From an uncultured Flavobacteriaceae bacterium (GTDB lineage Bacteria; Bacteroidota; Bacteroidia; Flavobacteriales; Flavobacteriaceae), in contig CALSUE010000001.1 in the NCBI GenBank assembly GCA_943789455.1, positions 760,001 through 824,000 on the forward strand: a stretch of 64,000 nucleotides of DNA, in the 5' to 3' direction. This document shows, in pieces, positions 1-64,000 of the stretch (its first letter is position 1; every line of letters begins with the position of its first letter). The notes beneath the pieces are model-generated. The model was not told the DNA's origin. It was given only the letters and a program-made list of their open reading frames with translations, and searched no databases. Position numbers and translations under genes: made by a program.

Positions 1-72
1 TACATCACAGATGATACGTTCAATGGTAAATTATTCATAAAATTTACAATAAGTTTTACTAATTGTTTTTAA
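1..72 (+). other. possible 3' end of an upstream coding region
   Basis: Frame 1 is open from the first base to a TAA at 70-72 and could be the last 23 codons of a gene that begins before the window. The fragment is too short to assign to a family, and frame 2 also reads for 12 codons before a stop. I record it only because the next gene starts shortly after it on the same strand. Confidence 0.25.
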
Positions 73-115
73 GGTGTGAGAAATGGTTTATTTTTACAGA
101 AACAGAAAATATATT

Positions 116-1204
116 ATGAGTAAAGAATCAATATTAAATAAAAAATCAATTTCCTTTTTAGAAAAATATTTAAATAATGCTGCACCAACAGGTTATGAAT
201 GGGAAGGGCAAAAAATATGGATGAATTACTTAAAACCATATGTAGATGAATTTATCACAGACACCTATGGTTCAGCCGTAGCTGTAATTAATCCTGAAGC
301 TAAATACAAAGTAGTTATAGAAGGTCATGCAGATGAAATATCTTGGTATGTTAATTATATTTCTGATAATGGTTTAATTTATGTGATAAGAAATGGTGGT
401 AGTGATCATCAAATTGCTCCGAGTAAAATTGTAAATATTCATACTAAGAAAGGAGTTGTGAAGGGAATTTTCGGTTGGCCTGCAATCCACACAAGAAATA
501 AAGCGAATGAAGAAGCTCCTAAACCTGAAAATATTTTTATTGACTGCGGTTGTAAAACAAAAGAAGAAGTTGAAAAATTAGGAGTTCATGTAGGCTGTGT
601 AATTACCTATCCAGATGAATTTCATATACTAAATGAATCAAATTTTGTTTGCAGAGCTTTAGACAACAGAATGGGTGGCTTTATGATAGCTGAAGTTGCA
701 AGACTAATTTATGAAAATAAAAAACAGCTTCCATTTGGGCTTTACATCACCAATTCTGTTCAAGAAGAAATTGGATTACGCGGTGCTGAGATGATATCAC
801 ATACTATAAAACCAAATCTAGCTATAGTTACTGATGTGACTCATGACACCACTACTCCAATGATAGATAAAAAGAAGGAAGGTCATATTGAGAACGGAAA
901 AGGCCCTGTTATTGCCTATGCTCCTGCTGTTCAGCAAAAACTTAGAGATTTAATTACAGAAACAGCTGAAGAAAAGAACATTCCTTTTCAAAGAGCGGCG
1001 CTATCTAGAGCAACAGGAACTGATACTGACGCTTTTGCTTACAGCAATGGAGGTGTTGCTTCTGCTCTAATTTCTTTACCACTACGTTATATGCATACAA
1101 CCGTGGAAATGGTTCACAGAGATGATGTAGAAAATGTTATTAAATTAATCTATGAATCTTTACTTAAAATAAAAGGTGAAGAAACCTTTTCTTATTTTAA
1201 TTAA
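116..1204 (+). CDS. M42 family metallopeptidase (glutamyl aminopeptidase/endoglucanase-like)
   Basis: This is a cytosolic dinuclear-metal aminopeptidase of family M42, expected to trim N-terminal residues from peptides. Metal-ligand motifs appear in the family order: EGHADE near residue 70, RALDNRMGG (bridging Asp), VQEEIGLRGA (catalytic Glu pair), VTDVTHD, and a late MHTTVEMVHRDD carrying the last His. The ORF track begins at 83, but the 11 extra residues do not look like the family; the MSKESI start at 116 gives 362 aa, the usual length. The next gene starts 5 nt after the stop, so it probably heads a three-gene operon. The natural substrate is not evident. Confidence 0.88.
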   Translation: MSKESILNKKSISFLEKYLNNAAPTGYEWEGQKIWMNYLKPYVDEFITDTYGSAVAVINPEAKYKVVIEGHADEISWYVNYISDNGLIYVIRNGGSDHQIAPSKIVNIHTKKGVVKGIFGWPAIHTRNKANEEAPKPENIFIDCGCKTKEEVEKLGVHVGCVITYPDEFHILNESNFVCRALDNRMGGFMIAEVARLIYENKKQLPFGLYITNSVQEEIGLRGAEMISHTIKPNLAIVTDVTHDTTTPMIDKKKEGHIENGKGPVIAYAPAVQQKLRDLITETAEEKNIPFQRAALSRATGTDTDAFAYSNGGVASALISLPLRYMHTTVEMVHRDDVENVIKLIYESLLKIKGEETFSYFN

Positions 1205-1209
1205 ATAAA

Positions 1210-2367
1210 ATGCTACAAAATCAGCAACAACTTTTTGATATTCCTGAGGATATCAATTATTTAAACATAGCAAGTCAATCACCATCTTTTAAGGCAGTTG
1301 AACAAGCTGGAGTTTCTGCTGTTTTAGAAAAAAGTCATCCCTATAAAATTGTAACAGATACTTATTTTGAACCCATAAAAGAGCTCAAAAAACTATTTGC
1401 AGAATTGGTTGATGTAGAAGATTATAATAGAATTGCCAACATCCCATCTGCTTCTTATGGAATGGCAACAGTAGCTAATAATATTATATTACATAAAGAT
1501 GATGAAATACTTCTTATTGAAGAACAATTTCCAAGCAACTACTATGTTTGGGAAAAATTAGCTGCAAAATTTGAAGCAAAAATTAAACTAGTTAAACGTC
1601 CAAAGACTGAAGTTGACCAGGGCATACTATGGAATAAAGCAATTTTAAATGCCATTAGCAATAAAACAGCTCTAGTTAGTCTGGGAAATATTCATTGGGC
1701 TAGCGGAACCTTATTTAATTTAAAGGCCATACGAAAAAAAACAAGCAAACACAATTCATTACTAATTATAGACGGAAGTCAATCTGTAGGTGCTTTTACA
1801 TTTTCTGTAAAAGAAATTAAACCAGATGCTTTAATTTGTGCAGGATATAAATGGTTATTTGGTCCTTATGGGTGTGGCTATGGGTATTTTGGATCGTATT
1901 TTGATCATGGAGTTCCTATTGAAGAAAATTGGTCTAATCGGCTAAATAGTGAAAACTTAATTAATTTAACCAATTATGAATCTAATTACAAGCCTTTAGC
2001 CAATAGATATTCTTCTGGCGAACATGCTAGTTTTATTTATGTAAAAATGCAAATAGCAGCTCTGAAACAAATCTTAAAATGGACTCCTAGTGCTATTCAG
2101 GCCTATTGTGAAGATATTACACGAGATGCTGTTATTGAACTTCAAAAAATGGGATGTTATATTGAAAACCCAAAAGATAGAACACATCATTTGTTTGGTG
2201 TAAGGCTTCCGGATGAATTGTCTATAGATACTTTAAAAAAAGAATTAAATGTAGCAAAAATCTTCATTTCTTTTAGAGGGAAATATATAAGACTTTCCTG
2301 TCATATTTATAATACAAAAGAAGATTTTAACTCCCTGGTAGCCTGTGTAAAGAATGCAATGAATTAG
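1210..2367 (+). CDS. aminotransferase class V-fold PLP-dependent enzyme
   Basis: This is a fold-type I PLP enzyme of the class V (NifS/kynureninase-like) group. The cofactor motif reads DGSQSVGAF, followed by CAGYKWLFGPYGCGYG, whose Lys is the expected Schiff-base residue. The C-terminal small domain carries RLSCHIYNT, with the usual substrate-carboxylate Arg. There is no obvious catalytic Cys loop typical of housekeeping cysteine desulfurases, so a sulfur-mobilising role is not supported. It lies 5 nt downstream of the M42 peptidase and 6 nt upstream of the Nudix gene, suggesting cotranscription. The reaction is unknown. Confidence 0.82.
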   Translation: MLQNQQQLFDIPEDINYLNIASQSPSFKAVEQAGVSAVLEKSHPYKIVTDTYFEPIKELKKLFAELVDVEDYNRIANIPSASYGMATVANNIILHKDDEILLIEEQFPSNYYVWEKLAAKFEAKIKLVKRPKTEVDQGILWNKAILNAISNKTALVSLGNIHWASGTLFNLKAIRKKTSKHNSLLIIDGSQSVGAFTFSVKEIKPDALICAGYKWLFGPYGCGYGYFGSYFDHGVPIEENWSNRLNSENLINLTNYESNYKPLANRYSSGEHASFIYVKMQIAALKQILKWTPSAIQAYCEDITRDAVIELQKMGCYIENPKDRTHHLFGVRLPDELSIDTLKKELNVAKIFISFRGKYIRLSCHIYNTKEDFNSLVACVKNAMN

Positions 2368-2373
2368 TTTTTT

Positions 2374-2937
2374 ATGGATGAATGGATTGATGTTTTAGAT
2401 ATCGAAGGCAATAGAACAGGAAAAACTTGTCAAAAATCTGTAGTTCATAAAAAAGGTCTATATCATGCCACAGTCCATATCTGGTTTTATACCCGTAAAG
2501 GAAAAATTTTATTGCAACAACGTGCAGCCTCTAAAGCAATCTATCCGTTACTTTGGGATGTAAGTGTTGCTGGTCATGTAAATGCTGGTGAAAGCTTATT
2601 AACTGGAGCTATAAGGGAAGTTAAAGAAGAAATTGGATTAATAATTCTAGAAAATGATTTAAAAAAAATTGGAGTGGTAAAATCTTTCAAATCATACAAT
2701 TCAGGTATTATAGATAATGAGTTTCACAATATTTTTATCTCTGAATTAAAAGAAGATATTGAAAATCTCACCCTTCAAAAAGAAGAAGTTGAGGCTTTAA
2801 AAATAGTTTCTACATTTGCTTTTGAAGAGCTTTTAGAGGGTTCTAAACATAATTCTCACTTTGTATCTTCTAACAAAGAATATTATGTTTTTGTCTTAAA
2901 CAAAATCAAAGATTATATCAAAAAAAACAACGCTTAA
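2374..2937 (+). CDS. Nudix hydrolase, IPP-isomerase/YfcD-like
   Basis: A Nudix box is present as GHVNAGESLLTGAIREVKEEIGL, matching GX5EX7REUXEEXGU with all catalytic Glu residues. The N-terminus (DEWIDVLD, then GLYHATVHIWF) and the length of 187 aa match the Nudix subgroup related to isopentenyl-diphosphate isomerase and YfcD. Members hydrolyse nucleoside-diphosphate-linked or prenyl-diphosphate compounds; the substrate here cannot be read from sequence. It is the last gene of the peptidase-aminotransferase-Nudix run and converges on the ABC exporter gene. Confidence 0.85.
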   Translation: MDEWIDVLDIEGNRTGKTCQKSVVHKKGLYHATVHIWFYTRKGKILLQQRAASKAIYPLLWDVSVAGHVNAGESLLTGAIREVKEEIGLIILENDLKKIGVVKSFKSYNSGIIDNEFHNIFISELKEDIENLTLQKEEVEALKIVSTFAFEELLEGSKHNSHFVSSNKEYYVFVLNKIKDYIKKNNA

Positions 2938-2952
2938 ATTAATACATAATAA

Positions 2953-4701
2953 TTAAATCTTTGCTTGATAGGTATACAAATCAAAATACCTTCCTTTTGC
3001 TTTTATTAATTCATTATGGGTACCTCGCTCTACTATTTCACCATTTTCTATAACTAATATCTGATTTGCTTTTTTTATAGTGCTTAACCTATGTGCTATA
3101 ACTATTGTTGTTCGGTCCTTTACTAATTGTGCTAAACTTTTCTGAATTAAGGACTCACTCTCTGTGTCTAGACTTGAAGTAGCTTCATCTAAAATAATAA
3201 TTTTTGGATCTGCCAAAATTGCTCTTGCAATGGCCAAGCGTTGTCTTTGACCCCCTGAAAGTTTAACACCACGTTCTCCTATAAGCGTATCTAAACCATG
3301 CTCAAATCTACTTGTAAATTCATCTACATAAGCTGCTTTAACTGCTTTATCTAATTCAATTTCTGTAGCATTTGGTCTCGGAAAAAGTATGTTTTCCCTT
3401 ATGGTTCCCTCAAATAAGAACTCATCTTGCAGCACAACTCCTAGATGTTTTCTATAACTAGATAGTTTGATTTTAGACATATCTTGTTGGTCTATGGTTA
3501 TGGTACCAGAGGTTGGATTTAAAAAAGTAGCAGACAAACCTGCAATAGTTGATTTACCAGAACCTGAGCTGCCTACCAATGCTGTTACTGAGCCTGGAGG
3601 TACATGAAAGTTTATATTGTGTAGTACCTCTTTTCCTTCTTCATAGGAAAAGGAAACGTTATTAAATACGATATCTCCATCTACTTTTTTTAATGCTAGA
3701 ATTCTCTCTTTATCATCTTCTTCTGCCTCCATATTCATAAGCTCCTCTGTTCTATCTAACCCGGCTAAAGCCTCAGTTAATTGACTTCCAATATTACTCA
3801 TCTGAACTATTGGGGCTATCATAAAACCTAAAAGTAATGTAAACTTCAAAAAATCTCCAGTAGTCAACTGCCCTTCAATCATAAAATACCCTCCTATTCC
3901 CATGATGCCAACTGAAGCTAAGCCCAATAAAAAAGTTGATGAACTAGTCATAACGGCAGTTGCTGTCAAACTTTTTTTCACATTCTGAAACAACAGGTCT
4001 ACTCCTTTTTCAAATGTTTCATTCTCCTGGTTTTCTGCATTAAAAGCTTTTATAACTCTAACCCCTGCTAAAGTTTCTGTGAGTCTTCCTTTTACTTCTG
4101 CATTAATTTTTCCACGATTTCTGAAAATTGGACGAATGTATTTAAATGCTTTTAAAGCTATGACCCCAAAAACACTCACCGGTAAAAAAACAAATAATGT
4201 CATCCAAGGATTTATTTGAATTAATAAAACTAAAGATATAATGGCGGTAATTACGCCTCCAACTAATTGAACAAGACCTGTACCAATGAGATTTCTGACA
4301 CCTTCCACATCACTCATAATTCTTGAAACCAGGGCTCCTGATTTTGTATTATCAAAAAAACTAATTGGCAGTGATAAAACTTTCTTTTGAACTTGAGCTC
4401 TTAATTCTGAGATAAGATATTGTGCTTGAACACTTAGTATTCTGGTTAATAAAAAAGAGGTAATAGCTTGTATTAACAAGGCAAATCCAACAATCCACAA
4501 TAAGTCATATAAGGAATTCATATCTTGATTTGGGTAGATATCATCCAATAAATCTTTTGACTTTAGCGGGAGAACAAACCCAGATAATCTATTAATTAAT
4601 ATTAAAAACAATCCTATAAACACCAAATTACGTCTTGGCCAAATAATTGTTTTGAAAGCTTTAGCCATAGTGACTTTTTGCTTTTTTTTATTTTTTTTCA
4701 T
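2953..4701 (-). CDS. ABC transporter, fused permease/ATPase (type I exporter, MsbA-like)
   Basis: This 582-aa half-transporter has an N-terminal six-helix exporter domain (about residues 25-320) and a C-terminal ATPase domain. The ATPase shows Walker A GSSGSGKST, signature LSGGQRQR, Walker B IIILDEATSSLD and the H-loop His in AHRLST. Half-transporters of this form act as homodimers in the inner membrane and flip lipids or export hydrophobic compounds. An MsbA-like lipid A flippase role is possible, but the subfamily has many members per Flavobacteriia genome, so the substrate is open. A candidate promoter lies at 4743-4773. Confidence 0.9.
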   Translation of the reverse strand: MKKNKKKQKVTMAKAFKTIIWPRRNLVFIGLFLILINRLSGFVLPLKSKDLLDDIYPNQDMNSLYDLLWIVGFALLIQAITSFLLTRILSVQAQYLISELRAQVQKKVLSLPISFFDNTKSGALVSRIMSDVEGVRNLIGTGLVQLVGGVITAIISLVLLIQINPWMTLFVFLPVSVFGVIALKAFKYIRPIFRNRGKINAEVKGRLTETLAGVRVIKAFNAENQENETFEKGVDLLFQNVKKSLTATAVMTSSSTFLLGLASVGIMGIGGYFMIEGQLTTGDFLKFTLLLGFMIAPIVQMSNIGSQLTEALAGLDRTEELMNMEAEEDDKERILALKKVDGDIVFNNVSFSYEEGKEVLHNINFHVPPGSVTALVGSSGSGKSTIAGLSATFLNPTSGTITIDQQDMSKIKLSSYRKHLGVVLQDEFLFEGTIRENILFPRPNATEIELDKAVKAAYVDEFTSRFEHGLDTLIGERGVKLSGGQRQRLAIARAILADPKIIILDEATSSLDTESESLIQKSLAQLVKDRTTIVIAHRLSTIKKANQILVIENGEIVERGTHNELIKAKGRYFDLYTYQAKI

Positions 4702-4742
4702 CTTCTAAATATATTTTATAAAAATAATTGACAAAGGGTATG

Positions 4743-4773
4743 CAAAACAAGTATTAAGTAGCATATTAACAAA
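4743..4773 (-). promoter_or_regulatory. candidate Bacteroidota promoter for the ABC exporter
   Basis: On the minus strand a TTTG (4770-4773) is followed after exactly 19 nt by TTGTTTTG (4743-4750), one mismatch from the TAnnTTTG consensus of the Bacteroidota primary sigma factor. The spacing and distance to the ATG at 4701 fit. Confidence 0.45.
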
Positions 4774-4873
4774 AAAATAGCAACCTTAATTTTATTTGTC
4801 ATTATTAGGAGGTCTAAATCTAAAAAATGAAATAATTATGATGTTTCATAGTAGATAAAACTATATTAGCCTT

Positions 4874-5650
4874 ATGGATATAGAAATCATCACCAATCTT
4901 CTTTCAATGTATTGGCCTATATTTTTATTGTTTTTTGTTGTTGCTGTTCTGTATTCTTCTGTTGGATTTGGTGGTGGATCGAGTTATTTAGCAATTTTAG
5001 CGCTTACCGGGATTGTTTTTACACAAATTAGGTTCATTTCATTACTGTGTAATATAGCTGTAGTTAGTTTAAATGTCTTTCATTTTCAAAAACAACAACT
5101 CTATGACTGGAAAAAGGTTATTCCTATACTGTCTTTTAGTATTCCCCTAGCTTTTATTGGTGGATTTATTGAGGTAAACAAAAATATATTTTTCATCTTA
5201 TTAGGCTTTACGCTATTAATGGCATCTCTTGTGATGTGGTTTAATAAAAAAATTGTCTCAAAACGTATTAATACAAGCTATATTAATCTATCAAAAAATA
5301 GTAGTTATGCTGGTGTAATTGGTTTTATCTCGGGTATGATAGGAATAGGTGGAGGAATTTTTTTAGCTCCATTACTACACCTAAGACAATGGGATACTCC
5401 AAAAAGAATAGCAGCAACTGCCAGTTTATTTATATTGTTAAATTCTATTAGTGGAATTTTAGGCTATTCATTCAACTCAGATGTATCTGTGGAATGGGAT
5501 CTTGCTATAATGCTAATTATGGTGGTTTTGGCAGGTAGTTTCTTAGGAAATAGAATTAGCCAACAATTTTTAACACCGATTCAAATAAAAAAGGGAACAG
5601 CAATTTTAATTGCTTTTGTGAGCATTCGTATTCTTCTAAAAATCTTTTAA
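4874..5650 (+). CDS. sulfite exporter TauE/SafE family permease
   Basis: This is a 258-aa polytopic membrane protein with about eight hydrophobic segments and the two glycine-rich repeats of the TauE/SafE family (VGFGGGSSYLA near residue 30 and ISGMIGIGGGIFLAP near 155). Members move small anions such as sulfite, sulfoacetate or taurine-derived compounds, but most are uncharacterised. It is divergent from the ABC exporter, and its 3' end overlaps that of the minus-strand 124-aa gene by 4 nt. Confidence 0.87.
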   Translation: MDIEIITNLLSMYWPIFLLFFVVAVLYSSVGFGGGSSYLAILALTGIVFTQIRFISLLCNIAVVSLNVFHFQKQQLYDWKKVIPILSFSIPLAFIGGFIEVNKNIFFILLGFTLLMASLVMWFNKKIVSKRINTSYINLSKNSSYAGVIGFISGMIGIGGGIFLAPLLHLRQWDTPKRIAATASLFILLNSISGILGYSFNSDVSVEWDLAIMLIMVVLAGSFLGNRISQQFLTPIQIKKGTAILIAFVSIRILLKIF

Positions 5651-6021
5651 TTTAGAACCTCATTCAAACTGTCCAAAAATCTTTTTTGAATAATCTTAAT
5701 AATCCTTTTGTGAATTTCTGAAGAGTGATTTAAATAATATATATATTCCTTAGAAGAAAAATGACCAATAATAAAGCCTAAACAAATATTCCTGTACGAT
5801 ATGTCTTTATTAATGATAGCATTTATTTTATCTTTTATTTGATTTTCTGATAAGCCTTCAATAATAATTTTCCTTTTTTTTAAGTAGTTACTTAATGAAA
5901 GAATTAACAAATCGTGTTGCATTTTTATGATTGGACGAATTGTGATATTTTGAAAATATTCAAGTTCACTAGTCCCCTCTTTTATTAGGTTTTTTAGAAT
6001 TGGACGCTCTTTTTTATTCAT
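5647..6021 (-). CDS. conserved small protein of unknown function (124 aa)
   Basis: I see no catalytic motif, signal peptide or membrane segment. The protein is basic and mostly helical by composition. It resembles, from memory, a Flavobacteriia family sometimes labelled glyoxalase in databases (core RPIIKMQHDLLILSLSNYL, then a FIIGHFSSKEY segment), although nothing like a VOC fold is visible, so that label should not be trusted. Its start overlaps the end of the 159-aa gene by 8 nt, which implies translational coupling and probably cotranscription with purC. Confidence 0.68.
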   Translation of the reverse strand: MNKKERPILKNLIKEGTSELEYFQNITIRPIIKMQHDLLILSLSNYLKKRKIIIEGLSENQIKDKINAIINKDISYRNICLGFIIGHFSSKEYIYYLNHSSEIHKRIIKIIQKRFLDSLNEVLN

Positions 6022-6493
6022 CTAGTAAATGGTCAAATTCTAATTGATAATCATATTGTAAGTCTTCATGAAGGGTAGCTATCGCTTTCTTTATTAAAAT
6101 TATCTGCCTGTTATAAACATTTAATAAACGAGGGCTTTTAGATATTGAGGGTGATACATTTTTAAGTTCTTTGCAAAAGTGAAGTAACAACTCTACTTCT
6201 GTTTCCTTTATTTTTGAGTAGCGTATGTGCTTTTTCGTAAGCTTAAGTATCTTACGCACACTTTTTCTGATGTAAAAAAAACTTTTAGTATTAATTTCAT
6301 CAAATAATAAAGTAATGTATTCTTTCACCTTACTGATATACGTTTCCTCGTCATCTTTATCAAATAATAAGTACGTGAGTAATTCTTTATTTTCTTTTTT
6401 AAATTTAGATAATAAAAGACACAATTCAATCAATTCTTGCGAAGACTTGTAGTTTAATTCGTCTTTAATTTTTTTTATGGTTACTGGTTTCAT
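6014..6493 (-). CDS. conserved hypothetical protein (159 aa)
   Basis: I do not recognise a function. The protein is highly charged, Lys/Glu-rich and Gly-poor, predicted all-helical, without a leader or membrane span. It starts 7 nt after the purC stop and overlaps the following 124-aa gene by 8 nt, so the three are probably one transcript. The tight spacing and normal codon use argue that it is a real gene. Confidence 0.66.
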   Translation of the reverse strand: MKPVTIKKIKDELNYKSSQELIELCLLLSKFKKENKELLTYLLFDKDDEETYISKVKEYITLLFDEINTKSFFYIRKSVRKILKLTKKHIRYSKIKETEVELLLHFCKELKNVSPSISKSPRLLNVYNRQIILIKKAIATLHEDLQYDYQLEFDHLLDE

Positions 6494-6500
6494 TAAGTAA

Positions 6501-7457
6501 CTATTTTAAAAAACCATTTAAAAAGGAAGTTGTATTTCTCTCTATTCTTTCTAAAACCTTTGATGTATTCGCCTTTATAAAAACATCTCCTGTAATTTGT
6601 TCATATAATTCAATATAACGCTCAGAAATTTCTAAGATTTTCTGATCCGACATTGTAGGAATTAGGTCACCTTCTTTACCTTGAAAACCGTTTTCAATTA
6701 ACCACTGACGAACAAATTCTTTTGACAACTGTTTTTGATTTTCACCTTTAGCTTGTCTTTCATCATAACCCTCTTGATAAAAGTATCGTGAGGAATCTGG
6801 CGTATGAATTTCGTCAATAAGAACTATTTCACCTTTTTCTGTTTTTCCAAATTCATATTTTGTGTCCACTAATATTAAACCACGTTTTGCAGCAATTTCA
6901 GTTCCTCTTTGAAATAATTTTCTTGTATAATCTTCCAAGACTAAATACTCTTTTTCGGATACTATACCATTTGCTAAAATATCTTCTCTTGAAATATCTT
7001 CATCATGATCGCCATTTTCAGCTTTTGTAGATGGAGTGATAATTGGTTCTGGAAGTTTACCATTTTCTTTAATTCCCTCTTGCATAGGAACACCGCATAA
7101 AATTCTTTTTCCAAGTTTATATTCTCTAGCTGCATGTCCTGCTAGGTACCCTCTTATAACCATTTCTACTTTAAAAGGTGAACATAAATGACCAACAGCT
7201 ACATTTTCATCTGGATTAGCAATTAACCAATTGGGAACTAAATCTTCTGTTTCCTTCATCATTTTAGTGGCAATCTGATTTAGTATTTGCCCCTTAAAAG
7301 GAATTTGTCTGGGCATGATTACATCAAAAGCTGATAATCTGTCTGAGGCGATCATAACAAGTAATTGTTCATCAATATTGTAAACCTCTCTTACTTTGCC
7401 CTTGTAGACATCTTTTTGTTTGGGGAATTGAAAATTAGTTTCGTTTATGGTGTTCAT
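6501..7457 (-). CDS. purC: phosphoribosylaminoimidazole-succinocarboxamide synthase
   Basis: PurC joins CAIR and aspartate in an ATP-dependent step of de novo purine synthesis, giving SAICAR. The N-terminus has the family signature [11 protein letters not shown], followed by [20 protein letters not shown], the [12 protein letters not shown] segment, and [10 protein letters not shown] and [12 protein letters not shown]. At 318 aa it is the longer form common in Bacteroidota and eukaryote-like enzymes. A near-perfect TAnnTTTG element sits 26 nt upstream of the ATG, inside the phoH-purC gap. Two small hypothetical genes follow closely. Confidence 0.95.
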
Positions 7458-7482
7458 AAAATTATTAAATAATTGGAAAATG

Positions 7483-7490
7483 CAAAAGTA
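7483..7490 (-). promoter_or_regulatory. candidate -7 element for purC
   Basis: The minus strand reads TACTTTTG followed by CAT, a perfect TAnnTTTG box 26 nt before the purC ATG. No clear TTTG lies about 19 nt further upstream, so only the -7 half is supported. Confidence 0.4.
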
Positions 7491-7507
7491 ATCAAAGAGT
7501 ATTAAAT

Positions 7508-8458
7508 TTAATCTGTTTCGATACCTTTATAAGCACTAATAATACTTTTTACTAATCGGTGACGTATTACATCTTTATCATCTAAATATATTTGAGCGAT
7601 TCCTTCTATATCTTTTAGTGCTAGTAATGATTCTTTTAATCCAGAAATTTGTTTTCTGGGAAGGTCTATCTGGCCTGGATCCCCATTTATCACAAACTTC
7701 GCATGTTTACCCATTCTAGTTAAAAACATTTTCATTTGGTTATGAGTGGTATTTTGAGCTTCATCTAAAATTACAAAGGCGTTATCTAAGGTTCTTCCTC
7801 GCATAAAAGCAAGTGGAGCAATTTGAATTACACCTTTTTCTAAATATGATTCTAGTTTTTCGTGAGGTATCATATCTCTTAATGCATCATAAAGTGGTTG
7901 CATATAGGGATCTAATTTTTCTTTTAAATCTCCAGGAAGAAATCCTAAATTTTCACCTGACTCTACCGCTGGTCTGGTTAAAATAATTCTTCTGACTTCT
8001 TTTTCCTTTAAGGCTTTAACAGCCAAAGCTACAGCAGTATACGTTTTTCCAGTTCCTGCTGGTCCTACAGCAAACAACATATCGTTTTTCTGCATCATAG
8101 AAACCATTTTCCTTTGATTTTCTGTCTGAGCTTTTATATGCTTACCGTTAACACCATGGACTAAAATATCTTTTGCTTTTGCTCCGCCAGACTTTTCTTC
8201 TTTTCCTGTAGATGTTAAAATTCTTTCAATACTGTTCTCATCTAGTTTGTTGTATCGATTAAAATATTTAATAAGCATACCAAGGCGCTTTTCAAATTCG
8301 TTGAGAAGATCAGACTCTCCGTAAATCTTAAGTTTTGATCCTCGAGCAACTATTTTAATTTTTGGAAAACATCTTTTTAATTGTTCTATAGTGCTATTAT
8401 GTGCTCCAAAGAAGTCTTTGGGGTTAATTTCAGTAAGCTCAATGATCCGTTCGTTCAA
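7508..8458 (-). CDS. phoH: PhoH family ATPase/RNA helicase-like protein
   Basis: This is the standard-length (316 aa) PhoH/YbeZ-type P-loop ATPase, linked in other bacteria to rRNA processing together with YbeY. Walker A is GPAGTGKT (residues 132-139), followed by [16 protein letters not shown], Walker [12 protein letters not shown] and the GDPGQIDLP motif. The start codon is TTG at 8456-8458; no in-frame ATG precedes the conserved N-terminus NERIIELTE, so the non-ATG start is likely real. It is divergent from the DUF62 gene. Confidence 0.92.
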
Positions 8459-8528
8459 ATGTTTTTAGTTTATTGGTTATTATTAAATAATACAACTTAA
8501 AAATAGTGAATAAATTTTCAGAAATGTT

Positions 8529-8536
8529 TAGCTTTG
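8529..8536 (+). promoter_or_regulatory. candidate -7 element for the DUF62 gene
   Basis: TAGCTTTG matches TAnnTTTG, 50 nt before the ATG at 8586. No good -33 partner is seen, so support is weak. Confidence 0.3.
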
Positions 8537-8585
8537 TGTGAAATTTTTAAGCAACTTTTACACATTTAATTAACAGCTAATTTTA

Positions 8586-9413
8586 ATGTCTATAATTACA
8601 TTAACTACTGATTTTGGAACAAAAGACCACTTTGTAGGTGCTGTCAAAGGAGCCATATACTCAGAATTACCTGACGCAAAAATTGTTGATATCACTCATC
8701 ATATTTCTCCATTTAATATTACTGAAACTGCTTATATTTTAAAAAACTCATATAAAAGTTTTCCTGAAGGAACGATTCATATAATTGGGGTTGACTCTGA
8801 ATTAAGTGACACTAACAAACACATAGCTTTAGCTATAGATAATCATTATTTCGTTTGTCCAGATAATGGATTAATTTGTATGATTACCAAAGACATTAAA
8901 CCAACAAAAGTTGTTGAAATTAATATTCATGACAGAATAGAAAGCAGTTTCCCTGTATTGGATGTTTTTGTTCAAGTGGCTTGTTTTATATCTAGAGGTG
9001 GAAATCTAACTGTAATTGGAAAAGAAACCTCAAATTACAAGGAGATAACCGAAATTCAACCAAAAATAAGCCAAGATCAAAAAACAATTTCAGGAGGTGT
9101 CATCTATATTGATAATTATGGTAATATCATTAGTAATATCAATAAGAAACTTTTTACTGATGTTGGAAAAGGAAGAAATTTTAAAATCTCAGCAGCCAAG
9201 TACACTTTTACAAAAATAGTAAAAAAATACAATGAAATACTTGGTGAAAGCTCATCAGACTCTCTTCAATTTGACGGAAATAAATTGGCTTTATTTAATT
9301 CAGCTGGTTATTTAGAAATTGCCATTTACAGAAGTAATTTAAAAACAGTTGGAGGAGCAACTACACTCCTAGGGTTGGAGTATAGAGATACCATAACGAT
9401 AGAGTTTACATAA
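8586..9413 (+). CDS. SAM hydrolase (DUF62; S-adenosyl-L-methionine hydroxide adenosyltransferase)
   Basis: The N-terminus ITLTTDFGTKDHFVGAVKG and the DITHHISPFNI segment are hallmarks of the DUF62 family, which cleaves SAM to adenosine and methionine using water. The fluorinase/chlorinase relatives differ in the halide loop; nothing here suggests a halogenase. A C-terminal beta-barrel region (about residues 165-275) includes IYIDNYGNIISNI. The length of 275 aa is normal. In related genomes, from memory, it lies just upstream of an antibiotic-biosynthesis-type monooxygenase and gldF; here the monooxygenase is only a remnant. Confidence 0.88.
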   Translation: MSIITLTTDFGTKDHFVGAVKGAIYSELPDAKIVDITHHISPFNITETAYILKNSYKSFPEGTIHIIGVDSELSDTNKHIALAIDNHYFVCPDNGLICMITKDIKPTKVVEINIHDRIESSFPVLDVFVQVACFISRGGNLTVIGKETSNYKEITEIQPKISQDQKTISGGVIYIDNYGNIISNINKKLFTDVGKGRNFKISAAKYTFTKIVKKYNEILGESSSDSLQFDGNKLALFNSAGYLEIAIYRSNLKTVGGATTLLGLEYRDTITIEFT

Positions 9414-9417
9414 AGAT

Positions 9418-9535
9418 ATGTTGGTGAGCTATGTGAAATTGAGTTTTTATGAAAAAACCCTTGGTAACTTTCCTATCTAATTTTGATAATAGATGAGAAA
9501 AAGGTTTTAGAATAATAGAATATTCAAACTAAAAA
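9418..9535 (+). pseudogene. decayed remnant of an antibiotic biosynthesis monooxygenase-like gene
   Basis: Four nt after the DUF62 stop an ATG opens a 20-codon frame reading MLVSYVKLSFYEKTLGNF before a TAA. A shift of one frame then continues as LSNFDNR, a TGA, and EKGFR. The composite resembles the start of the small dimeric ABM-fold monooxygenases that I recall between DUF62 and gldF in other Flavobacteriia (MLVRIVK..SFHE..). The rest of the roughly 90-100-aa gene is absent. The 3' boundary is approximate. This is inference from a short match. Confidence 0.45.
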
Positions 9536-9552
9536 AAATAAACAGCAAAACA

Positions 9553-10272
9553 ATGTTAGCCATATTAAAAAAAGAATTCAATTCATTTTTTGCCTCTTCA
9601 ATTGCCTATTTGGTTATTGGAGTTTTCTTGTTGGTTAATGGATTATTTTTATGGGTTTTTAATGACGAATTGAATGTTTTAAATGCTGGTTTTGCAGACC
9701 TAACTAGTTTTTTCTATTTCACGCCATGGTTATTATTATTTTTAGTGCCTGCAATTACCATGAAAACATTTTCAGATGAATTCCAGACAGGAACCATAGA
9801 AATTTTAAAAACTAAACCTATTACAAATTTTCAAATTGTCTTGGGTAAATTTTTCGCAGTTGTACTATTAATAATGATTGCTATCATTCCTACCTTTACT
9901 TATGTATACTCTATCAATCAATTAGGAAACCCAATCGGAAATATTGATTATGGAAGCACTATTGGATCCTATACTGGATTGTTTCTATTAGCCAGTTCGT
10001 TCGCTTCTATAGGAATTTTCAGCTCCTCCATCACAAAAAATCAAATTGCTGCTTTCTTAACTGGAGCTTTAATAATCTTCTTTTTCTACTTTGGTTTTGA
10101 TGCCGTTGCTAATTTATTTGGAAGCTTATCGTATGCTGTAAAATTGTTTGGAATGAACGAACATTTTAAGAGCATTAGCAGAGGTGTACTAGATACCAGA
10201 GATATATTATATTTCTTCAGTATTATTGTTTTCTTTTTATTCATCACCAAACAAAAATTGACGAATGAGTAA
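9553..10272 (+). CDS. gldF: gliding motility ABC transporter permease subunit
   Basis: GldF is the inner-membrane permease of the GldA-GldF-GldG ABC complex required for gliding in Flavobacteriia. The 239-aa protein has six hydrophobic segments of the ABC-2 type, the MKTFSDEFQTGTIEILKTKPI motif after the second span typical of ABC-2 permeases, and overlaps gldG by 8 nt at ATGAGTAA. No gldA ATPase gene is in this window, as expected since gldA is usually unlinked. It implies the complex is encoded, not that the strain is proven motile. Confidence 0.92.
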   Translation: MLAILKKEFNSFFASSIAYLVIGVFLLVNGLFLWVFNDELNVLNAGFADLTSFFYFTPWLLLFLVPAITMKTFSDEFQTGTIEILKTKPITNFQIVLGKFFAVVLLIMIAIIPTFTYVYSINQLGNPIGNIDYGSTIGSYTGLFLLASSFASIGIFSSSITKNQIAAFLTGALIIFFFYFGFDAVANLFGSLSYAVKLFGMNEHFKSISRGVLDTRDILYFFSIIVFFLFITKQKLTNE

Positions 10273-11905
10273 AAAGTTAAAACATAGTATATTTCTATTT
10301 ATTATAATAATAGTGGTGAATCTTGTGAGTCAAGGTTTTTATAACAGAATAGATTTAACCAAAGACAACAGGTATACCATAGCTAAAGTTACAGAAGGCC
10401 TTATTAACAAGATTGACAAACAACTCCTTATCAAAGTATATTTAGAGGGTGATTTTCCTTCAGAATTTAAACGCTTACAAATCGAAACTAGACAGTTTTT
10501 GGAGGAATTAAGCGCTAAAAACTCACAAATAAAAATTCAGTTTATACGTCCAGACAATCAAAGAGAAAAATTAATAAAAGCAGGAATGATTCCAAGCCAA
10601 CTGACTGTAAAAGAGGATGGTAAATTATCTAATGCCATTATTTTTCCTTGGGCAGAAATTTTATATAAAAATAAAACAAGTAAGGTTTCTCTTTTACCAA
10701 ATGGCACATCACAATCTCAAGAAGATCAGTTAGAAAAAGCAATTGAAAATTTAGAATTTTCTTTTAGTAATGCCATCTATAAACTTCAAGAAGAAAAAGA
10801 AAAAAAAATAGCTATTCTTTCAGGAAATGGTGAATTATCTGATATACAAGTTTATTCCTTTTTAAGTGAGGTGAGAAAAAAATATCGATTAGCAAAATTC
10901 ACCTTAGATTCTGTAACCACAAACCCAAAAAAAACGTTAGTTGATCTTCAGAAATTTGACCTTGCCATCATAGCAAAACCAACCCAAGCATTTACAGAAA
11001 AGGAAAAGTTAGTCTTAGATCAATATATTATAAATGGGGGGAAAACGCTGTGGATGATAGAAAACGTTCAGGCAGACACAGATAGCTTGTATACTAATGG
11101 TAGTATGTTAGCATATCCCAGAGATCTAAATTTAACTGATTTTTTCTTTGCTTATGGATTAAGAGTGAATGCTACTTTACTCCAAGATTTATATGCTGCA
11201 AAAATCCCTTTGGCTACAGGAAACGTTGGAAATAAACCACAATTTCAAAATTTAAACTGGTTTTACCACCCTTTGGTGTTAGGAAATCCGAATCATGCCA
11301 TATCAAAGAATATTCCCCCTGTTAGATTACGATTTGCAAATCAAATAGATACGCTACAAAACAATCTGAAAAAGACTCCTTTACTAATGAGTTCAATGTT
11401 AACAAAAAAAGTAGGAACTCCTACTATTATAGAACTCAACAGTATAGCTAACGAACCTGAAGAGGAAGAGTATTCAACTGGTTTTCAGATTACTGGACTT
11501 CTGACAGAAGGTTTATTTAACTCAATGTATACCAACAGGGTTAAACCCTTTAATGTAGATAATTTTAGAAAAAAGAGTCTCTATAATAAAATGATAGTTA
11601 TTTCTGATGGAGATATTGGAAGAAATCAACTACAAAAAGGAAAACCTTTTGACTTAGCTAGAGATAAATGGACAGATGAACAATTTGGAAACAAAGAATT
11701 TTTATTAAATGCAGTAGATTACTTGTTAGATGATAACGGTTTAATTGAATTGAGAAATAAAAATATCCAAATTAATTTGTTGGACAAGAAAAGAGCTTAC
11801 CAAGAAAAAACGTATTGGCAATTTATTAATATAGCATTGCCGCTTTTGATTTTAACTACTTTTGGATTTATATTTCATTATTTAAGAAAAAGAAAGTATT
11901 CTTAA
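10265..11905 (+). CDS. gldG: gliding motility-associated ABC transporter substrate-binding protein
   Basis: GldG is a 546-aa membrane-anchored partner of GldF. It has one N-terminal span (about residues 8-25), a long periplasmic region of the GldG/ABC-2 auxiliary type (RIDLTKDNRYTIAK early on, IAILSGNGE near residue 180), and one C-terminal span (about 520-538) followed by basic residues. The 8-nt overlap with gldF indicates coupling. Its 3' end overlaps the convergent NAD-binding gene by 4 nt. Confidence 0.92.
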   Translation: MSKKLKHSIFLFIIIIVVNLVSQGFYNRIDLTKDNRYTIAKVTEGLINKIDKQLLIKVYLEGDFPSEFKRLQIETRQFLEELSAKNSQIKIQFIRPDNQREKLIKAGMIPSQLTVKEDGKLSNAIIFPWAEILYKNKTSKVSLLPNGTSQSQEDQLEKAIENLEFSFSNAIYKLQEEKEKKIAILSGNGELSDIQVYSFLSEVRKKYRLAKFTLDSVTTNPKKTLVDLQKFDLAIIAKPTQAFTEKEKLVLDQYIINGGKTLWMIENVQADTDSLYTNGSMLAYPRDLNLTDFFFAYGLRVNATLLQDLYAAKIPLATGNVGNKPQFQNLNWFYHPLVLGNPNHAISKNIPPVRLRFANQIDTLQNNLKKTPLLMSSMLTKKVGTPTIIELNSIANEPEEEEYSTGFQITGLLTEGLFNSMYTNRVKPFNVDNFRKKSLYNKMIVISDGDIGRNQLQKGKPFDLARDKWTDEQFGNKEFLLNAVDYLLDDNGLIELRNKNIQINLLDKKRAYQEKTYWQFINIALPLLILTTFGFIFHYLRKRKYS

Positions 11906-12663
11906 ATATCCAACAAATTATCATGTATAAATTGATAACTCAAATCTTCCTGCAACTTTTTTGAGCTTATTATTTTATATTTCAACTGTGAATTTTCTTC
12001 AAATATCGGATTCTCAAAATTTAGACTTTTTCTCGCATTTGTATAGAAATCTCTTCTGCTAGGATGATCATTAGAACACGCATTAAATGTTGTACCCCAA
12101 CAATCTTGATCAAGTATTTCGTGAATAATTTCAATACAATCTTCTAGATGTATCATGTTTACAAAACCGTTTGGTTGTGGTATTGTTTTGCCATTTTTAA
12201 ACCAACTTCCTGGATGTCTACCTGGGCCAAATAAGCCAGCAAAACGAATAATTGTTGTTTCAAAAAAAGTAGTGTCCCTAAAAAGATTTTCAATGGCTGA
12301 AAGGGGTGTATTCATTGTTGTGGTCTCTTCGGTAACTAGAGAGTTTGATACAGGATATACTGAGGTAGAGCTAATAAAGATAACTTTTTGAATCGATGAC
12401 ATTTCAATTTGTTCAATGAGTCGCTCATATGCATCTATGTCTTTTGAGGTTATGGCTATCAAAAGAATATCTGATGCTAAGAATAAATCAAATTCTTCAA
12501 ATTCAGTAATATCTATCAAATAAGATTCAATATTTAAGGCCTCTAATTCATGAATTTTTATTTCAGATGTTGTAGATCCTTTTACTAAAAAACCATCATT
12601 CATTAAAGAAACTGCCATAGGTTTCCCTAACCAACCACATCCAAGTATGCTAACATTCTTCAT
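11902..12663 (-). CDS. NAD(P)-binding epimerase/dehydratase-like protein (SDR family)
   Basis: The N-terminus NVSILGCGWLGKPMA is a Rossmann dinucleotide-binding motif, followed by FISSTSVYP (SDR Ser) and RFAGLFGPGRHPG. The architecture matches the YeeZ-like extended SDR proteins, whose substrate is unknown; the usual catalytic YxxxK is not obvious. The ORF track starts at 12678, but the second ATG at 12663 directly precedes the conserved motif and is preferred. The start overlaps the aquaporin stop by 14 nt, so the two are probably cotranscribed. Confidence 0.8.
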   Translation of the reverse strand: MKNVSILGCGWLGKPMAVSLMNDGFLVKGSTTSEIKIHELEALNIESYLIDITEFEEFDLFLASDILLIAITSKDIDAYERLIEQIEMSSIQKVIFISSTSVYPVSNSLVTEETTTMNTPLSAIENLFRDTTFFETTIIRFAGLFGPGRHPGSWFKNGKTIPQPNGFVNMIHLEDCIEIIHEILDQDCWGTTFNACSNDHPSRRDFYTNARKSLNFENPIFEENSQLKYKIISSKKLQEDLSYQFIHDNLLDI

Positions 12664-13312
12664 CGCAACAATTTTCATGCTTTATAAATTTGCAACTCAC
12701 TACAGCTAGTAATGCTCCTATAATTGGAGCTAAAATATACAACCAAAGTCCTTTAATATTTCCAGAAACAATATTTGGAGCTAGTGAACGTGCAGGATTC
12801 ATTGATGCATTAGTAATGGGGCCGGCAAAAAGGGCTTCCAATAGAACAACAGACCCAATAGCTATACCAGCCATCATTCCTGCCTCTTTACTTCCTGTGG
12901 AAACGTTAATAATAACAACCATTAGAAAAAATGTGAGAATTAATTCTAATACAAAAGCTCGCCATACATCTACAGTAGGAATGGTTGCTCCTAAAAGTTC
13001 ACTTTTGGGAAATAACCACATCAATACTAAACTTGCTGCAAAAGCACCTGCTACTTGAAAAAATATATACTTGGGAACTTCTTTCCAAGAAAATTTCTTA
13101 GCATAGGCAAATGCAATGGATACTGCTGGATTAAAATGGGCTCCTGATATTTCTCCAAAAGCATAAATCATGGCCATTACGATTAAACCCCAAGTGATTC
13201 CTATTCCTACATGGGTTACATCCCCTCCTGTAATCTCATTGATAGTCATGGCGCCAGTTCCGCAAAAGATCATCGCAAAGGTGCCTATAAATTCGGCTAC
13301 ATAATTTTTCAT
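12650..13312 (-). CDS. MIP/aquaporin family channel
   Basis: The 220-aa protein has six membrane segments and both NPA boxes: HFNPAVS near residue 60 and SMNPARS near 168. Arg after the second NPA (NPAR) is the selectivity-filter Arg typical of water channels and glycerol facilitators alike, and the family branch cannot be settled by eye. The tail has a CKFIKHENCCDEEC Cys cluster, which is unusual for aquaporins. A perfect TATCTTTG promoter element lies 38 nt upstream. Confidence 0.9.
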   Translation of the reverse strand: MKNYVAEFIGTFAMIFCGTGAMTINEITGGDVTHVGIGITWGLIVMAMIYAFGEISGAHFNPAVSIAFAYAKKFSWKEVPKYIFFQVAGAFAASLVLMWLFPKSELLGATIPTVDVWRAFVLELILTFFLMVVIINVSTGSKEAGMMAGIAIGSVVLLEALFAGPITNASMNPARSLAPNIVSGNIKGLWLYILAPIIGALLAVVSCKFIKHENCCDEEC

Positions 13313-13333
13313 TTACACTCGTTTTTTTCTAAT

Positions 13334-13363
13334 ATTGATATCTATTAGGCAAAGATACATTTG
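13334..13363 (+). promoter_or_regulatory. candidate promoter for the penicillin acylase gene
   Basis: ATTG (13334-13337) is followed after 18 nt by TACATTTG (13356-13363), a perfect TAnnTTTG box. It overlaps the oppositely oriented aquaporin -7 box by two bases, giving back-to-back divergent promoters. Confidence 0.45.
13350..13357 (-). promoter_or_regulatory. candidate -7 element for aquaporin
   Basis: The minus strand reads TATCTTTG followed by CC, a perfect TAnnTTTG box 38 nt before the aquaporin ATG. No good TTTG box is seen 19 nt upstream. Confidence 0.45.
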
Positions 13364-13425
13364 TTTAGGTTACCTTTTCATTAAGTTTTATCTTGCTAGT
13401 TCATTTTTTTTAAGCCAATCATCTT

Positions 13426-15644
13426 ATGAAAATAAATTTCTTATTATTTAGTCTCTAGCTTTTTAGTCATGTCAGTTGCTCAACTTCTGAGACAACGTAC
13501 ATAAGCGCTCTGAATGAGCAAGAACGATGGAATCATAGAGCTGAAAATACTGAAATCATTAGAGATGACTTTGGTATTCCTCACATTTACGGTAAAACTG
13601 ATGCCGATGCGGTTTTTGGAATGTTGTACGCACAATGTGAAGATGATTTCAATCGTGTAGAACGAAATTACATCTGGGCAATTGGTCGTTTGGCTGAAGT
13701 TGAGGGAGAAAAAGCCTTGTATAGCGATGTAAGAGCCAATCTCTACATGACCCAAGAAGAAGCAATTTTAAATTATGAGAATAGTCCTAAGTGGCTTCAA
13801 GAACTTTGTATTGCATTTGCAGATGGTATTAACTTTTATTTAAAAAATCATCCAGAAGTAGCTCCTAAATTAATTACTCATTTTGAACCGTGGATGCCCA
13901 TGTATTTTAGCGAAGGGTCAATTGGAGGTGATATTGAAAGGGTCTCTACAGAGAAAATAAGAGATTTTTATGGCCCTCAAACAAATTCAAAAAAATTGGC
14001 AATTTCTGATGGCTTAATCCGCTTGAAAGATGACGAACCAAGGGGTTCTAATGGTTTTGCTATTGGTGGAAAAAAAACAGCTTCTGGAAATGCCATGTTA
14101 TTAATAAATCCTCATACCTCTTTTTTCTTCAGAGGAGAGTCTCATGTTGTTAGTGAGGAAGGTTTAAATGCATACGGAGCTACAACCTGGGGTCAATTTT
14201 TCATCTATCAAGGATTTAACGAAAAAACTGGATGGATGCATACCTCTACAGGAACAGACATCATTGATGAGTTTAAAGAAACTATTGTAAAAACCAATGG
14301 TAAATCACACTATACATATGGAGAAAAAATGCTTCCTGTTGATTCTATTCAAGTCTCATTAAATTATGCTACAACTACAGGAACCTCTTCAAAAGACTTT
14401 ACTTTATTCAGAACACATCATGGACCAATTACTCATTCAGAAGACGAGCATTGGATATCAACTGCGCTTAATGTGGAGTCCTATTAAAGGCATTGAAACA
14501 ATCATTTACTAGAACAAAAAAATCAAATCATAATGAATTTCATGAAATGATGGATATCAGAACAAATTCGTCAAACAATACTGTTTATGCAGATGCAGAC
14601 GGAACCATCGCCTACTATCATGGAAATTTCATTCCTGTGAGAGATGAAAAATTTGATTATACAAAACCAGTAGATGGAAGTAATCCAGCTACAGATTGGA
14701 ATGGATTACATAAGTTAGAGGAAAATATTTTTGTGAAAAATCCTCCAACACATTGGATACAAAACTGTAACTCTACACCATTTAGCTCTGCAGCAGAATA
14801 CAGTCCGAAAAAAGAGGATTACCCTGAATATATGTCTTCATTTCCAGAAAACTTTAGAGGTATACATGCAATTCCTCTATTAAAAAAAGCAGAAGATCTA
14901 ACTTTAAAATCTTTAATTAAACTAGCATATGATCCCTATTTACCGGGAGCAGAAAAACTTATATCAGGTTTAATTGAAGCGGCAAAGAAAACACCCTCAC
15001 AATCTAAAAATGTCAAAGATGCTTTAAAGATGTTGAAAAAATGGGACTTTAAAGTAGCTATTAACTCCATTGAAATGACCTTAGCGCAATTTTACATTAA
15101 TTCATACTATGAATCAGGTAAAATTCCAACCATGACCTATGGAAAAAGAACCTCAAGACTAGCTCGTTTTGAATATATGAGTGTAGAATCGTCTCCAAAG
15201 GAACGTATGGCAATTTTTGAAAAAAGCTTACAAAAACTAACAGAAGATTTTGGCTCTTGGAAAACTCCTTGGGGAGAATTTAATAGATATCAGAGAAATG
15301 ATGGGGAGATTTTTCAAAATTTTGATGATACTAAAAAAAGTTTACCTGTAGGTATGGCATCGGGTAAATGGGGTGCTTTGGCATCATTTGGTACACAATT
15401 TGGGAAAAACACCAAGCGCCAATACGGAACCTCTGGGAATAGTTTTGTTGCCGTTGTTGAATTTGGAGATAAAGTAACTGCCAAAACAATTTTAGCAGGA
15501 GGTCAAAGTGGAGATCCTAATTCACCTCATTTTGATGACCAAGCTATACCTTATATAAAAGCAAAATTTAAAGACGTAGCTTATTACAGAGAGGATGTTT
15601 TAAAGCGCGCAAAAAAAATCTATAACCCTGGAAAAGAAAAATAA
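13426..15644 (+). pseudogene. penicillin acylase family lipoprotein, interrupted by an in-frame stop and a frameshift
   Basis: Two ORFs (13621-14487 and 14493-15644) together make one penicillin/acylhomoserine-lactone acylase-like Ntn hydrolase. The nucleophile region RGSNGFAIG, LLINPHTSF and later NSSNNTVYADADGTIAYYHGNF are family motifs. Translating upstream from 13621 reaches an ATG at 13426 that encodes a lipoprotein leader ending in VSC, but codon 11 is TAG (13456-13458). Around 14470-14492 the frame shifts: ALN-VESY stops, and the downstream frame resumes as KALKQSFTRTK. Removing one A and one G would restore ALMWSPIKALKQSF. The rest is intact, implying recent loss or sequencing error. 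Confidence 0.82.
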
Positions 15645-15703
15645 GTTATGCATTTAACAACTTAAAATAATTGTATTTTCACACCCTTAAACCTTTAATA
15701 ATT

Positions 15704-16615
15704 ATGAAAAAAAATATTTTTAAAATTACAAGCTTAATTGCTTTAGTCTTATTTATCTCTTTAACTAGTTGTGACAATGCACCTTCTTCTGTTGAAGTAG
15801 AAAAAAAACCGATAACTAAATTAAAAATTACCACGCCTCAACCTAGCCCAAAAGCAACAGTAGAGCAACGAGTTGGTCTAACAGATATATCAGTAGAATA
15901 TTCTAGACCAGGTGTAAAAGGAAGAGCTATTTTTGGAGATCTAGTTCCTTTTGGTAAAACATGGAGAACGGGTGCTAATTCTAATACCAAAGTTACCTTT
16001 AGTTCTGATGTTTCTATTGACGGCCAAACACTAAAAGCAGGTTCTTATGGGCTGTATACTGTTCCAAACGAAAATTCTTGGGAAATCATGTTCTATGCTG
16101 AGTCTGATAATAGCGGAGTTCCTAGAGATTGGGACGATACCAAGGTTGTTGCAAAGACTAGTGTAGAAGTATACTCAATGCCAATGAATGTTGAGACATT
16201 TACCATTACTTTTGACGATGTTTCTGGTACTTCAGCAACATTAGGGATTCTTTGGGAAAAAACATATGTTGGTATAAAGCTTGAAGTTCCAACAGATAAA
16301 TTGGTTTCTGAAACTATAGATGCAGTTATGGCTGCAAGCCCTGAAGCTGGAGATTATTATAATGCCGCTATCTATTATAGACAACAAGACTTAGACATCA
16401 AAAAAGCAAATGAATGGATGGAAAAAGCAATGTCTTTGACTGAAAAGCCTGCATTTTGGCAATTGAGACAACAGTCTTTAATTTATGCAAAAATGGGTGA
16501 AACAGAAAAGGCGATAGCAGTTGCTGAAAAATCTCTAGAACTTTCAAAAGCAGCTGGAAATGAAGCTTATGTAAAAATGAATACGCAATCACTTGCTGAA
16601 TGGAAAACCGAATAG
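15704..16615 (+). CDS. DUF2911 domain lipoprotein with C-terminal TPR-like region
   Basis: The protein starts MKKNIFKITSLIALVLF and has a lipobox ending LTSC, so it is probably an outer- or periplasm-facing lipoprotein. The DUF2911 domain follows (about residues 40-190: PSPKATVEQRVG, DISVEYSRPGVKGR, FGKTWRTGANSNT). The last 90 residues contain helical repeats resembling TPRs. The ORF track begins at 15671, but the leader defines the ATG at 15704. Function is unknown for the family. It converges on the GNAT gene with a shared hairpin terminator. Confidence 0.85.
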   Translation: MKKNIFKITSLIALVLFISLTSCDNAPSSVEVEKKPITKLKITTPQPSPKATVEQRVGLTDISVEYSRPGVKGRAIFGDLVPFGKTWRTGANSNTKVTFSSDVSIDGQTLKAGSYGLYTVPNENSWEIMFYAESDNSGVPRDWDDTKVVAKTSVEVYSMPMNVETFTITFDDVSGTSATLGILWEKTYVGIKLEVPTDKLVSETIDAVMAASPEAGDYYNAAIYYRQQDLDIKKANEWMEKAMSLTEKPAFWQLRQQSLIYAKMGETEKAIAVAEKSLELSKAAGNEAYVKMNTQSLAEWKTE

Positions 16616-16633
16616 TGTTATTCTACATATAAT

Positions 16634-16672
16634 AAAATTTAAAAGGCAGCTAATCGCTGTCTTTTAAATTTT
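16634..16672. terminator. bidirectional hairpin terminator
   Basis: Arms AAAATTTAAAAGGCAGC and GCTGTCTTTTAAATTTT form a 17-bp stem with one G-T pair around a 5-nt loop. It lies between the convergent DUF2911 and GNAT genes, and the left arm touches the GNAT stop codon. Confidence 0.75.
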
Positions 16673-17132
16673 TACTTCTTAGATCTATACGCATTGTTTG
16701 CATGGAACAAGTCATTCCTGATTTCTCATAGGATTTAATTGCAGCAATATTTGTTGGATATACCTCTAACCTAACTTCATAAATACCTTTTGATAAAGAC
16801 CAATTGTATAAATAATTCATAATTGAATGATTAACACCTTTACCCCTATAATCTTCTTTTGTGAACATAAAACCTAAATAGGAAAACTGATTAAATTGAA
16901 AACAATCTCTGGCTTTCTTTATTCGTGCATATCCACATCCAGCAATGATGCCATTAATTTCAGCAATAACAAGTTCTACCATGGAATCACTAATAAGGTT
17001 TGGAATATCATAATAATAGGTTTTGGATGCCTTTAGGGTTTTATCCATTGGCCTTTCGGCATTTAAAACTCCTTGCTCAAATTCTAAGAGAACTGGTAAG
17101 TCTTCAATAGTTGCTTTTCTAATGGTGATCAT
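16650..17132 (-). CDS. GNAT family N-acetyltransferase
   Basis: This 160-aa GNAT protein transfers an acetyl group from acetyl-CoA to an unknown amine. The acetyl-CoA loop region reads FTKEDYRGKGVNHSIMNYL (pattern Q/RxxGxG/A relaxed to YRGKGV), preceded by a strand with IIAGCGYARI and followed by EVYPTNIAAIKSYEKSGM, the C-terminal GNAT signature. It is the last gene of the five-gene minus-strand operon, 12 nt after the oxidoreductase. Confidence 0.85.
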   Translation of the reverse strand: MITIRKATIEDLPVLLEFEQGVLNAERPMDKTLKASKTYYYDIPNLISDSMVELVIAEINGIIAGCGYARIKKARDCFQFNQFSYLGFMFTKEDYRGKGVNHSIMNYLYNWSLSKGIYEVRLEVYPTNIAAIKSYEKSGMTCSMQTMRIDLRSKNLKDSD

Positions 17133-17144
17133 TATAAAGGAAGA

Positions 17145-18125
17145 TTAGTAGTTTAAATTAATTTTTTTTCTAATGAGGTCTAATGTTGCTATTAAATCCT
17201 TTGAAAAAGAAAAACTCATAAGATCACTTTCTTTTTTATGATCTCTAAGCAATTGATTAAAATGTTCAATTTCAAAATTGTAGCCAAAAGTTTTAGCAGA
17301 AAAATCTACATGTTCTTCACTTCCATTTTGTAGTAAAGTAATTGTTGTTGGTTGGTGAAACATAGTGTTAATTTTAATGACTCCGTGCTCGCAAGTAAAA
17401 ATAGCTTCAGTAGGTGTTTTCTTCAAAAAGGTACTTTTCAAAATTGCTTTGGAATTATCATAATTAAAAATCATTTCACAAGATGAATCTGCGCCATTAG
17501 TGAAAAAAGTTGCATCAGCTTCTATAGATTTAGGAATTCCTAATGTGGATAAGGCAAGAAACACAGGGTAAATCCCAATATCTAATAAACTCCCTCCTCC
17601 TAATTCCTTTTTTAACACTCTACTATCTAAACCATGTGTAGATTTAAACCCAAAATCAGCCTCTAAACAAAGTACTTTACCAAAAGTCTTATTTTTTAAA
17701 AAGTTTATTAGGTATTGATAATGTGGTAAAAAAGTTGTCCAAAGTGCCTCCATGATTAAAGTATTCTCTCTTTTCGACACACTAATCATTTCCTCAACCT
17801 CCTCCAAATTCATTGCAAAGGGTTTTTCACATAAAACAGCCTTTTTATGCTGCAAACAAAGAATAGCATGCTCTTTATGGAAACTATGGGGCGTTGCGAT
17901 GTAAATAGCATCTACTAAGGGATCTTTAACAAGTAACTCATAAGAACCATAACTAACAGGAACATGAAATTGATTTGCAAAGGAAGAGGCCTTTTGAGGG
18001 CTTCTTGAAGCAACTGAATATAACTTAGCTCCATGAACAGAAGCTATATCTTGAGCAAATTTTTGGGCTATATGACCTAATCCTAATATTCCCCAACGAA
18101 TGATTTTAGTTTCTAGTTTGCTCAT
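17145..18125 (-). CDS. Gfo/Idh/MocA family oxidoreductase
   Basis: An NAD(P)-dependent sugar or polyol dehydrogenase-like protein of 326 aa. The Rossmann motif GILGLGHIAQKFAQDI is at the N-terminus and the conserved EKP motif appears as CEKPFAMN near residue 100. The C-terminal alpha/beta domain has GGGSLLDIGIYPVFLA, as in the dimeric dihydrodiol dehydrogenase/glucose-fructose oxidoreductase branch. It follows the symporter gene by 32 nt, and its substrate may be what the symporter imports, although this is only inferred from context. Confidence 0.87.
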   Translation of the reverse strand: MSKLETKIIRWGILGLGHIAQKFAQDIASVHGAKLYSVASRSPQKASSFANQFHVPVSYGSYELLVKDPLVDAIYIATPHSFHKEHAILCLQHKKAVLCEKPFAMNLEEVEEMISVSKRENTLIMEALWTTFLPHYQYLINFLKNKTFGKVLCLEADFGFKSTHGLDSRVLKKELGGGSLLDIGIYPVFLALSTLGIPKSIEADATFFTNGADSSCEMIFNYDNSKAILKSTFLKKTPTEAIFTCEHGVIKINTMFHQPTTITLLQNGSEEHVDFSAKTFGYNFEIEHFNQLLRDHKKESDLMSFSFSKDLIATLDLIRKKINLNY

Positions 18126-18157
18126 CTTTATTAATTAATACTTTAACTCTTCTCAAT

Positions 18158-20032
18158 TTATAGTATGGATGGTTTTTTTTCAATACTCAGTATCCCTGTC
18201 AATAAAAATAAAAACATTAAAACTAATACATGATAAAGAGTTAAACCTAAGTAAACAGCATCATAAGTTGTTTTTATAAAAGCAATAGATATTAACATTA
18301 AGGTTATTTTAATCTTCAATTGATTTTGTGTAAAACTATGCATTAAAGCAATATAAATAACCAATATACATCCAACAAAATTAAGCCATAGATAACTGAT
18401 CACAGGAGCTAAACCAAGTTCTTCAGGTTGATAAATTCCAAAATAATAAATCAATAAAATAATAATCTCAGTAATAATTGCAGCAATAAAAACAGCATTC
18501 CCCTGAACTCTTTTGAAAAAGAATGCTAGTAAAAAGATACCCAAAACATTTCCATAAAAAAGAGATCCAATAATATTAACCAATTGAATTAAATTATCAA
18601 ATAAGTCTGCAATACAGGCAATTATAATTGCTAAAATACCCCAAGCTAAAGTTAGCCATTTTGAAGCTTTTACATAATGAGACTCATCTCTTCCGATAGC
18701 TAAATTTCTTTTGTACACATCAATAGTTGTAGTAGAGGCTAAAGAATTTAACTCTGAAGCTGTAGATGACATAGCAGCAGCTAAAATAACTGCCAATAAC
18801 AATCCAATAATACCTTTAGGAAGGTTATTTACGATAAAATGAATAAATACATAATCTTTATCATTTTCTTCAATTTTCTCATCTGAAGCTTTATCTACTT
18901 TTTTAATGATAGTTTTTGCTTGATTCTTTAAAATTTTATCCTGTTCGTTAAGTGCTATGATAATGGCTCTCTCAGAATCTTGTATCCCGTCTAAAAGAAG
19001 TGTTTTCTTTTGAGTTTCTATATCAGTATGTTGTTTTTCTAATGCTTTAAATTCTTCGTAATATTTAGAACTAATAACTGCCTCATTTGCTTTAGGGTTA
19101 AAATTTAGTGGAGATGCATTAAATTGATAAAATACAAATACCATAACTCCTGTAAGCAATATAAAAAACTGCATAGGAACTTTTAACAATCCATTAAACA
19201 ACAAACCTAACTGGCTTTCCCTGAGAGACTTTCCTGATAGATATCTTTGTACCTGACTTTGGTCTGTTCCAAAATAAGATAGCATCAAAAATGTACCCCC
19301 TAAAAATCCTGTCCAAATGGTATATTTCTTATCTAAGTCAAATGAAAAGTCTAATACTTTCATTTTATCACTTGCTCCTGCTATATCTAGTGCTTTTGAA
19401 AATGTTATTCCATCTGGCATATAGTACATAATTAAAGTAAAAGCAGTAACCATCCCTAAAAATATAATAATCATTTGCTGTTTTTGTGTGACATTCACAG
19501 CCTTTGTTCCTCCAGAAACTGTATAAAAAATGACCAATAAACCTATGATAATATTTAGAGCAATTAAATCCCAACCAAGAACATAAGATAAAATAATTGC
19601 AGGTGCATAAATGGTAATTCCTGCAGCTAATCCACGTTGAATTAAAAACAAAAAAGCGGTAAGCGATCTTGTTTTTAAATCAAACCGGGTCTCCAGGTAT
19701 TCATAGGCTGTATACACATTTAATTTGTAATAAATTGGAATAAAAACAAGGCATATAATAACCATGGCTATCGGAAGACCAAAATAGAACTGAACAAAGC
19801 CCATTCCATCATGGAAAGCCTGACCTGGAGTCGATAAAAAAGTAATGGCACTAGCTTGAGTAGCCATCACAGACAACCCTATGGTCCACCATTTAGTATC
19901 TTTTCCTCCTTTGATATAATCCTCCACGCCATTATTCATCTTTCGGGTCTTATAGACTCCATAAAGAACTATGAATAGTAAAGTTGAGAGTAAAACTAAC
20001 CAATCTAATAGATGTAAACTTGAAACTCCCAT
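18158..20032 (-). CDS. sodium:solute symporter family protein (SSS/SLC5)
   Basis: This 624-aa inner-membrane transporter has about 14 hydrophobic segments of the LeuT-like SSS fold. It begins LLDWLVLLSTLLFIVLYG and has the family segment TQASAITFLSTPGQAFHDGMGF. Between helices at about residues 305-400 lies a charged coiled-coil-like insert rich in Lys, Glu and Asp, a form I recall in Flavobacteriia symporters. The ligand is unknown; sugars, sialic acid or other small organic solutes are all possible. A 32-aa membrane microprotein gene ends 2 nt before its ATG. Confidence 0.9.
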   Translation of the reverse strand: MGVSSLHLLDWLVLLSTLLFIVLYGVYKTRKMNNGVEDYIKGGKDTKWWTIGLSVMATQASAITFLSTPGQAFHDGMGFVQFYFGLPIAMVIICLVFIPIYYKLNVYTAYEYLETRFDLKTRSLTAFLFLIQRGLAAGITIYAPAIILSYVLGWDLIALNIIIGLLVIFYTVSGGTKAVNVTQKQQMIIIFLGMVTAFTLIMYYMPDGITFSKALDIAGASDKMKVLDFSFDLDKKYTIWTGFLGGTFLMLSYFGTDQSQVQRYLSGKSLRESQLGLLFNGLLKVPMQFFILLTGVMVFVFYQFNASPLNFNPKANEAVISSKYYEEFKALEKQHTDIETQKKTLLLDGIQDSERAIIIALNEQDKILKNQAKTIIKKVDKASDEKIEENDKDYVFIHFIVNNLPKGIIGLLLAVILAAAMSSTASELNSLASTTTIDVYKRNLAIGRDESHYVKASKWLTLAWGILAIIIACIADLFDNLIQLVNIIGSLFYGNVLGIFLLAFFFKRVQGNAVFIAAIITEIIILLIYYFGIYQPEELGLAPVISYLWLNFVGCILVIYIALMHSFTQNQLKIKITLMLISIAFIKTTYDAVYLGLTLYHVLVLMFLFLLTGILSIEKKPSIL

Positions 20033-20034
20033 AA

Positions 20035-20133
20035 CTAACTAGCAAAAGATTTTGTTATTAAGTAAAAAACAATAATGTAAATAACATTAACAATTAGAAC
20101 AATTGAGTAAATTTTTTTCCAATGTTGTTTCAT
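20035..20133 (-). CDS. 32-aa single-span membrane microprotein
   Basis: An ORF too short for the track encodes MKQHWKKIYSIVLIVNVIYI followed by more hydrophobic residues and a short ITKSFAS tail. It has a basic N-terminus, then one strongly hydrophobic stretch of about 18 residues, typical of a small single-span protein with its N-terminus inside. It starts 11 nt after the PIG-L stop and ends (TAG) 2 nt before the symporter ATG, a spacing that suggests translational coupling. From memory, similar short ORFs precede SSS genes in other Flavobacteriia. A role as a symporter accessory subunit is inference. Confidence 0.68.
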   Translation of the reverse strand: MKQHWKKIYSIVLIVNVIYIIVFYLITKSFAS

Positions 20134-20144
20134 ATTTTTTATAA

Positions 20145-22667
20145 TTATTTTTCTAATTGATTTTGTTGCTGAATATTGGTTTGCCCAATAGATAAAATAT
20201 TTGCAAATAATTTATAAGCTCCCGAGACTCCTGCGGGTAATTCTCTAAAAAAACTTAATCCAGTATATATGTAGTTCCCTTTTCCATATTTAGCAATCAG
20301 TAAGCTTCCTTTTTTAGGTTTTTCTCCCCAATCATTCATTGATAAAATTGGAATATATTCAGAACTCCAAGAGTTTGGAAAATACAAACCTCTTTCTTGA
20401 ACCCAACCCTTAAAGTCTTGTTCAGATATCTTATTTGGAAAATTCATAACAGCATGATTTTTTTCTAGAATCTCTACTTTAGCATTTTCATCTGTAACTC
20501 TGTCTCTAGAAAGGTTTAATTTAAAAGGTGCAGCTACATCCACGCTCCTACTTGTATTGTATTGTACAACCATATTTCCACCATTTTTTACATACTCGAG
20601 TAAAAATTTTTGTTTGTATTTTAAAATAGGTATAGTATTGTATGCTCTAATTCCTAATACAATTGCATCAAATTTTCTCAAATGCTCGTTGGTAATATCT
20701 TCCGGATTAATCATAACTACACTATAACCAATCTGTTTTAAACTTTCAGGAACTAAATCTCCAGCACCTTTAATATAACCAATAAAATTTCCTGCTTTTT
20801 TAATATTTAAACGAACAGCTTTTGCCTCAGATTTTTTTAATACTGTTTGTTTAGGAATATGATCATATTTAATTTCTATTAGTTCTTTATCAAACTTTTT
20901 ACCATCTACTAAAACACTTGCCTTTATAACTCCTTCAGAGTCATTAATAGTTGGAGTTATTTTAAATGGGTATGTTTGAGTGTCTCCTTTTTGTTTTATT
21001 TCTATTTCAATGAAGGTTGGGGTAACTTTCCATTCCTCAGGAACGTCTAGGAATAACTTCCCTTTGATGTTATTAGCTCCTGAACGCACACCTACATTGA
21101 CTATCTGTTCATTAGCGTCTGAAAAAAGTAATACCTTATCATTCAGTTTTGTAGTTACCAAGGGTACTATTTCAAACGGATCATACAATTCACCTTGATC
21201 TCTTTTAGAGTATCTATGTATAATATTTTTTTTAATAGTAAGTTGAGTGGTATCTATTAATAAATTAAAAAACACAACTGCTTTTCTGGGTGTTTCAGGC
21301 TTACCTATTAAAGTTCTTTTATTTACATTATACATCCCTAAAGAACCCTCTGTTTGGAGCCAATACGGATCTGAGTAACTTAATTTTTCTAAATTTATGG
21401 TTTTTTTAAATTGTTGTTTAATATTATTTTCTAGCAATATATCATAGCTAATATTTTCAGTTTTTTCAGTTTTATAACCAATTGATTCTAAAAAAATTGG
21501 TATTTCTGCATTTCTGTTTAAAACTTCAATAGCTACCTCTACCATGTCATTGGGAACTGCACTTGAACTTTCTGACGAAGCTTCTAAATACAATCCTGCA
21601 CATGCTTCAATAATCTGAATGATTTGTTTTTCTTTGATATCTCTCCAATGTTTATCCTCCAAAGATTGAATTTTTTTGTAAGCAAGTATTAGGTCTTTTA
21701 GATGTTTTGCAGGATTCTCAAAGTCAAAATTCTTTTCAATATCATATAAAATTGAACCAATATCTCCTCCATTTTTTACTCTATTCCAAGTGGTATTTAT
21801 GCCTGAAAAAATATCATTAGTATCTTTTGGTTTATCCCCTCTTAAAAATTCTATGTATTCATTTTGGCTACCTCTAGTTGTTAATCTTCCAAATCCTTGA
21901 CATAAATGTTGACTACTAGCCAAAGAAGCTACTTCATTATTAGATAAACCTTTTAAAGGATAGAAAACTCCTACATCAACAGAGGTTAACTTTCCCTCTG
22001 TAGCTTTTTTAAATTCATCTTCAGACTTATAGAACCAAGACGATGTATTAAAAAACAACCGCTTAGGCTGCCATGTTTCGGTATATTTTAGTTGATTTGA
22101 AAACTTTGATGGATCATTTACTAAATCAAAAGCTTCTACACTTAACATTGCAGATGAAGTGTGATGTCCATGAGTTGTCCCCGGAGTTCTGTGATCAAAT
22201 CTATTAATGATAACATCGGGCTTAAAGGTTCTAATGGCCCAAACTACGTCACTTAAAACCTTTTCTTCATCCCATATCTTTAACGTTTCGTCAGGATGTT
22301 TAGAATAGCCAAAATCATTAGCTCTTGAAAATAATTGTTCACCACCGTCTACGCTTCGAGCAGCCAAAAGTTCTTGGGTTCTAATTACCCCTAATAATTC
22401 TCTAATTTCTGACCCTATTAAGTTTTGCCCACCGTCACCTCGAGTTAATGACAAATAACCTGTTCTTGCTTTAACGTGATTAGACAAATAGGAAATTAAG
22501 CGTGTATTTTCATCATCGGGATGAGCTGCTACATACAAAGCTGTTCCTAAAAAATTTAATTTTTGAATTTTTTCGAAAATTTGATTTGACGATAATTTTT
22601 CAGGTTTTTGAGAAAAAACAGAAATAGTGACTAGTAAAAATGAAAGAATTGTTACTATTTTTTTCAT
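20145..22667 (-). CDS. PIG-L family deacetylase, large exported form
   Basis: The protein begins with a signal peptide (MKKIVTILSFLLVTISVFSQ, cleavage near FSQ). The zinc-binding LmbE/PIG-L domain follows, with AHPDDE at residues 48-53, GDGGQN and THGHHTSSA, which carries the third metal His. A long middle beta-rich region and a C-terminal region like a class I amidotransferase/ThuA fold (AIVLGIRAYN) bring it to about 840 aa, far longer than the simple 230-aa enzymes. It should remove N-acetyl groups from an amino-sugar-like compound in the periplasm. The track start at 22733 lies upstream of the TACATTTG promoter box; the start at 22667 fits both leader and promoter. Confidence 0.88.
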   Translation of the reverse strand: MKKIVTILSFLLVTISVFSQKPEKLSSNQIFEKIQKLNFLGTALYVAAHPDDENTRLISYLSNHVKARTGYLSLTRGDGGQNLIGSEIRELLGVIRTQELLAARSVDGGEQLFSRANDFGYSKHPDETLKIWDEEKVLSDVVWAIRTFKPDVIINRFDHRTPGTTHGHHTSSAMLSVEAFDLVNDPSKFSNQLKYTETWQPKRLFFNTSSWFYKSEDEFKKATEGKLTSVDVGVFYPLKGLSNNEVASLASSQHLCQGFGRLTTRGSQNEYIEFLRGDKPKDTNDIFSGINTTWNRVKNGGDIGSILYDIEKNFDFENPAKHLKDLILAYKKIQSLEDKHWRDIKEKQIIQIIEACAGLYLEASSESSSAVPNDMVEVAIEVLNRNAEIPIFLESIGYKTEKTENISYDILLENNIKQQFKKTINLEKLSYSDPYWLQTEGSLGMYNVNKRTLIGKPETPRKAVVFFNLLIDTTQLTIKKNIIHRYSKRDQGELYDPFEIVPLVTTKLNDKVLLFSDANEQIVNVGVRSGANNIKGKLFLDVPEEWKVTPTFIEIEIKQKGDTQTYPFKITPTINDSEGVIKASVLVDGKKFDKELIEIKYDHIPKQTVLKKSEAKAVRLNIKKAGNFIGYIKGAGDLVPESLKQIGYSVVMINPEDITNEHLRKFDAIVLGIRAYNTIPILKYKQKFLLEYVKNGGNMVVQYNTSRSVDVAAPFKLNLSRDRVTDENAKVEILEKNHAVMNFPNKISEQDFKGWVQERGLYFPNSWSSEYIPILSMNDWGEKPKKGSLLIAKYGKGNYIYTGLSFFRELPAGVSGAYKLFANILSIGQTNIQQQNQLEK

Positions 22668-22691
22668 TACATAAGGTGGTTTGGATAGTAA

Positions 22692-22699
22692 CAAATGTA
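22692..22699 (-). promoter_or_regulatory. candidate -7 element for the PIG-L operon
   Basis: The minus strand reads TACATTTG, a perfect TAnnTTTG, 25 nt before the ATG at 22667. It lies inside the N-terminal extension of the track ORF and so favours the shorter protein. Confidence 0.5.
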
Positions 22700-22823
22700 A
22701 TATTTTAAATTTTCTCATAAAATAACCAATCATTTTTTTAATCGGTTTAAAAATGTAGTGATTTGGTCTATATTTTTAAGTAAAAAAACTATCAACAATA
22801 CAGCTAAAATGTTGATAACAAAA

Positions 22824-22854
22824 TTTTCAAAATCACTAAATTCGAATATCTTTG
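22824..22854 (+). promoter_or_regulatory. candidate promoter for dnaN
   Basis: TTTTC (22824-22828), an 18-nt spacer and TATCTTTG (22847-22854) match the Bacteroidota promoter pattern. The dnaN ATG lies 31 nt downstream of the -7 box. Confidence 0.55.
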
Positions 22855-22885
22855 TAAAAGAACCATTCTTAACAAAAAACCTTAA

Positions 22886-24001
22886 ATGAAATTCATCGTA
22901 TCAAGTTCTCAACTATTAAGACAATTACAAGTTTTGGGCGGAGTTATTAATAGTAATAACACCCTACCCATATTAGATAATTTCTTATTTGAAATTTCTG
23001 AAAATCAACTAAAAGTTTCTGCATCAGATCTAGAAACAACGATGACTGCTGTTGTAGCCATAGAATCTGATTCAACAGGATCCATTGCTATATCCGCAAG
23101 ATTACTTTTAGATACTTTAAAAACATTTCCGGATCAACCCTTAACATTCAAAACTGAAGGCGATAGTATTATTGAGATTAGTTCTGATCAAGGAAAATAT
23201 GATATGGCTTATTTTGGAGGAGATGAATTCCCAAAATCAGTAAGTTTAGAATCTCCAAGCAAAACTATTGTTCCTTCAAATGTATTAGCAACTGCAATAT
23301 CTAAGACTATTTTTGCTGCTGGAAATGATGATTTACGTCCCGTAATGAGTGGAGTCTTTTTTCAATTTAGTACTGATAATCTAACGTTTGTTGCTACAGA
23401 TGCACATAAATTGGTTAAATATACAAGAACAGACGTAACAGCTGATAAAACAGCTGAATTTATTATGCCTAAAAAACCTCTAAACTTATTGAAGGGTGTT
23501 TTAGGTGGTCAAGAAGATGTGGTAATTGAATACAACGATGCTAATGCAAAATTTACATTTGAGAATTTTGTGTTGATTTGCCGTTTAATTGATGGTAAAT
23601 ACCCAAATTATGAGGCTGTTATTCCAAAAGAAAACCCTAATAAATTAACTGTAGATAGAGCATCTTTTCAAAACTCTGTTCGTCGTGTTTCTATTTTTTC
23701 CAGCAAAACAACCCATCAAATTCGTTTAAAAATGGCAGGTACGGAATTAAATATTTCTGCCGAAGATTTAGATTTTTCAAACAAAGCTGATGAACGACTT
23801 AGTTGTGACTATCAAGGAGATGATATGCAAATTGGATTTAATTCTCGTTTTTTAAGTGAAATGTTAAGTAATTTGACGTCTAGCGAAGTTTTAATTGAAA
23901 TGTCTTTGCCTAACAGAGCAGGAATTCTTACTCCTATTGATGGAACTGATGAAGGTGAAAAAATCACCATGTTGGTAATGCCTGTGATGCTAAATAACTA
24001 A
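22886..24001 (+). CDS. dnaN: DNA polymerase III subunit beta (sliding clamp)
   Basis: The 371-aa protein has the clamp N-terminus MKFIVSSSQLLRQLQVLGGV, the DNFLFEI and FVATDAHKLV segments and the C-terminal hallmark LVMPVMLN. It forms the ring that tethers polymerase III to DNA. It is not next to dnaA, which is common in Bacteroidota. A TAnnTTTG promoter and a downstream hairpin terminator bracket it as a single-gene unit. Confidence 0.97.
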   Translation: MKFIVSSSQLLRQLQVLGGVINSNNTLPILDNFLFEISENQLKVSASDLETTMTAVVAIESDSTGSIAISARLLLDTLKTFPDQPLTFKTEGDSIIEISSDQGKYDMAYFGGDEFPKSVSLESPSKTIVPSNVLATAISKTIFAAGNDDLRPVMSGVFFQFSTDNLTFVATDAHKLVKYTRTDVTADKTAEFIMPKKPLNLLKGVLGGQEDVVIEYNDANAKFTFENFVLICRLIDGKYPNYEAVIPKENPNKLTVDRASFQNSVRRVSIFSSKTTHQIRLKMAGTELNISAEDLDFSNKADERLSCDYQGDDMQIGFNSRFLSEMLSNLTSSEVLIEMSLPNRAGILTPIDGTDEGEKITMLVMPVMLNN

Positions 24002-24061
24002 TAGAATATTTTATTAAATAGGTTTACTATATCATAAAATACATCTTTAAAATTCACATAT

Positions 24062-24111
24062 AAAATCACAACAAAACACTGAAAATAGCAGTTTAATGTT
24101 GTGATTTTTTT
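24062..24111 (+). terminator. rho-independent terminator after dnaN
   Basis: AAAATCACAACA and TGTTGTGATTTT pair as an outer stem around an inner ACTG/CAGT helix, followed by a T run. Confidence 0.75.
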
Positions 24112-24135
24112 ATATTTAAATCAAAAAATAATAAT

Positions 24136-24741
24136 TTGAATTTCCTTGCGCATTTATACCTGTCAGAAAGCTGCCCTAAGATTATGATTGGTAATTTTAT
24201 AGCTGACCACATTAAAGGAAATCAATTTACCCATTTAGATCCAAAAATTCAACAAGGGATCATATTACATCGACAAATTGACACATATACAGACGCTCAT
24301 GAAATTACAAGAATAAGTAAAAGAAGGCTTCACAAACGTTATGGTTTATTTGCTGGAATTGTAATTGATATTTTTTACGATCATTATTTAGCAAAAAATT
24401 GGAATGATTACTCCGCCATTCCTCTTAAAATTTACGTAAATTCAGTCTATAATTTAGTAAATAGTTATAAAGAAATTTTACCAGAAAAAACAATTCAAAT
24501 GATTCCTTACATGGTAAAATACAATTGGCTGTACAACTATAAATATAAAGAAGGAATTAAAAGTGTTCTTGAGGGAATGAATAAAAGAACTAATAATAAG
24601 GGACAAATAGATTTGGCTATTAACGATCTTAGAATACTAGATCAAGATATTGAAAAAGATTTTAAATTATTTTTTGATGATTTACAAATTTTTTCACATC
24701 AAAAAATTAAAGAATTACAACTACAAAATACACATTCATGA
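24136..24741 (+). CDS. acyl carrier protein phosphodiesterase-like protein (AcpH/DUF479)
   Basis: The family N-terminus NFLAHLYLS appears right after a TTG codon, so the start is TTG at 24136; the first in-frame ATG would cut off conserved residues. Other motifs are GNFIADHIKG, LHRQIDTYTDAH and DIFYDHYLAKNW, whose His/Asp pairs place it in the HD-like AcpH family that removes phosphopantetheine from ACP. The length of 201 aa is normal. Its TGA overlaps the next ATG (ATGA). Confidence 0.85.
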   Translation: MNFLAHLYLSESCPKIMIGNFIADHIKGNQFTHLDPKIQQGIILHRQIDTYTDAHEITRISKRRLHKRYGLFAGIVIDIFYDHYLAKNWNDYSAIPLKIYVNSVYNLVNSYKEILPEKTIQMIPYMVKYNWLYNYKYKEGIKSVLEGMNKRTNNKGQIDLAINDLRILDQDIEKDFKLFFDDLQIFSHQKIKELQLQNTHS

Positions 24742-26432
24742 AAAAAATAACACTCATATTTATTATTAGTATGTTAATAACATCCTGTAATCAGGAGTTG
24801 AAAAATGTTAGTGAAGTAACAGGTTTAGTTACAGAAAAAGCAATGGTGGTTTCTGCACGTGTTGAAGCTTCTAAAATTGGAACAGAAATTTTAAAAAAAG
24901 GGGGAAATGCCTTTGATGCCATGATGGCTACAGAATTGGCATTAGCTGTGAGTTATCCAGTTGCTGGAAATATTGGTGGTGGAGGTTTTATGGTCTACAG
25001 AAAAAATGATGGTGAAATTGGTGCTCTAGACTACAGAGAAAAAGCTCCTTTAGCTGCCTCTAAAGATATGTATCTAGATACAGAAGGGAATATCATCAAA
25101 GGTAAGAGCACCTCTGGCGCAACTGCTGTTGGAGTTCCTGGGACTATCGCTGGTGTATTCAAAGCTCAAAAAAAGTTTGGTGTACTCTCTGTTCAAGAAA
25201 TTTTGGCACCCATAATTGCATTGGCAAGAAAAGGAGTTGTAGTTACTAAAAAACAAGAAAAAAGAATTCTTAGACATAAAAAAGCTTTTAAAAAAGTAAA
25301 TAAAGATTCAATTATTTTTCTAAAGCATTGGAAAGAGGGTGATACCATAAAATATATTGCCTTAGCCAATACTTTAGAACGTATTTTAAAAAATGGAAGA
25401 GATGAATTTTACAAAGGGGAAACCTCAAAAAAATTAGCAAAATTTATTCAAAATAATGGAGGAATCATAACAGAAGAAGACTTAGGTAAATATGAAGCAA
25501 AATGGAGAACTCCTATTACATTCACATATGATAATTTAAAAATAACATCTATGTCTCCACCATCTAGTGGAGGAGTTTGTTTGGCACAAATCATGAACGG
25601 AATTGAACCTTATGATCTTCAAGCATACGGCCATAACTCTGTAAAAGCAATGCAGGTAATAACAGAAGCCGAGAGAAGAGCTTACGCAGATCGAAGTTAT
25701 TTTTTGGGTGATCCTGATTTTGTAAGTATTCCAAAAGATACATTAATTAGCAAATCCTATTCGAAGAATAGGATGCAATCTTTTTCTTTTGATAAACCAA
25801 CAGCTTCAAAAGATGTTTCTCATGGCTCTGTTGAAATTGTAGAAAGTATGGAAACCACCCACTATTCTATTGTAGATCAATACGGCAATGCGGTGTCAGT
25901 TACCACAACTTTGAATGGTGGTTATGGATCTAAACTTTATTCCTCAGAACTCGGTTTTTTTCTCAATAATGAAATGGATGATTTTAGCAGTAAACCAGGA
26001 GAACCAAACATGTTTGGTTTAATAGGGGCTAAAGCAAATGAAATTGCTCCTGAAAAAAGGATGTTAAGCTCAATGACACCTACGATTGTAGAAAAAAATG
26101 GTAAACTTTGGATGGTTGTTGGAACTCCTGGAGGGTCTACGATTATCACCTCTGTTCTACAAACTATTTTAAATGTTCATGAATTTAAAATGGGAATGCA
26201 AGAAAGTGTAAATCAACCTAGATTTCACCACCAATGGTTACCCGATATGATTATGATAGAACCCAATCAATTTAACAAAAACGTTATTAATGAACTTCGA
26301 AGTATTGGCTATACTATAGATGAGCGAAACTCAAGAATCATAGGGAAAGTTGATGCAATTTTAGTTTTAAAGAATGGAAAATTAGAGGCTGGAGCAGATC
26401 CAAGAGGAGACGATACAGCAATAGGGTTTTAA
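24738..26432 (+). CDS. ggt: gamma-glutamyltransferase
   Basis: This Ntn hydrolase cleaves gamma-glutamyl bonds such as that of glutathione. The leader MKKITLIFIISMLITSC is a lipoprotein signal, so it is periplasmic and anchored. The large-subunit motif GGNAFDAMMATELAL and GNIGGGGFMVYR are followed by the autocatalytic Thr in ESMETTHYSIVDQYGNAVS, at about residue 373, where the precursor splits. Later PSSGG-type and GTPGGSTI segments form the oxyanion and substrate sites. The 4-nt overlap with the acpH-like gene suggests coupling. Confidence 0.93.
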   Translation: MKKITLIFIISMLITSCNQELKNVSEVTGLVTEKAMVVSARVEASKIGTEILKKGGNAFDAMMATELALAVSYPVAGNIGGGGFMVYRKNDGEIGALDYREKAPLAASKDMYLDTEGNIIKGKSTSGATAVGVPGTIAGVFKAQKKFGVLSVQEILAPIIALARKGVVVTKKQEKRILRHKKAFKKVNKDSIIFLKHWKEGDTIKYIALANTLERILKNGRDEFYKGETSKKLAKFIQNNGGIITEEDLGKYEAKWRTPITFTYDNLKITSMSPPSSGGVCLAQIMNGIEPYDLQAYGHNSVKAMQVITEAERRAYADRSYFLGDPDFVSIPKDTLISKSYSKNRMQSFSFDKPTASKDVSHGSVEIVESMETTHYSIVDQYGNAVSVTTTLNGGYGSKLYSSELGFFLNNEMDDFSSKPGEPNMFGLIGAKANEIAPEKRMLSSMTPTIVEKNGKLWMVVGTPGGSTIITSVLQTILNVHEFKMGMQESVNQPRFHHQWLPDMIMIEPNQFNKNVINELRSIGYTIDERNSRIIGKVDAILVLKNGKLEAGADPRGDDTAIGF

Positions 26433-26471
26433 AATATCCATAAAAAAATAAAAACATATAATACTACAAAA

Positions 26472-26888
26472 ATGATTCAACCCTTTCACTTAGCTATTCC
26501 TGTCAAAAATTTAGAACTATGCAGAACCTTTTACAGAGATATTATTCAATGTATTGAAGGAAGAAGTGATACGCATTGGGTAGATTTCAATTTTTTTGGT
26601 CACCAATTGGTAATTCATCAAAAAGATGGTTTCACACCCCAACAAATTTCAAACCCTGTAGATGGTCATGACGTTCCTGTTCCTCATTTTGGTGTAGTTC
26701 TTAGCATGGATGATTGGGAAAAATTAAGTGAGCGGTTAAAAAAAAATGGAACGAAATTTATTATAGAACCCACCATTAGATTCAAAGGTAAACCAGGTGA
26801 ACAAGCTACATTATTTTTCAAAGATCCTGAGGGCAATGCTCTAGAATTTAAAGCTTTTAAAGATCTTAGTCAATTGTTTGCGACCTAA
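26472..26888 (+). CDS. VOC family protein (glyoxalase/dioxygenase-like)
   Basis: The 138-aa protein has the start FHLAIPVKNLELCRTFYRDI typical of vicinal-oxygen-chelate domains, a WVDFNFFGHQLVIHQ strand and the end FFKDPEGNALEFKAF with the metal-ligand Glu. VOC proteins range from lyases to dioxygenases and resistance proteins, so function cannot be named. Its TAA directly abuts the ATG at 26889 that would start the next gene in an undamaged frame. Confidence 0.85.
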   Translation: MIQPFHLAIPVKNLELCRTFYRDIIQCIEGRSDTHWVDFNFFGHQLVIHQKDGFTPQQISNPVDGHDVPVPHFGVVLSMDDWEKLSERLKKNGTKFIIEPTIRFKGKPGEQATLFFKDPEGNALEFKAFKDLSQLFAT

Positions 26889-26910
26889 ATGCGTCTTTTA
26901 GAAACCCATA

Positions 26911-27771
26911 TTGCCAAAGAACAAAAAGATTCCAATTCGAATACAAGAATATGCTGTTGGTATTTTTACTACTACTACAACAAGATCTGCTGTAAAAAAA
27001 GCGATCAAAAAAAAATTAATTCTTGTCGATAATATTCCCGTAACAACTGCAAGAATTATTGTTGGAGGAGAAAAAATAACATTATTTGCTCCTGAAGAAA
27101 AAACAACCACTAAACCACTAAAACTTAAACTCTCTGTTGTATTTGAAGATGACTATTTAGCAGTAATTGAAAAACCTCCTGGAATTTTAGTTAGTGGAAA
27201 TACGTTTAAAACAATTGATAATGCATTAGAGCAAAATATAAATAAAAGTAACCAACTTGACGCTGTAAAACCTAGGCCAGTCCATCGGCTAGACTATCCA
27301 ACTACCGGGCTATTACTTATAGGTAAAACCAGTTCTAGTATTCAGTTATTAAATCAATTATTTGAACATAAAAAAATAAAAAAAATTTACCATGCCATTA
27401 CCATTGGAAAAATGAACTCTGATGGGTTTATTCTTTCTAATGTAAACCGAAAAGAAGCAAAATCGAGCTACAAAACAATACATACAGTAAAATCAGATCG
27501 ATTTGAATTCTTAAATTTAGTTGAACTATCCCCAAAAACAGGAAGAAGACATCAATTAAGAGTTCATTTATTGAGTATCGGAAATCCAATTTTAGGTGAT
27601 CAAGAATATGGAATAGAACCCTTAGTTTTAAAAGGTAAAGGATTGTATTTACATGCTTCTCAATTAGATTTTACACATCCATTTACCAAGGAAAAGTTAG
27701 CTTTAACATCTGCTCTTCCCAAGAAATTCAATTTAATTACCAAACAAATTTCAAATTTAAAAAACCCTTAA
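26911..27771 (+). CDS. RluA family pseudouridine synthase, 5' end apparently frameshifted
   Basis: This RNA-modifying enzyme has an S4-like N-terminal domain (about residues 1-60) and a catalytic domain with the RluA motif PRPVHRLDYPTTGLLL, whose Asp is the nucleophile; TGRRHQLRVHLL follows. The track start is TTG at 26911 in a frame that is closed just upstream. The ATG at 26889, immediately after the VOC stop, reads MRLLETHI in another frame; I recall ETHIVP-like beginnings for Flavobacteriia homologs. A 1-nt insertion or 2-nt deletion near 26910 would join the two. The catalytic body is intact either way. Confidence 0.78.
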   Translation: MPKNKKIPIRIQEYAVGIFTTTTTRSAVKKAIKKKLILVDNIPVTTARIIVGGEKITLFAPEEKTTTKPLKLKLSVVFEDDYLAVIEKPPGILVSGNTFKTIDNALEQNINKSNQLDAVKPRPVHRLDYPTTGLLLIGKTSSSIQLLNQLFEHKKIKKIYHAITIGKMNSDGFILSNVNRKEAKSSYKTIHTVKSDRFEFLNLVELSPKTGRRHQLRVHLLSIGNPILGDQEYGIEPLVLKGKGLYLHASQLDFTHPFTKEKLALTSALPKKFNLITKQISNLKNP

Positions 27772-27789
27772 AAATCTTTTTTCCATTTT

Positions 27790-27802
27790 GTAATGTCATT
27801 AC
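27790..27802. promoter_or_regulatory. 13-bp perfect palindrome upstream of the repeat protein gene
   Basis: GTAATG T CATTAC is a perfect 6+1+6 inverted repeat located 42 nt before the ATG at 27845. It could be a transcription factor site; there is no other support. Confidence 0.3.
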
Positions 27803-27844
27803 GTCATCTAAATTATTTATTTTTAAGAAAATTTATAAAAAAGA

Positions 27845-29098
27845 ATGAAAAAATTTCTTAAAATAATTGGCCTATTAATAACTGTTATAATTTTAGCAAC
27901 AGTTCTTTATTGCTTTGCTAAAAATGAGTCATTACCTTCAGGCACCCCAGGAAAAGAAGCTGATGAGTTAGCTAAAAAAATGATGTCAGCCATCAATAAA
28001 AGTGCTTTTGATAGTACAGAAATATTAAAATGGAGTTTCAGAGATAAACATCATTATGTATGGAGAAAACAAGAGGGATTGGTAGATGTCTCTTGGGATA
28101 GTATCTTAGTTACTGTAAATCTCAATGACTACTCAAAAAGTATTGGTGAAAGTCCTAAACTTATTGAAAATGCCATCAACTTTTTTAATAATGATAGTTT
28201 CTGGTTGGTAGCTCCTTATAAAGTATTTGATGACGGTGTGGAAAGAAGTATTGTTAAAGTTGATAATAAAGATGCACTACTTATAAAGTACACTTCTGGT
28301 GGAACAACACCAGGAGATTCTTATTTATGGATTTTAGACGAGAATTATGTACCTGTTTCATTTAAAATGTGGACACAGATTATTCCAATTGGTGGAGTAT
28401 CTGCAACTTGGAATGATTGTATAACTTCAGGTTCTGGAATTAAATTACCTACATCGCACACACTCTCACTTTTTGGAATAAAAATAGACATGGGCGAAGT
28501 AAAAGCTTACAACCCAAATGCAGATAAATTAGCTCATAATATGTTGAAAGCCATTAAACATGAAGCTTATAAAAACACCCGTTATATAGACTGGAGTTTC
28601 AAAGGAAAGCGTTTTTATAAATGGGACAAAACACAACATATCGTAGAAGTTAAATGGAACGATGCTAAAGTACTATTACATCCAAATGATTTAACTAAAA
28701 GTACTGTTTATCTTAATGACAAAGAAGTTTCCTACAATGATAATCTTGTAAAAAGAGCTCTCAGATTTTTCAATAATGATAGCTTTTGGCTGGTAGCTCC
28801 TCACAAATTATTTGAACATGGAATTTATCGCAGTATTAGAATTATTGATGGCAAAGAGGCGTTGCATGTAAAATATTCTAGAGGAGGAACAACACCAGGA
28901 GATTCTTATGTATGGATATTGGATGAAAATTACCTGCCAACTCACTATCAAATGTATCTTAAAAAAATGAAAAAATTAGGGACTACGGTAACTTGGGAAG
29001 ATTGGACCCTAACTGAATCAGGTACTTTATTACCTAAAAATCATATATATTTGAGTGGTAAAATAATAAATATGGGAGATGTAAAAGGATATAATTAA
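27845..29098 (+). CDS. membrane-anchored protein with two copies of a ~190-aa repeat, unknown function
   Basis: A signal anchor (MKKFLKIIGLLITVIILATV) precedes two homologous repeats, residues 39-223 and 226-417. Both contain the pattern WSF..K, FFNNDSFWLVAP.K.F, YS/TSGGTTPGDSY.WILDENY and end in I.MG.VK.YN. At DNA level ggaacaacaccaggagattc occurs in both copies, so the duplication is old enough for divergence but conserved in the core. I do not recognise the fold; similar single-domain lipoprotein-type proteins occur in Bacteroidota. The AI-2E-type permease ATG follows the stop directly, implying an operon. Confidence 0.78.
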   Translation: MKKFLKIIGLLITVIILATVLYCFAKNESLPSGTPGKEADELAKKMMSAINKSAFDSTEILKWSFRDKHHYVWRKQEGLVDVSWDSILVTVNLNDYSKSIGESPKLIENAINFFNNDSFWLVAPYKVFDDGVERSIVKVDNKDALLIKYTSGGTTPGDSYLWILDENYVPVSFKMWTQIIPIGGVSATWNDCITSGSGIKLPTSHTLSLFGIKIDMGEVKAYNPNADKLAHNMLKAIKHEAYKNTRYIDWSFKGKRFYKWDKTQHIVEVKWNDAKVLLHPNDLTKSTVYLNDKEVSYNDNLVKRALRFFNNDSFWLVAPHKLFEHGIYRSIRIIDGKEALHVKYSRGGTTPGDSYVWILDENYLPTHYQMYLKKMKKLGTTVTWEDWTLTESGTLLPKNHIYLSGKIINMGDVKGYN

Positions 29099-30187
29099 AT
29101 GAATTCAAAAATAATTTCACACGGAATTTTAAGGGCATTAGCGATCATACTAGGCGTTGTTGGGCTTGGGTATTTTTTACTGACCATTCAATCTGTTTTG
29201 GTGTATATACTTATCGCCGCCATCATTGCATTGATTGCAAAACCCATCATTTTATTTTTAAGAAAAAAACTCAAATTTCCTAATACTGTTGCCGTTATTA
29301 GTACAATGATTCTTTTTGTGACTCTAATTCTCGGAATTACGGGAATGTTCATCCCTTTGGTTATAGAACAAGGAGAAAGTCTTTCTTTACTAAAAACAAC
29401 AGCATTAGAAGAAAATATAGGAAACCTAATTACACAAGCGAATGATTACTTCTCCTCTAAGAATATTAATATTTTAAGTGAATTACAAAGTGCCGATGTT
29501 TTTACCAGTTTAAAAACTATTCCAAATGTACTCAATTCAATAGTAGGAGCTCTCGGGTCCTTCAGTATTGGACTTTTCTCTGTGTTATTTATCACTTTCT
29601 TTTTTATGAAAGATAGTAGACTATTTAAAAATGCTTTATTAGCGTTGATCCCTCAAGGTACTGAAAAAAAATTCTCTCACTCCTTGGAAAAAATAAACGA
29701 TTTATTATCACGATATTTTATTGGCTTGGTCATTCAAATTTCTATTTTGTTTATTGTTTACACCCTAATACTATTAATCTTTGGAGTATCTAATGCCGTT
29801 GTAATCGCTTTCTTGTGTGCTCTACTTAACATCATACCCTACATTGGACCTTTAATAAGTGCATTTCTAATGATTGTTTTAACAATGACAAGTGGCTTAG
29901 GTCAAAACCTTGACTTTCAATCAGAGATTCTTCCAAAAACAATTTATGTTATGATTGGTTTTATCATGGCTCAGGTTGGAGATAATTTTGCGAGTCAGCC
30001 CATCATATTCTCAAAGACTACGAAGTCTCATCCGTTGGAAATTTTCTTAATAATTATTATTGGCGGTTTATTAGCTGGCCCTTTAGGAATGATAATAGCC
30101 GTTCCTTCCTACACTGTTTTAAAGGTTATCTTAAAGGAATTTATGTCTGATAATAAAATTGTTTCATCACTTACTAAGGAAATTTAA
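29099..30187 (+). CDS. AI-2E family transporter (permease)
   Basis: This 362-aa membrane protein has about seven hydrophobic segments. The family arrangement is visible: paired N-terminal spans, a periplasm-facing helical region (about residues 95-150), then FFMKDSR and the C-terminal IIPYIGPLIS and GGLLAGPLGMIIAVP motifs. Members of this family include TqsA-like AI-2 exporters, but many are Na+/H+ antiporters or uncharacterised. No luxS is seen here, so AI-2 transport should not be assumed. Confidence 0.88.
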   Translation: MNSKIISHGILRALAIILGVVGLGYFLLTIQSVLVYILIAAIIALIAKPIILFLRKKLKFPNTVAVISTMILFVTLILGITGMFIPLVIEQGESLSLLKTTALEENIGNLITQANDYFSSKNINILSELQSADVFTSLKTIPNVLNSIVGALGSFSIGLFSVLFITFFFMKDSRLFKNALLALIPQGTEKKFSHSLEKINDLLSRYFIGLVIQISILFIVYTLILLIFGVSNAVVIAFLCALLNIIPYIGPLISAFLMIVLTMTSGLGQNLDFQSEILPKTIYVMIGFIMAQVGDNFASQPIIFSKTTKSHPLEIFLIIIIGGLLAGPLGMIIAVPSYTVLKVILKEFMSDNKIVSSLTKEI

Positions 30188-30191
30188 ACTA

Positions 30192-31367
30192 TTGAACGAA
30201 AGAATTTTACAACAGGACATTCAAGAGCATATAAAGAACCATTTAAAATCTGATATTCATAAATTAATTTTAAAAGGTGTTCCATTTGAAGGAGTAACAG
30301 TTCAAGAAGTTGCCAATCAGGTGATTTGTAAGCAAAAGTCTGAAAAAAAATTACCAAGTTGGTTCGATACTAAAAATGTTTATTATCCACCAAAAGTAAG
30401 TATAGAACAAACATCGTCAGAGACTGCAGCTAAATACAAAGCTTCTTTGGTTTCTGGAAAGAGATTAATAGATTTAACAGGTGGTTTTGGTGTAGATTCT
30501 TTTTACTTCTCTTCTACTTTTAACACCGTTATTCATTGTGAGATAAATACAAAACTATCTAAAATAGCAGCACACAACTTTAAACAACTAAACAAAACAA
30601 ATATTACCTGTTTAGCTGAAAACGGAATTGAATACCTTAAAAAATCTAGTGACTCTTTTGATGTTATTTATTTAGATCCTTCTAGAAGAAGTGATTCTAA
30701 AGGAAAAGTTTTTTTATTAAAGGATTGTGAACCAAATATTCCAAAATATATTGATTTGTTATTGAATAAAACAAAAACAATACTCATAAAAAATTCACCA
30801 ATTTTAGACATTACTAGTGCGATCAAAGAACTAAAATTTGTGAAAGAAATTCATATTGTTGCAATTCGTAATGATGTAAAAGAATTACTATATCTATTAG
30901 AAAAAGAATACAATGGGGAAATAAAAATAAATACTATAAATTTTTCAAAAAAAAACACCCAAAAATTTAATTTCCTATTAAATAAAAAAACAATATCTAA
31001 TTATCAAGAACCCCAAGATTACCTGTACGAACCAAATGCAGCTATCTTAAAATCTGGAGGTTTTCATGAAATCACAGCTCAGTTAGATGTTTACAAAATC
31101 CATCAACATTCACATTTATATACATCAAAAAAAAATATAAAATTCCCAGGGAGAGGGTTTAAAATAATCGCTGTTCTTCCCTACGATAAAAAGAAAATAG
31201 TAAAACTGTTACCCAACAAAAAAGCGAACATAACCACGAGAAATTTTCACAAGAGTGTTGCTCAAATCAGAAAAGAACTAAAAATTAAAGATGGTGGAGA
31301 TGACTATTTATTTTTTACAACGAACCTCCACAATACGTTTAATTGTATCTATTGTAAAAAACTATAG
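30192..31367 (+). CDS. class I SAM-dependent methyltransferase with THUMP-like domain
   Basis: A Rossmann methyltransferase core is visible as LIDLTGGFGVDSFYFS (motif I), then IHCEINTKL and VIYLDPSRRSDSKGK (DPPR-like catalytic loop replaced by DPSRR). The N-terminal about 90 residues are helical, and the C-terminus (about residues 315-390) matches the THUMP-like domain. The track start at 30159 overlaps the permease gene; the TTG at 30192 is preferred because it precedes NERILQQDIQE and lies 5 nt after the upstream stop. Nucleic-acid methylation is likely, but the target is unknown. Confidence 0.82.
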   Translation: MNERILQQDIQEHIKNHLKSDIHKLILKGVPFEGVTVQEVANQVICKQKSEKKLPSWFDTKNVYYPPKVSIEQTSSETAAKYKASLVSGKRLIDLTGGFGVDSFYFSSTFNTVIHCEINTKLSKIAAHNFKQLNKTNITCLAENGIEYLKKSSDSFDVIYLDPSRRSDSKGKVFLLKDCEPNIPKYIDLLLNKTKTILIKNSPILDITSAIKELKFVKEIHIVAIRNDVKELLYLLEKEYNGEIKINTINFSKKNTQKFNFLLNKKTISNYQEPQDYLYEPNAAILKSGGFHEITAQLDVYKIHQHSHLYTSKKNIKFPGRGFKIIAVLPYDKKKIVKLLPNKKANITTRNFHKSVAQIRKELKIKDGGDDYLFFTTNLHNTFNCIYCKKL

Positions 31368-31461
31368 TTAAGTCGTATTTATTAAAATTTAAAAACACTA
31401 TAAGTCCCATTAATAAAGGCTTTTAATTATTTATACCATATTTTTTATTAAGTTTGTTATT

Positions 31462-31478
31462 ATAACTTTATAAGTTAT
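31462..31478. promoter_or_regulatory. 17-bp inverted repeat 3 nt before the fdhD start
   Basis: ATAACTT-TAT-AAGTTAT is a perfect 7-bp inverted repeat ending 3 nt before the fdhD ATG. It may be an operator or a hairpin that limits ribosome access. Confidence 0.4.
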
Positions 31479-31481
31479 CTC

Positions 31482-32279
31482 ATGCAAACAAATACCTACC
31501 AAGGACTTCAAATTATTAATAAAAAACAATCAATCACTACAGATGAATTGGTAATAGAAGCTCCTTTACAGATTAATATTAACAATGAATCATATACGGT
31601 AGTTATGAGAACTCCAGGTAATGATCAAGATTTGGTTCTTGGGTTATTGTATGCCGAAGATATTTATAAAAACTCACTTCCAATACCTTTTAAAATTATA
31701 GAAGAAAAATTCAATATTCCTAGTATTGTAAATGTAACTATAGCTTCAAATCATTTAGGAAAAGGATACTTAAATAAAAGAACCTTGTTGTCTGTTTCTT
31801 CCTGTGGTATATGTGGAAAAAAAGAACTTGATGACATTAAAGTAAGTGGTGAAAAAATGGAACAAAAAGTGAATTTTTCATCTGAAAAATTACTAAATAT
31901 GTTTACTTCATTACAAAAATATCAAGAAACTTTTAAGAAAACTGGCGGAAGCCATGCAGCTGGTATTTTTAATACTCAATTTAAATTACTTACCCTTAGA
32001 GAAGATATAGGTAGACATAATGCTGTAGATAAATGCATCGGTAGTTTATTGCAATTAAATATATTGAAAAATGGCATATATTTATTGGTTAGTGGAAGAG
32101 TTTCCTACGAAATTGTTTCTAAAGCTTTTTTGGCAAAAATCCCAGTAATTGTTGCGGTATCTGCGTGTTCATCTATGGCTGTAGATTTTGCTAAAGAATT
32201 TGGTATTTGTTTAATAGGATTTACTAGAGAGAATAAAATGACTGTCTATGCCAATCCTAGCTCTTTAGAAAAAAAATAA
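31482..32279 (+). CDS. fdhD: formate dehydrogenase accessory sulfurtransferase
   Basis: FdhD carries sulfur from a cysteine desulfurase to the molybdenum cofactor of formate-dehydrogenase-like enzymes. The 265-aa protein has the functional CxxC in SVSSCGICGK (Cys108 and Cys111), the conserved TGGSHAAG region and REDIGRHNAVDK. It lies 4 nt upstream of the YdeP-type oxidoreductase, which is therefore its likely client. A palindrome just before the start may regulate both genes. Confidence 0.95.
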   Translation: MQTNTYQGLQIINKKQSITTDELVIEAPLQININNESYTVVMRTPGNDQDLVLGLLYAEDIYKNSLPIPFKIIEEKFNIPSIVNVTIASNHLGKGYLNKRTLLSVSSCGICGKKELDDIKVSGEKMEQKVNFSSEKLLNMFTSLQKYQETFKKTGGSHAAGIFNTQFKLLTLREDIGRHNAVDKCIGSLLQLNILKNGIYLLVSGRVSYEIVSKAFLAKIPVIVAVSACSSMAVDFAKEFGICLIGFTRENKMTVYANPSSLEKK

Positions 32280-32283
32280 AATT

Positions 32284-34578
32284 ATGAGTACTAAAAAAAT
32301 ACACGCACAACCACCAAAAAAACTGACAGGTATAGAATTTGAAAAAATCCCGTCCTCAGCTGCTGGTTTTCCGGCTATAAAATCAGCCATTACTCAAATA
32401 AAAGATAAAGTAGGCTTAAAAAAAGGCATTGGTTTGTTAGCTAATTTAAATCAAAAGAATGGATTTGATTGTCCGGGATGTGCTTGGCCAGACCCTGACG
32501 AGAAAAGAGCTTTCCTATCAGAATATTGTGAAAATGGTGCCAAAGCTGTTGCTGAAGAGGCAACAAAAAATAGAGTATCACCACTTTTTTTTGCAACCCA
32601 TTCAATTTCAAAATTATCAAAATTATCAGATTATGAAATAGGAAAAAAGGGAAGAATTACCCATCCTGTTGTTGTTCATGAGGGAAGAAATCATTATGAA
32701 GAAATTTCATGGGAAGATGCTTTTAATATGATAGGTAAAGAATTGAAATCCTTACCCTCAGCAGATGAAGCAATTTTTTATACTTCAGGAAGAACGAGTA
32801 ATGAGGCTGCTTTCTTATATCAATTATTTGTACGAAAGTTTGGGACCAACAACTTACCCGACTGTTCAAATATGTGTCATGAATCTAGTGGTGTGGCTCT
32901 AACCGAAACTCTAGGTATTGGAAAAGGATCTGTAACCTTAGAAGATTTTAATCATGCAGAACTGGTTATTGTAATAGGGCAAAACCCAGGTACAAATCAT
33001 CCTAGAATGTTAACTGCATTGGGAGAAACAAAAAAAAGAGGAGGCAAAATCATTACAATAAATCCTTTACCTGAAGTTGGCTTAATGAGGTATAAAGATC
33101 CTCAGAATCCACTTAAATGGATTGGTAAAGGACAAAAACTAACCGATATTTTTTTACAAGTAAAAATAAATGGAGATGTTGCATTGTTAAAAATAATTTT
33201 AAAATTATTGTGGGAAAAAGAACAGAAATCTCCCGGAACTATTTTTGATCATGAATTTATCAATTCAAATACTTTAGGATATAATCATTTTATTAAGGAT
33301 TTAGAAACCTACTCCATTGAAGAATTAATTCCTCAGACAGGTATAGATCTTAAAATTATAAAAGAAGCTGCAACATTAATAGCTGCGAAGAAAAAAATAA
33401 TTATCTGCTGGGCCATGGGATTAACCCAACACAAAAACTCTGTAGATAATATACGTGAAGTTGTAAATTTATTATTAGTAAAAGGTAGTATTGGTAAACA
33501 AGGTGCCGGCACATGCCCTGTTCGTGGACATTCAAATGTTCAGGGAGACAGGACAATGGGTATTTGGGAAAAACCCAAAAAAGAATTTTTAGATAATTTA
33601 GAAAAAGAATTTAATTTCAAAGCTCCTAGAAAACATGGACTTGACGTAGTAGATGCCATTGAAGCAATGCATCAAAAAAAAGCGAAAGTTTTTATTGGTA
33701 TGGGTGGTAACTTTCTCTCTGCTACTCCAGATACAGAATATACTGCTAAAGCCCTTCAAAATTGTGAACTCACCGTTCATGTATCTACCAAATTAAACAG
33801 AAGTCATTTAATTCACGGAAAAAAAGCATTGATACTCCCATGCTTGGGAAGATCTGAAAAAGATATTCAAGAAAAAGGAGTTCAATTTGTAAGTGTAGAA
33901 AACTCAATGGGAGTTGTACATTCTTCTTCTGGACATTTAGCACCTTTATCAGAATCTTTACTCAGTGAACCCGCCATTGTAGCTGGTATGGCAAAAGCAA
34001 GTCTGTCAAACCCTTCACTCAATTGGACTGAATTGATTAAAGACTATGATAACATTAGAAATAAAATAGAGGCTACTATTCCAGGTTTTAAAGATTACAA
34101 TACACGAATTAGAAAAAAAGGAGGTTTTTATTTACCAAATAATGCAAGAAATAAAGACTTCTCTCCTACACTTTCAGGCAAAGCTAATTTTACACTCAAT
34201 AGGATTTCAGATATTTTCCTGAAAAAGGATCAATTTATGATGATGACCATCAGAACTCATGATCAATACAACACAACCATATACGGACTAGATGACAGGT
34301 ATCGTGGCATTATAAATGAACGTAGAGTTATTTTTATGAACCCCATAGATATGAAAGAGCAAGGGTTAGAAAAGCTAGATGCTGTAGATTTGGTCAGTCA
34401 TTTTAACAAAGAGAAACGTACAGCAAAAAAATTCCTTGTAATTCCTTACAACATTCCAAAACAATGTACAGCTACCTATTTTCCGGAGGCAAATGTTTTG
34501 GTGCCTATTCAAAGTAAAGCTAGAATTAGTAATACACCAACCTCAAAAACAATCATTATTACAATTCATAAAAAATAA
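32284..34578 (+). CDS. FdhF/YdeP family molybdopterin oxidoreductase
   Basis: This 764-aa cytosolic enzyme should bind bis-MGD molybdenum. It has the YdeP-type N-terminus with CPGCAWPDP (Cys63, Cys66) and Cys82, a probable iron-sulfur site, and SNMCHESSG, where Cys198 occupies the position of the selenocysteine/cysteine Mo ligand. Further motifs are GQNPGTNHPRML, GAGTCPVRGHSNVQGDRTMG and the C-terminal MGD-binding region RTHDQYNTTIYG. No selenocysteine is used. The electron donor or acceptor is unknown; formate oxidation is not shown. Pairing with fdhD supports a sulfido-Mo enzyme. Confidence 0.93.
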   Translation: MSTKKIHAQPPKKLTGIEFEKIPSSAAGFPAIKSAITQIKDKVGLKKGIGLLANLNQKNGFDCPGCAWPDPDEKRAFLSEYCENGAKAVAEEATKNRVSPLFFATHSISKLSKLSDYEIGKKGRITHPVVVHEGRNHYEEISWEDAFNMIGKELKSLPSADEAIFYTSGRTSNEAAFLYQLFVRKFGTNNLPDCSNMCHESSGVALTETLGIGKGSVTLEDFNHAELVIVIGQNPGTNHPRMLTALGETKKRGGKIITINPLPEVGLMRYKDPQNPLKWIGKGQKLTDIFLQVKINGDVALLKIILKLLWEKEQKSPGTIFDHEFINSNTLGYNHFIKDLETYSIEELIPQTGIDLKIIKEAATLIAAKKKIIICWAMGLTQHKNSVDNIREVVNLLLVKGSIGKQGAGTCPVRGHSNVQGDRTMGIWEKPKKEFLDNLEKEFNFKAPRKHGLDVVDAIEAMHQKKAKVFIGMGGNFLSATPDTEYTAKALQNCELTVHVSTKLNRSHLIHGKKALILPCLGRSEKDIQEKGVQFVSVENSMGVVHSSSGHLAPLSESLLSEPAIVAGMAKASLSNPSLNWTELIKDYDNIRNKIEATIPGFKDYNTRIRKKGGFYLPNNARNKDFSPTLSGKANFTLNRISDIFLKKDQFMMMTIRTHDQYNTTIYGLDDRYRGIINERRVIFMNPIDMKEQGLEKLDAVDLVSHFNKEKRTAKKFLVIPYNIPKQCTATYFPEANVLVPIQSKARISNTPTSKTIIITIHKK

Positions 34579-34700
34579 TTTTTAGAAGTTTTTTATAAAA
34601 CGAATAGTAATTGGAAGAAATTTGAAAAATGCTTCTGCTATTATCATTATATTTTTTTTAACAACTAAATGAATCTTCTTTTTTCAAAATCTTTATTATT

Positions 34701-34762
34701 CTTCTAATTTTATGTTTCATTATTATTTATTAAATTAGAAGCTACTTAGGTTTATTAAGTAG
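34701..34762. repeat. two adjacent inverted repeats upstream of the Gfo/Idh/MocA gene
   Basis: CTTCTAATTT (34701-34710) pairs with AAATTAGAAG (34732-34741), and immediately after, CTACTTA (34742-34748) pairs with TAAGTAG (34756-34762). The tandem stems occupy the end of a 212-nt gap. Neither is followed by a T run, so a regulatory leader structure is more likely than a terminator. Confidence 0.4.
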
Positions 34763-34790
34763 TGATGTGTAAAATTCACTCAAATTAATT

Positions 34791-36203
34791 ATGAAAAAAA
34801 TTGATCGCAGAAAAGCATTAAAAAATTTAACCATTGGGATTGGTGGAGCTACGCTACTTTCTAACCCATTAAGTGGATTTGCAACTACAAAAACAAATTC
34901 AAAAACTATTCCTTCAACAAAAATTGGAAATCCTAATATTGAAAACCCTGTAACCGCTATTACTTTAGGGGCTGGAAATAGAGGAAACGTTTATGGGAAT
35001 TACGGAATTGAATTTTCTAAAGAATTAGATATTATTGGTGTAGCTGAACCCATCTCAATTCGTAAAGAACGATATGCAAAAAAACATAATATTTTAGAGG
35101 AAAATAGGTTTGATACCTGGGAAGACGTTTTTAATAGACCTAAATTTGCCGATGCAGTGATTATCACTACACCAGATAATTTACATTATGGTCCTTGTAT
35201 GAAAGCTCTCGAGTTGGGATATGATGTATTATTAGAAAAACCGATAGCTCCCTCCGAAAAGGAATGCCTAGACATCTTAAATTTAGCCAATAAAACAGGT
35301 AGAATTGTTGCCGTATGTCATGTCTTGCGTTATGCTCCTTATTTTATAAAATTACGTGAAATGATTCAATCTGGAGCTATAGGAAAACTGATAAGTATTC
35401 AGCATTTAGAACCTATAGAACATATTCATATGTCTCATTCCTATGTAAGAGGCAATTGGCATAATTCTAAAGAAACAACACCAATTATTCTTGCTAAATC
35501 TTGTCATGATTTAGATATATTAAGATGGTTGATTGATAAACCTTGTAAAAGTATTGCTGCGTTTGGTAGTTTAAAATGGTTTAAAAAAGAAAATGCTCCA
35601 GAAGGAAGTACTAATAGATGTACTGATGGTTGTGCTGTAGAAAAAAACTGTCCATATTCAGCTTTGAAAATTTACAACAAACCCAATGGATGGTCTTCTG
35701 TATTTGACTTACCAGATGACATATCTAAGCATGAGGAATATATATTAGAGCAATTAAAAACTACAAATTATGGACGTTGTGTTTATAGAATGGAAAATGA
35801 CCAACCAGATCATTATATAACATCCATGGAGTTTGAGGATGAAATTACCGCCAACTTTTCTATGGAAGCTTTTACCTCATATCATGGAAGAAGAACACGA
35901 GTTATGGGTTCTCATGGGGATATTACTGGAGATATGACTGAATTTACTCACACAGATTTCTTAACAGGTAAAAAAACCATATGGGATATTTCTGTTGACA
36001 AAAATAACAATAGTGGCTATCAGGGAAGTGGACATGGTGGTGGGGATTGGAGATTAGTTACAGATTGGATTAACGCTGTAAAAAATCAAAACTCTAGTCT
36101 ATTAACCTCAACTATAGATGCTTCTGTAGAAAGTCATATTATGGGATTTATGGCTGAAAAAAGTAGAAAATCAAAACAAATAACACCTATTCAATTAACC
36201 TAA
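34791..36203 (+). CDS. Tat-exported Gfo/Idh/MocA family oxidoreductase
   Basis: The N-terminus MKKIDRRKALKNLTIGIGGAT carries twin arginines and a moderately hydrophobic stretch, as expected for Tat export with bound NAD(P). The Rossmann region (ITLGAGNRGNVYG) and EKP motif (LLEKPIAPSEKE) place it in Gfo/Idh/MocA; related exported members include glycoside hydrolase family 109 enzymes and uncharacterised dehydrogenases. A CTDGCAVEKNCPYS cluster near residue 280 could bind metal. It is 470 aa long, typical for this exported branch. Confidence 0.86.
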   Translation: MKKIDRRKALKNLTIGIGGATLLSNPLSGFATTKTNSKTIPSTKIGNPNIENPVTAITLGAGNRGNVYGNYGIEFSKELDIIGVAEPISIRKERYAKKHNILEENRFDTWEDVFNRPKFADAVIITTPDNLHYGPCMKALELGYDVLLEKPIAPSEKECLDILNLANKTGRIVAVCHVLRYAPYFIKLREMIQSGAIGKLISIQHLEPIEHIHMSHSYVRGNWHNSKETTPIILAKSCHDLDILRWLIDKPCKSIAAFGSLKWFKKENAPEGSTNRCTDGCAVEKNCPYSALKIYNKPNGWSSVFDLPDDISKHEEYILEQLKTTNYGRCVYRMENDQPDHYITSMEFEDEITANFSMEAFTSYHGRRTRVMGSHGDITGDMTEFTHTDFLTGKKTIWDISVDKNNNSGYQGSGHGGGDWRLVTDWINAVKNQNSSLLTSTIDASVESHIMGFMAEKSRKSKQITPIQLT

Positions 36204-36234
36204 ATATCTTTTCACATTAGAGTCTAAGTTTGGT

Positions 36235-36846
36235 ATGAAAGTAGGTCATGTATTATTTAAAACTAATAACTTAAAGGCATCATTTAAAGCCTTTGAAAAA
36301 TTAGGTTTCAATGTTGAATATGGCTCTAAAAGTAAACCTCACAATGCTTTAATTTATTTTTCAGAGGGGCCTTACATTGAGCTTTTAGAAAAAGCACCAA
36401 TATCTCCTTTTATAAAATTAATATTACGTTTAATGGGTAGACGTTTATTAGTAGAGCGGTTTAATTCTTGGGAAAATGCAAAGGAAGGTTTTTTTGAAAT
36501 ATGTTTAGAGAATAACACTGCTAACTTTGAAAAAGAAATAAAAATATTAAATAAATTCAAAGAAGGTTTTTTTGTAACTAGAAGTAAAAGAATAGATCCA
36601 TCTCATCGAGTTTTAACATGGAAACTCCTCTTTCCAAATCAAATTAAAATTCCTTTTCTCATGACAAAATTTAGTAAAAACCCAAAACCTAACAACTTTG
36701 TTCACCCCAATAAAATTAAAAGAATAAAACAAATATCATACGGTACAGATTCAAAATTCATTTCAATCCTCAATGAATTATGTGATGATAGCACACTTCA
36801 ATTATATGAGGGACACGGAGTAAAAGATGTGTTTTACGAAAAATAA
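36235..36846 (+). CDS. VOC/glyoxalase-like domain protein
   Basis: The 203-aa protein starts VGHVLFKTNNLKASFKAFEKLGF, like the first strand and helix of a VOC domain, and has YFSEGPYIELLEKAP with a possible metal Glu. The second half is basic and resembles the Glyoxalase_3-like group loosely. It follows the Tat oxidoreductase by 31 nt and may be cotranscribed. Function unknown. Confidence 0.7.
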   Translation: MKVGHVLFKTNNLKASFKAFEKLGFNVEYGSKSKPHNALIYFSEGPYIELLEKAPISPFIKLILRLMGRRLLVERFNSWENAKEGFFEICLENNTANFEKEIKILNKFKEGFFVTRSKRIDPSHRVLTWKLLFPNQIKIPFLMTKFSKNPKPNNFVHPNKIKRIKQISYGTDSKFISILNELCDDSTLQLYEGHGVKDVFYEK

Positions 36847-36860
36847 TACTTTACATAAAC

Positions 36861-36885
36861 AAAAAAGCCTCACATTTCTGTGAAG
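36861..36885 (-). terminator. minus-strand hairpin terminator
   Basis: On the minus strand CTTCACA-GAAA-TGTGAGG is followed by CTTTTTTG. It lies beyond the partial tRNA-Arg repeat and may be the original tRNA operon terminator. Confidence 0.55.
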
Positions 36886-36891
36886 TTTTAA

Positions 36892-36908
36892 GTGAGCCCG
36901 ATAGGATT
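36892..36908. repeat. 17-bp direct repeat of the tRNA-Arg 3' end (outer copy)
   Basis: GTGAGCCCGATAGGATT is identical to 37033-37049, which covers the last 15-16 nt of tRNA-Arg. It is followed by about 35 bases of locally GC-richer sequence not shared with the tRNA. It resembles an attachment-site duplication or remnant. Confidence 0.7.
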
Positions 36909-36970
36909 AGCCTCGCTGATCCTTAACGCTCCGCGCTGAAAATCAACAAAAGAAACTTCAGTATCACCCA

Positions 36971-37006
36971 AAATAAAAAAGCAAGCTCTTTATTTTGAGC
37001 TTGCTT
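36971..37006 (-). terminator. terminator of the tRNA operon
   Basis: On the minus strand AAGCAAGCTC-AAAATAAA-GAGCTTGCTT forms a perfect 10-bp stem followed by TTTTATTTT, 28 nt beyond the tRNA-Arg 3' end. Confidence 0.8.
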
Positions 37007-37032
37007 CGTTTCAACTTTTTGTTGATTTATTT

Positions 37033-37049
37033 GTGAGCCCGATAGGATT
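37033..37049. repeat. 17-bp direct repeat at the tRNA-Arg 3' end (inner copy)
   Basis: Same GTGAGCCCGATAGGATT as at 36892-36908; this copy is part of the intact tRNA-Arg gene plus one flanking base. Confidence 0.7.
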
Positions 37050-37107
37050 CGAACCTATGACCGCCTCCTTAGAAGGGAGGTGCTCTATCCAGCTGAGCTA
37101 CGAGCCC
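37034..37107 (-). tRNA. tRNA-Arg (anticodon TCT)
   Basis: The minus strand reads GGGCTCGTAGCTCAGCTGGA at the 5' end, an anticodon stem-loop with TCT in CCCTTCTAAGG, and the T-loop GGTTCGAATCC. The acceptor stem closes with two G-U pairs, and the discriminator base is A. No CCA is encoded. It is the last of three tRNAs on one transcript. Confidence 0.95.
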
Positions 37108-37148
37108 GTAGTTTTTATGTTTCTACGAAAACACCACTTTTTACTTTG

Positions 37149-37223
37149 TCGGGGTGGCAGGATTCGAACCTGCGACCTCCTCGTCCCAAACGAGGCGCGA
37201 TGACCGGGCTACGCTACACCCCG
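37149..37223 (-). tRNA. tRNA-Pro (anticodon TGG)
   Basis: The minus strand begins CGGGGTGTAGCGTAGCCCGG, has the anticodon loop TTTGGGA in CCTCGTTTGGGACGAGG, and the T-loop GGTTCGAATCC. The seven-base acceptor stem CGGGGTG/CACCCCG is perfect, and the discriminator is A. Confidence 0.96.
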
Positions 37224-37236
37224 AGTAGCAATTGTT

Positions 37237-37323
37237 GCGGAGAGTGTGGGATTCGAACCCACGCGACAGTTACCCGTCGACAGTTTAGCAAACTGCTCCA
37301 TTAACCACTCTGGCAACTCTCCG
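37237..37323 (-). tRNA. tRNA-Ser (anticodon GCT)
   Basis: The minus strand begins CGGAGAGTTGCCAGAGTGGT, with CAGTTTGCTAAACTG holding anticodon GCT and the long variable arm (CGACGGGTAACTGTCG) of class II tRNAs. The acceptor stem CGGAGAG/CTCTCCG is perfect. It is the first tRNA of the operon, 35 nt downstream of a strong promoter. Confidence 0.95.
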
Positions 37324-37357
37324 TAAAACTAACAATGTTAGTAAAAAATTGCGAGTG

Positions 37358-37389
37358 CAAATGTAACATACCAAATACAATATTGCAAG
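37358..37389 (-). promoter_or_regulatory. promoter of the tRNA-Ser-Pro-Arg operon
   Basis: The minus strand has CTTG (37386-37389), a 20-nt spacer and TACATTTG (37358-37365) followed by CAC, a perfect -7 box directly before the tRNA-Ser gene. Confidence 0.65.
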
Positions 37390-37414
37390 GTTTTTTATAC
37401 TTTTTGCAATAAAA

Positions 37415-39478
37415 TTAATCAGGGTATTCTACACGCACATGATAGATATTCATTAATTTTCTTTTGATTACTTTTTTTATTTTTTCAATCTCACTAAAAG
37501 TAATATCAGAATTAATAAATTGGTTGTCTAGCTTTTGTTTTTCTACGATCTTATCTATTAAATTATCTATAGACTGGGCTGTAGGTTGTTGTAAACTTTT
37601 TGAAGCAGCTTCAGCGGCATCACATATCATTAATATAGCAGTTTCTTTAGAGAAAGGAACTGGTCCTTTGTACTGAAATTTTTTAATATCTGCTTCTTCT
37701 TCTGGACTTTGTTCTTGTTCTTTAACATAGAAGTAATATACCAAACTTGTGCCGTGGTGGGTTCTAATAAAGTCTATAATTCTATCTGGAAGTCTATATT
37801 GTTTGGCAAGCTCTATTCCTTTAATTACATGATCAGTAATTATTTTTGCGCTATCTGTTGGAGATAGATCATTATGTGGATTCACACCTGTAGACTGATT
37901 TTCAATAAAATACATTGGATTTAATATTTTTCCAATATCATGATATAGAGCACCTGTTCTAACTAGCATTGAATTTGCGCCAATTTCATTAGCCGCTGCT
38001 TCCGCTAAATTAGCAACCTGCATCGAATGTTGAAATGTACCTGGCGCCTTTTCATTCAACTCTCTTAAAAGTCTTGTATTGGTGCTTGATAGTTCTAACA
38101 AAGTAACATCTGACACCAATCCAAATATTTTCTCGTAAGCATAGATGAAAAATAATGACAAAAATGACAACAAACCATTAGCTCCAAACATCATTAAATA
38201 TTCCCAATTAATTTGAGACGCATTTCCTTCTTTAATAATTGAAAATGCAAGATATGTAATCATGTAAATTAATGTAATTTGACCCACAGAAATAAAAAGA
38301 TTTGCTCTTTTGTGAAGTTCTGAGACAGTTAAAATAGTTACTATACCTGCTATAATATGAAGATAGATAAATTCAAAGCTATCGGGTACAATAAAACCCA
38401 GAAGCAACACGGTTAATACATGTGTAAACAAACCAAGTCTTGCATCAAAAAAAGCTTTCAAAACTATTGGTAAAATACTCAACGGGACCACATATAAGTA
38501 ATCTGAGTTGTATTTTACAACTAGGGTTTGAATCAAAAGCATAAAACTAACATTAAAAAATATAAATGTTACTTTGGTATTGTTATCAAAAATTTCTTTT
38601 CGATACTTATGCAAGAATAATAAAAGCATTAAAAGAGCTAGAGATACTAATATCGTATAACCCAATACAATCCAATAATAATTAGCATTTGTCCATAGTT
38701 TTGACTCTGACTGTCCTTTGAGTGAAAACAGAATAGCCATTTTTTTTCCTTCAACTATATCACCTTTTAAAATAATTAATTCACCTACTGAAACCTTTCC
38801 TTTACTGAGAGAAATTTCATTAACTGATTCATCAATTACTTTTTGAGTAAACTCATTATCATAAGAAACATTTGGTTTTATAACTTCAGAAAGTATCGAT
38901 AAATTAATATTCTGAGAATAACTGTAAGGCTGCTCACCCAAACTATTTTTAATGAGTTCAAAAACATCTTTTGAATACAACAAATTAGTATAGATGATAT
39001 CTTGTACTTGATTATCTTTCTTTAAGGCAATGAAACTATTTTTATCAGAAATAATTCCTTCACTAGTAGCCTCTATAAAACCATTATTATATACATTGTC
39101 AATTATAGTATTACCAGTTAACACCATAGACTCAATATCAATTTTTGATAATGAATCGCTTACATTATATAATGATGTTCTCAATTGGTAAGCTTTTTTT
39201 ACCTCCGATACAGTTTCTTTATTAAATTGAAAATATAATTTGGCAGCTACTTCTATTGTTTTAATTTCCTCTGTAATTTCCTCTTCAGATTTATTGATTG
39301 CAAAATCAAAGGGAGCGTAGAGATTATCATATTGCCAGGGCTTCCCCTTGGTAAACTCATATTTAAACTGTCCTCCTTTTGGGAAAAGATATACAATAGC
39401 AACGGTTGTGATTAAAAAAAGAATAACCTTGTAAATGGTAGTATTGTGCTTGTATAATTTGTTTACAGTTTTACTCAT
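37415..39478 (-). CDS. HD family phosphohydrolase with 7TM-HD architecture (PgpH-like)
   Basis: The protein has an N-terminal span (about residues 14-32), an extracytoplasmic 7TMR-HDED region (about 45-260), seven membrane segments (about 260-460) and a cytosolic HD domain with GALYHDIGKI, NPHNDLSPTDSA and RTHHGTS. This architecture is that of PgpH, a c-di-AMP phosphodiesterase in Gram-positives; many Bacteroidota carry one. The track ATG at 39499 coincides with the -7 promoter box, so the ATG at 39478 (MSKTVNKL) is the likely start, giving about 687 aa. Confidence 0.9.
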   Translation of the reverse strand: MSKTVNKLYKHNTTIYKVILFLITTVAIVYLFPKGGQFKYEFTKGKPWQYDNLYAPFDFAINKSEEEITEEIKTIEVAAKLYFQFNKETVSEVKKAYQLRTSLYNVSDSLSKIDIESMVLTGNTIIDNVYNNGFIEATSEGIISDKNSFIALKKDNQVQDIIYTNLLYSKDVFELIKNSLGEQPYSYSQNINLSILSEVIKPNVSYDNEFTQKVIDESVNEISLSKGKVSVGELIILKGDIVEGKKMAILFSLKGQSESKLWTNANYYWIVLGYTILVSLALLMLLLFLHKYRKEIFDNNTKVTFIFFNVSFMLLIQTLVVKYNSDYLYVVPLSILPIVLKAFFDARLGLFTHVLTVLLLGFIVPDSFEFIYLHIIAGIVTILTVSELHKRANLFISVGQITLIYMITYLAFSIIKEGNASQINWEYLMMFGANGLLSFLSLFFIYAYEKIFGLVSDVTLLELSSTNTRLLRELNEKAPGTFQHSMQVANLAEAAANEIGANSMLVRTGALYHDIGKILNPMYFIENQSTGVNPHNDLSPTDSAKIITDHVIKGIELAKQYRLPDRIIDFIRTHHGTSLVYYFYVKEQEQSPEEEADIKKFQYKGPVPFSKETAILMICDAAEAASKSLQQPTAQSIDNLIDKIVEKQKLDNQFINSDITFSEIEKIKKVIKRKLMNIYHVRVEYPD

Positions 39479-39498
39479 AAGTATACATGTTGTGAACA

Positions 39499-39530
39499 CA
39501 AACTTAACTTAAAAAAATGGACGTCAAAAA
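39499..39530 (-). promoter_or_regulatory. promoter of the PgpH-like gene
   Basis: The minus strand has TTTTTG (39525-39530), an 18-nt spacer and TAAGTTTG (39499-39506). The transcript would start about 13 nt before the ATG at 39478 and would exclude the track start. Confidence 0.6.
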
Positions 39531-39570
39531 TTGAAAGGATAGATTCCTGACAAATTTGATTTAAAATAGT

Positions 39571-39578
39571 TAGTTTTG
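39571..39578 (+). promoter_or_regulatory. candidate -7 element for the thiolase gene
   Basis: TAGTTTTG matches TAnnTTTG, 30 nt before the ATG at 39609; it again argues against the track start at 39576. A well-placed -33 box is not obvious. Confidence 0.4.
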
Positions 39579-39608
39579 TTTGATAATAGCACATTAAAAA
39601 TATTGAAA

Positions 39609-40796
39609 ATGAAAATCAAAGAAGTTGTAATTGTATCAGTAGGCAGAACACCAATAGGAAGTTTCTTGGGTAGTCTATCAAAAATCACAGCTCCAAAATT
39701 AGGTGCAATAGCTATTAAAGGTGCCCTAAATAAAATTAATCTTAACCCAAACCAAGTTGACGAGGTTTTTATGGGTAATGTAGTATCAGCTGGTTTAGGT
39801 CAAGCACCCGCAAGACAAGCTGCAATATTAGCTGGCATTTCAGAGACTGTTCCTTGTACAACAATTAATAAGGTTTGCTCTTCCGGAATGAAAGCTATTA
39901 TGTTAGCAGCTCAATCTATAGCTTTAGGAGATGCAACAATTGTAGTTGCTGGTGGCATGGAAAACATGAGCTCAATTCCTCATTACCTTCACGGAAGACA
40001 AGGAACTAAATTTGGCCCCACTACATTAGAAGACGGAATGCAAAAAGATGGTTTGGTAGATGCTTATGACAATGTTGCAATGGGTGTTTGTGCAGATGCA
40101 TGTGCAACTAAATTCGGTTTTTCAAGGGAGGAGCAAGATGCTTATGCAATACAATCTTACCAAAGATCAACTGAAGCCTGGAAATTAGGAAAGTTTTCTG
40201 ATGAAATTATTCCAGTAGAAATACCACAACGAAAAGGCCCCTCTATTTTTATGGATGAAGATGAGGAATATAAAAATGTTAGGATGGAAAAAATCCCTTC
40301 CTTAAGAGCTGCTTTTTCAAAAGACGGAACTGTAACTGCTGCAAATGCATCTACAATTAACGATGGTGGTGCAGCTTTAATTTTAATGTCTGAAGAAAAA
40401 GCACTAGAATTAAATCTTACACCTATTGCCAAAATTAAAAGCTATGCAGATGCCGCCCATGAACCAAAATGGTTTACTACCGCTCCATCAAAAGCAATTC
40501 CAAAAGCCTTAGAAAAAATAGATATGTCTATTGATGAAATAGAGTATTTTGAATTAAACGAGGCTTTTTCTGTAGTAGGATTAGCTAATATGAAAATACT
40601 AGGATTAAAAGATGACATCGTAAATGTTAATGGTGGTGCAGTGTCTTTAGGTCATCCGCTAGGGGTTTCAGGAGCAAGAATAATTATTTCACTACTATCT
40701 GTATTAAAACAAAATAAAGCTAAAATTGGAGCTGCAGGAATTTGCAATGGTGGCGGTGGTGCAAGTGCAATGATTATTGAATCTCTTTTAAAATAA
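39609..40796 (+). CDS. acetyl-CoA C-acyltransferase (thiolase)
   Basis: This 395-aa thiolase condenses or cleaves acyl-CoAs in fatty acid or acetoacetyl-CoA metabolism. The nucleophilic Cys90 is in NKVCSSGMKA; the second half has FELNEAFSVV, the GGAVSLGHPLGVSGARI His motif and CNGGGGASA with the second catalytic Cys. The start MKIKEVVIVSVGRTPIG at 39609 matches the family. The NlpC/P60 gene follows 6 nt later, an unrelated product but a probable shared transcript. Confidence 0.93.
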   Translation: MKIKEVVIVSVGRTPIGSFLGSLSKITAPKLGAIAIKGALNKINLNPNQVDEVFMGNVVSAGLGQAPARQAAILAGISETVPCTTINKVCSSGMKAIMLAAQSIALGDATIVVAGGMENMSSIPHYLHGRQGTKFGPTTLEDGMQKDGLVDAYDNVAMGVCADACATKFGFSREEQDAYAIQSYQRSTEAWKLGKFSDEIIPVEIPQRKGPSIFMDEDEEYKNVRMEKIPSLRAAFSKDGTVTAANASTINDGGAALILMSEEKALELNLTPIAKIKSYADAAHEPKWFTTAPSKAIPKALEKIDMSIDEIEYFELNEAFSVVGLANMKILGLKDDIVNVNGGAVSLGHPLGVSGARIIISLLSVLKQNKAKIGAAGICNGGGGASAMIIESLLK

Positions 40797-40802
40797 AAAA
40801 AT

Positions 40803-41573
40803 ATGCTCTACGGCATTTGTAATTTAAGTATTGTACCTCTTCGATTGGAAGCAAGTGATGCATCAGAAATGGTCTCTCAGATCCTTTTTGGAGAGGAATT
40901 CAAAGTACTTGAAAAAGAAAAAAAGTGGAGTAAAATTGAATTGAGTTTTGATGGCTATATTGGCTATATAGACAATAAGCAATATGAAGTAATAGACGAG
41001 AAAACTTTTAATAATTTATCGAATTCTAAACATTATTATTCGACTGAAATAATAGATTTTGTTACTACAAAAGAAAATCAATTAAGCACTATTTCTATTG
41101 GTTCTAGACTTCCTTTTTACAAGGATCAACACTTTACAATAGGTGCAAAAGATTATTTTTACGAAGGTAATGTATATTCAGAAAAATTGGCAAAAAACGA
41201 AATCATTCGAAAAGCATTTCAATTTTTAAATACACCTTATTTATGGGGTGGAAAAACTCCTTTTGGAATAGATTGTTCTGGTTTTACACAATTAGTTTAC
41301 AAGCTCTGCGGCTATTCTCTTCTCAGAGATGCTAAAGATCAAGCTACTCAAGGAGAAGTTTTGAGCTTTATAGAAGAATCTGAGCCCGGTGACCTAGCCT
41401 TTTTTGACAATGAAGAGGGTAGTATTGTTCATGTTGGAATTATTATGAATGATTACAACATTATACATGCTCACGGAAAAGTAAGAATAGACACATTAGA
41501 TCACAGTGGTATTTACAATGTAGACACCAAAACACACACCCATAAATTAAGAGTAATTAAAAAAATTATATAA
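40803..41573 (+). CDS. NlpC/P60 family cysteine peptidase with N-terminal SH3-like domain
   Basis: The C-terminal NlpC/P60 domain (about residues 130-256) has GIDCSGFTQLVY with catalytic Cys158, DNEEGSIVHVGII with the catalytic His, and NIIHAHGKVRID with the third polar residue. The N-terminal half resembles bacterial SH3 domains used in such dipeptidyl-peptidase-VI-like enzymes, which act on L-Ala-gamma-D-Glu or gamma-D-Glu-diamino acid muropeptides. No signal peptide is seen, suggesting a cytosolic recycling role as for YkfC-type enzymes. Confidence 0.88.
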   Translation: MLYGICNLSIVPLRLEASDASEMVSQILFGEEFKVLEKEKKWSKIELSFDGYIGYIDNKQYEVIDEKTFNNLSNSKHYYSTEIIDFVTTKENQLSTISIGSRLPFYKDQHFTIGAKDYFYEGNVYSEKLAKNEIIRKAFQFLNTPYLWGGKTPFGIDCSGFTQLVYKLCGYSLLRDAKDQATQGEVLSFIEESEPGDLAFFDNEEGSIVHVGIIMNDYNIIHAHGKVRIDTLDHSGIYNVDTKTHTHKLRVIKKII

Positions 41574-41606
41574 AAAAAAGTCAACGTTAGCGTTGACTTT
41601 TTTTAT
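41572..41606. terminator. bidirectional hairpin terminator
   Basis: AAAAGTCAACG-TTAG-CGTTGACTTTT lies between the convergent NlpC/P60 and TPR genes, flanked by A and T runs for both directions. Confidence 0.82.
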
Positions 41607-41625
41607 AACAGGTTAAAACAAATTT

Positions 41626-42870
41626 TTAATCTCTCATTTCTCTGTAAAGGTCTGTAAATTCAGTAGCTTTTTCTTCCATCTCTAAAGTTTGATATATATT
41701 CATCAAAAATTGAACAGTATTTATACTTCTGCTATATTTATCAGCTTTTTCTAAATAAGGTAAAGCTTGTTTATGAACTCCTTTTTGCTTTAACAGTAAT
41801 TCGTCGTACTTATCGAAATCAGATAAATTGTTATTCATTTCATCAACTATTTCTTTTTCCTGATTCATAATAACTATAGCTAAATTTAAATAAGCATCAC
41901 CATAATCCTCTTTTAATTCAATTGCTTTCTCATAATTTTTCCTAGCCTCCTCGACCTTACCATCATTAAAACTAATCACACCTAAATTAAAAAACAATTG
42001 AGGGTTATTTGGGTCTATACTTATAGCTAGCTCAATAAGCTCTCCATACTTTTCCATATTTTTTAATTGGAAATAGATATCTGCATGGGTTAAAATTAAA
42101 TTAATATCTTTTGGATACGCTTTTCTCGCTTCACCAACTGCTACTAATGCTTCTTCGATTTTTCCTTGGCTTTTTAGGATGTAAGCCACATTCTTAATAA
42201 TATCTCCAGTTTTTGATTCAGTTAATTCATTAACTGGATCCTTGTAAAGACCTAATTTAACTTGTAAATCTCTATTCTTTTCATCTCCAAGATCTTCTTT
42301 CTCATCTGAAGACTTATTTGTCGCATAGTATATTTTAGATATTCCAGTGTACCCAATGTCTTGTAATTCTTTGTAATATTTTAAAGAATTATCATAGTCT
42401 TTCGCTAGGCTTGAACTTACTGCTGCATTATATATAAAAATGGTGTCTGCCTTACTCAATTGATAGGTCAAATAAAAACTATCAGATGCGTTCTTATAGT
42501 CTTGGCCTGTGTATTGGTCACTTGCTAATTGGTAAACTTCTTGTACCATTTGATTTTGAAGCGTAGTTCCCATTTCAGTATACCTCATTTTACCAGTTTC
42601 ATTCTCAAAATTAAATAAGTTTTCAAAAGCATTCGCTGCAGTTTTAAAATCTTTTTTTCCGTAAAAAGCTTGAGCTTTTAAGAAATAGAACTTTCCTTTA
42701 ATTTTATCATCCATGTTTGCAATTAGAGATTGAGCCGAACTTATGGCTGTTATTGCTGTTGGATAATCTTTAATTTTTAAAGCCTTTTCTGCTGCTTTTA
42801 ATTCATTTTTTTGGGCAAAAGTGGAGAGGGTTGCTAATCCAAATGCTAATGCTAATACCTTCGTTTTCAT
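41626..42870 (-). CDS. secreted tetratricopeptide repeat protein
   Basis: A signal peptide (MKTKVLALAFGLATLSTFAQ) precedes 390 residues of helical repeats; clear TPRs are PQLFFNLGVISFNDGKVEEA with its neighbour DAYLNLAIVIMNQEKE near residues 280-340. It should be a periplasmic scaffold. It begins 25 nt after the gyrA stop on the same strand, so it is probably transcribed with gyrA. The function is otherwise unknown. Confidence 0.85.
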   Translation of the reverse strand: MKTKVLALAFGLATLSTFAQKNELKAAEKALKIKDYPTAITAISSAQSLIANMDDKIKGKFYFLKAQAFYGKKDFKTAANAFENLFNFENETGKMRYTEMGTTLQNQMVQEVYQLASDQYTGQDYKNASDSFYLTYQLSKADTIFIYNAAVSSSLAKDYDNSLKYYKELQDIGYTGISKIYYATNKSSDEKEDLGDEKNRDLQVKLGLYKDPVNELTESKTGDIIKNVAYILKSQGKIEEALVAVGEARKAYPKDINLILTHADIYFQLKNMEKYGELIELAISIDPNNPQLFFNLGVISFNDGKVEEARKNYEKAIELKEDYGDAYLNLAIVIMNQEKEIVDEMNNNLSDFDKYDELLLKQKGVHKQALPYLEKADKYSRSINTVQFLMNIYQTLEMEEKATEFTDLYREMRD

Positions 42871-42895
42871 CTTAAATTATTTATTTTTTTAATAG

Positions 42896-45445
42896 TTATT
42901 CTTGGTTATCGTTTGTTATATTATCAGTTTCAGAAGTGTTATCAGTTTCAGAAGTGTTATCACCTTCATCTGAAGCAGCTTCTACAATTCCTTCTTCATC
43001 AGTATCTTCCTCATGCATTACCTTTGCTACTGCAGCAATACTGTCTGAATCTTTAATATTGATTAATTTCACCCCTTGTGTAGCTCTACCCATTACACGT
43101 AAATCTTCAACTGCCATTCGTATTGTAATCCCTGATTTATTAATGATCATTAAATCATTGGAATCATCTACATTTTTGATGGCTACTAAATCACCAGTCT
43201 TTTCAGATATATTTAAAGTCTTTACACCTTTACCTCCTCTATTAGTTACTCTGTAATCCTCAAGTTTAGAGCGTTTACCATAACCTCTTTCAGAAACTAC
43301 TAGGATATTACTTTCCATATCATTTACAGCAACCATACCAATTACTTCATCATTTTCATGAGCCAAAGTAATTCCTCTTACCCCTGAGGCAGTTCTTCCC
43401 ATTGGTCTTGTTTTTGCTTCTTCAAAACGAATAGATTTACCAGACTTCAACGCTAACATTACCTGACTATCTCCAGATGTTAATTTAGCTTCAAGTAACT
43501 CATCTCCTTCTCTAATAGTAATGGCATTAATCCCATTAGTTCTAGGTCTAGAATATTGTTCTAGAGATGTTTTCTTTACTTGACCTTTTTTGGTGGCCAT
43601 TATTACATAATGGTTATTAATGTACTCTTCATCTTTGAGGTCTTGCGTCACTAAAAATGCTTTAACCTTGTCATCTTGCTCTATGTTTATCAAATTTTGC
43701 ATTGCTCTTCCTTTAGAGTTTTTACCTCCTTCTGGAATCTCATAAACACGCATCCAAAATACTTTACCTTTTTGAGTGAAGAACAACATGTATTGGTGAT
43801 TAGTTCCCACAAATAAATGTTCTAGAAAGTCTTCATTTCTAGTTGCTACTCCTTTTTGACCTCGCCCTCCTCTATTTTGAACTTTATATTCATCAAGGTT
43901 TGTTCTTTTTAAGTATCCAGCATTTGAAATAGTAACTACAACCTTAGTATTAGGAATCATATCTTCAATACTCATATCTCCTCCAGCATACTCAATTAGT
44001 GATCTTCGCGCATCGCCATATTTATCTCGAACAGCTACTAATTCATCAGTTATGATTTGATAACGTCTAGACTCATTGTCTAAAATATCTTTCAAATCAA
44101 TGATAGTTTTCATAATTTCATCAAACTCAGCCCTTAGCTTATCTTGCTCAAGACCAGTTAACTGACGTAACCTCATCTCAACTATCGCTTTAGCTTGAAT
44201 TTCGGTTAATTCAAACCTTGCAATTAAACTTTCACGAGCAAGATCTGCATTACTAGATCCTCTAATAATTTTTATAACTTCATCAATATTATCAGAAGCG
44301 ATTATTAAGCCCTCTAAAATATGAGCTCTTGATTCAGCTTTTTTTAGTTCAAATTTTGTCCTTCTAACAACTACTTCATGTCTATGTTCAACAAAATAAT
44401 GAATTAACTGTTTTAAGTTTAGTTGTTCTGGACGACCATTAACCAGTGCAATATTATTGACGCTAAAAGAAGTTTGTAAACCTGTGTATTTGTATAATTT
44501 ATTTAAAACAATATTAGGAATAGCATCACGTTTTAATATGTACACAATTCGCATTCCATTTCTATCAGATTCATCTCTAATATTTGAGATTCCTTCTAAT
44601 TTTTTATCATTAACTAATTCAGCAGTTTTTTTAATCATTTCTGCTTTATTGACCTGATAAGGAATTTCGGTAACTATAATACATTCTCTTCCTTTAACTT
44701 CTTCAATTACAGCTTTAGCACGCATGACTATTCTACCTCTTCCAGTATGAAAAGCATCTTTCACCCCTTCGTATCCATAAATTATCCCTCCTGTTGGAAA
44801 ATCTGGGGCTTTTACATGCTCCATTAATTCATCGATCTCAATATCTCTGTTTTGAATGTATGCCAATGTTCCATTCACAACTTCAGTTAAATTATGAGGG
44901 GCCATATTTGTTGCCATACCTACAGCTATACCTGAAGCACCATTTACCAAAAGATTTGGAATTCTTGTAGGTAGAACGGTTGGTTCGTGAAGCGTATCAT
45001 CAAAATTAAGTCTATGATCTACAGTATCTTTTTCTATATCTGATAACATATCCTCAGATATTTTCTGCATTCTAACTTCAGTATATCGCATTGCTGCAGG
45101 GCTATCTCCATCAACAGAACCAAAATTCCCTTGACCATCAACCATCATATAACGAACACTCCAGTTTTGTGCCATACGAACCATAGAATCGTAGACTGAG
45201 GTATCTCCATGTGGATGATACTTACCCAAAACTTCTCCTACAATTCTTGCAGATTTTTTGTATGATCCAGTGGCTTTAATACCTAACTCATGCATTCCGT
45301 ACAAAACTCTCCTATGAACGGGTTTTAAACCATCTCTTACATCGGGTAATGCTCTTGAGACTATCACGGACATTGAATAATCAATATATGCAGATTTCAT
45401 CTGCTCTTCTATGTTAATAGGAATCAACTTTTCTCCCTCTGCCAT
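42896..45445 (-). CDS. gyrA: DNA gyrase subunit A
   Basis: GyrA forms the breakage-reunion subunit of gyrase. Active-site Tyr121 is in [10 protein letters not shown], and the [17 protein letters not shown] segment forms the quinolone-resistance region, with Thr82 aligning to E. coli Ser83. The C-terminal beta-pinwheel contains the GyrA box ([11 protein letters not shown]) and repeated GKKGQV/RGG-type turns. The acidic tail contains a two-copy DNTSET repeat from an 18-nt tandem DNA repeat. At 849 aa its length is normal. A good promoter lies 45 nt upstream. Confidence 0.97.
42921..42962. repeat. 18-bp tandem repeat in the gyrA 3' end
   Basis: The unit TTATCAGTTTCAGAAGTG occurs twice in exact tandem plus six bases of a third copy, encoding the [12 protein letters not shown] acidic tail of GyrA. 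It lies outside the conserved fold, so copy number could vary between strains. Confidence 0.85.
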
Positions 45446-45489
45446 ACCTTGCTTTTATTGTTTAATTTTAACTGTTTTACTTATAATTA

Positions 45490-45520
45490 GCAAGATACTA
45501 TAAATCCTATTTTCAGCAAA
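45490..45520 (-). promoter_or_regulatory. promoter of gyrA
   Basis: The minus strand has TTTG (45517-45520), a 19-nt spacer and TATCTTGC (45490-45497), one base off the TAnnTTTG consensus. Confidence 0.55.
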
Positions 45521-45710
45521 GGTTTTAGTGCCTGAAAAGCCCATAGTTATTAACATTTATTGATAAAATTTACAGTTGATTTATACCCTTGATTTACAAG
45601 CCTTTCTGATCCAATTTCGAGGGTCAAATTGTCAGTTTATAATTGATGGCATTCTTTTTGTATTTTATAAAGCAAAAAAGGTTAAATTTACAATAAAGAA
45701 AAAGCGATAT

Positions 45711-48278
45711 ATGGACGATAATTTTTCACCAAAGGTAAGAGATGTAATCACATTTAGTAAAGAAGAGGCACTAAGATTAGGTCATGATTTCATCGGAACT
45801 GAACATTTACTTCTAGGATTAATTCGAAAAGGAGACGGTAAAGCAATAGAAATATTACTTACTTTTCAAATTGATTTAGAATTGGTGAGAAAAAAGCTTG
45901 AATTACTTAACCCAGCAGCTCCATCAATCCTTGAAGGTAATAAGAAAAAAAGCCTTCATTTAACGAGACAAGCAGAAAAAGCTTTAAAAACAACTTTTTT
46001 AGAAGCCAAATTATATCAAAGTGAAGCTATAGATACAGCTCACTTATTGCTATGTATTTTAAGAAATGAAAATGATCCATCAACAAAATTATTAAACAAA
46101 TATGATGTTGATTATGACCAGGCCAAAACTTTATACAAAGAACTTCATACTGATAGTGATGATAATGATTTACCATCAAATCCAATTTCAGAAACTCCTT
46201 CAGATGATAGTGAGTTTGCTTCAGAAAAATCTAATCCTTATGATCAATCTCAAAAAAGCAAAGTCAGCAAGAAGTCTAAAACCCCAGTATTAGATAATTT
46301 TGGAAGAGATTTAACTTTTTTAGCTGAAACTGGAAAATTAGATCCTGTTGTTGGACGGCATAAAGAAATAGAACGTGTGTCTCAAATTTTGAGTAGACGA
46401 AAAAAAAATAATCCCATGTTAATTGGTGAGCCAGGAGTTGGTAAATCTGCCATTGCTGAAGGACTTGCGCTAAGGATTATTAATCGGAAAGTATCTCGAA
46501 TTCTTTTCAATAAAAGAATTGTTTCTTTGGATTTAGCAAGTTTAGTAGCTGGCACAAAATACAGAGGCCAATTTGAAGAACGCATGAAAGCATTAATGAA
46601 TGAGCTTGAAAAAAATGATGATATTATTTTATTTATAGATGAGATTCATACAATAGTTGGTGCCGGAGGTGCCACAGGTTCTTTAGATGCATCAAATATG
46701 TTAAAGCCCGCTTTAGCTAGAGGTGAGATTCAATGTATTGGAGCTACCACACTTGACGAATACAGAACAAATATTGAAAAAGATGGTGCTCTAGAAAGAC
46801 GTTTTCAAAAAATAATTGTAAATCCTACTAGCGTTGAAGAAACCGTACAAATACTAAACAATATCAAAGAAAAATATGAGGTTCATCATCATGTAAATTA
46901 CACCGATGAAGCAATTAAAGCTTGTGTAAAGCTGACCAATAGATACATGACTGATAGATATTTGCCTGACAAAGCAATTGATGCATTGGATGAGGCAGGT
47001 TCTAGAATTCATATCACAAGTATTGTAGTTCCTGATCAAGTACTGGAGTTAGAAAAGCAATTGATGGTTGTTAGAGAACGAAAAACCAAAGCTGTAAATG
47101 GTCAAAAATATGAAGAGGCAGCAAAATTACGTGATGATGAAAAGAACATTGAAGCTGCATTGCATTCTGCTCAACAACAATGGGAAGACGATTCAAAATT
47201 AAACAGAGAGCTTGTTACTGAAGATAATGTTGCTGAAGTTGTATCTATGATGACAGGCATTCCTGTAAATAGAGTTGCTGAAGCGGAAAGCCATAGGTTA
47301 GGTGAATTACCTCAAATGATTAAAGGAAAAGTAATTGGGCAAGATGAAGCTGTATCTAAGGTTGTAAAAGCAATTCAACGAAATAGAGTTGGGTTAAAAG
47401 ACCCAAATAAACCCATAGGTTCTTTTATCTTCTTAGGACAAACAGGTGTTGGAAAAACACAATTAGCTAAAGTGTTAGCGCGTGAATTATTTGATTCTGA
47501 AGATTCTTTAATAAGAATAGACATGAGCGAATACATGGAAAAATTTGCAATTTCTAGATTAATTGGTGCACCTCCAGGGTATGTTGGTTATGAGGAAGGT
47601 GGTCAATTAACAGAAAAAATTCGCAGAAAACCATATGCAGTAGTTTTATTAGATGAAATTGAAAAAGCACATCCAGATGTGTTTAACATGTTGTTACAAA
47701 TTTTAGATGATGGGCACATAACTGATAGTTTAGGAAGAAAAATTGATTTCAGAAACACGATCATTATTATGACTTCTAATATTGGAGCTCGTCAATTAAA
47801 AGATTTTGGTACTGGTGTTGGTTTTGGTACTTCCGCTAGAAAAAATCAATCAGATGAACACGCTAAAGGAATTATTGAAGGCGCTTTAAAAAAATCATTT
47901 GCTCCTGAATTTTTAAACAGGATTGATGATGTAATTGTTTTTAATGCTTTAGAAAGAGAGGATATTCATTCAATTATAGATATTGAACTTGATAAATTAC
48001 TTCATAGAATCCTTGATTTGGGCTATACATTAAAGCTAAGCGATAAAGCAAAAGATTATATAGCTGACAAAGGTTTTGATAAAAAGTATGGAGCACGTCC
48101 TCTAAAGAGAGCTATTCAAAAATATATTGAAGATGCTCTAGCAGAAGAAATTGTGAATTCTAAATTGACAGAGGGAGATACAATTACTATGGATTTAGAT
48201 GAGCAAAAAAATGATCTTACCATAAAAATAAAAAAGGGAAAGAAAGTTAAAGAGAAAAAAACAGAGGCTAAAGACTAA
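45711..48278 (+). CDS. clpC: ATP-dependent Clp protease ATP-binding subunit
   Basis: ClpC is a two-ring AAA+ unfoldase that feeds ClpP. The N-terminal Clp_N double repeat (residues 5-145) is followed by AAA1 (GEPGVGKSA and VGAGGATGSLDASN), a UVR motif (YEEAAKLRDDEKNIEAAL) and AAA2 (GQTGVGKTQ, APPGYVGYEEGG). Together these mark ClpC rather than ClpA or ClpB. The track start at 45576 adds 45 non-homologous residues; the ATG at 45711 (MDDNFSPKVRDV) is the family start, giving 855 aa. It is divergent from gyrA across a 265-nt gap. Confidence 0.95.
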   Translation: MDDNFSPKVRDVITFSKEEALRLGHDFIGTEHLLLGLIRKGDGKAIEILLTFQIDLELVRKKLELLNPAAPSILEGNKKKSLHLTRQAEKALKTTFLEAKLYQSEAIDTAHLLLCILRNENDPSTKLLNKYDVDYDQAKTLYKELHTDSDDNDLPSNPISETPSDDSEFASEKSNPYDQSQKSKVSKKSKTPVLDNFGRDLTFLAETGKLDPVVGRHKEIERVSQILSRRKKNNPMLIGEPGVGKSAIAEGLALRIINRKVSRILFNKRIVSLDLASLVAGTKYRGQFEERMKALMNELEKNDDIILFIDEIHTIVGAGGATGSLDASNMLKPALARGEIQCIGATTLDEYRTNIEKDGALERRFQKIIVNPTSVEETVQILNNIKEKYEVHHHVNYTDEAIKACVKLTNRYMTDRYLPDKAIDALDEAGSRIHITSIVVPDQVLELEKQLMVVRERKTKAVNGQKYEEAAKLRDDEKNIEAALHSAQQQWEDDSKLNRELVTEDNVAEVVSMMTGIPVNRVAEAESHRLGELPQMIKGKVIGQDEAVSKVVKAIQRNRVGLKDPNKPIGSFIFLGQTGVGKTQLAKVLARELFDSEDSLIRIDMSEYMEKFAISRLIGAPPGYVGYEEGGQLTEKIRRKPYAVVLLDEIEKAHPDVFNMLLQILDDGHITDSLGRKIDFRNTIIIMTSNIGARQLKDFGTGVGFGTSARKNQSDEHAKGIIEGALKKSFAPEFLNRIDDVIVFNALEREDIHSIIDIELDKLLHRILDLGYTLKLSDKAKDYIADKGFDKKYGARPLKRAIQKYIEDALAEEIVNSKLTEGDTITMDLDEQKNDLTIKIKKGKKVKEKKTEAKD

Positions 48279-48279
48279 T

Positions 48280-48309
48280 AAAAAACCCAAGCAATTGCTT
48301 GGGTTTTTT
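48280..48309. terminator. bidirectional hairpin terminator
   Basis: AAAAACCCAAGCAATTGCTTGGGTTTTTT is a perfect inverted repeat between the convergent clpC and hutH genes. Confidence 0.85.
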
Positions 48310-48344
48310 AATTTTATACTAATAGCATTATGTTTATTTAGCAC

Positions 48345-49850
48345 TTAGAATAATTCATTAGCATCAATCTCCATCGCATTGATGAAATTAGACGCATTTT
48401 TGATATCATCAAACATGACTCTATCCTCTAAAACTATAGCAACATCTTTCCTAAATGAGTTTACAAATGACTCTAAAAATGGTGAGCTCTTCAATTTTCC
48501 AAAAGACAATCCTTGGGAAGCTGTAAATAATTCAATAGCTAATACAGTTTGAATATTATCAATTACTTTTTTACATTTAGTTGCTCCGTTGGCTCCCATA
48601 CTCACGTGATCTTCTTGCCCATTACTTGATTCTATAGAATCCACACTAGATGGCGTTGCATATTGTTTGTTTTGACTTACAATGCTTGCAGCGGTATATT
48701 GCGGAATCATAAAACCACTATTTAAGCCAGGATTAGAAACCAAAAATGGAGGCAAATGTCTATGCCCAGAGACTAACTGATAGGTTCTACGTTCAGAAAT
48801 ATTTCCTAACTCTGCCATGGCTATGGCTAAAAAATCTAATGCCAATGCAAGAGGCTGACCATGAAAATTTCCTCCAGAAATGATCTGATCTTCTTCTACA
48901 AAAATATTAGGATTATCAGTAACTGAATTTATTTCAGTTAGAAAGGTTTTTGTTACAAATTTAATTGTGTCTTTGGTAGCTCCATGAACTTGTGGAATAC
49001 AACGAAATGAATAAGGGTCTTGAACATGTGATTTTTCTTGATTAATAAGATGGCTATCCTCTAAAAACTGCCTTACTCTTTTTGCGGTCTTTACTTGACC
49101 ATTATGAGGTCGAACTAAATGAACTAATTCATTAAACGGTTCTATTCTTCCATCAAAAGCTTCTAAAGAAAGTGTTCCTATTAAATCCGACAAGTAAGAA
49201 AGTTTGTGTGCATTTAATAAATTGTAAATTCCGAAAGCCGACATAAATTGAGTCCCATTTAATAAAGCCAAACCTTCTTTAGATTGAAGCTTAATTTTGT
49301 CCCAATTAAAGTGATCTAAAATTTCTTTCCCAGAAACTCTATGATCATTAAATTTTACTTCACCCAACCCAATTAGTGGCAGAGCTAAATGAGCTAAAGG
49401 AGATAAATCTCCGGAAGCACCTAGAGAACCTTGCTCATAAATTACTGGAAAAATATTATTATTGTAAAAATCGATTAAACGATTCACAGTTGCTAATTGT
49501 ACTCCGGAATGACCATAACTTAAAGATTGTATTTTTAACAGCAACATCAATTTAATAATTTCATTTGGAACCTCATCTCCTGTTCCGCAAGCATGACTCA
49601 TTACTAAATTTTCTTGTAGTTTCTGTAAATTTTCTCCTTTAATTTCTACATTGTATAGCGCACCAAATCCAGTATTAATTCCATAAATAGGCTTTACTAC
49701 TGAAGACATTTTATCGTCTAAATAGGCCCTACATTTTTGTATACGTTCTTTTGCACTTTCAGAAAGCGAAAGCTTTTTATCATGTGCTAATATGTCCTGT
49801 ATAATACTAAGATCTAATGGATTAGAGTCTATTACGTGTGTTGCAGCCAT
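48345..49850 (-). CDS. hutH: histidine ammonia-lyase
   Basis: HutH converts histidine to urocanate, the first step of histidine degradation. The MIO cofactor triad Ala145-Ser146-Gly147 lies in GSLGASGDLSPLAHLA; YGINTGFG, NPNIFVEEDQIISGGNFHGQP and SSNGQEDHVSMG are further family motifs. The length of 501 aa is normal. The other hut genes are not in the window. A 21-bp inverted repeat lies 22 nt upstream of the ATG and could be an operator. Confidence 0.95.
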   Translation of the reverse strand: MAATHVIDSNPLDLSIIQDILAHDKKLSLSESAKERIQKCRAYLDDKMSSVVKPIYGINTGFGALYNVEIKGENLQKLQENLVMSHACGTGDEVPNEIIKLMLLLKIQSLSYGHSGVQLATVNRLIDFYNNNIFPVIYEQGSLGASGDLSPLAHLALPLIGLGEVKFNDHRVSGKEILDHFNWDKIKLQSKEGLALLNGTQFMSAFGIYNLLNAHKLSYLSDLIGTLSLEAFDGRIEPFNELVHLVRPHNGQVKTAKRVRQFLEDSHLINQEKSHVQDPYSFRCIPQVHGATKDTIKFVTKTFLTEINSVTDNPNIFVEEDQIISGGNFHGQPLALALDFLAIAMAELGNISERRTYQLVSGHRHLPPFLVSNPGLNSGFMIPQYTAASIVSQNKQYATPSSVDSIESSNGQEDHVSMGANGATKCKKVIDNIQTVLAIELFTASQGLSFGKLKSSPFLESFVNSFRKDVAIVLEDRVMFDDIKNASNFINAMEIDANELF

Positions 49851-49872
49851 AAAGATTAGTTAACGTTGTAAA

Positions 49873-49893
49873 AATCAACAAACGATGTTGATT
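49873..49893. promoter_or_regulatory. 21-bp inverted repeat upstream of hutH
   Basis: AATCAACA-AACGA-TGTTGATT is a perfect 8-bp inverted repeat with a 5-nt spacer, between 23 and 43 nt before the hutH ATG. The form fits a dimeric repressor site. Confidence 0.45.
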
Positions 49894-49933
49894 ATGCAAC
49901 AAATTTTAACAATTTTTCTATTCAAATAGTATT

Positions 49934-49941
49934 TATCTTTG
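49934..49941 (+). promoter_or_regulatory. candidate -7 element for the TlpA-like gene
   Basis: TATCTTTG is a perfect TAnnTTTG box 24 nt before the ATG at 49965; a T-rich stretch (49913-49918) may serve as the -33 region. Confidence 0.45.
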
Positions 49942-49964
49942 AGAAAGTTTAAATTTTTTTATTA

Positions 49965-51035
49965 ATGAGAAGATTAAGTCTAATAATTATAATCCTAACC
50001 TTATTAAGTTCTTGCCATGCAGAACATGCAAAAGGGTATTTAACATTCAGCGGAACCCTAGAAAACTCTAAAGACTCTACCCTAACAATTTTAGGTGATG
50101 GATTAACTAAAATCATCAAAATCTCAGATAACGGAACTTTTAAAGACACCCTAAAAGTTTCTGAAGCAGGTTTATTCAATATATATACCTCCAGCAACAA
50201 AAGAGGAATTGTTTTTTTAAAAAATGGATACCACATAAAATTAACTAGTAATTCAAATGATTTTTTTAATAGTTTTAAATGTGAGGGAAATGATGAAGGA
50301 GCAGATAGTAATAATTTTTTTGTAAGTCGATATAACTTTGGCCAAAGTTCTGGAAATATTAGAGGGTTTATGATTCTAGAAAAAGAAGCATTTAAAAGTA
50401 AAATAAATTATTTCAGAAAAGGAATGGATAGTATTTCTAAAATTTACCCTAATGCCAATAAGTTAATAGTTAATGATTCTGATGAACAATATGAAAACTT
50501 TTTTAAAAAATTAGAGGATAATTATGACGTAATGCATGCTCAAATTTTAGAGCAAGTAATTAGTGAAGAGAAATTAAAAAAAGGAAATAAAGCACCAAAT
50601 TTTTCAAATTATGAGAACTATAATGGGGGAACTTCTTCACTATCAGATTTTATAGGAAGTTATGTATATATTGACATTTGGGCCACTTGGTGTAGACCTT
50701 GTATCGCTCAATTCCCTTACCTAAAAATGCTTGAAAAAGAATACAAAAATAAAAATATTTCATTTCTAAGTATTTCTACAGATGATGACCGAAGATCAAA
50801 TGGAAGCTGGGAAAAAGCACGCGATAAATGGACAACAATGGTAAAAGGCAGAAACCTAACAGGAATACAATTATGGGCAGGAAAAGATGATGCACGCTTT
50901 TCTAAAGAATATATGATAAGAAGTATTCCACGTTTTATCTTAATTGATCCTAAAGGTAATATTATTGACAGTAATACCTTGAGTCCAGCGAATCCATCGC
51001 TAAGAAAATTATTAGATGAACTACCGGGAATTTAA
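49965..51035 (+). CDS. TlpA-like thioredoxin-fold lipoprotein
   Basis: The leader MRRLSLIIIILTLLSSC is a lipoprotein signal with Cys17 as the lipid site. Residues about 25-130 resemble the DUF4369 domain found in front of many Bacteroidota thioredoxins, and the C-terminal half is a TlpA/ResA-like thioredoxin with WATWCRPC (Cys243, Cys246) and a cis-Pro motif in RSIPRFILID. It should be a periplasmic thiol-disulfide oxidoreductase. The stop codon lies inside a 24-bp perfect hairpin. Confidence 0.9.
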   Translation: MRRLSLIIIILTLLSSCHAEHAKGYLTFSGTLENSKDSTLTILGDGLTKIIKISDNGTFKDTLKVSEAGLFNIYTSSNKRGIVFLKNGYHIKLTSNSNDFFNSFKCEGNDEGADSNNFFVSRYNFGQSSGNIRGFMILEKEAFKSKINYFRKGMDSISKIYPNANKLIVNDSDEQYENFFKKLEDNYDVMHAQILEQVISEEKLKKGNKAPNFSNYENYNGGTSSLSDFIGSYVYIDIWATWCRPCIAQFPYLKMLEKEYKNKNISFLSISTDDDRRSNGSWEKARDKWTTMVKGRNLTGIQLWAGKDDARFSKEYMIRSIPRFILIDPKGNIIDSNTLSPANPSLRKLLDELPGI

Positions 51036-51080
51036 AATAAAAAAGTCGAGATAAACATCTCGACTTTTTTATTTTAAATT
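51029..51080. terminator. perfect 24-bp bidirectional terminator hairpin
   Basis: Two perfectly complementary 24-nt arms (51029-51052 and 51057-51080) surround an AAAC loop; the GC core is GTCGAGAT/ATCTCGAC with A and T runs outside. It separates the convergent TlpA-like and accA genes and contains the TlpA-like TAA. Confidence 0.88.
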
Positions 51081-51089
51081 GATATGAAT

Positions 51090-52043
51090 CTATTCTTTAT
51101 AAACTCCCATTTCAGCATACTTTTCCATTCTGGTAGATACTATTTTCTCATCTGACATATCTTTTAATTCTTCAAAAGAACTTAAGATGGTATTTTTCAC
51201 AGCTTCAAAAGCTCCTTCTCTATTAGAATGAGCACCACCAACAGGTTCTTTTATAATGCCATCAATTAACTTAAGACGTTTCATATCTTCACCAGTTAAC
51301 TTTAGCGCAGCTGCTGCTTGCTCTTTATATTCCCAACTTCTCCACAAAATAGATGAACAAGATTCAGGAGAAATAACAGTATACCAAGTATTCTCCATCA
51401 TGTATACTCTATTACCAACACCAATACCTACTGCTCCTCCAGATGCACCTTCACCAATAACTATGGTTATGATGGGTGTTTTTAATCGAGTCATTTCTAA
51501 AATATTTCTAGCTATAGCCTCACCCTGACCTCTTTCTTCTGCTTCAAGTCCTGGATAAGCTCCTGGGGTATCTAATAAAGTAACTACTGGGATCCCAAAC
51601 TTTTCAGCCATTTTCATTAAGCGTAATGCCTTTCTGTAACCTTCAGGATTTGCCATTCCAAAGTTTCTATACTGACGAGTTTTTGTATTGTACCCTTTTT
51701 GCTGACCAATAAACATAAATGACTGATCCCCTATTTTACCTAAACCACCAATCATGGCCTTATCATCTTTCACATTTCTGTCTCCATGTAATTCCATGAA
51801 GGTATTACCACATATAGCTTTAATATAGTCTAGAGTATAAGGTCTGTTTGGATGTCTAGATAATTGAACTCTTTGCCATGGAGTTAAATTTTTATAGATT
51901 TCTTTTTTTGTTTTTTCTAGCTTCTTCTCAATTTTTTTACACGTAGCAATAACATCAACATCACTGTCTACTCCTATTTCATAACATTTTTCCAACTGCT
52001 CCTTCAATTCTTTAATAGGTAATTCGAAGTCTAAATATTCCAT
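51090..52043 (-). CDS. accA: acetyl-CoA carboxylase carboxyltransferase subunit alpha
   Basis: AccA forms the carboxyltransferase with AccD and supplies malonyl-CoA for fatty acid synthesis. The 317-aa protein has the N-terminal helical region ([16 protein letters not shown]), [48 protein letters not shown] and [15 protein letters not shown], all standard. It is separated from the EamA gene by a promoter-bearing gap and stands as its own unit. Confidence 0.97.
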
Positions 52044-52100
52044 AGTTTGGTAATTTATTTTCTATAAAATTGATTCATAAAAATCTATTCTTAAACATTA

Positions 52101-52133
52101 CAAACTTACTACAAAATTGTGTCAATTTACAAT
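52101..52133 (-). promoter_or_regulatory. candidate promoter of accA
   Basis: The minus strand has ATTG (52130-52133), a 21-nt spacer and TAAGTTTG (52101-52108), a perfect -7 box 58 nt before the accA ATG. Confidence 0.5.
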
Positions 52134-52138
52134 GTATT

Positions 52139-53053
52139 TTATTTTTTTGATGGTTTATACTTACCCACTTTCTTTACAATACTTTTCATATTTTTAAGAA
52201 GCCCATTTAACACAACTACAAACAAAACAATGCAGGCTCCTAGGTAAAACTCAGAATTCATTTCTTCAGTTTCACCAAATATAATTAATGCTAAAATAAT
52301 TGCATAAACAGGTTCTAAATTTATAGTAAGCATAACTGTGTAGGGTGTCAAATGTTTCATTACATCTACAGAAACTATAAATGCATATGCTGTACATACA
52401 CTACTTAATAATAAAAGGTAAATCCAATCTGAGGTTGGCAATATGAAAAAATCTGTTGTAAATGCTCCTTGAAATAACAAAAATATAGTAATAAAAAAAG
52501 CTCCAAAAAAAAGTTGATAAAAAGAAATTAATGAGGCATTATGTTTTTTTACAAACAACCCATTCAGTACAGAAAATAGAGCTGATAAAAAAGAAGAAAT
52601 TAACGCATAAATAATTCCTAAAGTATATTGAGACTCAAAACTAAAAATAATATATAGACCTAAAATTACTATAAGGCCTAAAATAATTTCAACACCTTTA
52701 ATTCTTCTTTTAAAAAAAAACGGTTCTATAAATGAGGTGAAAAAAGCACCTGTACTCATGGTAACCAATGCTACGGAAACATTGGAAACTTTAATGGCTT
52801 TAAAAAATGTAATCCAATGAAGAGCAATTAAAATACCAGATATAAAAAACTTAAATAATGACTTTTTATCTAATTTGAGTGATTTTTTTTTATAAAAAAA
52901 ATAGAAAGCAATAAACAAAGAAGCTAGTGACATTCTAAACCACACGAGTGGAATTGCATCGATGGATATTAATTTTCCTAAAATTGCAGTAAACCCCCAA
53001 ATGAAAACAATTAGATGAAGATGGATATAGTATTTTAGATTACTTCCTTGCAT
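52139..53053 (-). CDS. EamA/DMT superfamily transporter
   Basis: The 304-aa protein has ten hydrophobic segments arranged as two EamA repeats (first half FIWGFTAILGKL onward, second half GIIYALISSFLSALFSVLNG onward), the drug/metabolite transporter architecture. The substrate is unknown. Its ATG overlaps the end of the LptF/G gene by 14 nt, so it belongs to the tgt-LptF/G-EamA operon. Confidence 0.87.
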   Translation of the reverse strand: MQGSNLKYYIHLHLIVFIWGFTAILGKLISIDAIPLVWFRMSLASLFIAFYFFYKKKSLKLDKKSLFKFFISGILIALHWITFFKAIKVSNVSVALVTMSTGAFFTSFIEPFFFKRRIKGVEIILGLIVILGLYIIFSFESQYTLGIIYALISSFLSALFSVLNGLFVKKHNASLISFYQLFFGAFFITIFLLFQGAFTTDFFILPTSDWIYLLLLSSVCTAYAFIVSVDVMKHLTPYTVMLTINLEPVYAIILALIIFGETEEMNSEFYLGACIVLFVVVLNGLLKNMKSIVKKVGKYKPSKK

Positions 53054-54125
53054 TTAAATAAAGGTAAAATGCTAATAAACCAAAAATTATATTGGGTATC
53101 CATACATATATAAATGGATTAACACCGGCTACAGCCCCAAGAACTTCCGCTACTTTTAGAAAAAAAACATAAATGAACATAATACTTACACCAATACCTA
53201 AATTCACACCTATACCCCCTCTTTTTTTCTTGAAAGCTAAAGCAACAGCTATTAAGGTTAAAATATAGCATGCTATGGGTAAGCTTGTTCTTTTATGAAA
53301 TTCTACCAAATAGGCATTTAAATTTTTAACACCTCTTTTTTTTGAAATCTTAATAAAATGAGATAATTCATGAGATGGTAATTCCTGAGCAAGTGCTGAT
53401 TTATACAAAAAATCTTTTGGAGTAAATGCAAATGTGGTGTCAATACTTGTTCCAGAAAATATACTATCTCTATCTTTAAAAACTTTTCTTAAACTATAAC
53501 GTGTTAATTTAAATGTGCTGTCTTTTTTTATCCAACGAATATTATCTGCTGTGAGTTTCTGAACTAATTCAATACCCTTATAATTTTCAATGGAAAAAAA
53601 ACTTCCCTGAGATGATTTAAAACTATAACTTTTGATGTACATGTAGGAACTATCATTGAGTTGAAGACTGAAATTCTCAACAATATCATCTTTAAATCTT
53701 TTTTTATTAAAAAACTCCTTTTCAAATTTCTTTCGTTCTTTACTACTATTAGGAACAACAAAATGATTCATAACTAATGCCATCATGGTTACAAGTGTAG
53801 CACCAACCATATATGGATATAAAAATCTTGTAAAAGAAATTTTAGCATTTGTCATCGCTACAATTTCTGTATTGTTTGAAAGTTTTGAGGTAAATAATAT
53901 TACAGCAATAAATAATGCCAAAGGCATGAACGTATTTGAATAATAAATAATAAAATTTTTATAGTATTCATCTATGATTTGCCCTACACCTAAATCACTA
54001 TGAGCTAAAAACTTATCTACCCTTTGAGAAATATCAATTGCAACCGCAATGGGAATAAGTATAAGAAGGGTAAACAAGAAAGTTACCAAATATCTTTTTA
54101 ATATGTACCAATCTAATTTTTTCAC
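53040..54125 (-). CDS. LptF/LptG family permease
   Basis: LptF and LptG pull lipopolysaccharide from the inner membrane together with LptB. The 361-aa protein has three N-terminal and three C-terminal membrane spans around a large periplasmic beta-jellyroll region (about residues 125-260), and begins LDWYILKRYLVTFLFT as family members do. The start is GTG, sharing its G with the tgt TAG (TAGTG). A second family member is expected elsewhere in the genome; I cannot say which of F or G this is. Confidence 0.92.
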   Translation of the reverse strand: MKKLDWYILKRYLVTFLFTLLILIPIAVAIDISQRVDKFLAHSDLGVGQIIDEYYKNFIIYYSNTFMPLALFIAVILFTSKLSNNTEIVAMTNAKISFTRFLYPYMVGATLVTMMALVMNHFVVPNSSKERKKFEKEFFNKKRFKDDIVENFSLQLNDSSYMYIKSYSFKSSQGSFFSIENYKGIELVQKLTADNIRWIKKDSTFKLTRYSLRKVFKDRDSIFSGTSIDTTFAFTPKDFLYKSALAQELPSHELSHFIKISKKRGVKNLNAYLVEFHKRTSLPIACYILTLIAVALAFKKKRGGIGVNLGIGVSIMFIYVFFLKVAEVLGAVAGVNPFIYVWIPNIIFGLLAFYLYLNARK

Positions 54126-55255
54126 TATAGTCTTTTATTCATCTGTTTGACCATCTTATCTTTCCAAACTGCAAAATCTCCTGATATGATATGTTTTCTG
54201 GCTTCTCTAGTTAACCAAAGGTAAAACCCTAAATTGTGTATGGATGCTATTTGTTTTCCTAATAATTCTTTTGAAGCGAATAAATGTCTTAAATAGGCCT
54301 TACTGTATAGTGTATCTACATAAGTAATTCCCATGTCATCAATTGCTGAAAAATCATTTTCCCATTTTTTATTTTTTATATTGATACTACCGTGAGCAGT
54401 AAAAAGCATTCCATTTCTAGCATTCCTAGTTGGCATTACACAATCAAACATATCTACTCCAAGAGCAATATTTTCCAAAATATTTATAGGCGTCCCTACC
54501 CCCATCAAATACCTTGGTTTATTTTCGGGTAAAATTTCACAAACAACCTCTGTCATAGCGTACAATTCTTCAGCTGGCTCACCCACAGAAAGACCACCAA
54601 TAGCATTCCCTTCTGCCTCAACAGAAGCTATAAATTCTGCAGATTGTCTTCTCAAATCTTTATAAGTACTCCCTTGTACAATTGGAAAGAAAGTTTGGTT
54701 ATAATCGTATTTTAAAGGAGTTTTATCTAAGTGAGTTAAACATCTTTTCAACCAGCGATGTGTCATATGCATGGATCGTTTGGCGTAGTTATAGTCACAT
54801 GGATAAGGTGTGCATTCATCAAAAGCCATAATAATGTCTGCACCAATACTTCGCTGAACTTCCATAACATTTTCCGGTGTAAAAAAATGCATCGATCCGT
54901 CTATATGACTCTTAAACTTTACTCCCTCTTCATTAATTTTTCTTCTTCCTGATAATGAGTATACTTGATAACCTCCACTATCTGTTAAAATGTTACGATC
55001 CCAATTTATAAACTTATGAAGTCCACCGGCCTGCTCCAAAATTTCAATTTTTGGTCTTAAATATAAATGATAGGTATTCCCTAAAATAATATCTGGATTG
55101 ATTTCATCTTTTAATTCGGTTTGATGGACACCTTTAACAGTCCCTACTGTTCCAACTGGCATAAAAATTGGCGTTTCTATCACACCATGATCAGTTGTGA
55201 TTTTACCAGCTCTTGCCTTACTCTTAGGATCTTTACTCTTTAGTTCAAATTTCAT
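54125..55255 (-). CDS. tgt: tRNA-guanine transglycosylase (queuine tRNA-ribosyltransferase)
   Basis: Tgt exchanges G34 for the queuosine precursor in tRNAs with GUN anticodons. Family motifs are NTYHLYLRP, LTDSGGYQVYSL (catalytic Asp), FDECTPYP, GGLSVGEP, LMGVGTP and the nucleophile-bearing FDCVMPTRNARNG. The zinc-binding region in this protein reads YVDTLYSKAYLRHLFASKE and lacks the usual Cys triplet (CxCxxC); only the His is obvious. Start at MKFELKSKD (55255) is preferred to the track start 9 nt upstream. Confidence 0.93.
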   Translation of the reverse strand: MKFELKSKDPKSKARAGKITTDHGVIETPIFMPVGTVGTVKGVHQTELKDEINPDIILGNTYHLYLRPKIEILEQAGGLHKFINWDRNILTDSGGYQVYSLSGRRKINEEGVKFKSHIDGSMHFFTPENVMEVQRSIGADIIMAFDECTPYPCDYNYAKRSMHMTHRWLKRCLTHLDKTPLKYDYNQTFFPIVQGSTYKDLRRQSAEFIASVEAEGNAIGGLSVGEPAEELYAMTEVVCEILPENKPRYLMGVGTPINILENIALGVDMFDCVMPTRNARNGMLFTAHGSINIKNKKWENDFSAIDDMGITYVDTLYSKAYLRHLFASKELLGKQIASIHNLGFYLWLTREARKHIISGDFAVWKDKMVKQMNKRL

Positions 55256-55303
55256 CGAAAGCAAAGATACACAAAACGATAAATGACAGCTTGTAAAAGA
55301 TAC

Positions 55304-56110
55304 TTAAGATTTTCTTTTGTTTATATTGAAGTTCGTTCGATTCCTTCCAAAACCTTTACCTTTATTTTGATCTTTTGAAGCTTCTGCTGTTTTGGAAGAT
55401 GATGCTAATAGGAGATTAATGGTTTCCACCTCTTTAGAGGTAAGTTCTCGCCAACCTCCATAGGGTATCCCTGCCAGACTAACATTCATTATTCTGGTTC
55501 GCTTTAATTTAGTGACTTCGTAATCTAAATACTCGCACATTCTTCTTATCTGTCTATTCAAACCTTGAGTAAGTACGATTTTAAATTCATAATTACTTAT
55601 TTTTTGAACAGCACATTTTTGAGTAATCGTGCCAAGTATAGGAATTCCATTGGCCATTTTTTTCACAAAACTATCTGTAATTAAACGATTTACAGTAACC
55701 ATATATTCTTTTTGATGATTATTACCTGCTCGTAAAATCTTATTGACGATATCTCCATCATTAGTTAAAAAAATTAAGCCCTCGGAGGGTTTATCTAATC
55801 GACCAATAGGAAATAATCTTTCTGGATAATTTACGTATTTAATGATGTTTTTACGCTCCTTAGAATCTGTAGTACAAACTATACCAACAGGCTTGTTTAA
55901 AGCAATATAAAGTGTTTTAGGCTTGGATTTTAGTGGACTACCATCAATTTTAACTTCATCACCATCTATTACTCGATTACCAAGCTGAGTTGGTTTTCCA
56001 TTAATAGTAACTCTTCCTTCTATAATTAATTTCTCAGCCTCTCTCCTAGAACAAATCCCAGTAGAACTTATAAATTTATTAAGGTTAATAGAATCTTTAT
56101 TATTTGCCAA
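55304..56110 (-). CDS. 23S rRNA pseudouridine synthase, RluF/RsuA family
   Basis: The 268-aa enzyme has an S4 domain (INLNKFISSTGICSRREAEKLI, residues 8-70) and a catalytic domain with IGRLDKPSEGLIFLTNDGD, whose Asp is the nucleophile, and QGLNRQIRRMCEYLDYEV. The last motif with CEYL is characteristic of RluF. The C-terminus is a basic tail (GKGFGRNRTNFNINKRKS) probably binding rRNA. It lies 4 nt after the alkB gene on the same strand. Confidence 0.88.
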   Translation of the reverse strand: MANNKDSINLNKFISSTGICSRREAEKLIIEGRVTINGKPTQLGNRVIDGDEVKIDGSPLKSKPKTLYIALNKPVGIVCTTDSKERKNIIKYVNYPERLFPIGRLDKPSEGLIFLTNDGDIVNKILRAGNNHQKEYMVTVNRLITDSFVKKMANGIPILGTITQKCAVQKISNYEFKIVLTQGLNRQIRRMCEYLDYEVTKLKRTRIMNVSLAGIPYGGWRELTSKEVETINLLLASSSKTAEASKDQNKGKGFGRNRTNFNINKRKS

Positions 56111-56114
56111 ATCT

Positions 56115-56717
56115 TTATAAAATTATGGTTCTAAAAGTAAGATTTATTCTTGGTGAAAACACTTTTTTTGTTGGTGGAAGTCTATGTAACCAATTTTTCT
56201 GAGTAGTTCCTTTCATTAATAACAAACTTCCATTTTCTAACAAAATATCTATACGCTGTTTAGTTTCTTTATGCTTAAAAGAAAATTTACGCTCAGCACC
56301 CAAAGTTATGGAGGCGATAGTCCCGTTTTCTAAAAGCGTTTTTTCAGCATCAGAATGCCAACCCATACCTTCATCTCCGCTATGATATAAATTTAATAAA
56401 CAAGAATTGTAGGTTGTTGCTGATAACGCTTCAACCTTATGTTTTAGTTGGAGTAATGTTGGAGTCCAAAGATGAGCCTGTTTAGTCACCCCAGAATATT
56501 TGTAACTGTAAGTTTGATCACCAAACCAAGCAACTTTTCTTTTTGTAATATGATGTTTTCCAAATATAAAAGCTTCATCATTTTTCCATGGAATTTCCTC
56601 AAATAAATTTCTAAAATAGTGTTCAGACTCTTCTTTAGAAAATACTAATCCATGATAATCAGCTTCACCATCAAAGGGAATAATATTCGTAACTCTATGT
56701 TGATTAAATAAATTCAC
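56115..56717 (-). CDS. alpha-ketoglutarate-dependent dioxygenase AlkB family protein
   Basis: This Fe(II)/2-oxoglutarate enzyme repairs alkylated bases by oxidative demethylation. The HxD pair is in GWHSDAEKTL, the distal His in NWLHRLPPTKK and the 2-oxoglutarate-binding Arg in PRINLTFR; NxYxxG-type NLYHSGDEGMG precedes. At 200 aa it fits the short bacterial AlkB2/3-like branch. Followed by the RluF-like gene after 4 nt. Confidence 0.9.
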   Translation of the reverse strand: MNLFNQHRVTNIIPFDGEADYHGLVFSKEESEHYFRNLFEEIPWKNDEAFIFGKHHITKRKVAWFGDQTYSYKYSGVTKQAHLWTPTLLQLKHKVEALSATTYNSCLLNLYHSGDEGMGWHSDAEKTLLENGTIASITLGAERKFSFKHKETKQRIDILLENGSLLLMKGTTQKNWLHRLPPTKKVFSPRINLTFRTIIL

Positions 56718-56763
56718 ACAATAAAGATAATTTAACTCAAACTAATTTTAAACTCTACAAACG

Positions 56764-57717
56764 TTATTTAAAAAAAGAATCTACAAATTCATTTTTATTA
56801 AAAACCTGAAGATCATCAATTCCTTCGCCAACACCAATATACTTAACCGGTATTTGAAATTGATCTGAGATTCCAATTACGACACCTCCCTTAGCTGTTC
56901 CATCTAATTTAGTAACAGCTAACGCACTTACCTCAGTAGCAAGAGTAAATTGTTGTGCTTGCTGAAAAGCATTTTGACCAGTTGATCCATCTAAGACTAA
57001 CAAAACATCGTGTGGAGCATCGTCAACAACTTTTTGCATTACTCGTTTGATTTTAGTTAACTCATTCATTAAATTAACTTTATTATGTAATCGCCCAGCT
57101 GTGTCAATAATAACAACATCAGCATCCTGAGATACCGCTGAAGTTAAAGTATCAAAAGCTACAGAAGCAGGGTCTGAACCCATGTCTTGACGAACTAAAG
57201 GAACCCCTGTTCTATCTGCCCAGACTTGTAATTGATCTATTGCTGCTGCTCTAAATGTGTCTGAAGCCCCTAAAACAACTTTCAAACCTTTCTTTTTAAA
57301 CTGAGAAGCTAACTTTCCAATAGTTGTAGTTTTACCCACTCCATTTACACCAACAACCATAAGAACATAAGGCTTCTTATTTTCTGGAATGTTAAAGTCT
57401 GTATCATCTCCAGTATTGGTCTCTGATAATAAATTTGCGATTTCTTCTCGTAAAATAATATTTAATTCGTCAGTTCCTAGATATTTATCTTTTGAAACCC
57501 TAGCTTCAATTCTATCAATAATTTTGAGAGTGGTATCAACACCTACATCAGAAGAAATTAAAATTTCTTCTAAATTATCGAGAACAGCATCGTCAACTTT
57601 AGATTTTCCAGCGACGGCTTTTGATAGTTTAGTTAAAAAACTAGATTTTGATTTCTCTAAACCTTTATCTAGAATTTCTTTTTTTTCTTTGGAGAATATC
57701 TTTTTAAAAAAACTCAT
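56764..57717 (-). CDS. ftsY: signal recognition particle receptor FtsY
   Basis: FtsY docks SRP-ribosome complexes at the membrane. The SRP-type GTPase NG domain has GVNGVGKTTTIGKLA (G1), DTFRAAA, DTAGRLHN (G3), TKLDGTAKGG (G4) and the C-terminal GVGEGIDDLQVF. The N-terminal acidic A domain is nearly absent, as is common in Bacteroidota. The track start at 57756 lies above a TAAATTTG box; MSFFKKIFSKEK at 57717 is the family start, giving 317 aa. Confidence 0.95.
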   Translation of the reverse strand: MSFFKKIFSKEKKEILDKGLEKSKSSFLTKLSKAVAGKSKVDDAVLDNLEEILISSDVGVDTTLKIIDRIEARVSKDKYLGTDELNIILREEIANLLSETNTGDDTDFNIPENKKPYVLMVVGVNGVGKTTTIGKLASQFKKKGLKVVLGASDTFRAAAIDQLQVWADRTGVPLVRQDMGSDPASVAFDTLTSAVSQDADVVIIDTAGRLHNKVNLMNELTKIKRVMQKVVDDAPHDVLLVLDGSTGQNAFQQAQQFTLATEVSALAVTKLDGTAKGGVVIGISDQFQIPVKYIGVGEGIDDLQVFNKNEFVDSFFK

Positions 57718-57743
57718 GTATTTTGTATGATGTTTGAGAGATT

Positions 57744-57751
57744 CAAATTTA
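57744..57751 (-). promoter_or_regulatory. candidate -7 element for ftsY
   Basis: The minus strand reads TAAATTTG 26 nt before the ftsY ATG at 57717, just beyond the upstream operon terminator. A second TAAATTTG lies at 57754-57761. Confidence 0.45.
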
Positions 57752-57767
57752 ACCAAATTTATGGCAT

Positions 57768-57797
57768 AAAAAAAACTACTTTCTAGGTAGAAAGTAG
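57768..57797 (-). terminator. terminator of the rpmB-rpmG-DUF4295 operon
   Basis: On the minus strand CTACTTTC-TACCTA-GAAAGTAG is followed by eight T residues, 26 nt beyond the DUF4295 stop. Confidence 0.85.
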
Positions 57798-57822
57798 CTT
57801 TATTATTTGGTGTAAAATAAAT

Positions 57823-57975
57823 TTATTTTTTTGCTAAAAATTCATTTACTTTAGAAGGATCCATTATAGATTCAACAAATGTATAGGCTCCAGTCTTTGG
57901 AGATTTAATCATTTTTATAGCTTTACTTAGCCTTTTTGAACCTGTCTGTAACGATGCTACTGATTTCTTTGCCAT
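57823..57975 (-). CDS. DUF4295 family protein (50 aa)
   Basis: A short ORF absent from the track encodes MAKKSVASLQTGSKRLSKAI and ends MDPSKVNEFLAKK, a 50-aa basic protein that matches the DUF4295 family found directly after rpmG in Bacteroidota. The position 9 nt downstream of the rpmG stop and before the operon terminator supports a ribosome-associated role, which is inference; the biochemical function is unknown. Confidence 0.9.
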   Translation of the reverse strand: MAKKSVASLQTGSKRLSKAIKMIKSPKTGAYTFVESIMDPSKVNEFLAKK

Positions 57976-57984
57976 GTCCTTAAA

Positions 57985-58167
57985 TTATTTAATTTCTTTA
58001 TGAAGTGTCATTTTCTTCAAGATAGGATTGAATTTCTTGATTTCAACTCTATCAGGAGTATTTTTCTTATTCTTAGTTGTAATATACCTTGAAGTACCTG
58101 GTTTACCAGTTGCTTTGTGTTCTGTACATTCTAAGATTACCTGAACTCTGTTTCCTTTTTTTGCCAT
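57985..58167 (-). CDS. rpmG: 50S ribosomal protein L33
   Basis: This 60-aa L33 begins [18 protein letters not shown] and has the family segment [20 protein letters not shown]. It lacks the CxxC zinc pairs, so it is the zinc-independent form. It follows rpmB by 22 nt in the ribosomal operon. Confidence 0.96.
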
Positions 58168-58189
58168 CTTTCTATACTTTTCTAGAAAT

Positions 58190-58429
58190 TTACTTAGTTA
58201 AGAAACCTTTTTCTCTTGCTTCTTTGATAACAGCAGAAATTCCTTTCTTATTAATATTTTTTAACGCAGAAGCAGAAACTTTAAGTGTAACCCATTTGTC
58301 TTCTTCTGGAATGTAAAAACGCTTAGTCATTAAATTAGCGTTAAACTTTCTTTTCGTTCTATTCAAGGCATGAGAAACGTTGTTTCCTACCATGGCTTTT
58401 TTTCCTGTTAATTCACAAACTCTAGACAT
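58190..58429 (-). CDS. rpmB: 50S ribosomal protein L28
   Basis: The 79-aa protein begins [20 protein letters not shown] and has [15 protein letters not shown], both typical of L28. It is the first gene of the rpmB-rpmG-DUF4295 unit, with a textbook promoter 39 nt upstream. Confidence 0.97.
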
Positions 58430-58467
58430 CTTCTTACAGTTTTAATTTCTTTTCTTTAAACGAGGTG

Positions 58468-58500
58468 CAAATCTACAATTTTTTTAAAATCTTACAAAAA
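58468..58500 (-). promoter_or_regulatory. promoter of the rpmB operon
   Basis: The minus strand has TTTTTG (58495-58500), exactly 19 nt, then TAGATTTG (58468-58475) followed by CACC. Both boxes and the spacing match the Bacteroidota consensus perfectly; this is the best promoter in the window. Confidence 0.75.
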
Positions 58501-58509
58501 CAATTTTCG

Positions 58510-59757
58510 TTATTTTTTTAGAATTTCTTGCTGTAGCATTTGGAGTGATTTATTTACGGTTCTATTGATGACTTTTTCTCTTGGATGACCAAAGTTAAAC
58601 TCCTCAACCTGAACTCCTTTAGCTGAGGCAATAGCTATAAAAACCACTCCAACAGCTGATGATGTGTTATCTGAGGAAGGTCCTGCATTTCCACTAACAG
58701 CAATCGCATAATCTGAATTTGTCTTTTTCCTTGCAGAAATCGCCATTGCTTCAACCACTTCAGAACTCACTGCAGAATGTTTTTTAATGGTGTGGTCAGG
58801 AATACCCAACAAGTCATGTTTCATTTTAGAGCTGTAGGCTACGATACTCCCATTAAAATAGGCTGAAGATCCAGGAACTGAAACTATTGTTGAAGCTATT
58901 TTACCTCCCGTTACACTTTCTGCAGTGCAAAGTGTTTTTCCTGAATCCTTTAAAAGATTTCCAATGTGTTCCTCAATTGATACTCCGCTTTCATGACCTG
59001 TAATGATATCTGACAGCAATACATATAACTCTTGTAATACTCTATCTAAACGATCTTCTAAAACTTGTTTTTCTGGACCTTTGGCAGATAACCTCAAGCG
59101 AACTCTCCCAAAAGAAGGTAAATAAGCCAGTTTAATAAAATCTGGAAGTTTGTTTGCCCACCCCTCAATTCTTTCGGCAATTACGCTCTCACCTTGACCA
59201 TAGGTCATGACTGTTTTATGAATAATAAAAGGAAGATTGAATTGTTCTTGAATTCTTGGGATTACCTCATGTTTCATCAATCCCTTCATTTCGTATGGTA
59301 TTCCAGGCATAGAAACAAAAACCGTATTATTCTCATAAAACCACATTCCTGGTGCTGTTCCCATTTGATTCATTAACAAAGTAGCTTTTGATGGCAATTG
59401 TGCCTGAAATTGTTGAACTTTATTGTAAGGAATGTTATATTTCTTAAACATTCGTTTTATGTGGTCTATAACTTCAGGGTATTCAACAATTTCTTGATCA
59501 TTAAAAAACGTTGCAATTGTTTTTTTGGTAATATCATCTTTTGTTGGACCAAGACCACCAGTAATAATTACAATATCTGCTCTGGTTTGTGCTTCATGAA
59601 ATGCATTAAGTATATGCTGTTCTTCATCTTGAATTGATGAAATTTGATATACAGAAACACCAATTTTATTCAATTCTTTTCCAATCCATTGTGAATTGGT
59701 ATCTACTATTTGTCCTATAAGGATTTCATCTCCTATAGTTATAATTTCTGCGTTCAT
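58510..59757 (-). CDS. cinA: CinA family protein (competence/damage-inducible protein)
   Basis: The 415-aa protein has an N-terminal molybdopterin-binding-like domain (AEIITIGDEILIGQIVDTNS, then ITGGLGPTKDD and MPGIPYEM) and a C-terminal CinA/PncC domain (TLCTAESVTGGKIAS, YSSKMKHDLLGI, AVSGNAGPSS) that deamidates nicotinamide mononucleotide. The C-terminal AESVTGG and SGNAGP motifs suggest activity, although the usual AESCTGG Cys is Val here. The conserved start is the first ATG. Confidence 0.93.
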   Translation of the reverse strand: MNAEIITIGDEILIGQIVDTNSQWIGKELNKIGVSVYQISSIQDEEQHILNAFHEAQTRADIVIITGGLGPTKDDITKKTIATFFNDQEIVEYPEVIDHIKRMFKKYNIPYNKVQQFQAQLPSKATLLMNQMGTAPGMWFYENNTVFVSMPGIPYEMKGLMKHEVIPRIQEQFNLPFIIHKTVMTYGQGESVIAERIEGWANKLPDFIKLAYLPSFGRVRLRLSAKGPEKQVLEDRLDRVLQELYVLLSDIITGHESGVSIEEHIGNLLKDSGKTLCTAESVTGGKIASTIVSVPGSSAYFNGSIVAYSSKMKHDLLGIPDHTIKKHSAVSSEVVEAMAISARKKTNSDYAIAVSGNAGPSSDNTSSAVGVVFIAIASAKGVQVEEFNFGHPREKVINRTVNKSLQMLQQEILKK

Positions 59758-59800
59758 AAAATTACAAGTTATTTTACTTACAAGTACAATCTATTAAATC

Positions 59801-60409
59801 CTATTTAACCTTAATTTCAAAAGCTTTACAGTTATTAATTTCACCAATTAAAATATCATTCTCAGAAACTTTACCCACACCAGCAGGAGTCCCTGTAAAA
59901 ATAATATCACCTTTTTTTAAAGTAAAATATTGCGAAACATAACTAATTAGTTCGTCAACTTTCCAAAGCATTGCTTTTGTATTTCCGTCTTGAACTACCT
60001 TATCATTTTTAAATAATTTGAAAGAAAGATTTTCTAAATCAAAATTAGATTTATCATAAAAATCTCCAATAACTGCGCTACCGTCAAATGCTTTTGCTTT
60101 TTCCCAGGGTAAACCTTTTTCTTTACATTTTTGTTGTATGTCTCTTGCTGTAAAATCAATTCCTAAACCAATTTCATCATAGTATTTATGAGCAAATCTT
60201 GTAGCAATATGCTTTCCTACTTTATTAATTTTGACCAAAACCTCAACTTCATAATGAACATCATTTGAAAAGGGTGGTATAAAAAAAGGGTTTTTTCTAG
60301 GTAAAATAGAAGAATCTGGCTTCAAAAATACAACTGGATTTTCTGGACGTTCATTCGCAAGTTCTTCTATGTGTTTGGCGTAATTACGACCTATACAAAT
60401 TATCTTCAT
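59801..60409 (-). CDS. fumarylacetoacetate hydrolase family protein
   Basis: The 202-aa single-domain FAH protein begins MKIICIGRNYAKHIEELANE and has the metal-binding VHYEVEVLVKI (Glu pair), GIDFTARDIQQ, KAFDGSAVIGDF and GDIIFTGTPAGVGKV. Members act as acylpyruvate hydrolases, oxaloacetate decarboxylases or isomerases; from the short length and FTARDIQ motif an acylpyruvase/oxaloacetate-decarboxylase-like role is plausible. It lies 33 nt downstream of menB. Confidence 0.9.
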   Translation of the reverse strand: MKIICIGRNYAKHIEELANERPENPVVFLKPDSSILPRKNPFFIPPFSNDVHYEVEVLVKINKVGKHIATRFAHKYYDEIGLGIDFTARDIQQKCKEKGLPWEKAKAFDGSAVIGDFYDKSNFDLENLSFKLFKNDKVVQDGNTKAMLWKVDELISYVSQYFTLKKGDIIFTGTPAGVGKVSENDILIGEINNCKAFEIKVK

Positions 60410-60442
60410 AAAGCTTTGAATATTAAAGTTTGTGATTAATTT

Positions 60443-61282
60443 TTAAGGAATCCATTGTTTTGGAAAATTAGGTTTTCTTTTTTCTAAAAATGCATCTCTT
60501 CCTTCTTTTGCCTCATCTGTCATGTATGCTAAACGCGTGGCTTCACCTGCAAAAACTTGTTGCCCTACCATGCCATCATCAGTTAAATTCATTGCAAATT
60601 TCAGCATTTTGATAGAAGTAGGTGATTTTTCCAATATTTCTTGAGCCCATTGATAGGCTGTACTTTCTAGGTCATTATGTGGAATTACGGCATTTACCAT
60701 ACCCATATCATAAGCTTCTTGTGCAGAATAATTTCTCCCTAAAAAGAATATCTCTCTAGCTCTTTTCTGTCCTACCATTTTTGCTAGGTATGCAGAGCCA
60801 TAACCTCCATCAAAAGACGTAACATCTGCATCTGTTTGCTTAAAAATTGCATGTTCTTTAGAGGCTAATGTAAGATCACAAACTACATGTAAACTATGTC
60901 CTCCACCAACAGCCCAACCTGGCACAACAGCAATTACAGCTTTTGGCATAAACCTAATTAAGCGTTGTACTTCTAAAATATTTAATCTGTGATACCCATC
61001 GTCACCTACATAGCCTTGATGCCCTCTTGCTTTTTGATCTCCACCAGAACAAAATGAATATATACCATCCTTTGAAGAGGGGCCTTCAGCTGACAATAAA
61101 ACAACTCCAATTGAAGTATCTTCTCCTGCATCATAGAATGCATCATATAATTCACTAGTAGTTTTTGGACGAAAAGCATTTCTAACATCAGGTCTGTTAA
61201 AGGCAATCCTAGCAACACCATTTGATTTTTGATACGTGATATCCTCGTATTTTTTTACAGTAATCCATGAAGGCTCTATCAT
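60443..61282 (-). CDS. menB: 1,4-dihydroxy-2-naphthoyl-CoA synthase
   Basis: MenB, a crotonase-fold enzyme, closes the naphthoquinone ring in menaquinone synthesis. Motifs are GVARIAFNRPDVRNAFRP, FCSGGDQKARG (oxyanion), VPGWAVGGGHSLHVVCDLTLAS and KQTDADVTSFDGGYGS, where the Asp/Tyr-containing segment distinguishes MenB from other enoyl-CoA hydratases. The length of 279 aa is normal. The same-strand S1 protein and menD lie upstream, interrupted by a plus-strand esterase. Confidence 0.95.
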   Translation of the reverse strand: MIEPSWITVKKYEDITYQKSNGVARIAFNRPDVRNAFRPKTTSELYDAFYDAGEDTSIGVVLLSAEGPSSKDGIYSFCSGGDQKARGHQGYVGDDGYHRLNILEVQRLIRFMPKAVIAVVPGWAVGGGHSLHVVCDLTLASKEHAIFKQTDADVTSFDGGYGSAYLAKMVGQKRAREIFFLGRNYSAQEAYDMGMVNAVIPHNDLESTAYQWAQEILEKSPTSIKMLKFAMNLTDDGMVGQQVFAGEATRLAYMTDEAKEGRDAFLEKRKPNFPKQWIP

Positions 61283-61432
61283 AATTATAGATTTTTTTCG
61301 TTACTAAAAGTAAATAGTTCTTAAGATTGTAAAAATAAAACATTCCTAATTGACAAAAGCAACATTGCACCAATTTATATCCTCTTATTTTTTTAAATCA
61401 TTTATCTTTAACAAAAAAACAGCTCCTTATTT

Positions 61433-62596
61433 ATGAGAACACTTGTATCGCTTTTAATTTTATTTTCTATTTCATTGACTTTTGGTCAAAAAACAATTTA
61501 TAAAGAATATAATTCTGAGGTATTAAATGACACAAGAGACCTTTCTATTTATCTCCCAAAAAGTTATGACAAAGATTCTATTTCAAACTTTCCTCTAGCA
61601 ATTGTATTAGATGGTCATAAATTATTTGATGTCTATGTAGGAGCATCTAATTACTATGCTGAACTAGACCAAGCCCCAGAACAAATTGTTGTAGGAATAG
61701 ACATGAAAGCCTCAAGAAATAAAGATGCTGGATATGATATTATTAGTGGAAACCTAGATAACAATTCTGAGAATTTTTACCGATTTATCAGAGATGAAAT
61801 GATTCCTTATATAGAGGCCACTTTTAAAACCTCACCTTTTTTAACAATTGTAGGAGAAAGTTTAACCGCTAATTATATTACTCACTTTTTAAAAGAGGAA
61901 TATTCTATTTTTAATGCCTACATCTGTTTAAACCCAACATTGTCTAACACGATCATTAACCAAGTGGAATCCTATCAGCTTCAAGAACTGAGTTCTGAAG
62001 ACAATACTTTTTACTTCTACCTCTCGAGTAATCCGTTTAGCAATACCAAAAAGAAAGATAAAATTAAAAACTTTGGGAAAACTATAAAATCCTATGAAAT
62101 AGACAATTTTAACGTGGTTTTTGATGAACTAACGAGCTCTCCTAGTTCCTCTTCTTCTATTGGTGAAGGAATATTTAGGGCTTTCGCTAAAGTTTTTGAA
62201 ATTTATTCTGGAATAACAAAAACAGAATACAATGAAAAAGTTAAAAACTTAAGTCCTCCAGAAGCTATATCTTACCTAGAAATTAAATATTTAGATATTG
62301 AGTTTTTATTTGGTGCTAATATTGGAATTAGAAAAGCAGATGTCTTTGCTATAGAGGATATTATTTTAGATAAAGAAGGAGGAGATTATTTAGATGATTT
62401 TGGAAAAATGATTTTAAAACTTTTCCCCACTTCAGAAATGGGCCATTATTACTTGGGTAAATATTATGAGAGTGGTAAAGACTTTAAGCGAGCTTTACAA
62501 CAGTACCGACTAGGTTATGGTAAAATGAATCCTAGAGACCCAAACGCTGATTTATTTTATCAAAATGTAGAACGCTTAGTGAATAAGACTGATTAA
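61433..62596 (+). CDS. secreted alpha/beta-hydrolase-fold esterase with C-terminal TPR-like region
   Basis: A signal peptide (MRTLVSLLILFSISLTFGQ) precedes an esterase-D-like alpha/beta hydrolase domain. It has SIYLPKSYDKDS, FPLAIVLDGHKLFD and IVGESLTANYITHF, in which the nucleophile motif GxSxx is GESLT. The C-terminal about 90 residues (HYYLGKYYESGKDFKRAL) look like a TPR. It probably hydrolyses esters in the periplasm; the substrate is unknown. It is the only plus-strand gene between menD and menB, and its 3' end overlaps the S1 gene by 4 nt. Confidence 0.84.
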   Translation: MRTLVSLLILFSISLTFGQKTIYKEYNSEVLNDTRDLSIYLPKSYDKDSISNFPLAIVLDGHKLFDVYVGASNYYAELDQAPEQIVVGIDMKASRNKDAGYDIISGNLDNNSENFYRFIRDEMIPYIEATFKTSPFLTIVGESLTANYITHFLKEEYSIFNAYICLNPTLSNTIINQVESYQLQELSSEDNTFYFYLSSNPFSNTKKKDKIKNFGKTIKSYEIDNFNVVFDELTSSPSSSSSIGEGIFRAFAKVFEIYSGITKTEYNEKVKNLSPPEAISYLEIKYLDIEFLFGANIGIRKADVFAIEDIILDKEGGDYLDDFGKMILKLFPTSEMGHYYLGKYYESGKDFKRALQQYRLGYGKMNPRDPNADLFYQNVERLVNKTD

Positions 62597-63009
62597 ACTT
62601 TTTCTATTCTATCTTGATGAAGAAGGACTTTCTTTTCTTTATAGAGGGCTCCCAAAGCTCTTTTAAAAGCTTTTTTACTCATTTGAAGATGAAATTTTAT
62701 GGATTCAGGAGAGCTTTTATCTGTAAGTTGTACTACTCCATTTTTTTGAGTTAGTTGATGTAAAATTTTAGCCTTATCATCTTCAATCGTATTTCTATAA
62801 CCTAATGGTCTTAGAGAGACATCAATTTTTTCATCTTCTCTTATATTTTTAATATACCCAACTGTAGTAATTCCTTCTTCTAAATCCGAAAAAACTTCAC
62901 TCTTGTATACCAACCCCTCAAAAGACTCTTCGATTAAAACAATAAAACCAAGGGATGTTTCCTTACCTATAATTATTGAAACTTTTTGACCTATTTCTAA
63001 CTCCATCAT
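62593..63009 (-). CDS. S1-domain RNA-binding protein, short CvfB-like form
   Basis: The 138-aa protein begins MMELEIGQKVSIIIGKETSL and has an S1/CvfB-like strand pattern (GITTVGYIKNIREDEKIDVSLRP), followed by a C-terminal winged-helix-like region (SKKAFKRALGALYKEKKVLL). CvfB proteins are normally about 280 aa, but I recall this half-length form as standard beside menD in Flavobacteriia, so truncation is unlikely. RNA binding is expected. It starts 2 nt after the menD stop. Confidence 0.8.
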   Translation of the reverse strand: MMELEIGQKVSIIIGKETSLGFIVLIEESFEGLVYKSEVFSDLEEGITTVGYIKNIREDEKIDVSLRPLGYRNTIEDDKAKILHQLTQKNGVVQLTDKSSPESIKFHLQMSKKAFKRALGALYKEKKVLLHQDRIEKV

Positions 63010-63011
63010 TC

Positions 63012-64000
63012 TTATTTTAAGTTGTTAATATATGCTTTTAAGACCAAATCATTTTGATCACTGGGAGTAAAGATCTCAAGGATTTTTGGTTTATCCGATT
63101 TTTCATAAAAACTGACTACTTCTTTTTCTAAAGAGTTTAAGTTGTGTGCAGTACTGTATTCAAATCCAAACATAGTAGACAAATGCTCCGCAGTTAAGCA
63201 ATGAGGTGTCTCAAAGTACTCTAAAGCAGAGGATTTTTTTGGTCCAGGAATAATTTTAAAAATTCCACCACCAGAATTATTAATTATTATTATTCTTACA
63301 TCTTTTGGAATATAATTATTCCATAGTGCATTGCTGTCATAAAAAAAACTCAAATCACCAGTAACTAAAGTCGTAGGTTTTTGTGTAGCATAAGCAGCAC
63401 CTAAAGCAGTACTAGTACTTCCATCTATTCCACTGGTTCCACGATTACAAAAAACAGTAATTGTTGAATTCATTTCAAATAATTGAGAATAACGAATAAT
63501 AGCACTGTTACTAAATTGTACCTCAGAAAAATCTGGAATAACTTTTAAAACCAAATCAAATACTTTTAAATCTGAATAGGGTGCAGTTTTAATATAATGA
63601 TTGTGTTTTGCTCTAGTTTGTTTTTTATAATGAGTCCATTTAGATTCATAATTACTCTTATTTTTATAATCTACAAGTTTATGGAAATTTTGAAAAAAAG
63701 TATAACTGTCAGTTTTAATGTGTTTACTTAAAGCCTGATAGGTATCAAAAGCCCTTAATTCATTAATATGCCAATGTTCTGTAGGCGAGTACTCTCGTAA
63801 AAATTTTTTTATTTTTTTTGAAACTATCAACCCACCAAATGTTAGCAGAATATCTGGTTGAAGTGAAGTAAATTCTTCCTTTGTTAGATTAAAAATAAGA
63901 TTGTCTATAGAGTTTATAAATCTTTTATTGTTAAGGTTAGAAGTAGTCTCTGTGAGCACTAATACAGATGGATCATCTGCAACTTTATCCAACAAGATTT
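63012..64000 (-). CDS. menD: 2-succinyl-5-enolpyruvyl-6-hydroxy-3-cyclohexene-1-carboxylate synthase, partial
   Basis: MenD is the thiamin-diphosphate enzyme that makes SEPHCHC in menaquinone synthesis. The visible C-terminal 327 residues include CNRGTSGIDGSTSTALGAAYA and the ThDP motif GDLSFFYDSNALWN with IIINNSGGGIFKI, which are MenD features. The reading frame runs off the right edge, so the N-terminal part (probably about 220-250 residues) lies outside. It is cotranscribed with the S1 gene. Confidence 0.93.
   Translation of the reverse strand, partial: ILLDKVADDPSVLVLTETTSNLNNKRFINSIDNLIFNLTKEEFTSLQPDILLTFGGLIVSKKIKKFLREYSPTEHWHINELRAFDTYQALSKHIKTDSYTFFQNFHKLVDYKNKSNYESKWTHYKKQTRAKHNHYIKTAPYSDLKVFDLVLKVIPDFSEVQFSNSAIIRYSQLFEMNSTITVFCNRGTSGIDGSTSTALGAAYATQKPTTLVTGDLSFFYDSNALWNNYIPKDVRIIIINNSGGGIFKIIPGPKKSSALEYFETPHCLTAEHLSTMFGFEYSTAHNLNSLEKEVVSFYEKSDKPKILEIFTPSDQNDLVLKAYINNLK

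Follow-up and report, generated by a model that had tools for sequence, protein, structure and literature searches.

Gene order around a 32-codon reading frame

The window, by which is meant the whole 64,000-nucleotide stretch of Flavobacteriaceae DNA that was analysed, carries on its minus strand (20133..20035) a 32-codon open reading frame translated as MKQHWKKIYSIVLIVNVIYIIVFYLITKSFAS, a microprotein lying between genes for a PIG-L deacetylase and a sodium:solute symporter (SSS). A first-pass annotation had located the frame correctly, with gaps of 11 nt and 2 nt to its neighbours, leaving its strand unstated; the plus strand has no such ORF at 20035-20133. In transcription order the genes are PIG-L (22733..20145), 11 nt, the microprotein, 2 nt, SSS (20032..18158), a Gfo/Idh/MocA oxidoreductase and a GNAT protein. 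The features discussed below are:

20145..22733, minus strand: large PIG-L deacetylase, probably carrying a signal peptide; its cluster recurs in 73/80 loci
20134..20144, minus strand: A-rich spacer of 11 nt between PIG-L and the microprotein, with A at -3
20035..20133, minus strand: microprotein of 32 aa, MKQHWKKIYSIVLIVNVIYIIVFYLITKSFAS, an ORF with a single predicted span
20033..20034, minus strand: spacer of 2 nt between the microprotein and SSS
18158..20032, minus strand: sodium:solute symporter of 624 aa, with profile matches to TIGR00813 and PF00474
19355..19363, minus strand: symporter residues 224-226 of the outer TM5-TM6 loop, suggestively the top coevolving partner of the microprotein C-terminal end
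17145..18125, minus strand: Gfo/Idh/MocA oxidoreductase, a frequent downstream neighbour (27/80 loci)

The symporter gene product belongs to the SSS family, scoring 238.6 bits against TIGR00813 (cut-off 184) and 138.5 bits against PF00474, and appears to consist of a 13-TM core followed by a C-terminal hydrophobic extension. This extension (18158-18330, minus strand) amounts to some 55-60 extra residues with hydrophobic stretches; most orthologues are about 565 aa long, and the symporter of one other locus, L108, also has it. Upstream, the PIG-L frame as listed probably begins 22 codons too far 5' (22667-22733, minus strand), the true start likely lying at about 22667, where the signal peptide starts at MKKIVTILSFLL. 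A lipoprotein-like gene (cluster 2) faces the operon from the plus strand at 15671-16615 and is kept nearby in 54/80 loci.

The microprotein itself is predicted to lie with its basic N-terminus inside and its C-terminus outside. An A at -3 of the start codon, found in 65% of 109 homologues, promotes initiation in Flavobacterium (PMC6847099).

Conservation of the microprotein across Bacteroidota

Among the 59 relatives that were searched, most genomes of the same genus have a homologue, and at 30/30 fetched loci the microprotein lies immediately 5' of the SSS orthologue, with a gap of about -1 to 12 nt; a PIG-L match lies 5' of it at only 22/30. Profile A1, built from 21 members, finds a match in 325/400 family genomes and 199/237 genera, usually one per genome. 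Among SSS orthologues from named species (Polaribacter, Tenacibaculum, Aquimarina, Maribacter, Winogradskyella, Flavobacterium, Zobellia and others), all 80 that were fetched have a microprotein directly upstream; its start codon is ATG in 79 and probably GTG in the remaining locus, L150. Of these named-species loci, 55/79 have a gap of 1 or 3 nt before SSS and 77/79 one between -5 and 15 nt, and in other families a 4-nt overlap of the two genes is frequent; this spacing, 1-3 nt apart or overlapping by 4 nt, suggests coupled translation. With a microprotein present at 343/363 SSS loci, the ORF is a real gene, far beyond chance.

The first-pass annotation had tentatively assigned the microprotein to Flavobacteriia, and its conservation beside SSS there is borne out, but the range proves much wider, extending across Bacteroidota. 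An SSS match is present in 99/198 genomes of the class, and 80/95 usable class-wide SSS loci have a microprotein, often overlapping SSS by 4 nt; a frame-wise search was needed for 14 of these 80, mostly for want of a recognisable ATG start. The class-wide microprotein profile, A4, recovers the microprotein in 75/198 genomes across the phylum. At the phylum-level loci that were read and that had, or were expected to have, an SSS match, it stands directly before SSS in 38/39 (at L399 just the beginning of an SSS gene is visible), and the adjacent symporters are as little as 37% identical to that of the window.

The microprotein is under purifying selection. Estimates of dN/dS are about 0.14 for the closest pair, 0.21 over 52 independent pairs that are partly saturated, and 0.34 (CI 0.28-0.39) over 47 pairs picked for low pS, a choice that biases the value upward. 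The first-pass annotation had staked its proposal on a short ORF being kept at this place in related genomes and on dN/dS departing from 1, and it withstands both comparisons. Across 343 sequences, conservation in the profile columns reaches 99% for Y20, 97% for W16 and 90% for F34, and the conserved W, Y, N, Y, F, T and F recur at a 100° periodicity (p<2e-4), that is, on a single face of one helix.

The symporter as the probable partner of the microprotein

Several lines of evidence bear on which gene the microprotein tracks. The genome of the window has about nine SSS genes, and the microprotein is found at just this one; it was not found beside any of six distant SSS paralogues elsewhere. 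Twelve of the 20 family genomes without a profile match also have neither the SSS orthologue nor PIG-L, and in seven of the other eight a diverged microprotein, missed by the profile, precedes SSS. The microprotein gene is thus coupled to a single SSS clade and is co-lost with that SSS. In every one of the 12 family genomes that lack the SSS orthologue, this PIG-L is missing too, a joint absence that points to one pathway; taken with PIG-L being the usual neighbour, it suggests that SSS imports the product of a probably exported deacetylase.

The explanation that best fits these observations, and the one we consider probable, is that the microprotein is a translated, trans-acting, single-span accessory subunit of one SSS clade across Bacteroidota, stoichiometric with the symporter and stabilising or activating it. 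An accessory-subunit role had been put forward in the first-pass annotation; a conserved, small single-span protein specifically linked to one SSS clade is now strongly supported, and the role itself is read from genome context, the conserved helix face and weak coevolution. Three other explanations deserve attention. The microprotein could be a quality-control adaptor or inhibitor that sends SSS to proteolysis or damps it, as with MgtR acting on MgtB/MgtA; such roles are known for small single-span proteins (PMC10710835), and loss of the microprotein in some lineages would fit, but co-translation from the same operon at a fixed spacing is better suited to a stoichiometric subunit than to a conditional inhibitor, and we regard this alternative as unlikely. 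The losses concern SSS-bearing genomes in which the microprotein was not detected anywhere (G123, six f24 genomes, G643, G466 and G612), so that it is not absolutely required. Natural losses are visible at L088 (in genome G123), L282 and L283, where SSS lies immediately 3' of PIG-L in a genome with no detectable microprotein; such loci lend themselves to comparison.

Alternatively, the microprotein could serve the PIG-L deacetylase and not SSS, as an accessory or a membrane anchor, given that PIG-L is the usual gene upstream of it (73/80 loci) and that in genomes G561 and G570, where SSS has been relocated, it stays behind PIG-L. Four tested genomes of family f93, however, have the microprotein and SSS (adjacent in three, 15 kb apart in one) and no PIG-L match, which identifies SSS and not PIG-L as the common partner; in eight same-genus genomes, and likewise at Tenacibaculum loci, PIG-L is located elsewhere and the microprotein remains with SSS. 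A partnership with PIG-L in place of SSS is accordingly quite improbable. It is more improbable still that the frame is a cis-acting leader ORF encoding a functionless peptide, whose translation does no more than couple or regulate that of the SSS mRNA: the gap of 1-3 nt or 4-nt overlap at nearly all loci is what such a leader would show, but the amino-acid sequence is kept on a single helix face phylum-wide, and retention of the microprotein out of cis position, behind PIG-L in G561 and G570 and about 15 kb from SSS in G728, argues for a trans-acting product.

Physical contact between the microprotein and SSS was approached by structure prediction and by coevolution. In an AlphaFold model of a natural in-frame read-through fusion (3-nt spacer) the microprotein helix has a pLDDT of only about 55, so a placement on SSS cannot be claimed. 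Mean-field coevolution over 331 pairs ranks microprotein column 38 with SSS residue 226 first (z 10.8), above every listed within-SSS pair, followed by 37-224 and 37-226 and including 34-80 and 19-278. The real scores exceed those of 12 shuffles, and the ten best pairs match an N-in helix in membrane depth (p=0.006, on a depth scale taken from the assumed topology). A null model simulated on the tree proved miscalibrated (mean z 1.6) and was applied solely after double centring. A matched control between the microprotein and PIG-L (N=201) gave coevolution as strong, 7.1 vs 5.8, and coevolution was therefore dropped as proof of contact with SSS; it is suggestive only. A plain co-change count was set aside as swamped by rare columns, and an extra fused SSS helix in lineages without the microprotein was also checked and rejected.

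For the accessory subunit, a mechanism can be outlined. The microprotein would be translated and its helix inserted N-in/C-out, and the conserved helix face may then pack on the symporter, probably on its TM2/TM6-TM7 side with the outer end near the TM5-TM6 loop, thereby stabilising or activating SSS. Coupled translation would yield the microprotein and SSS at a fixed ratio, and the pair probably acts in concert with the exported PIG-L deacetylase, the product of which SSS would import.

Relation to known small transporter partners

Among the small proteins whose genes adjoin bacterial SSS genes are YjcH/DUF485 with ActP, YhdT/DUF997 with PanF, DUF4212 and DUF3311, which are about 60-100 aa long with two spans, as against one here. 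The present system resembles them in having a small membrane protein gene immediately 5' of the SSS gene; the microprotein members have no profile match to DUF485, DUF997, DUF4212, DUF3311 or the small accessory proteins of NCBIfam. Searches of Pfam and NCBIfam with the window microprotein, 8 diverse members and 46 members of A4 returned no family match; scores for TIGR03745/DUF2976 fell below the cut-off and were taken as chance hydrophobic matches. In the papers that were searched, no report on the gene was found. The microprotein is a new protein family, probably among small transporter partners, themselves a known kind. To the latter belong MgtS, MgtR, MgtU and AcrZ, single-span transporter regulators on a scale of 31-49 aa (PMC10710835), which the microprotein resembles in size and in its single helix; unlike it, they serve other transporter classes, and no sequence relation was found.

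A phylum-wide family for which neither Pfam nor NCBIfam has a model is thereby added, and its breadth together with its absence from curated libraries makes it worth pursuing. Expression work on these Bacteroidota symporters should co-include the microprotein. The family also makes it possible to study in a clean bacterial setting why SSS/SLC5 transporters require single-span partners, a question still posed by SGLT2-MAP17.

MAP17 is larger than the microprotein and has an orientation opposite to that predicted here. A single-span protein also known as PDZK1IP1, it partners human SGLT2 (SLC5A2, an SSS member), packing on TM13, which together with the bundle domain moves little, and aiding stability and surface expression (PMC10803289, PMC10203128). 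In function this pair is the closest precedent for the microprotein. The likeness proposed here is that one single-span protein is paired with an SSS transporter. It does not extend to sequence, since profile A1 matched nothing up to E=10 among all PDB chains, those of MAP17 included, and in place of MAP17 there is a bacterial, co-operonic peptide of about 31-55 aa. It is conceivable, and we advance it as a tentative proposal, that one SSS clade is phylum-wide a two-polypeptide transporter in which the separate microprotein supplies an extra helix docked on the bundle domain, making it an uncatalogued prokaryotic counterpart of SGLT2-MAP17.
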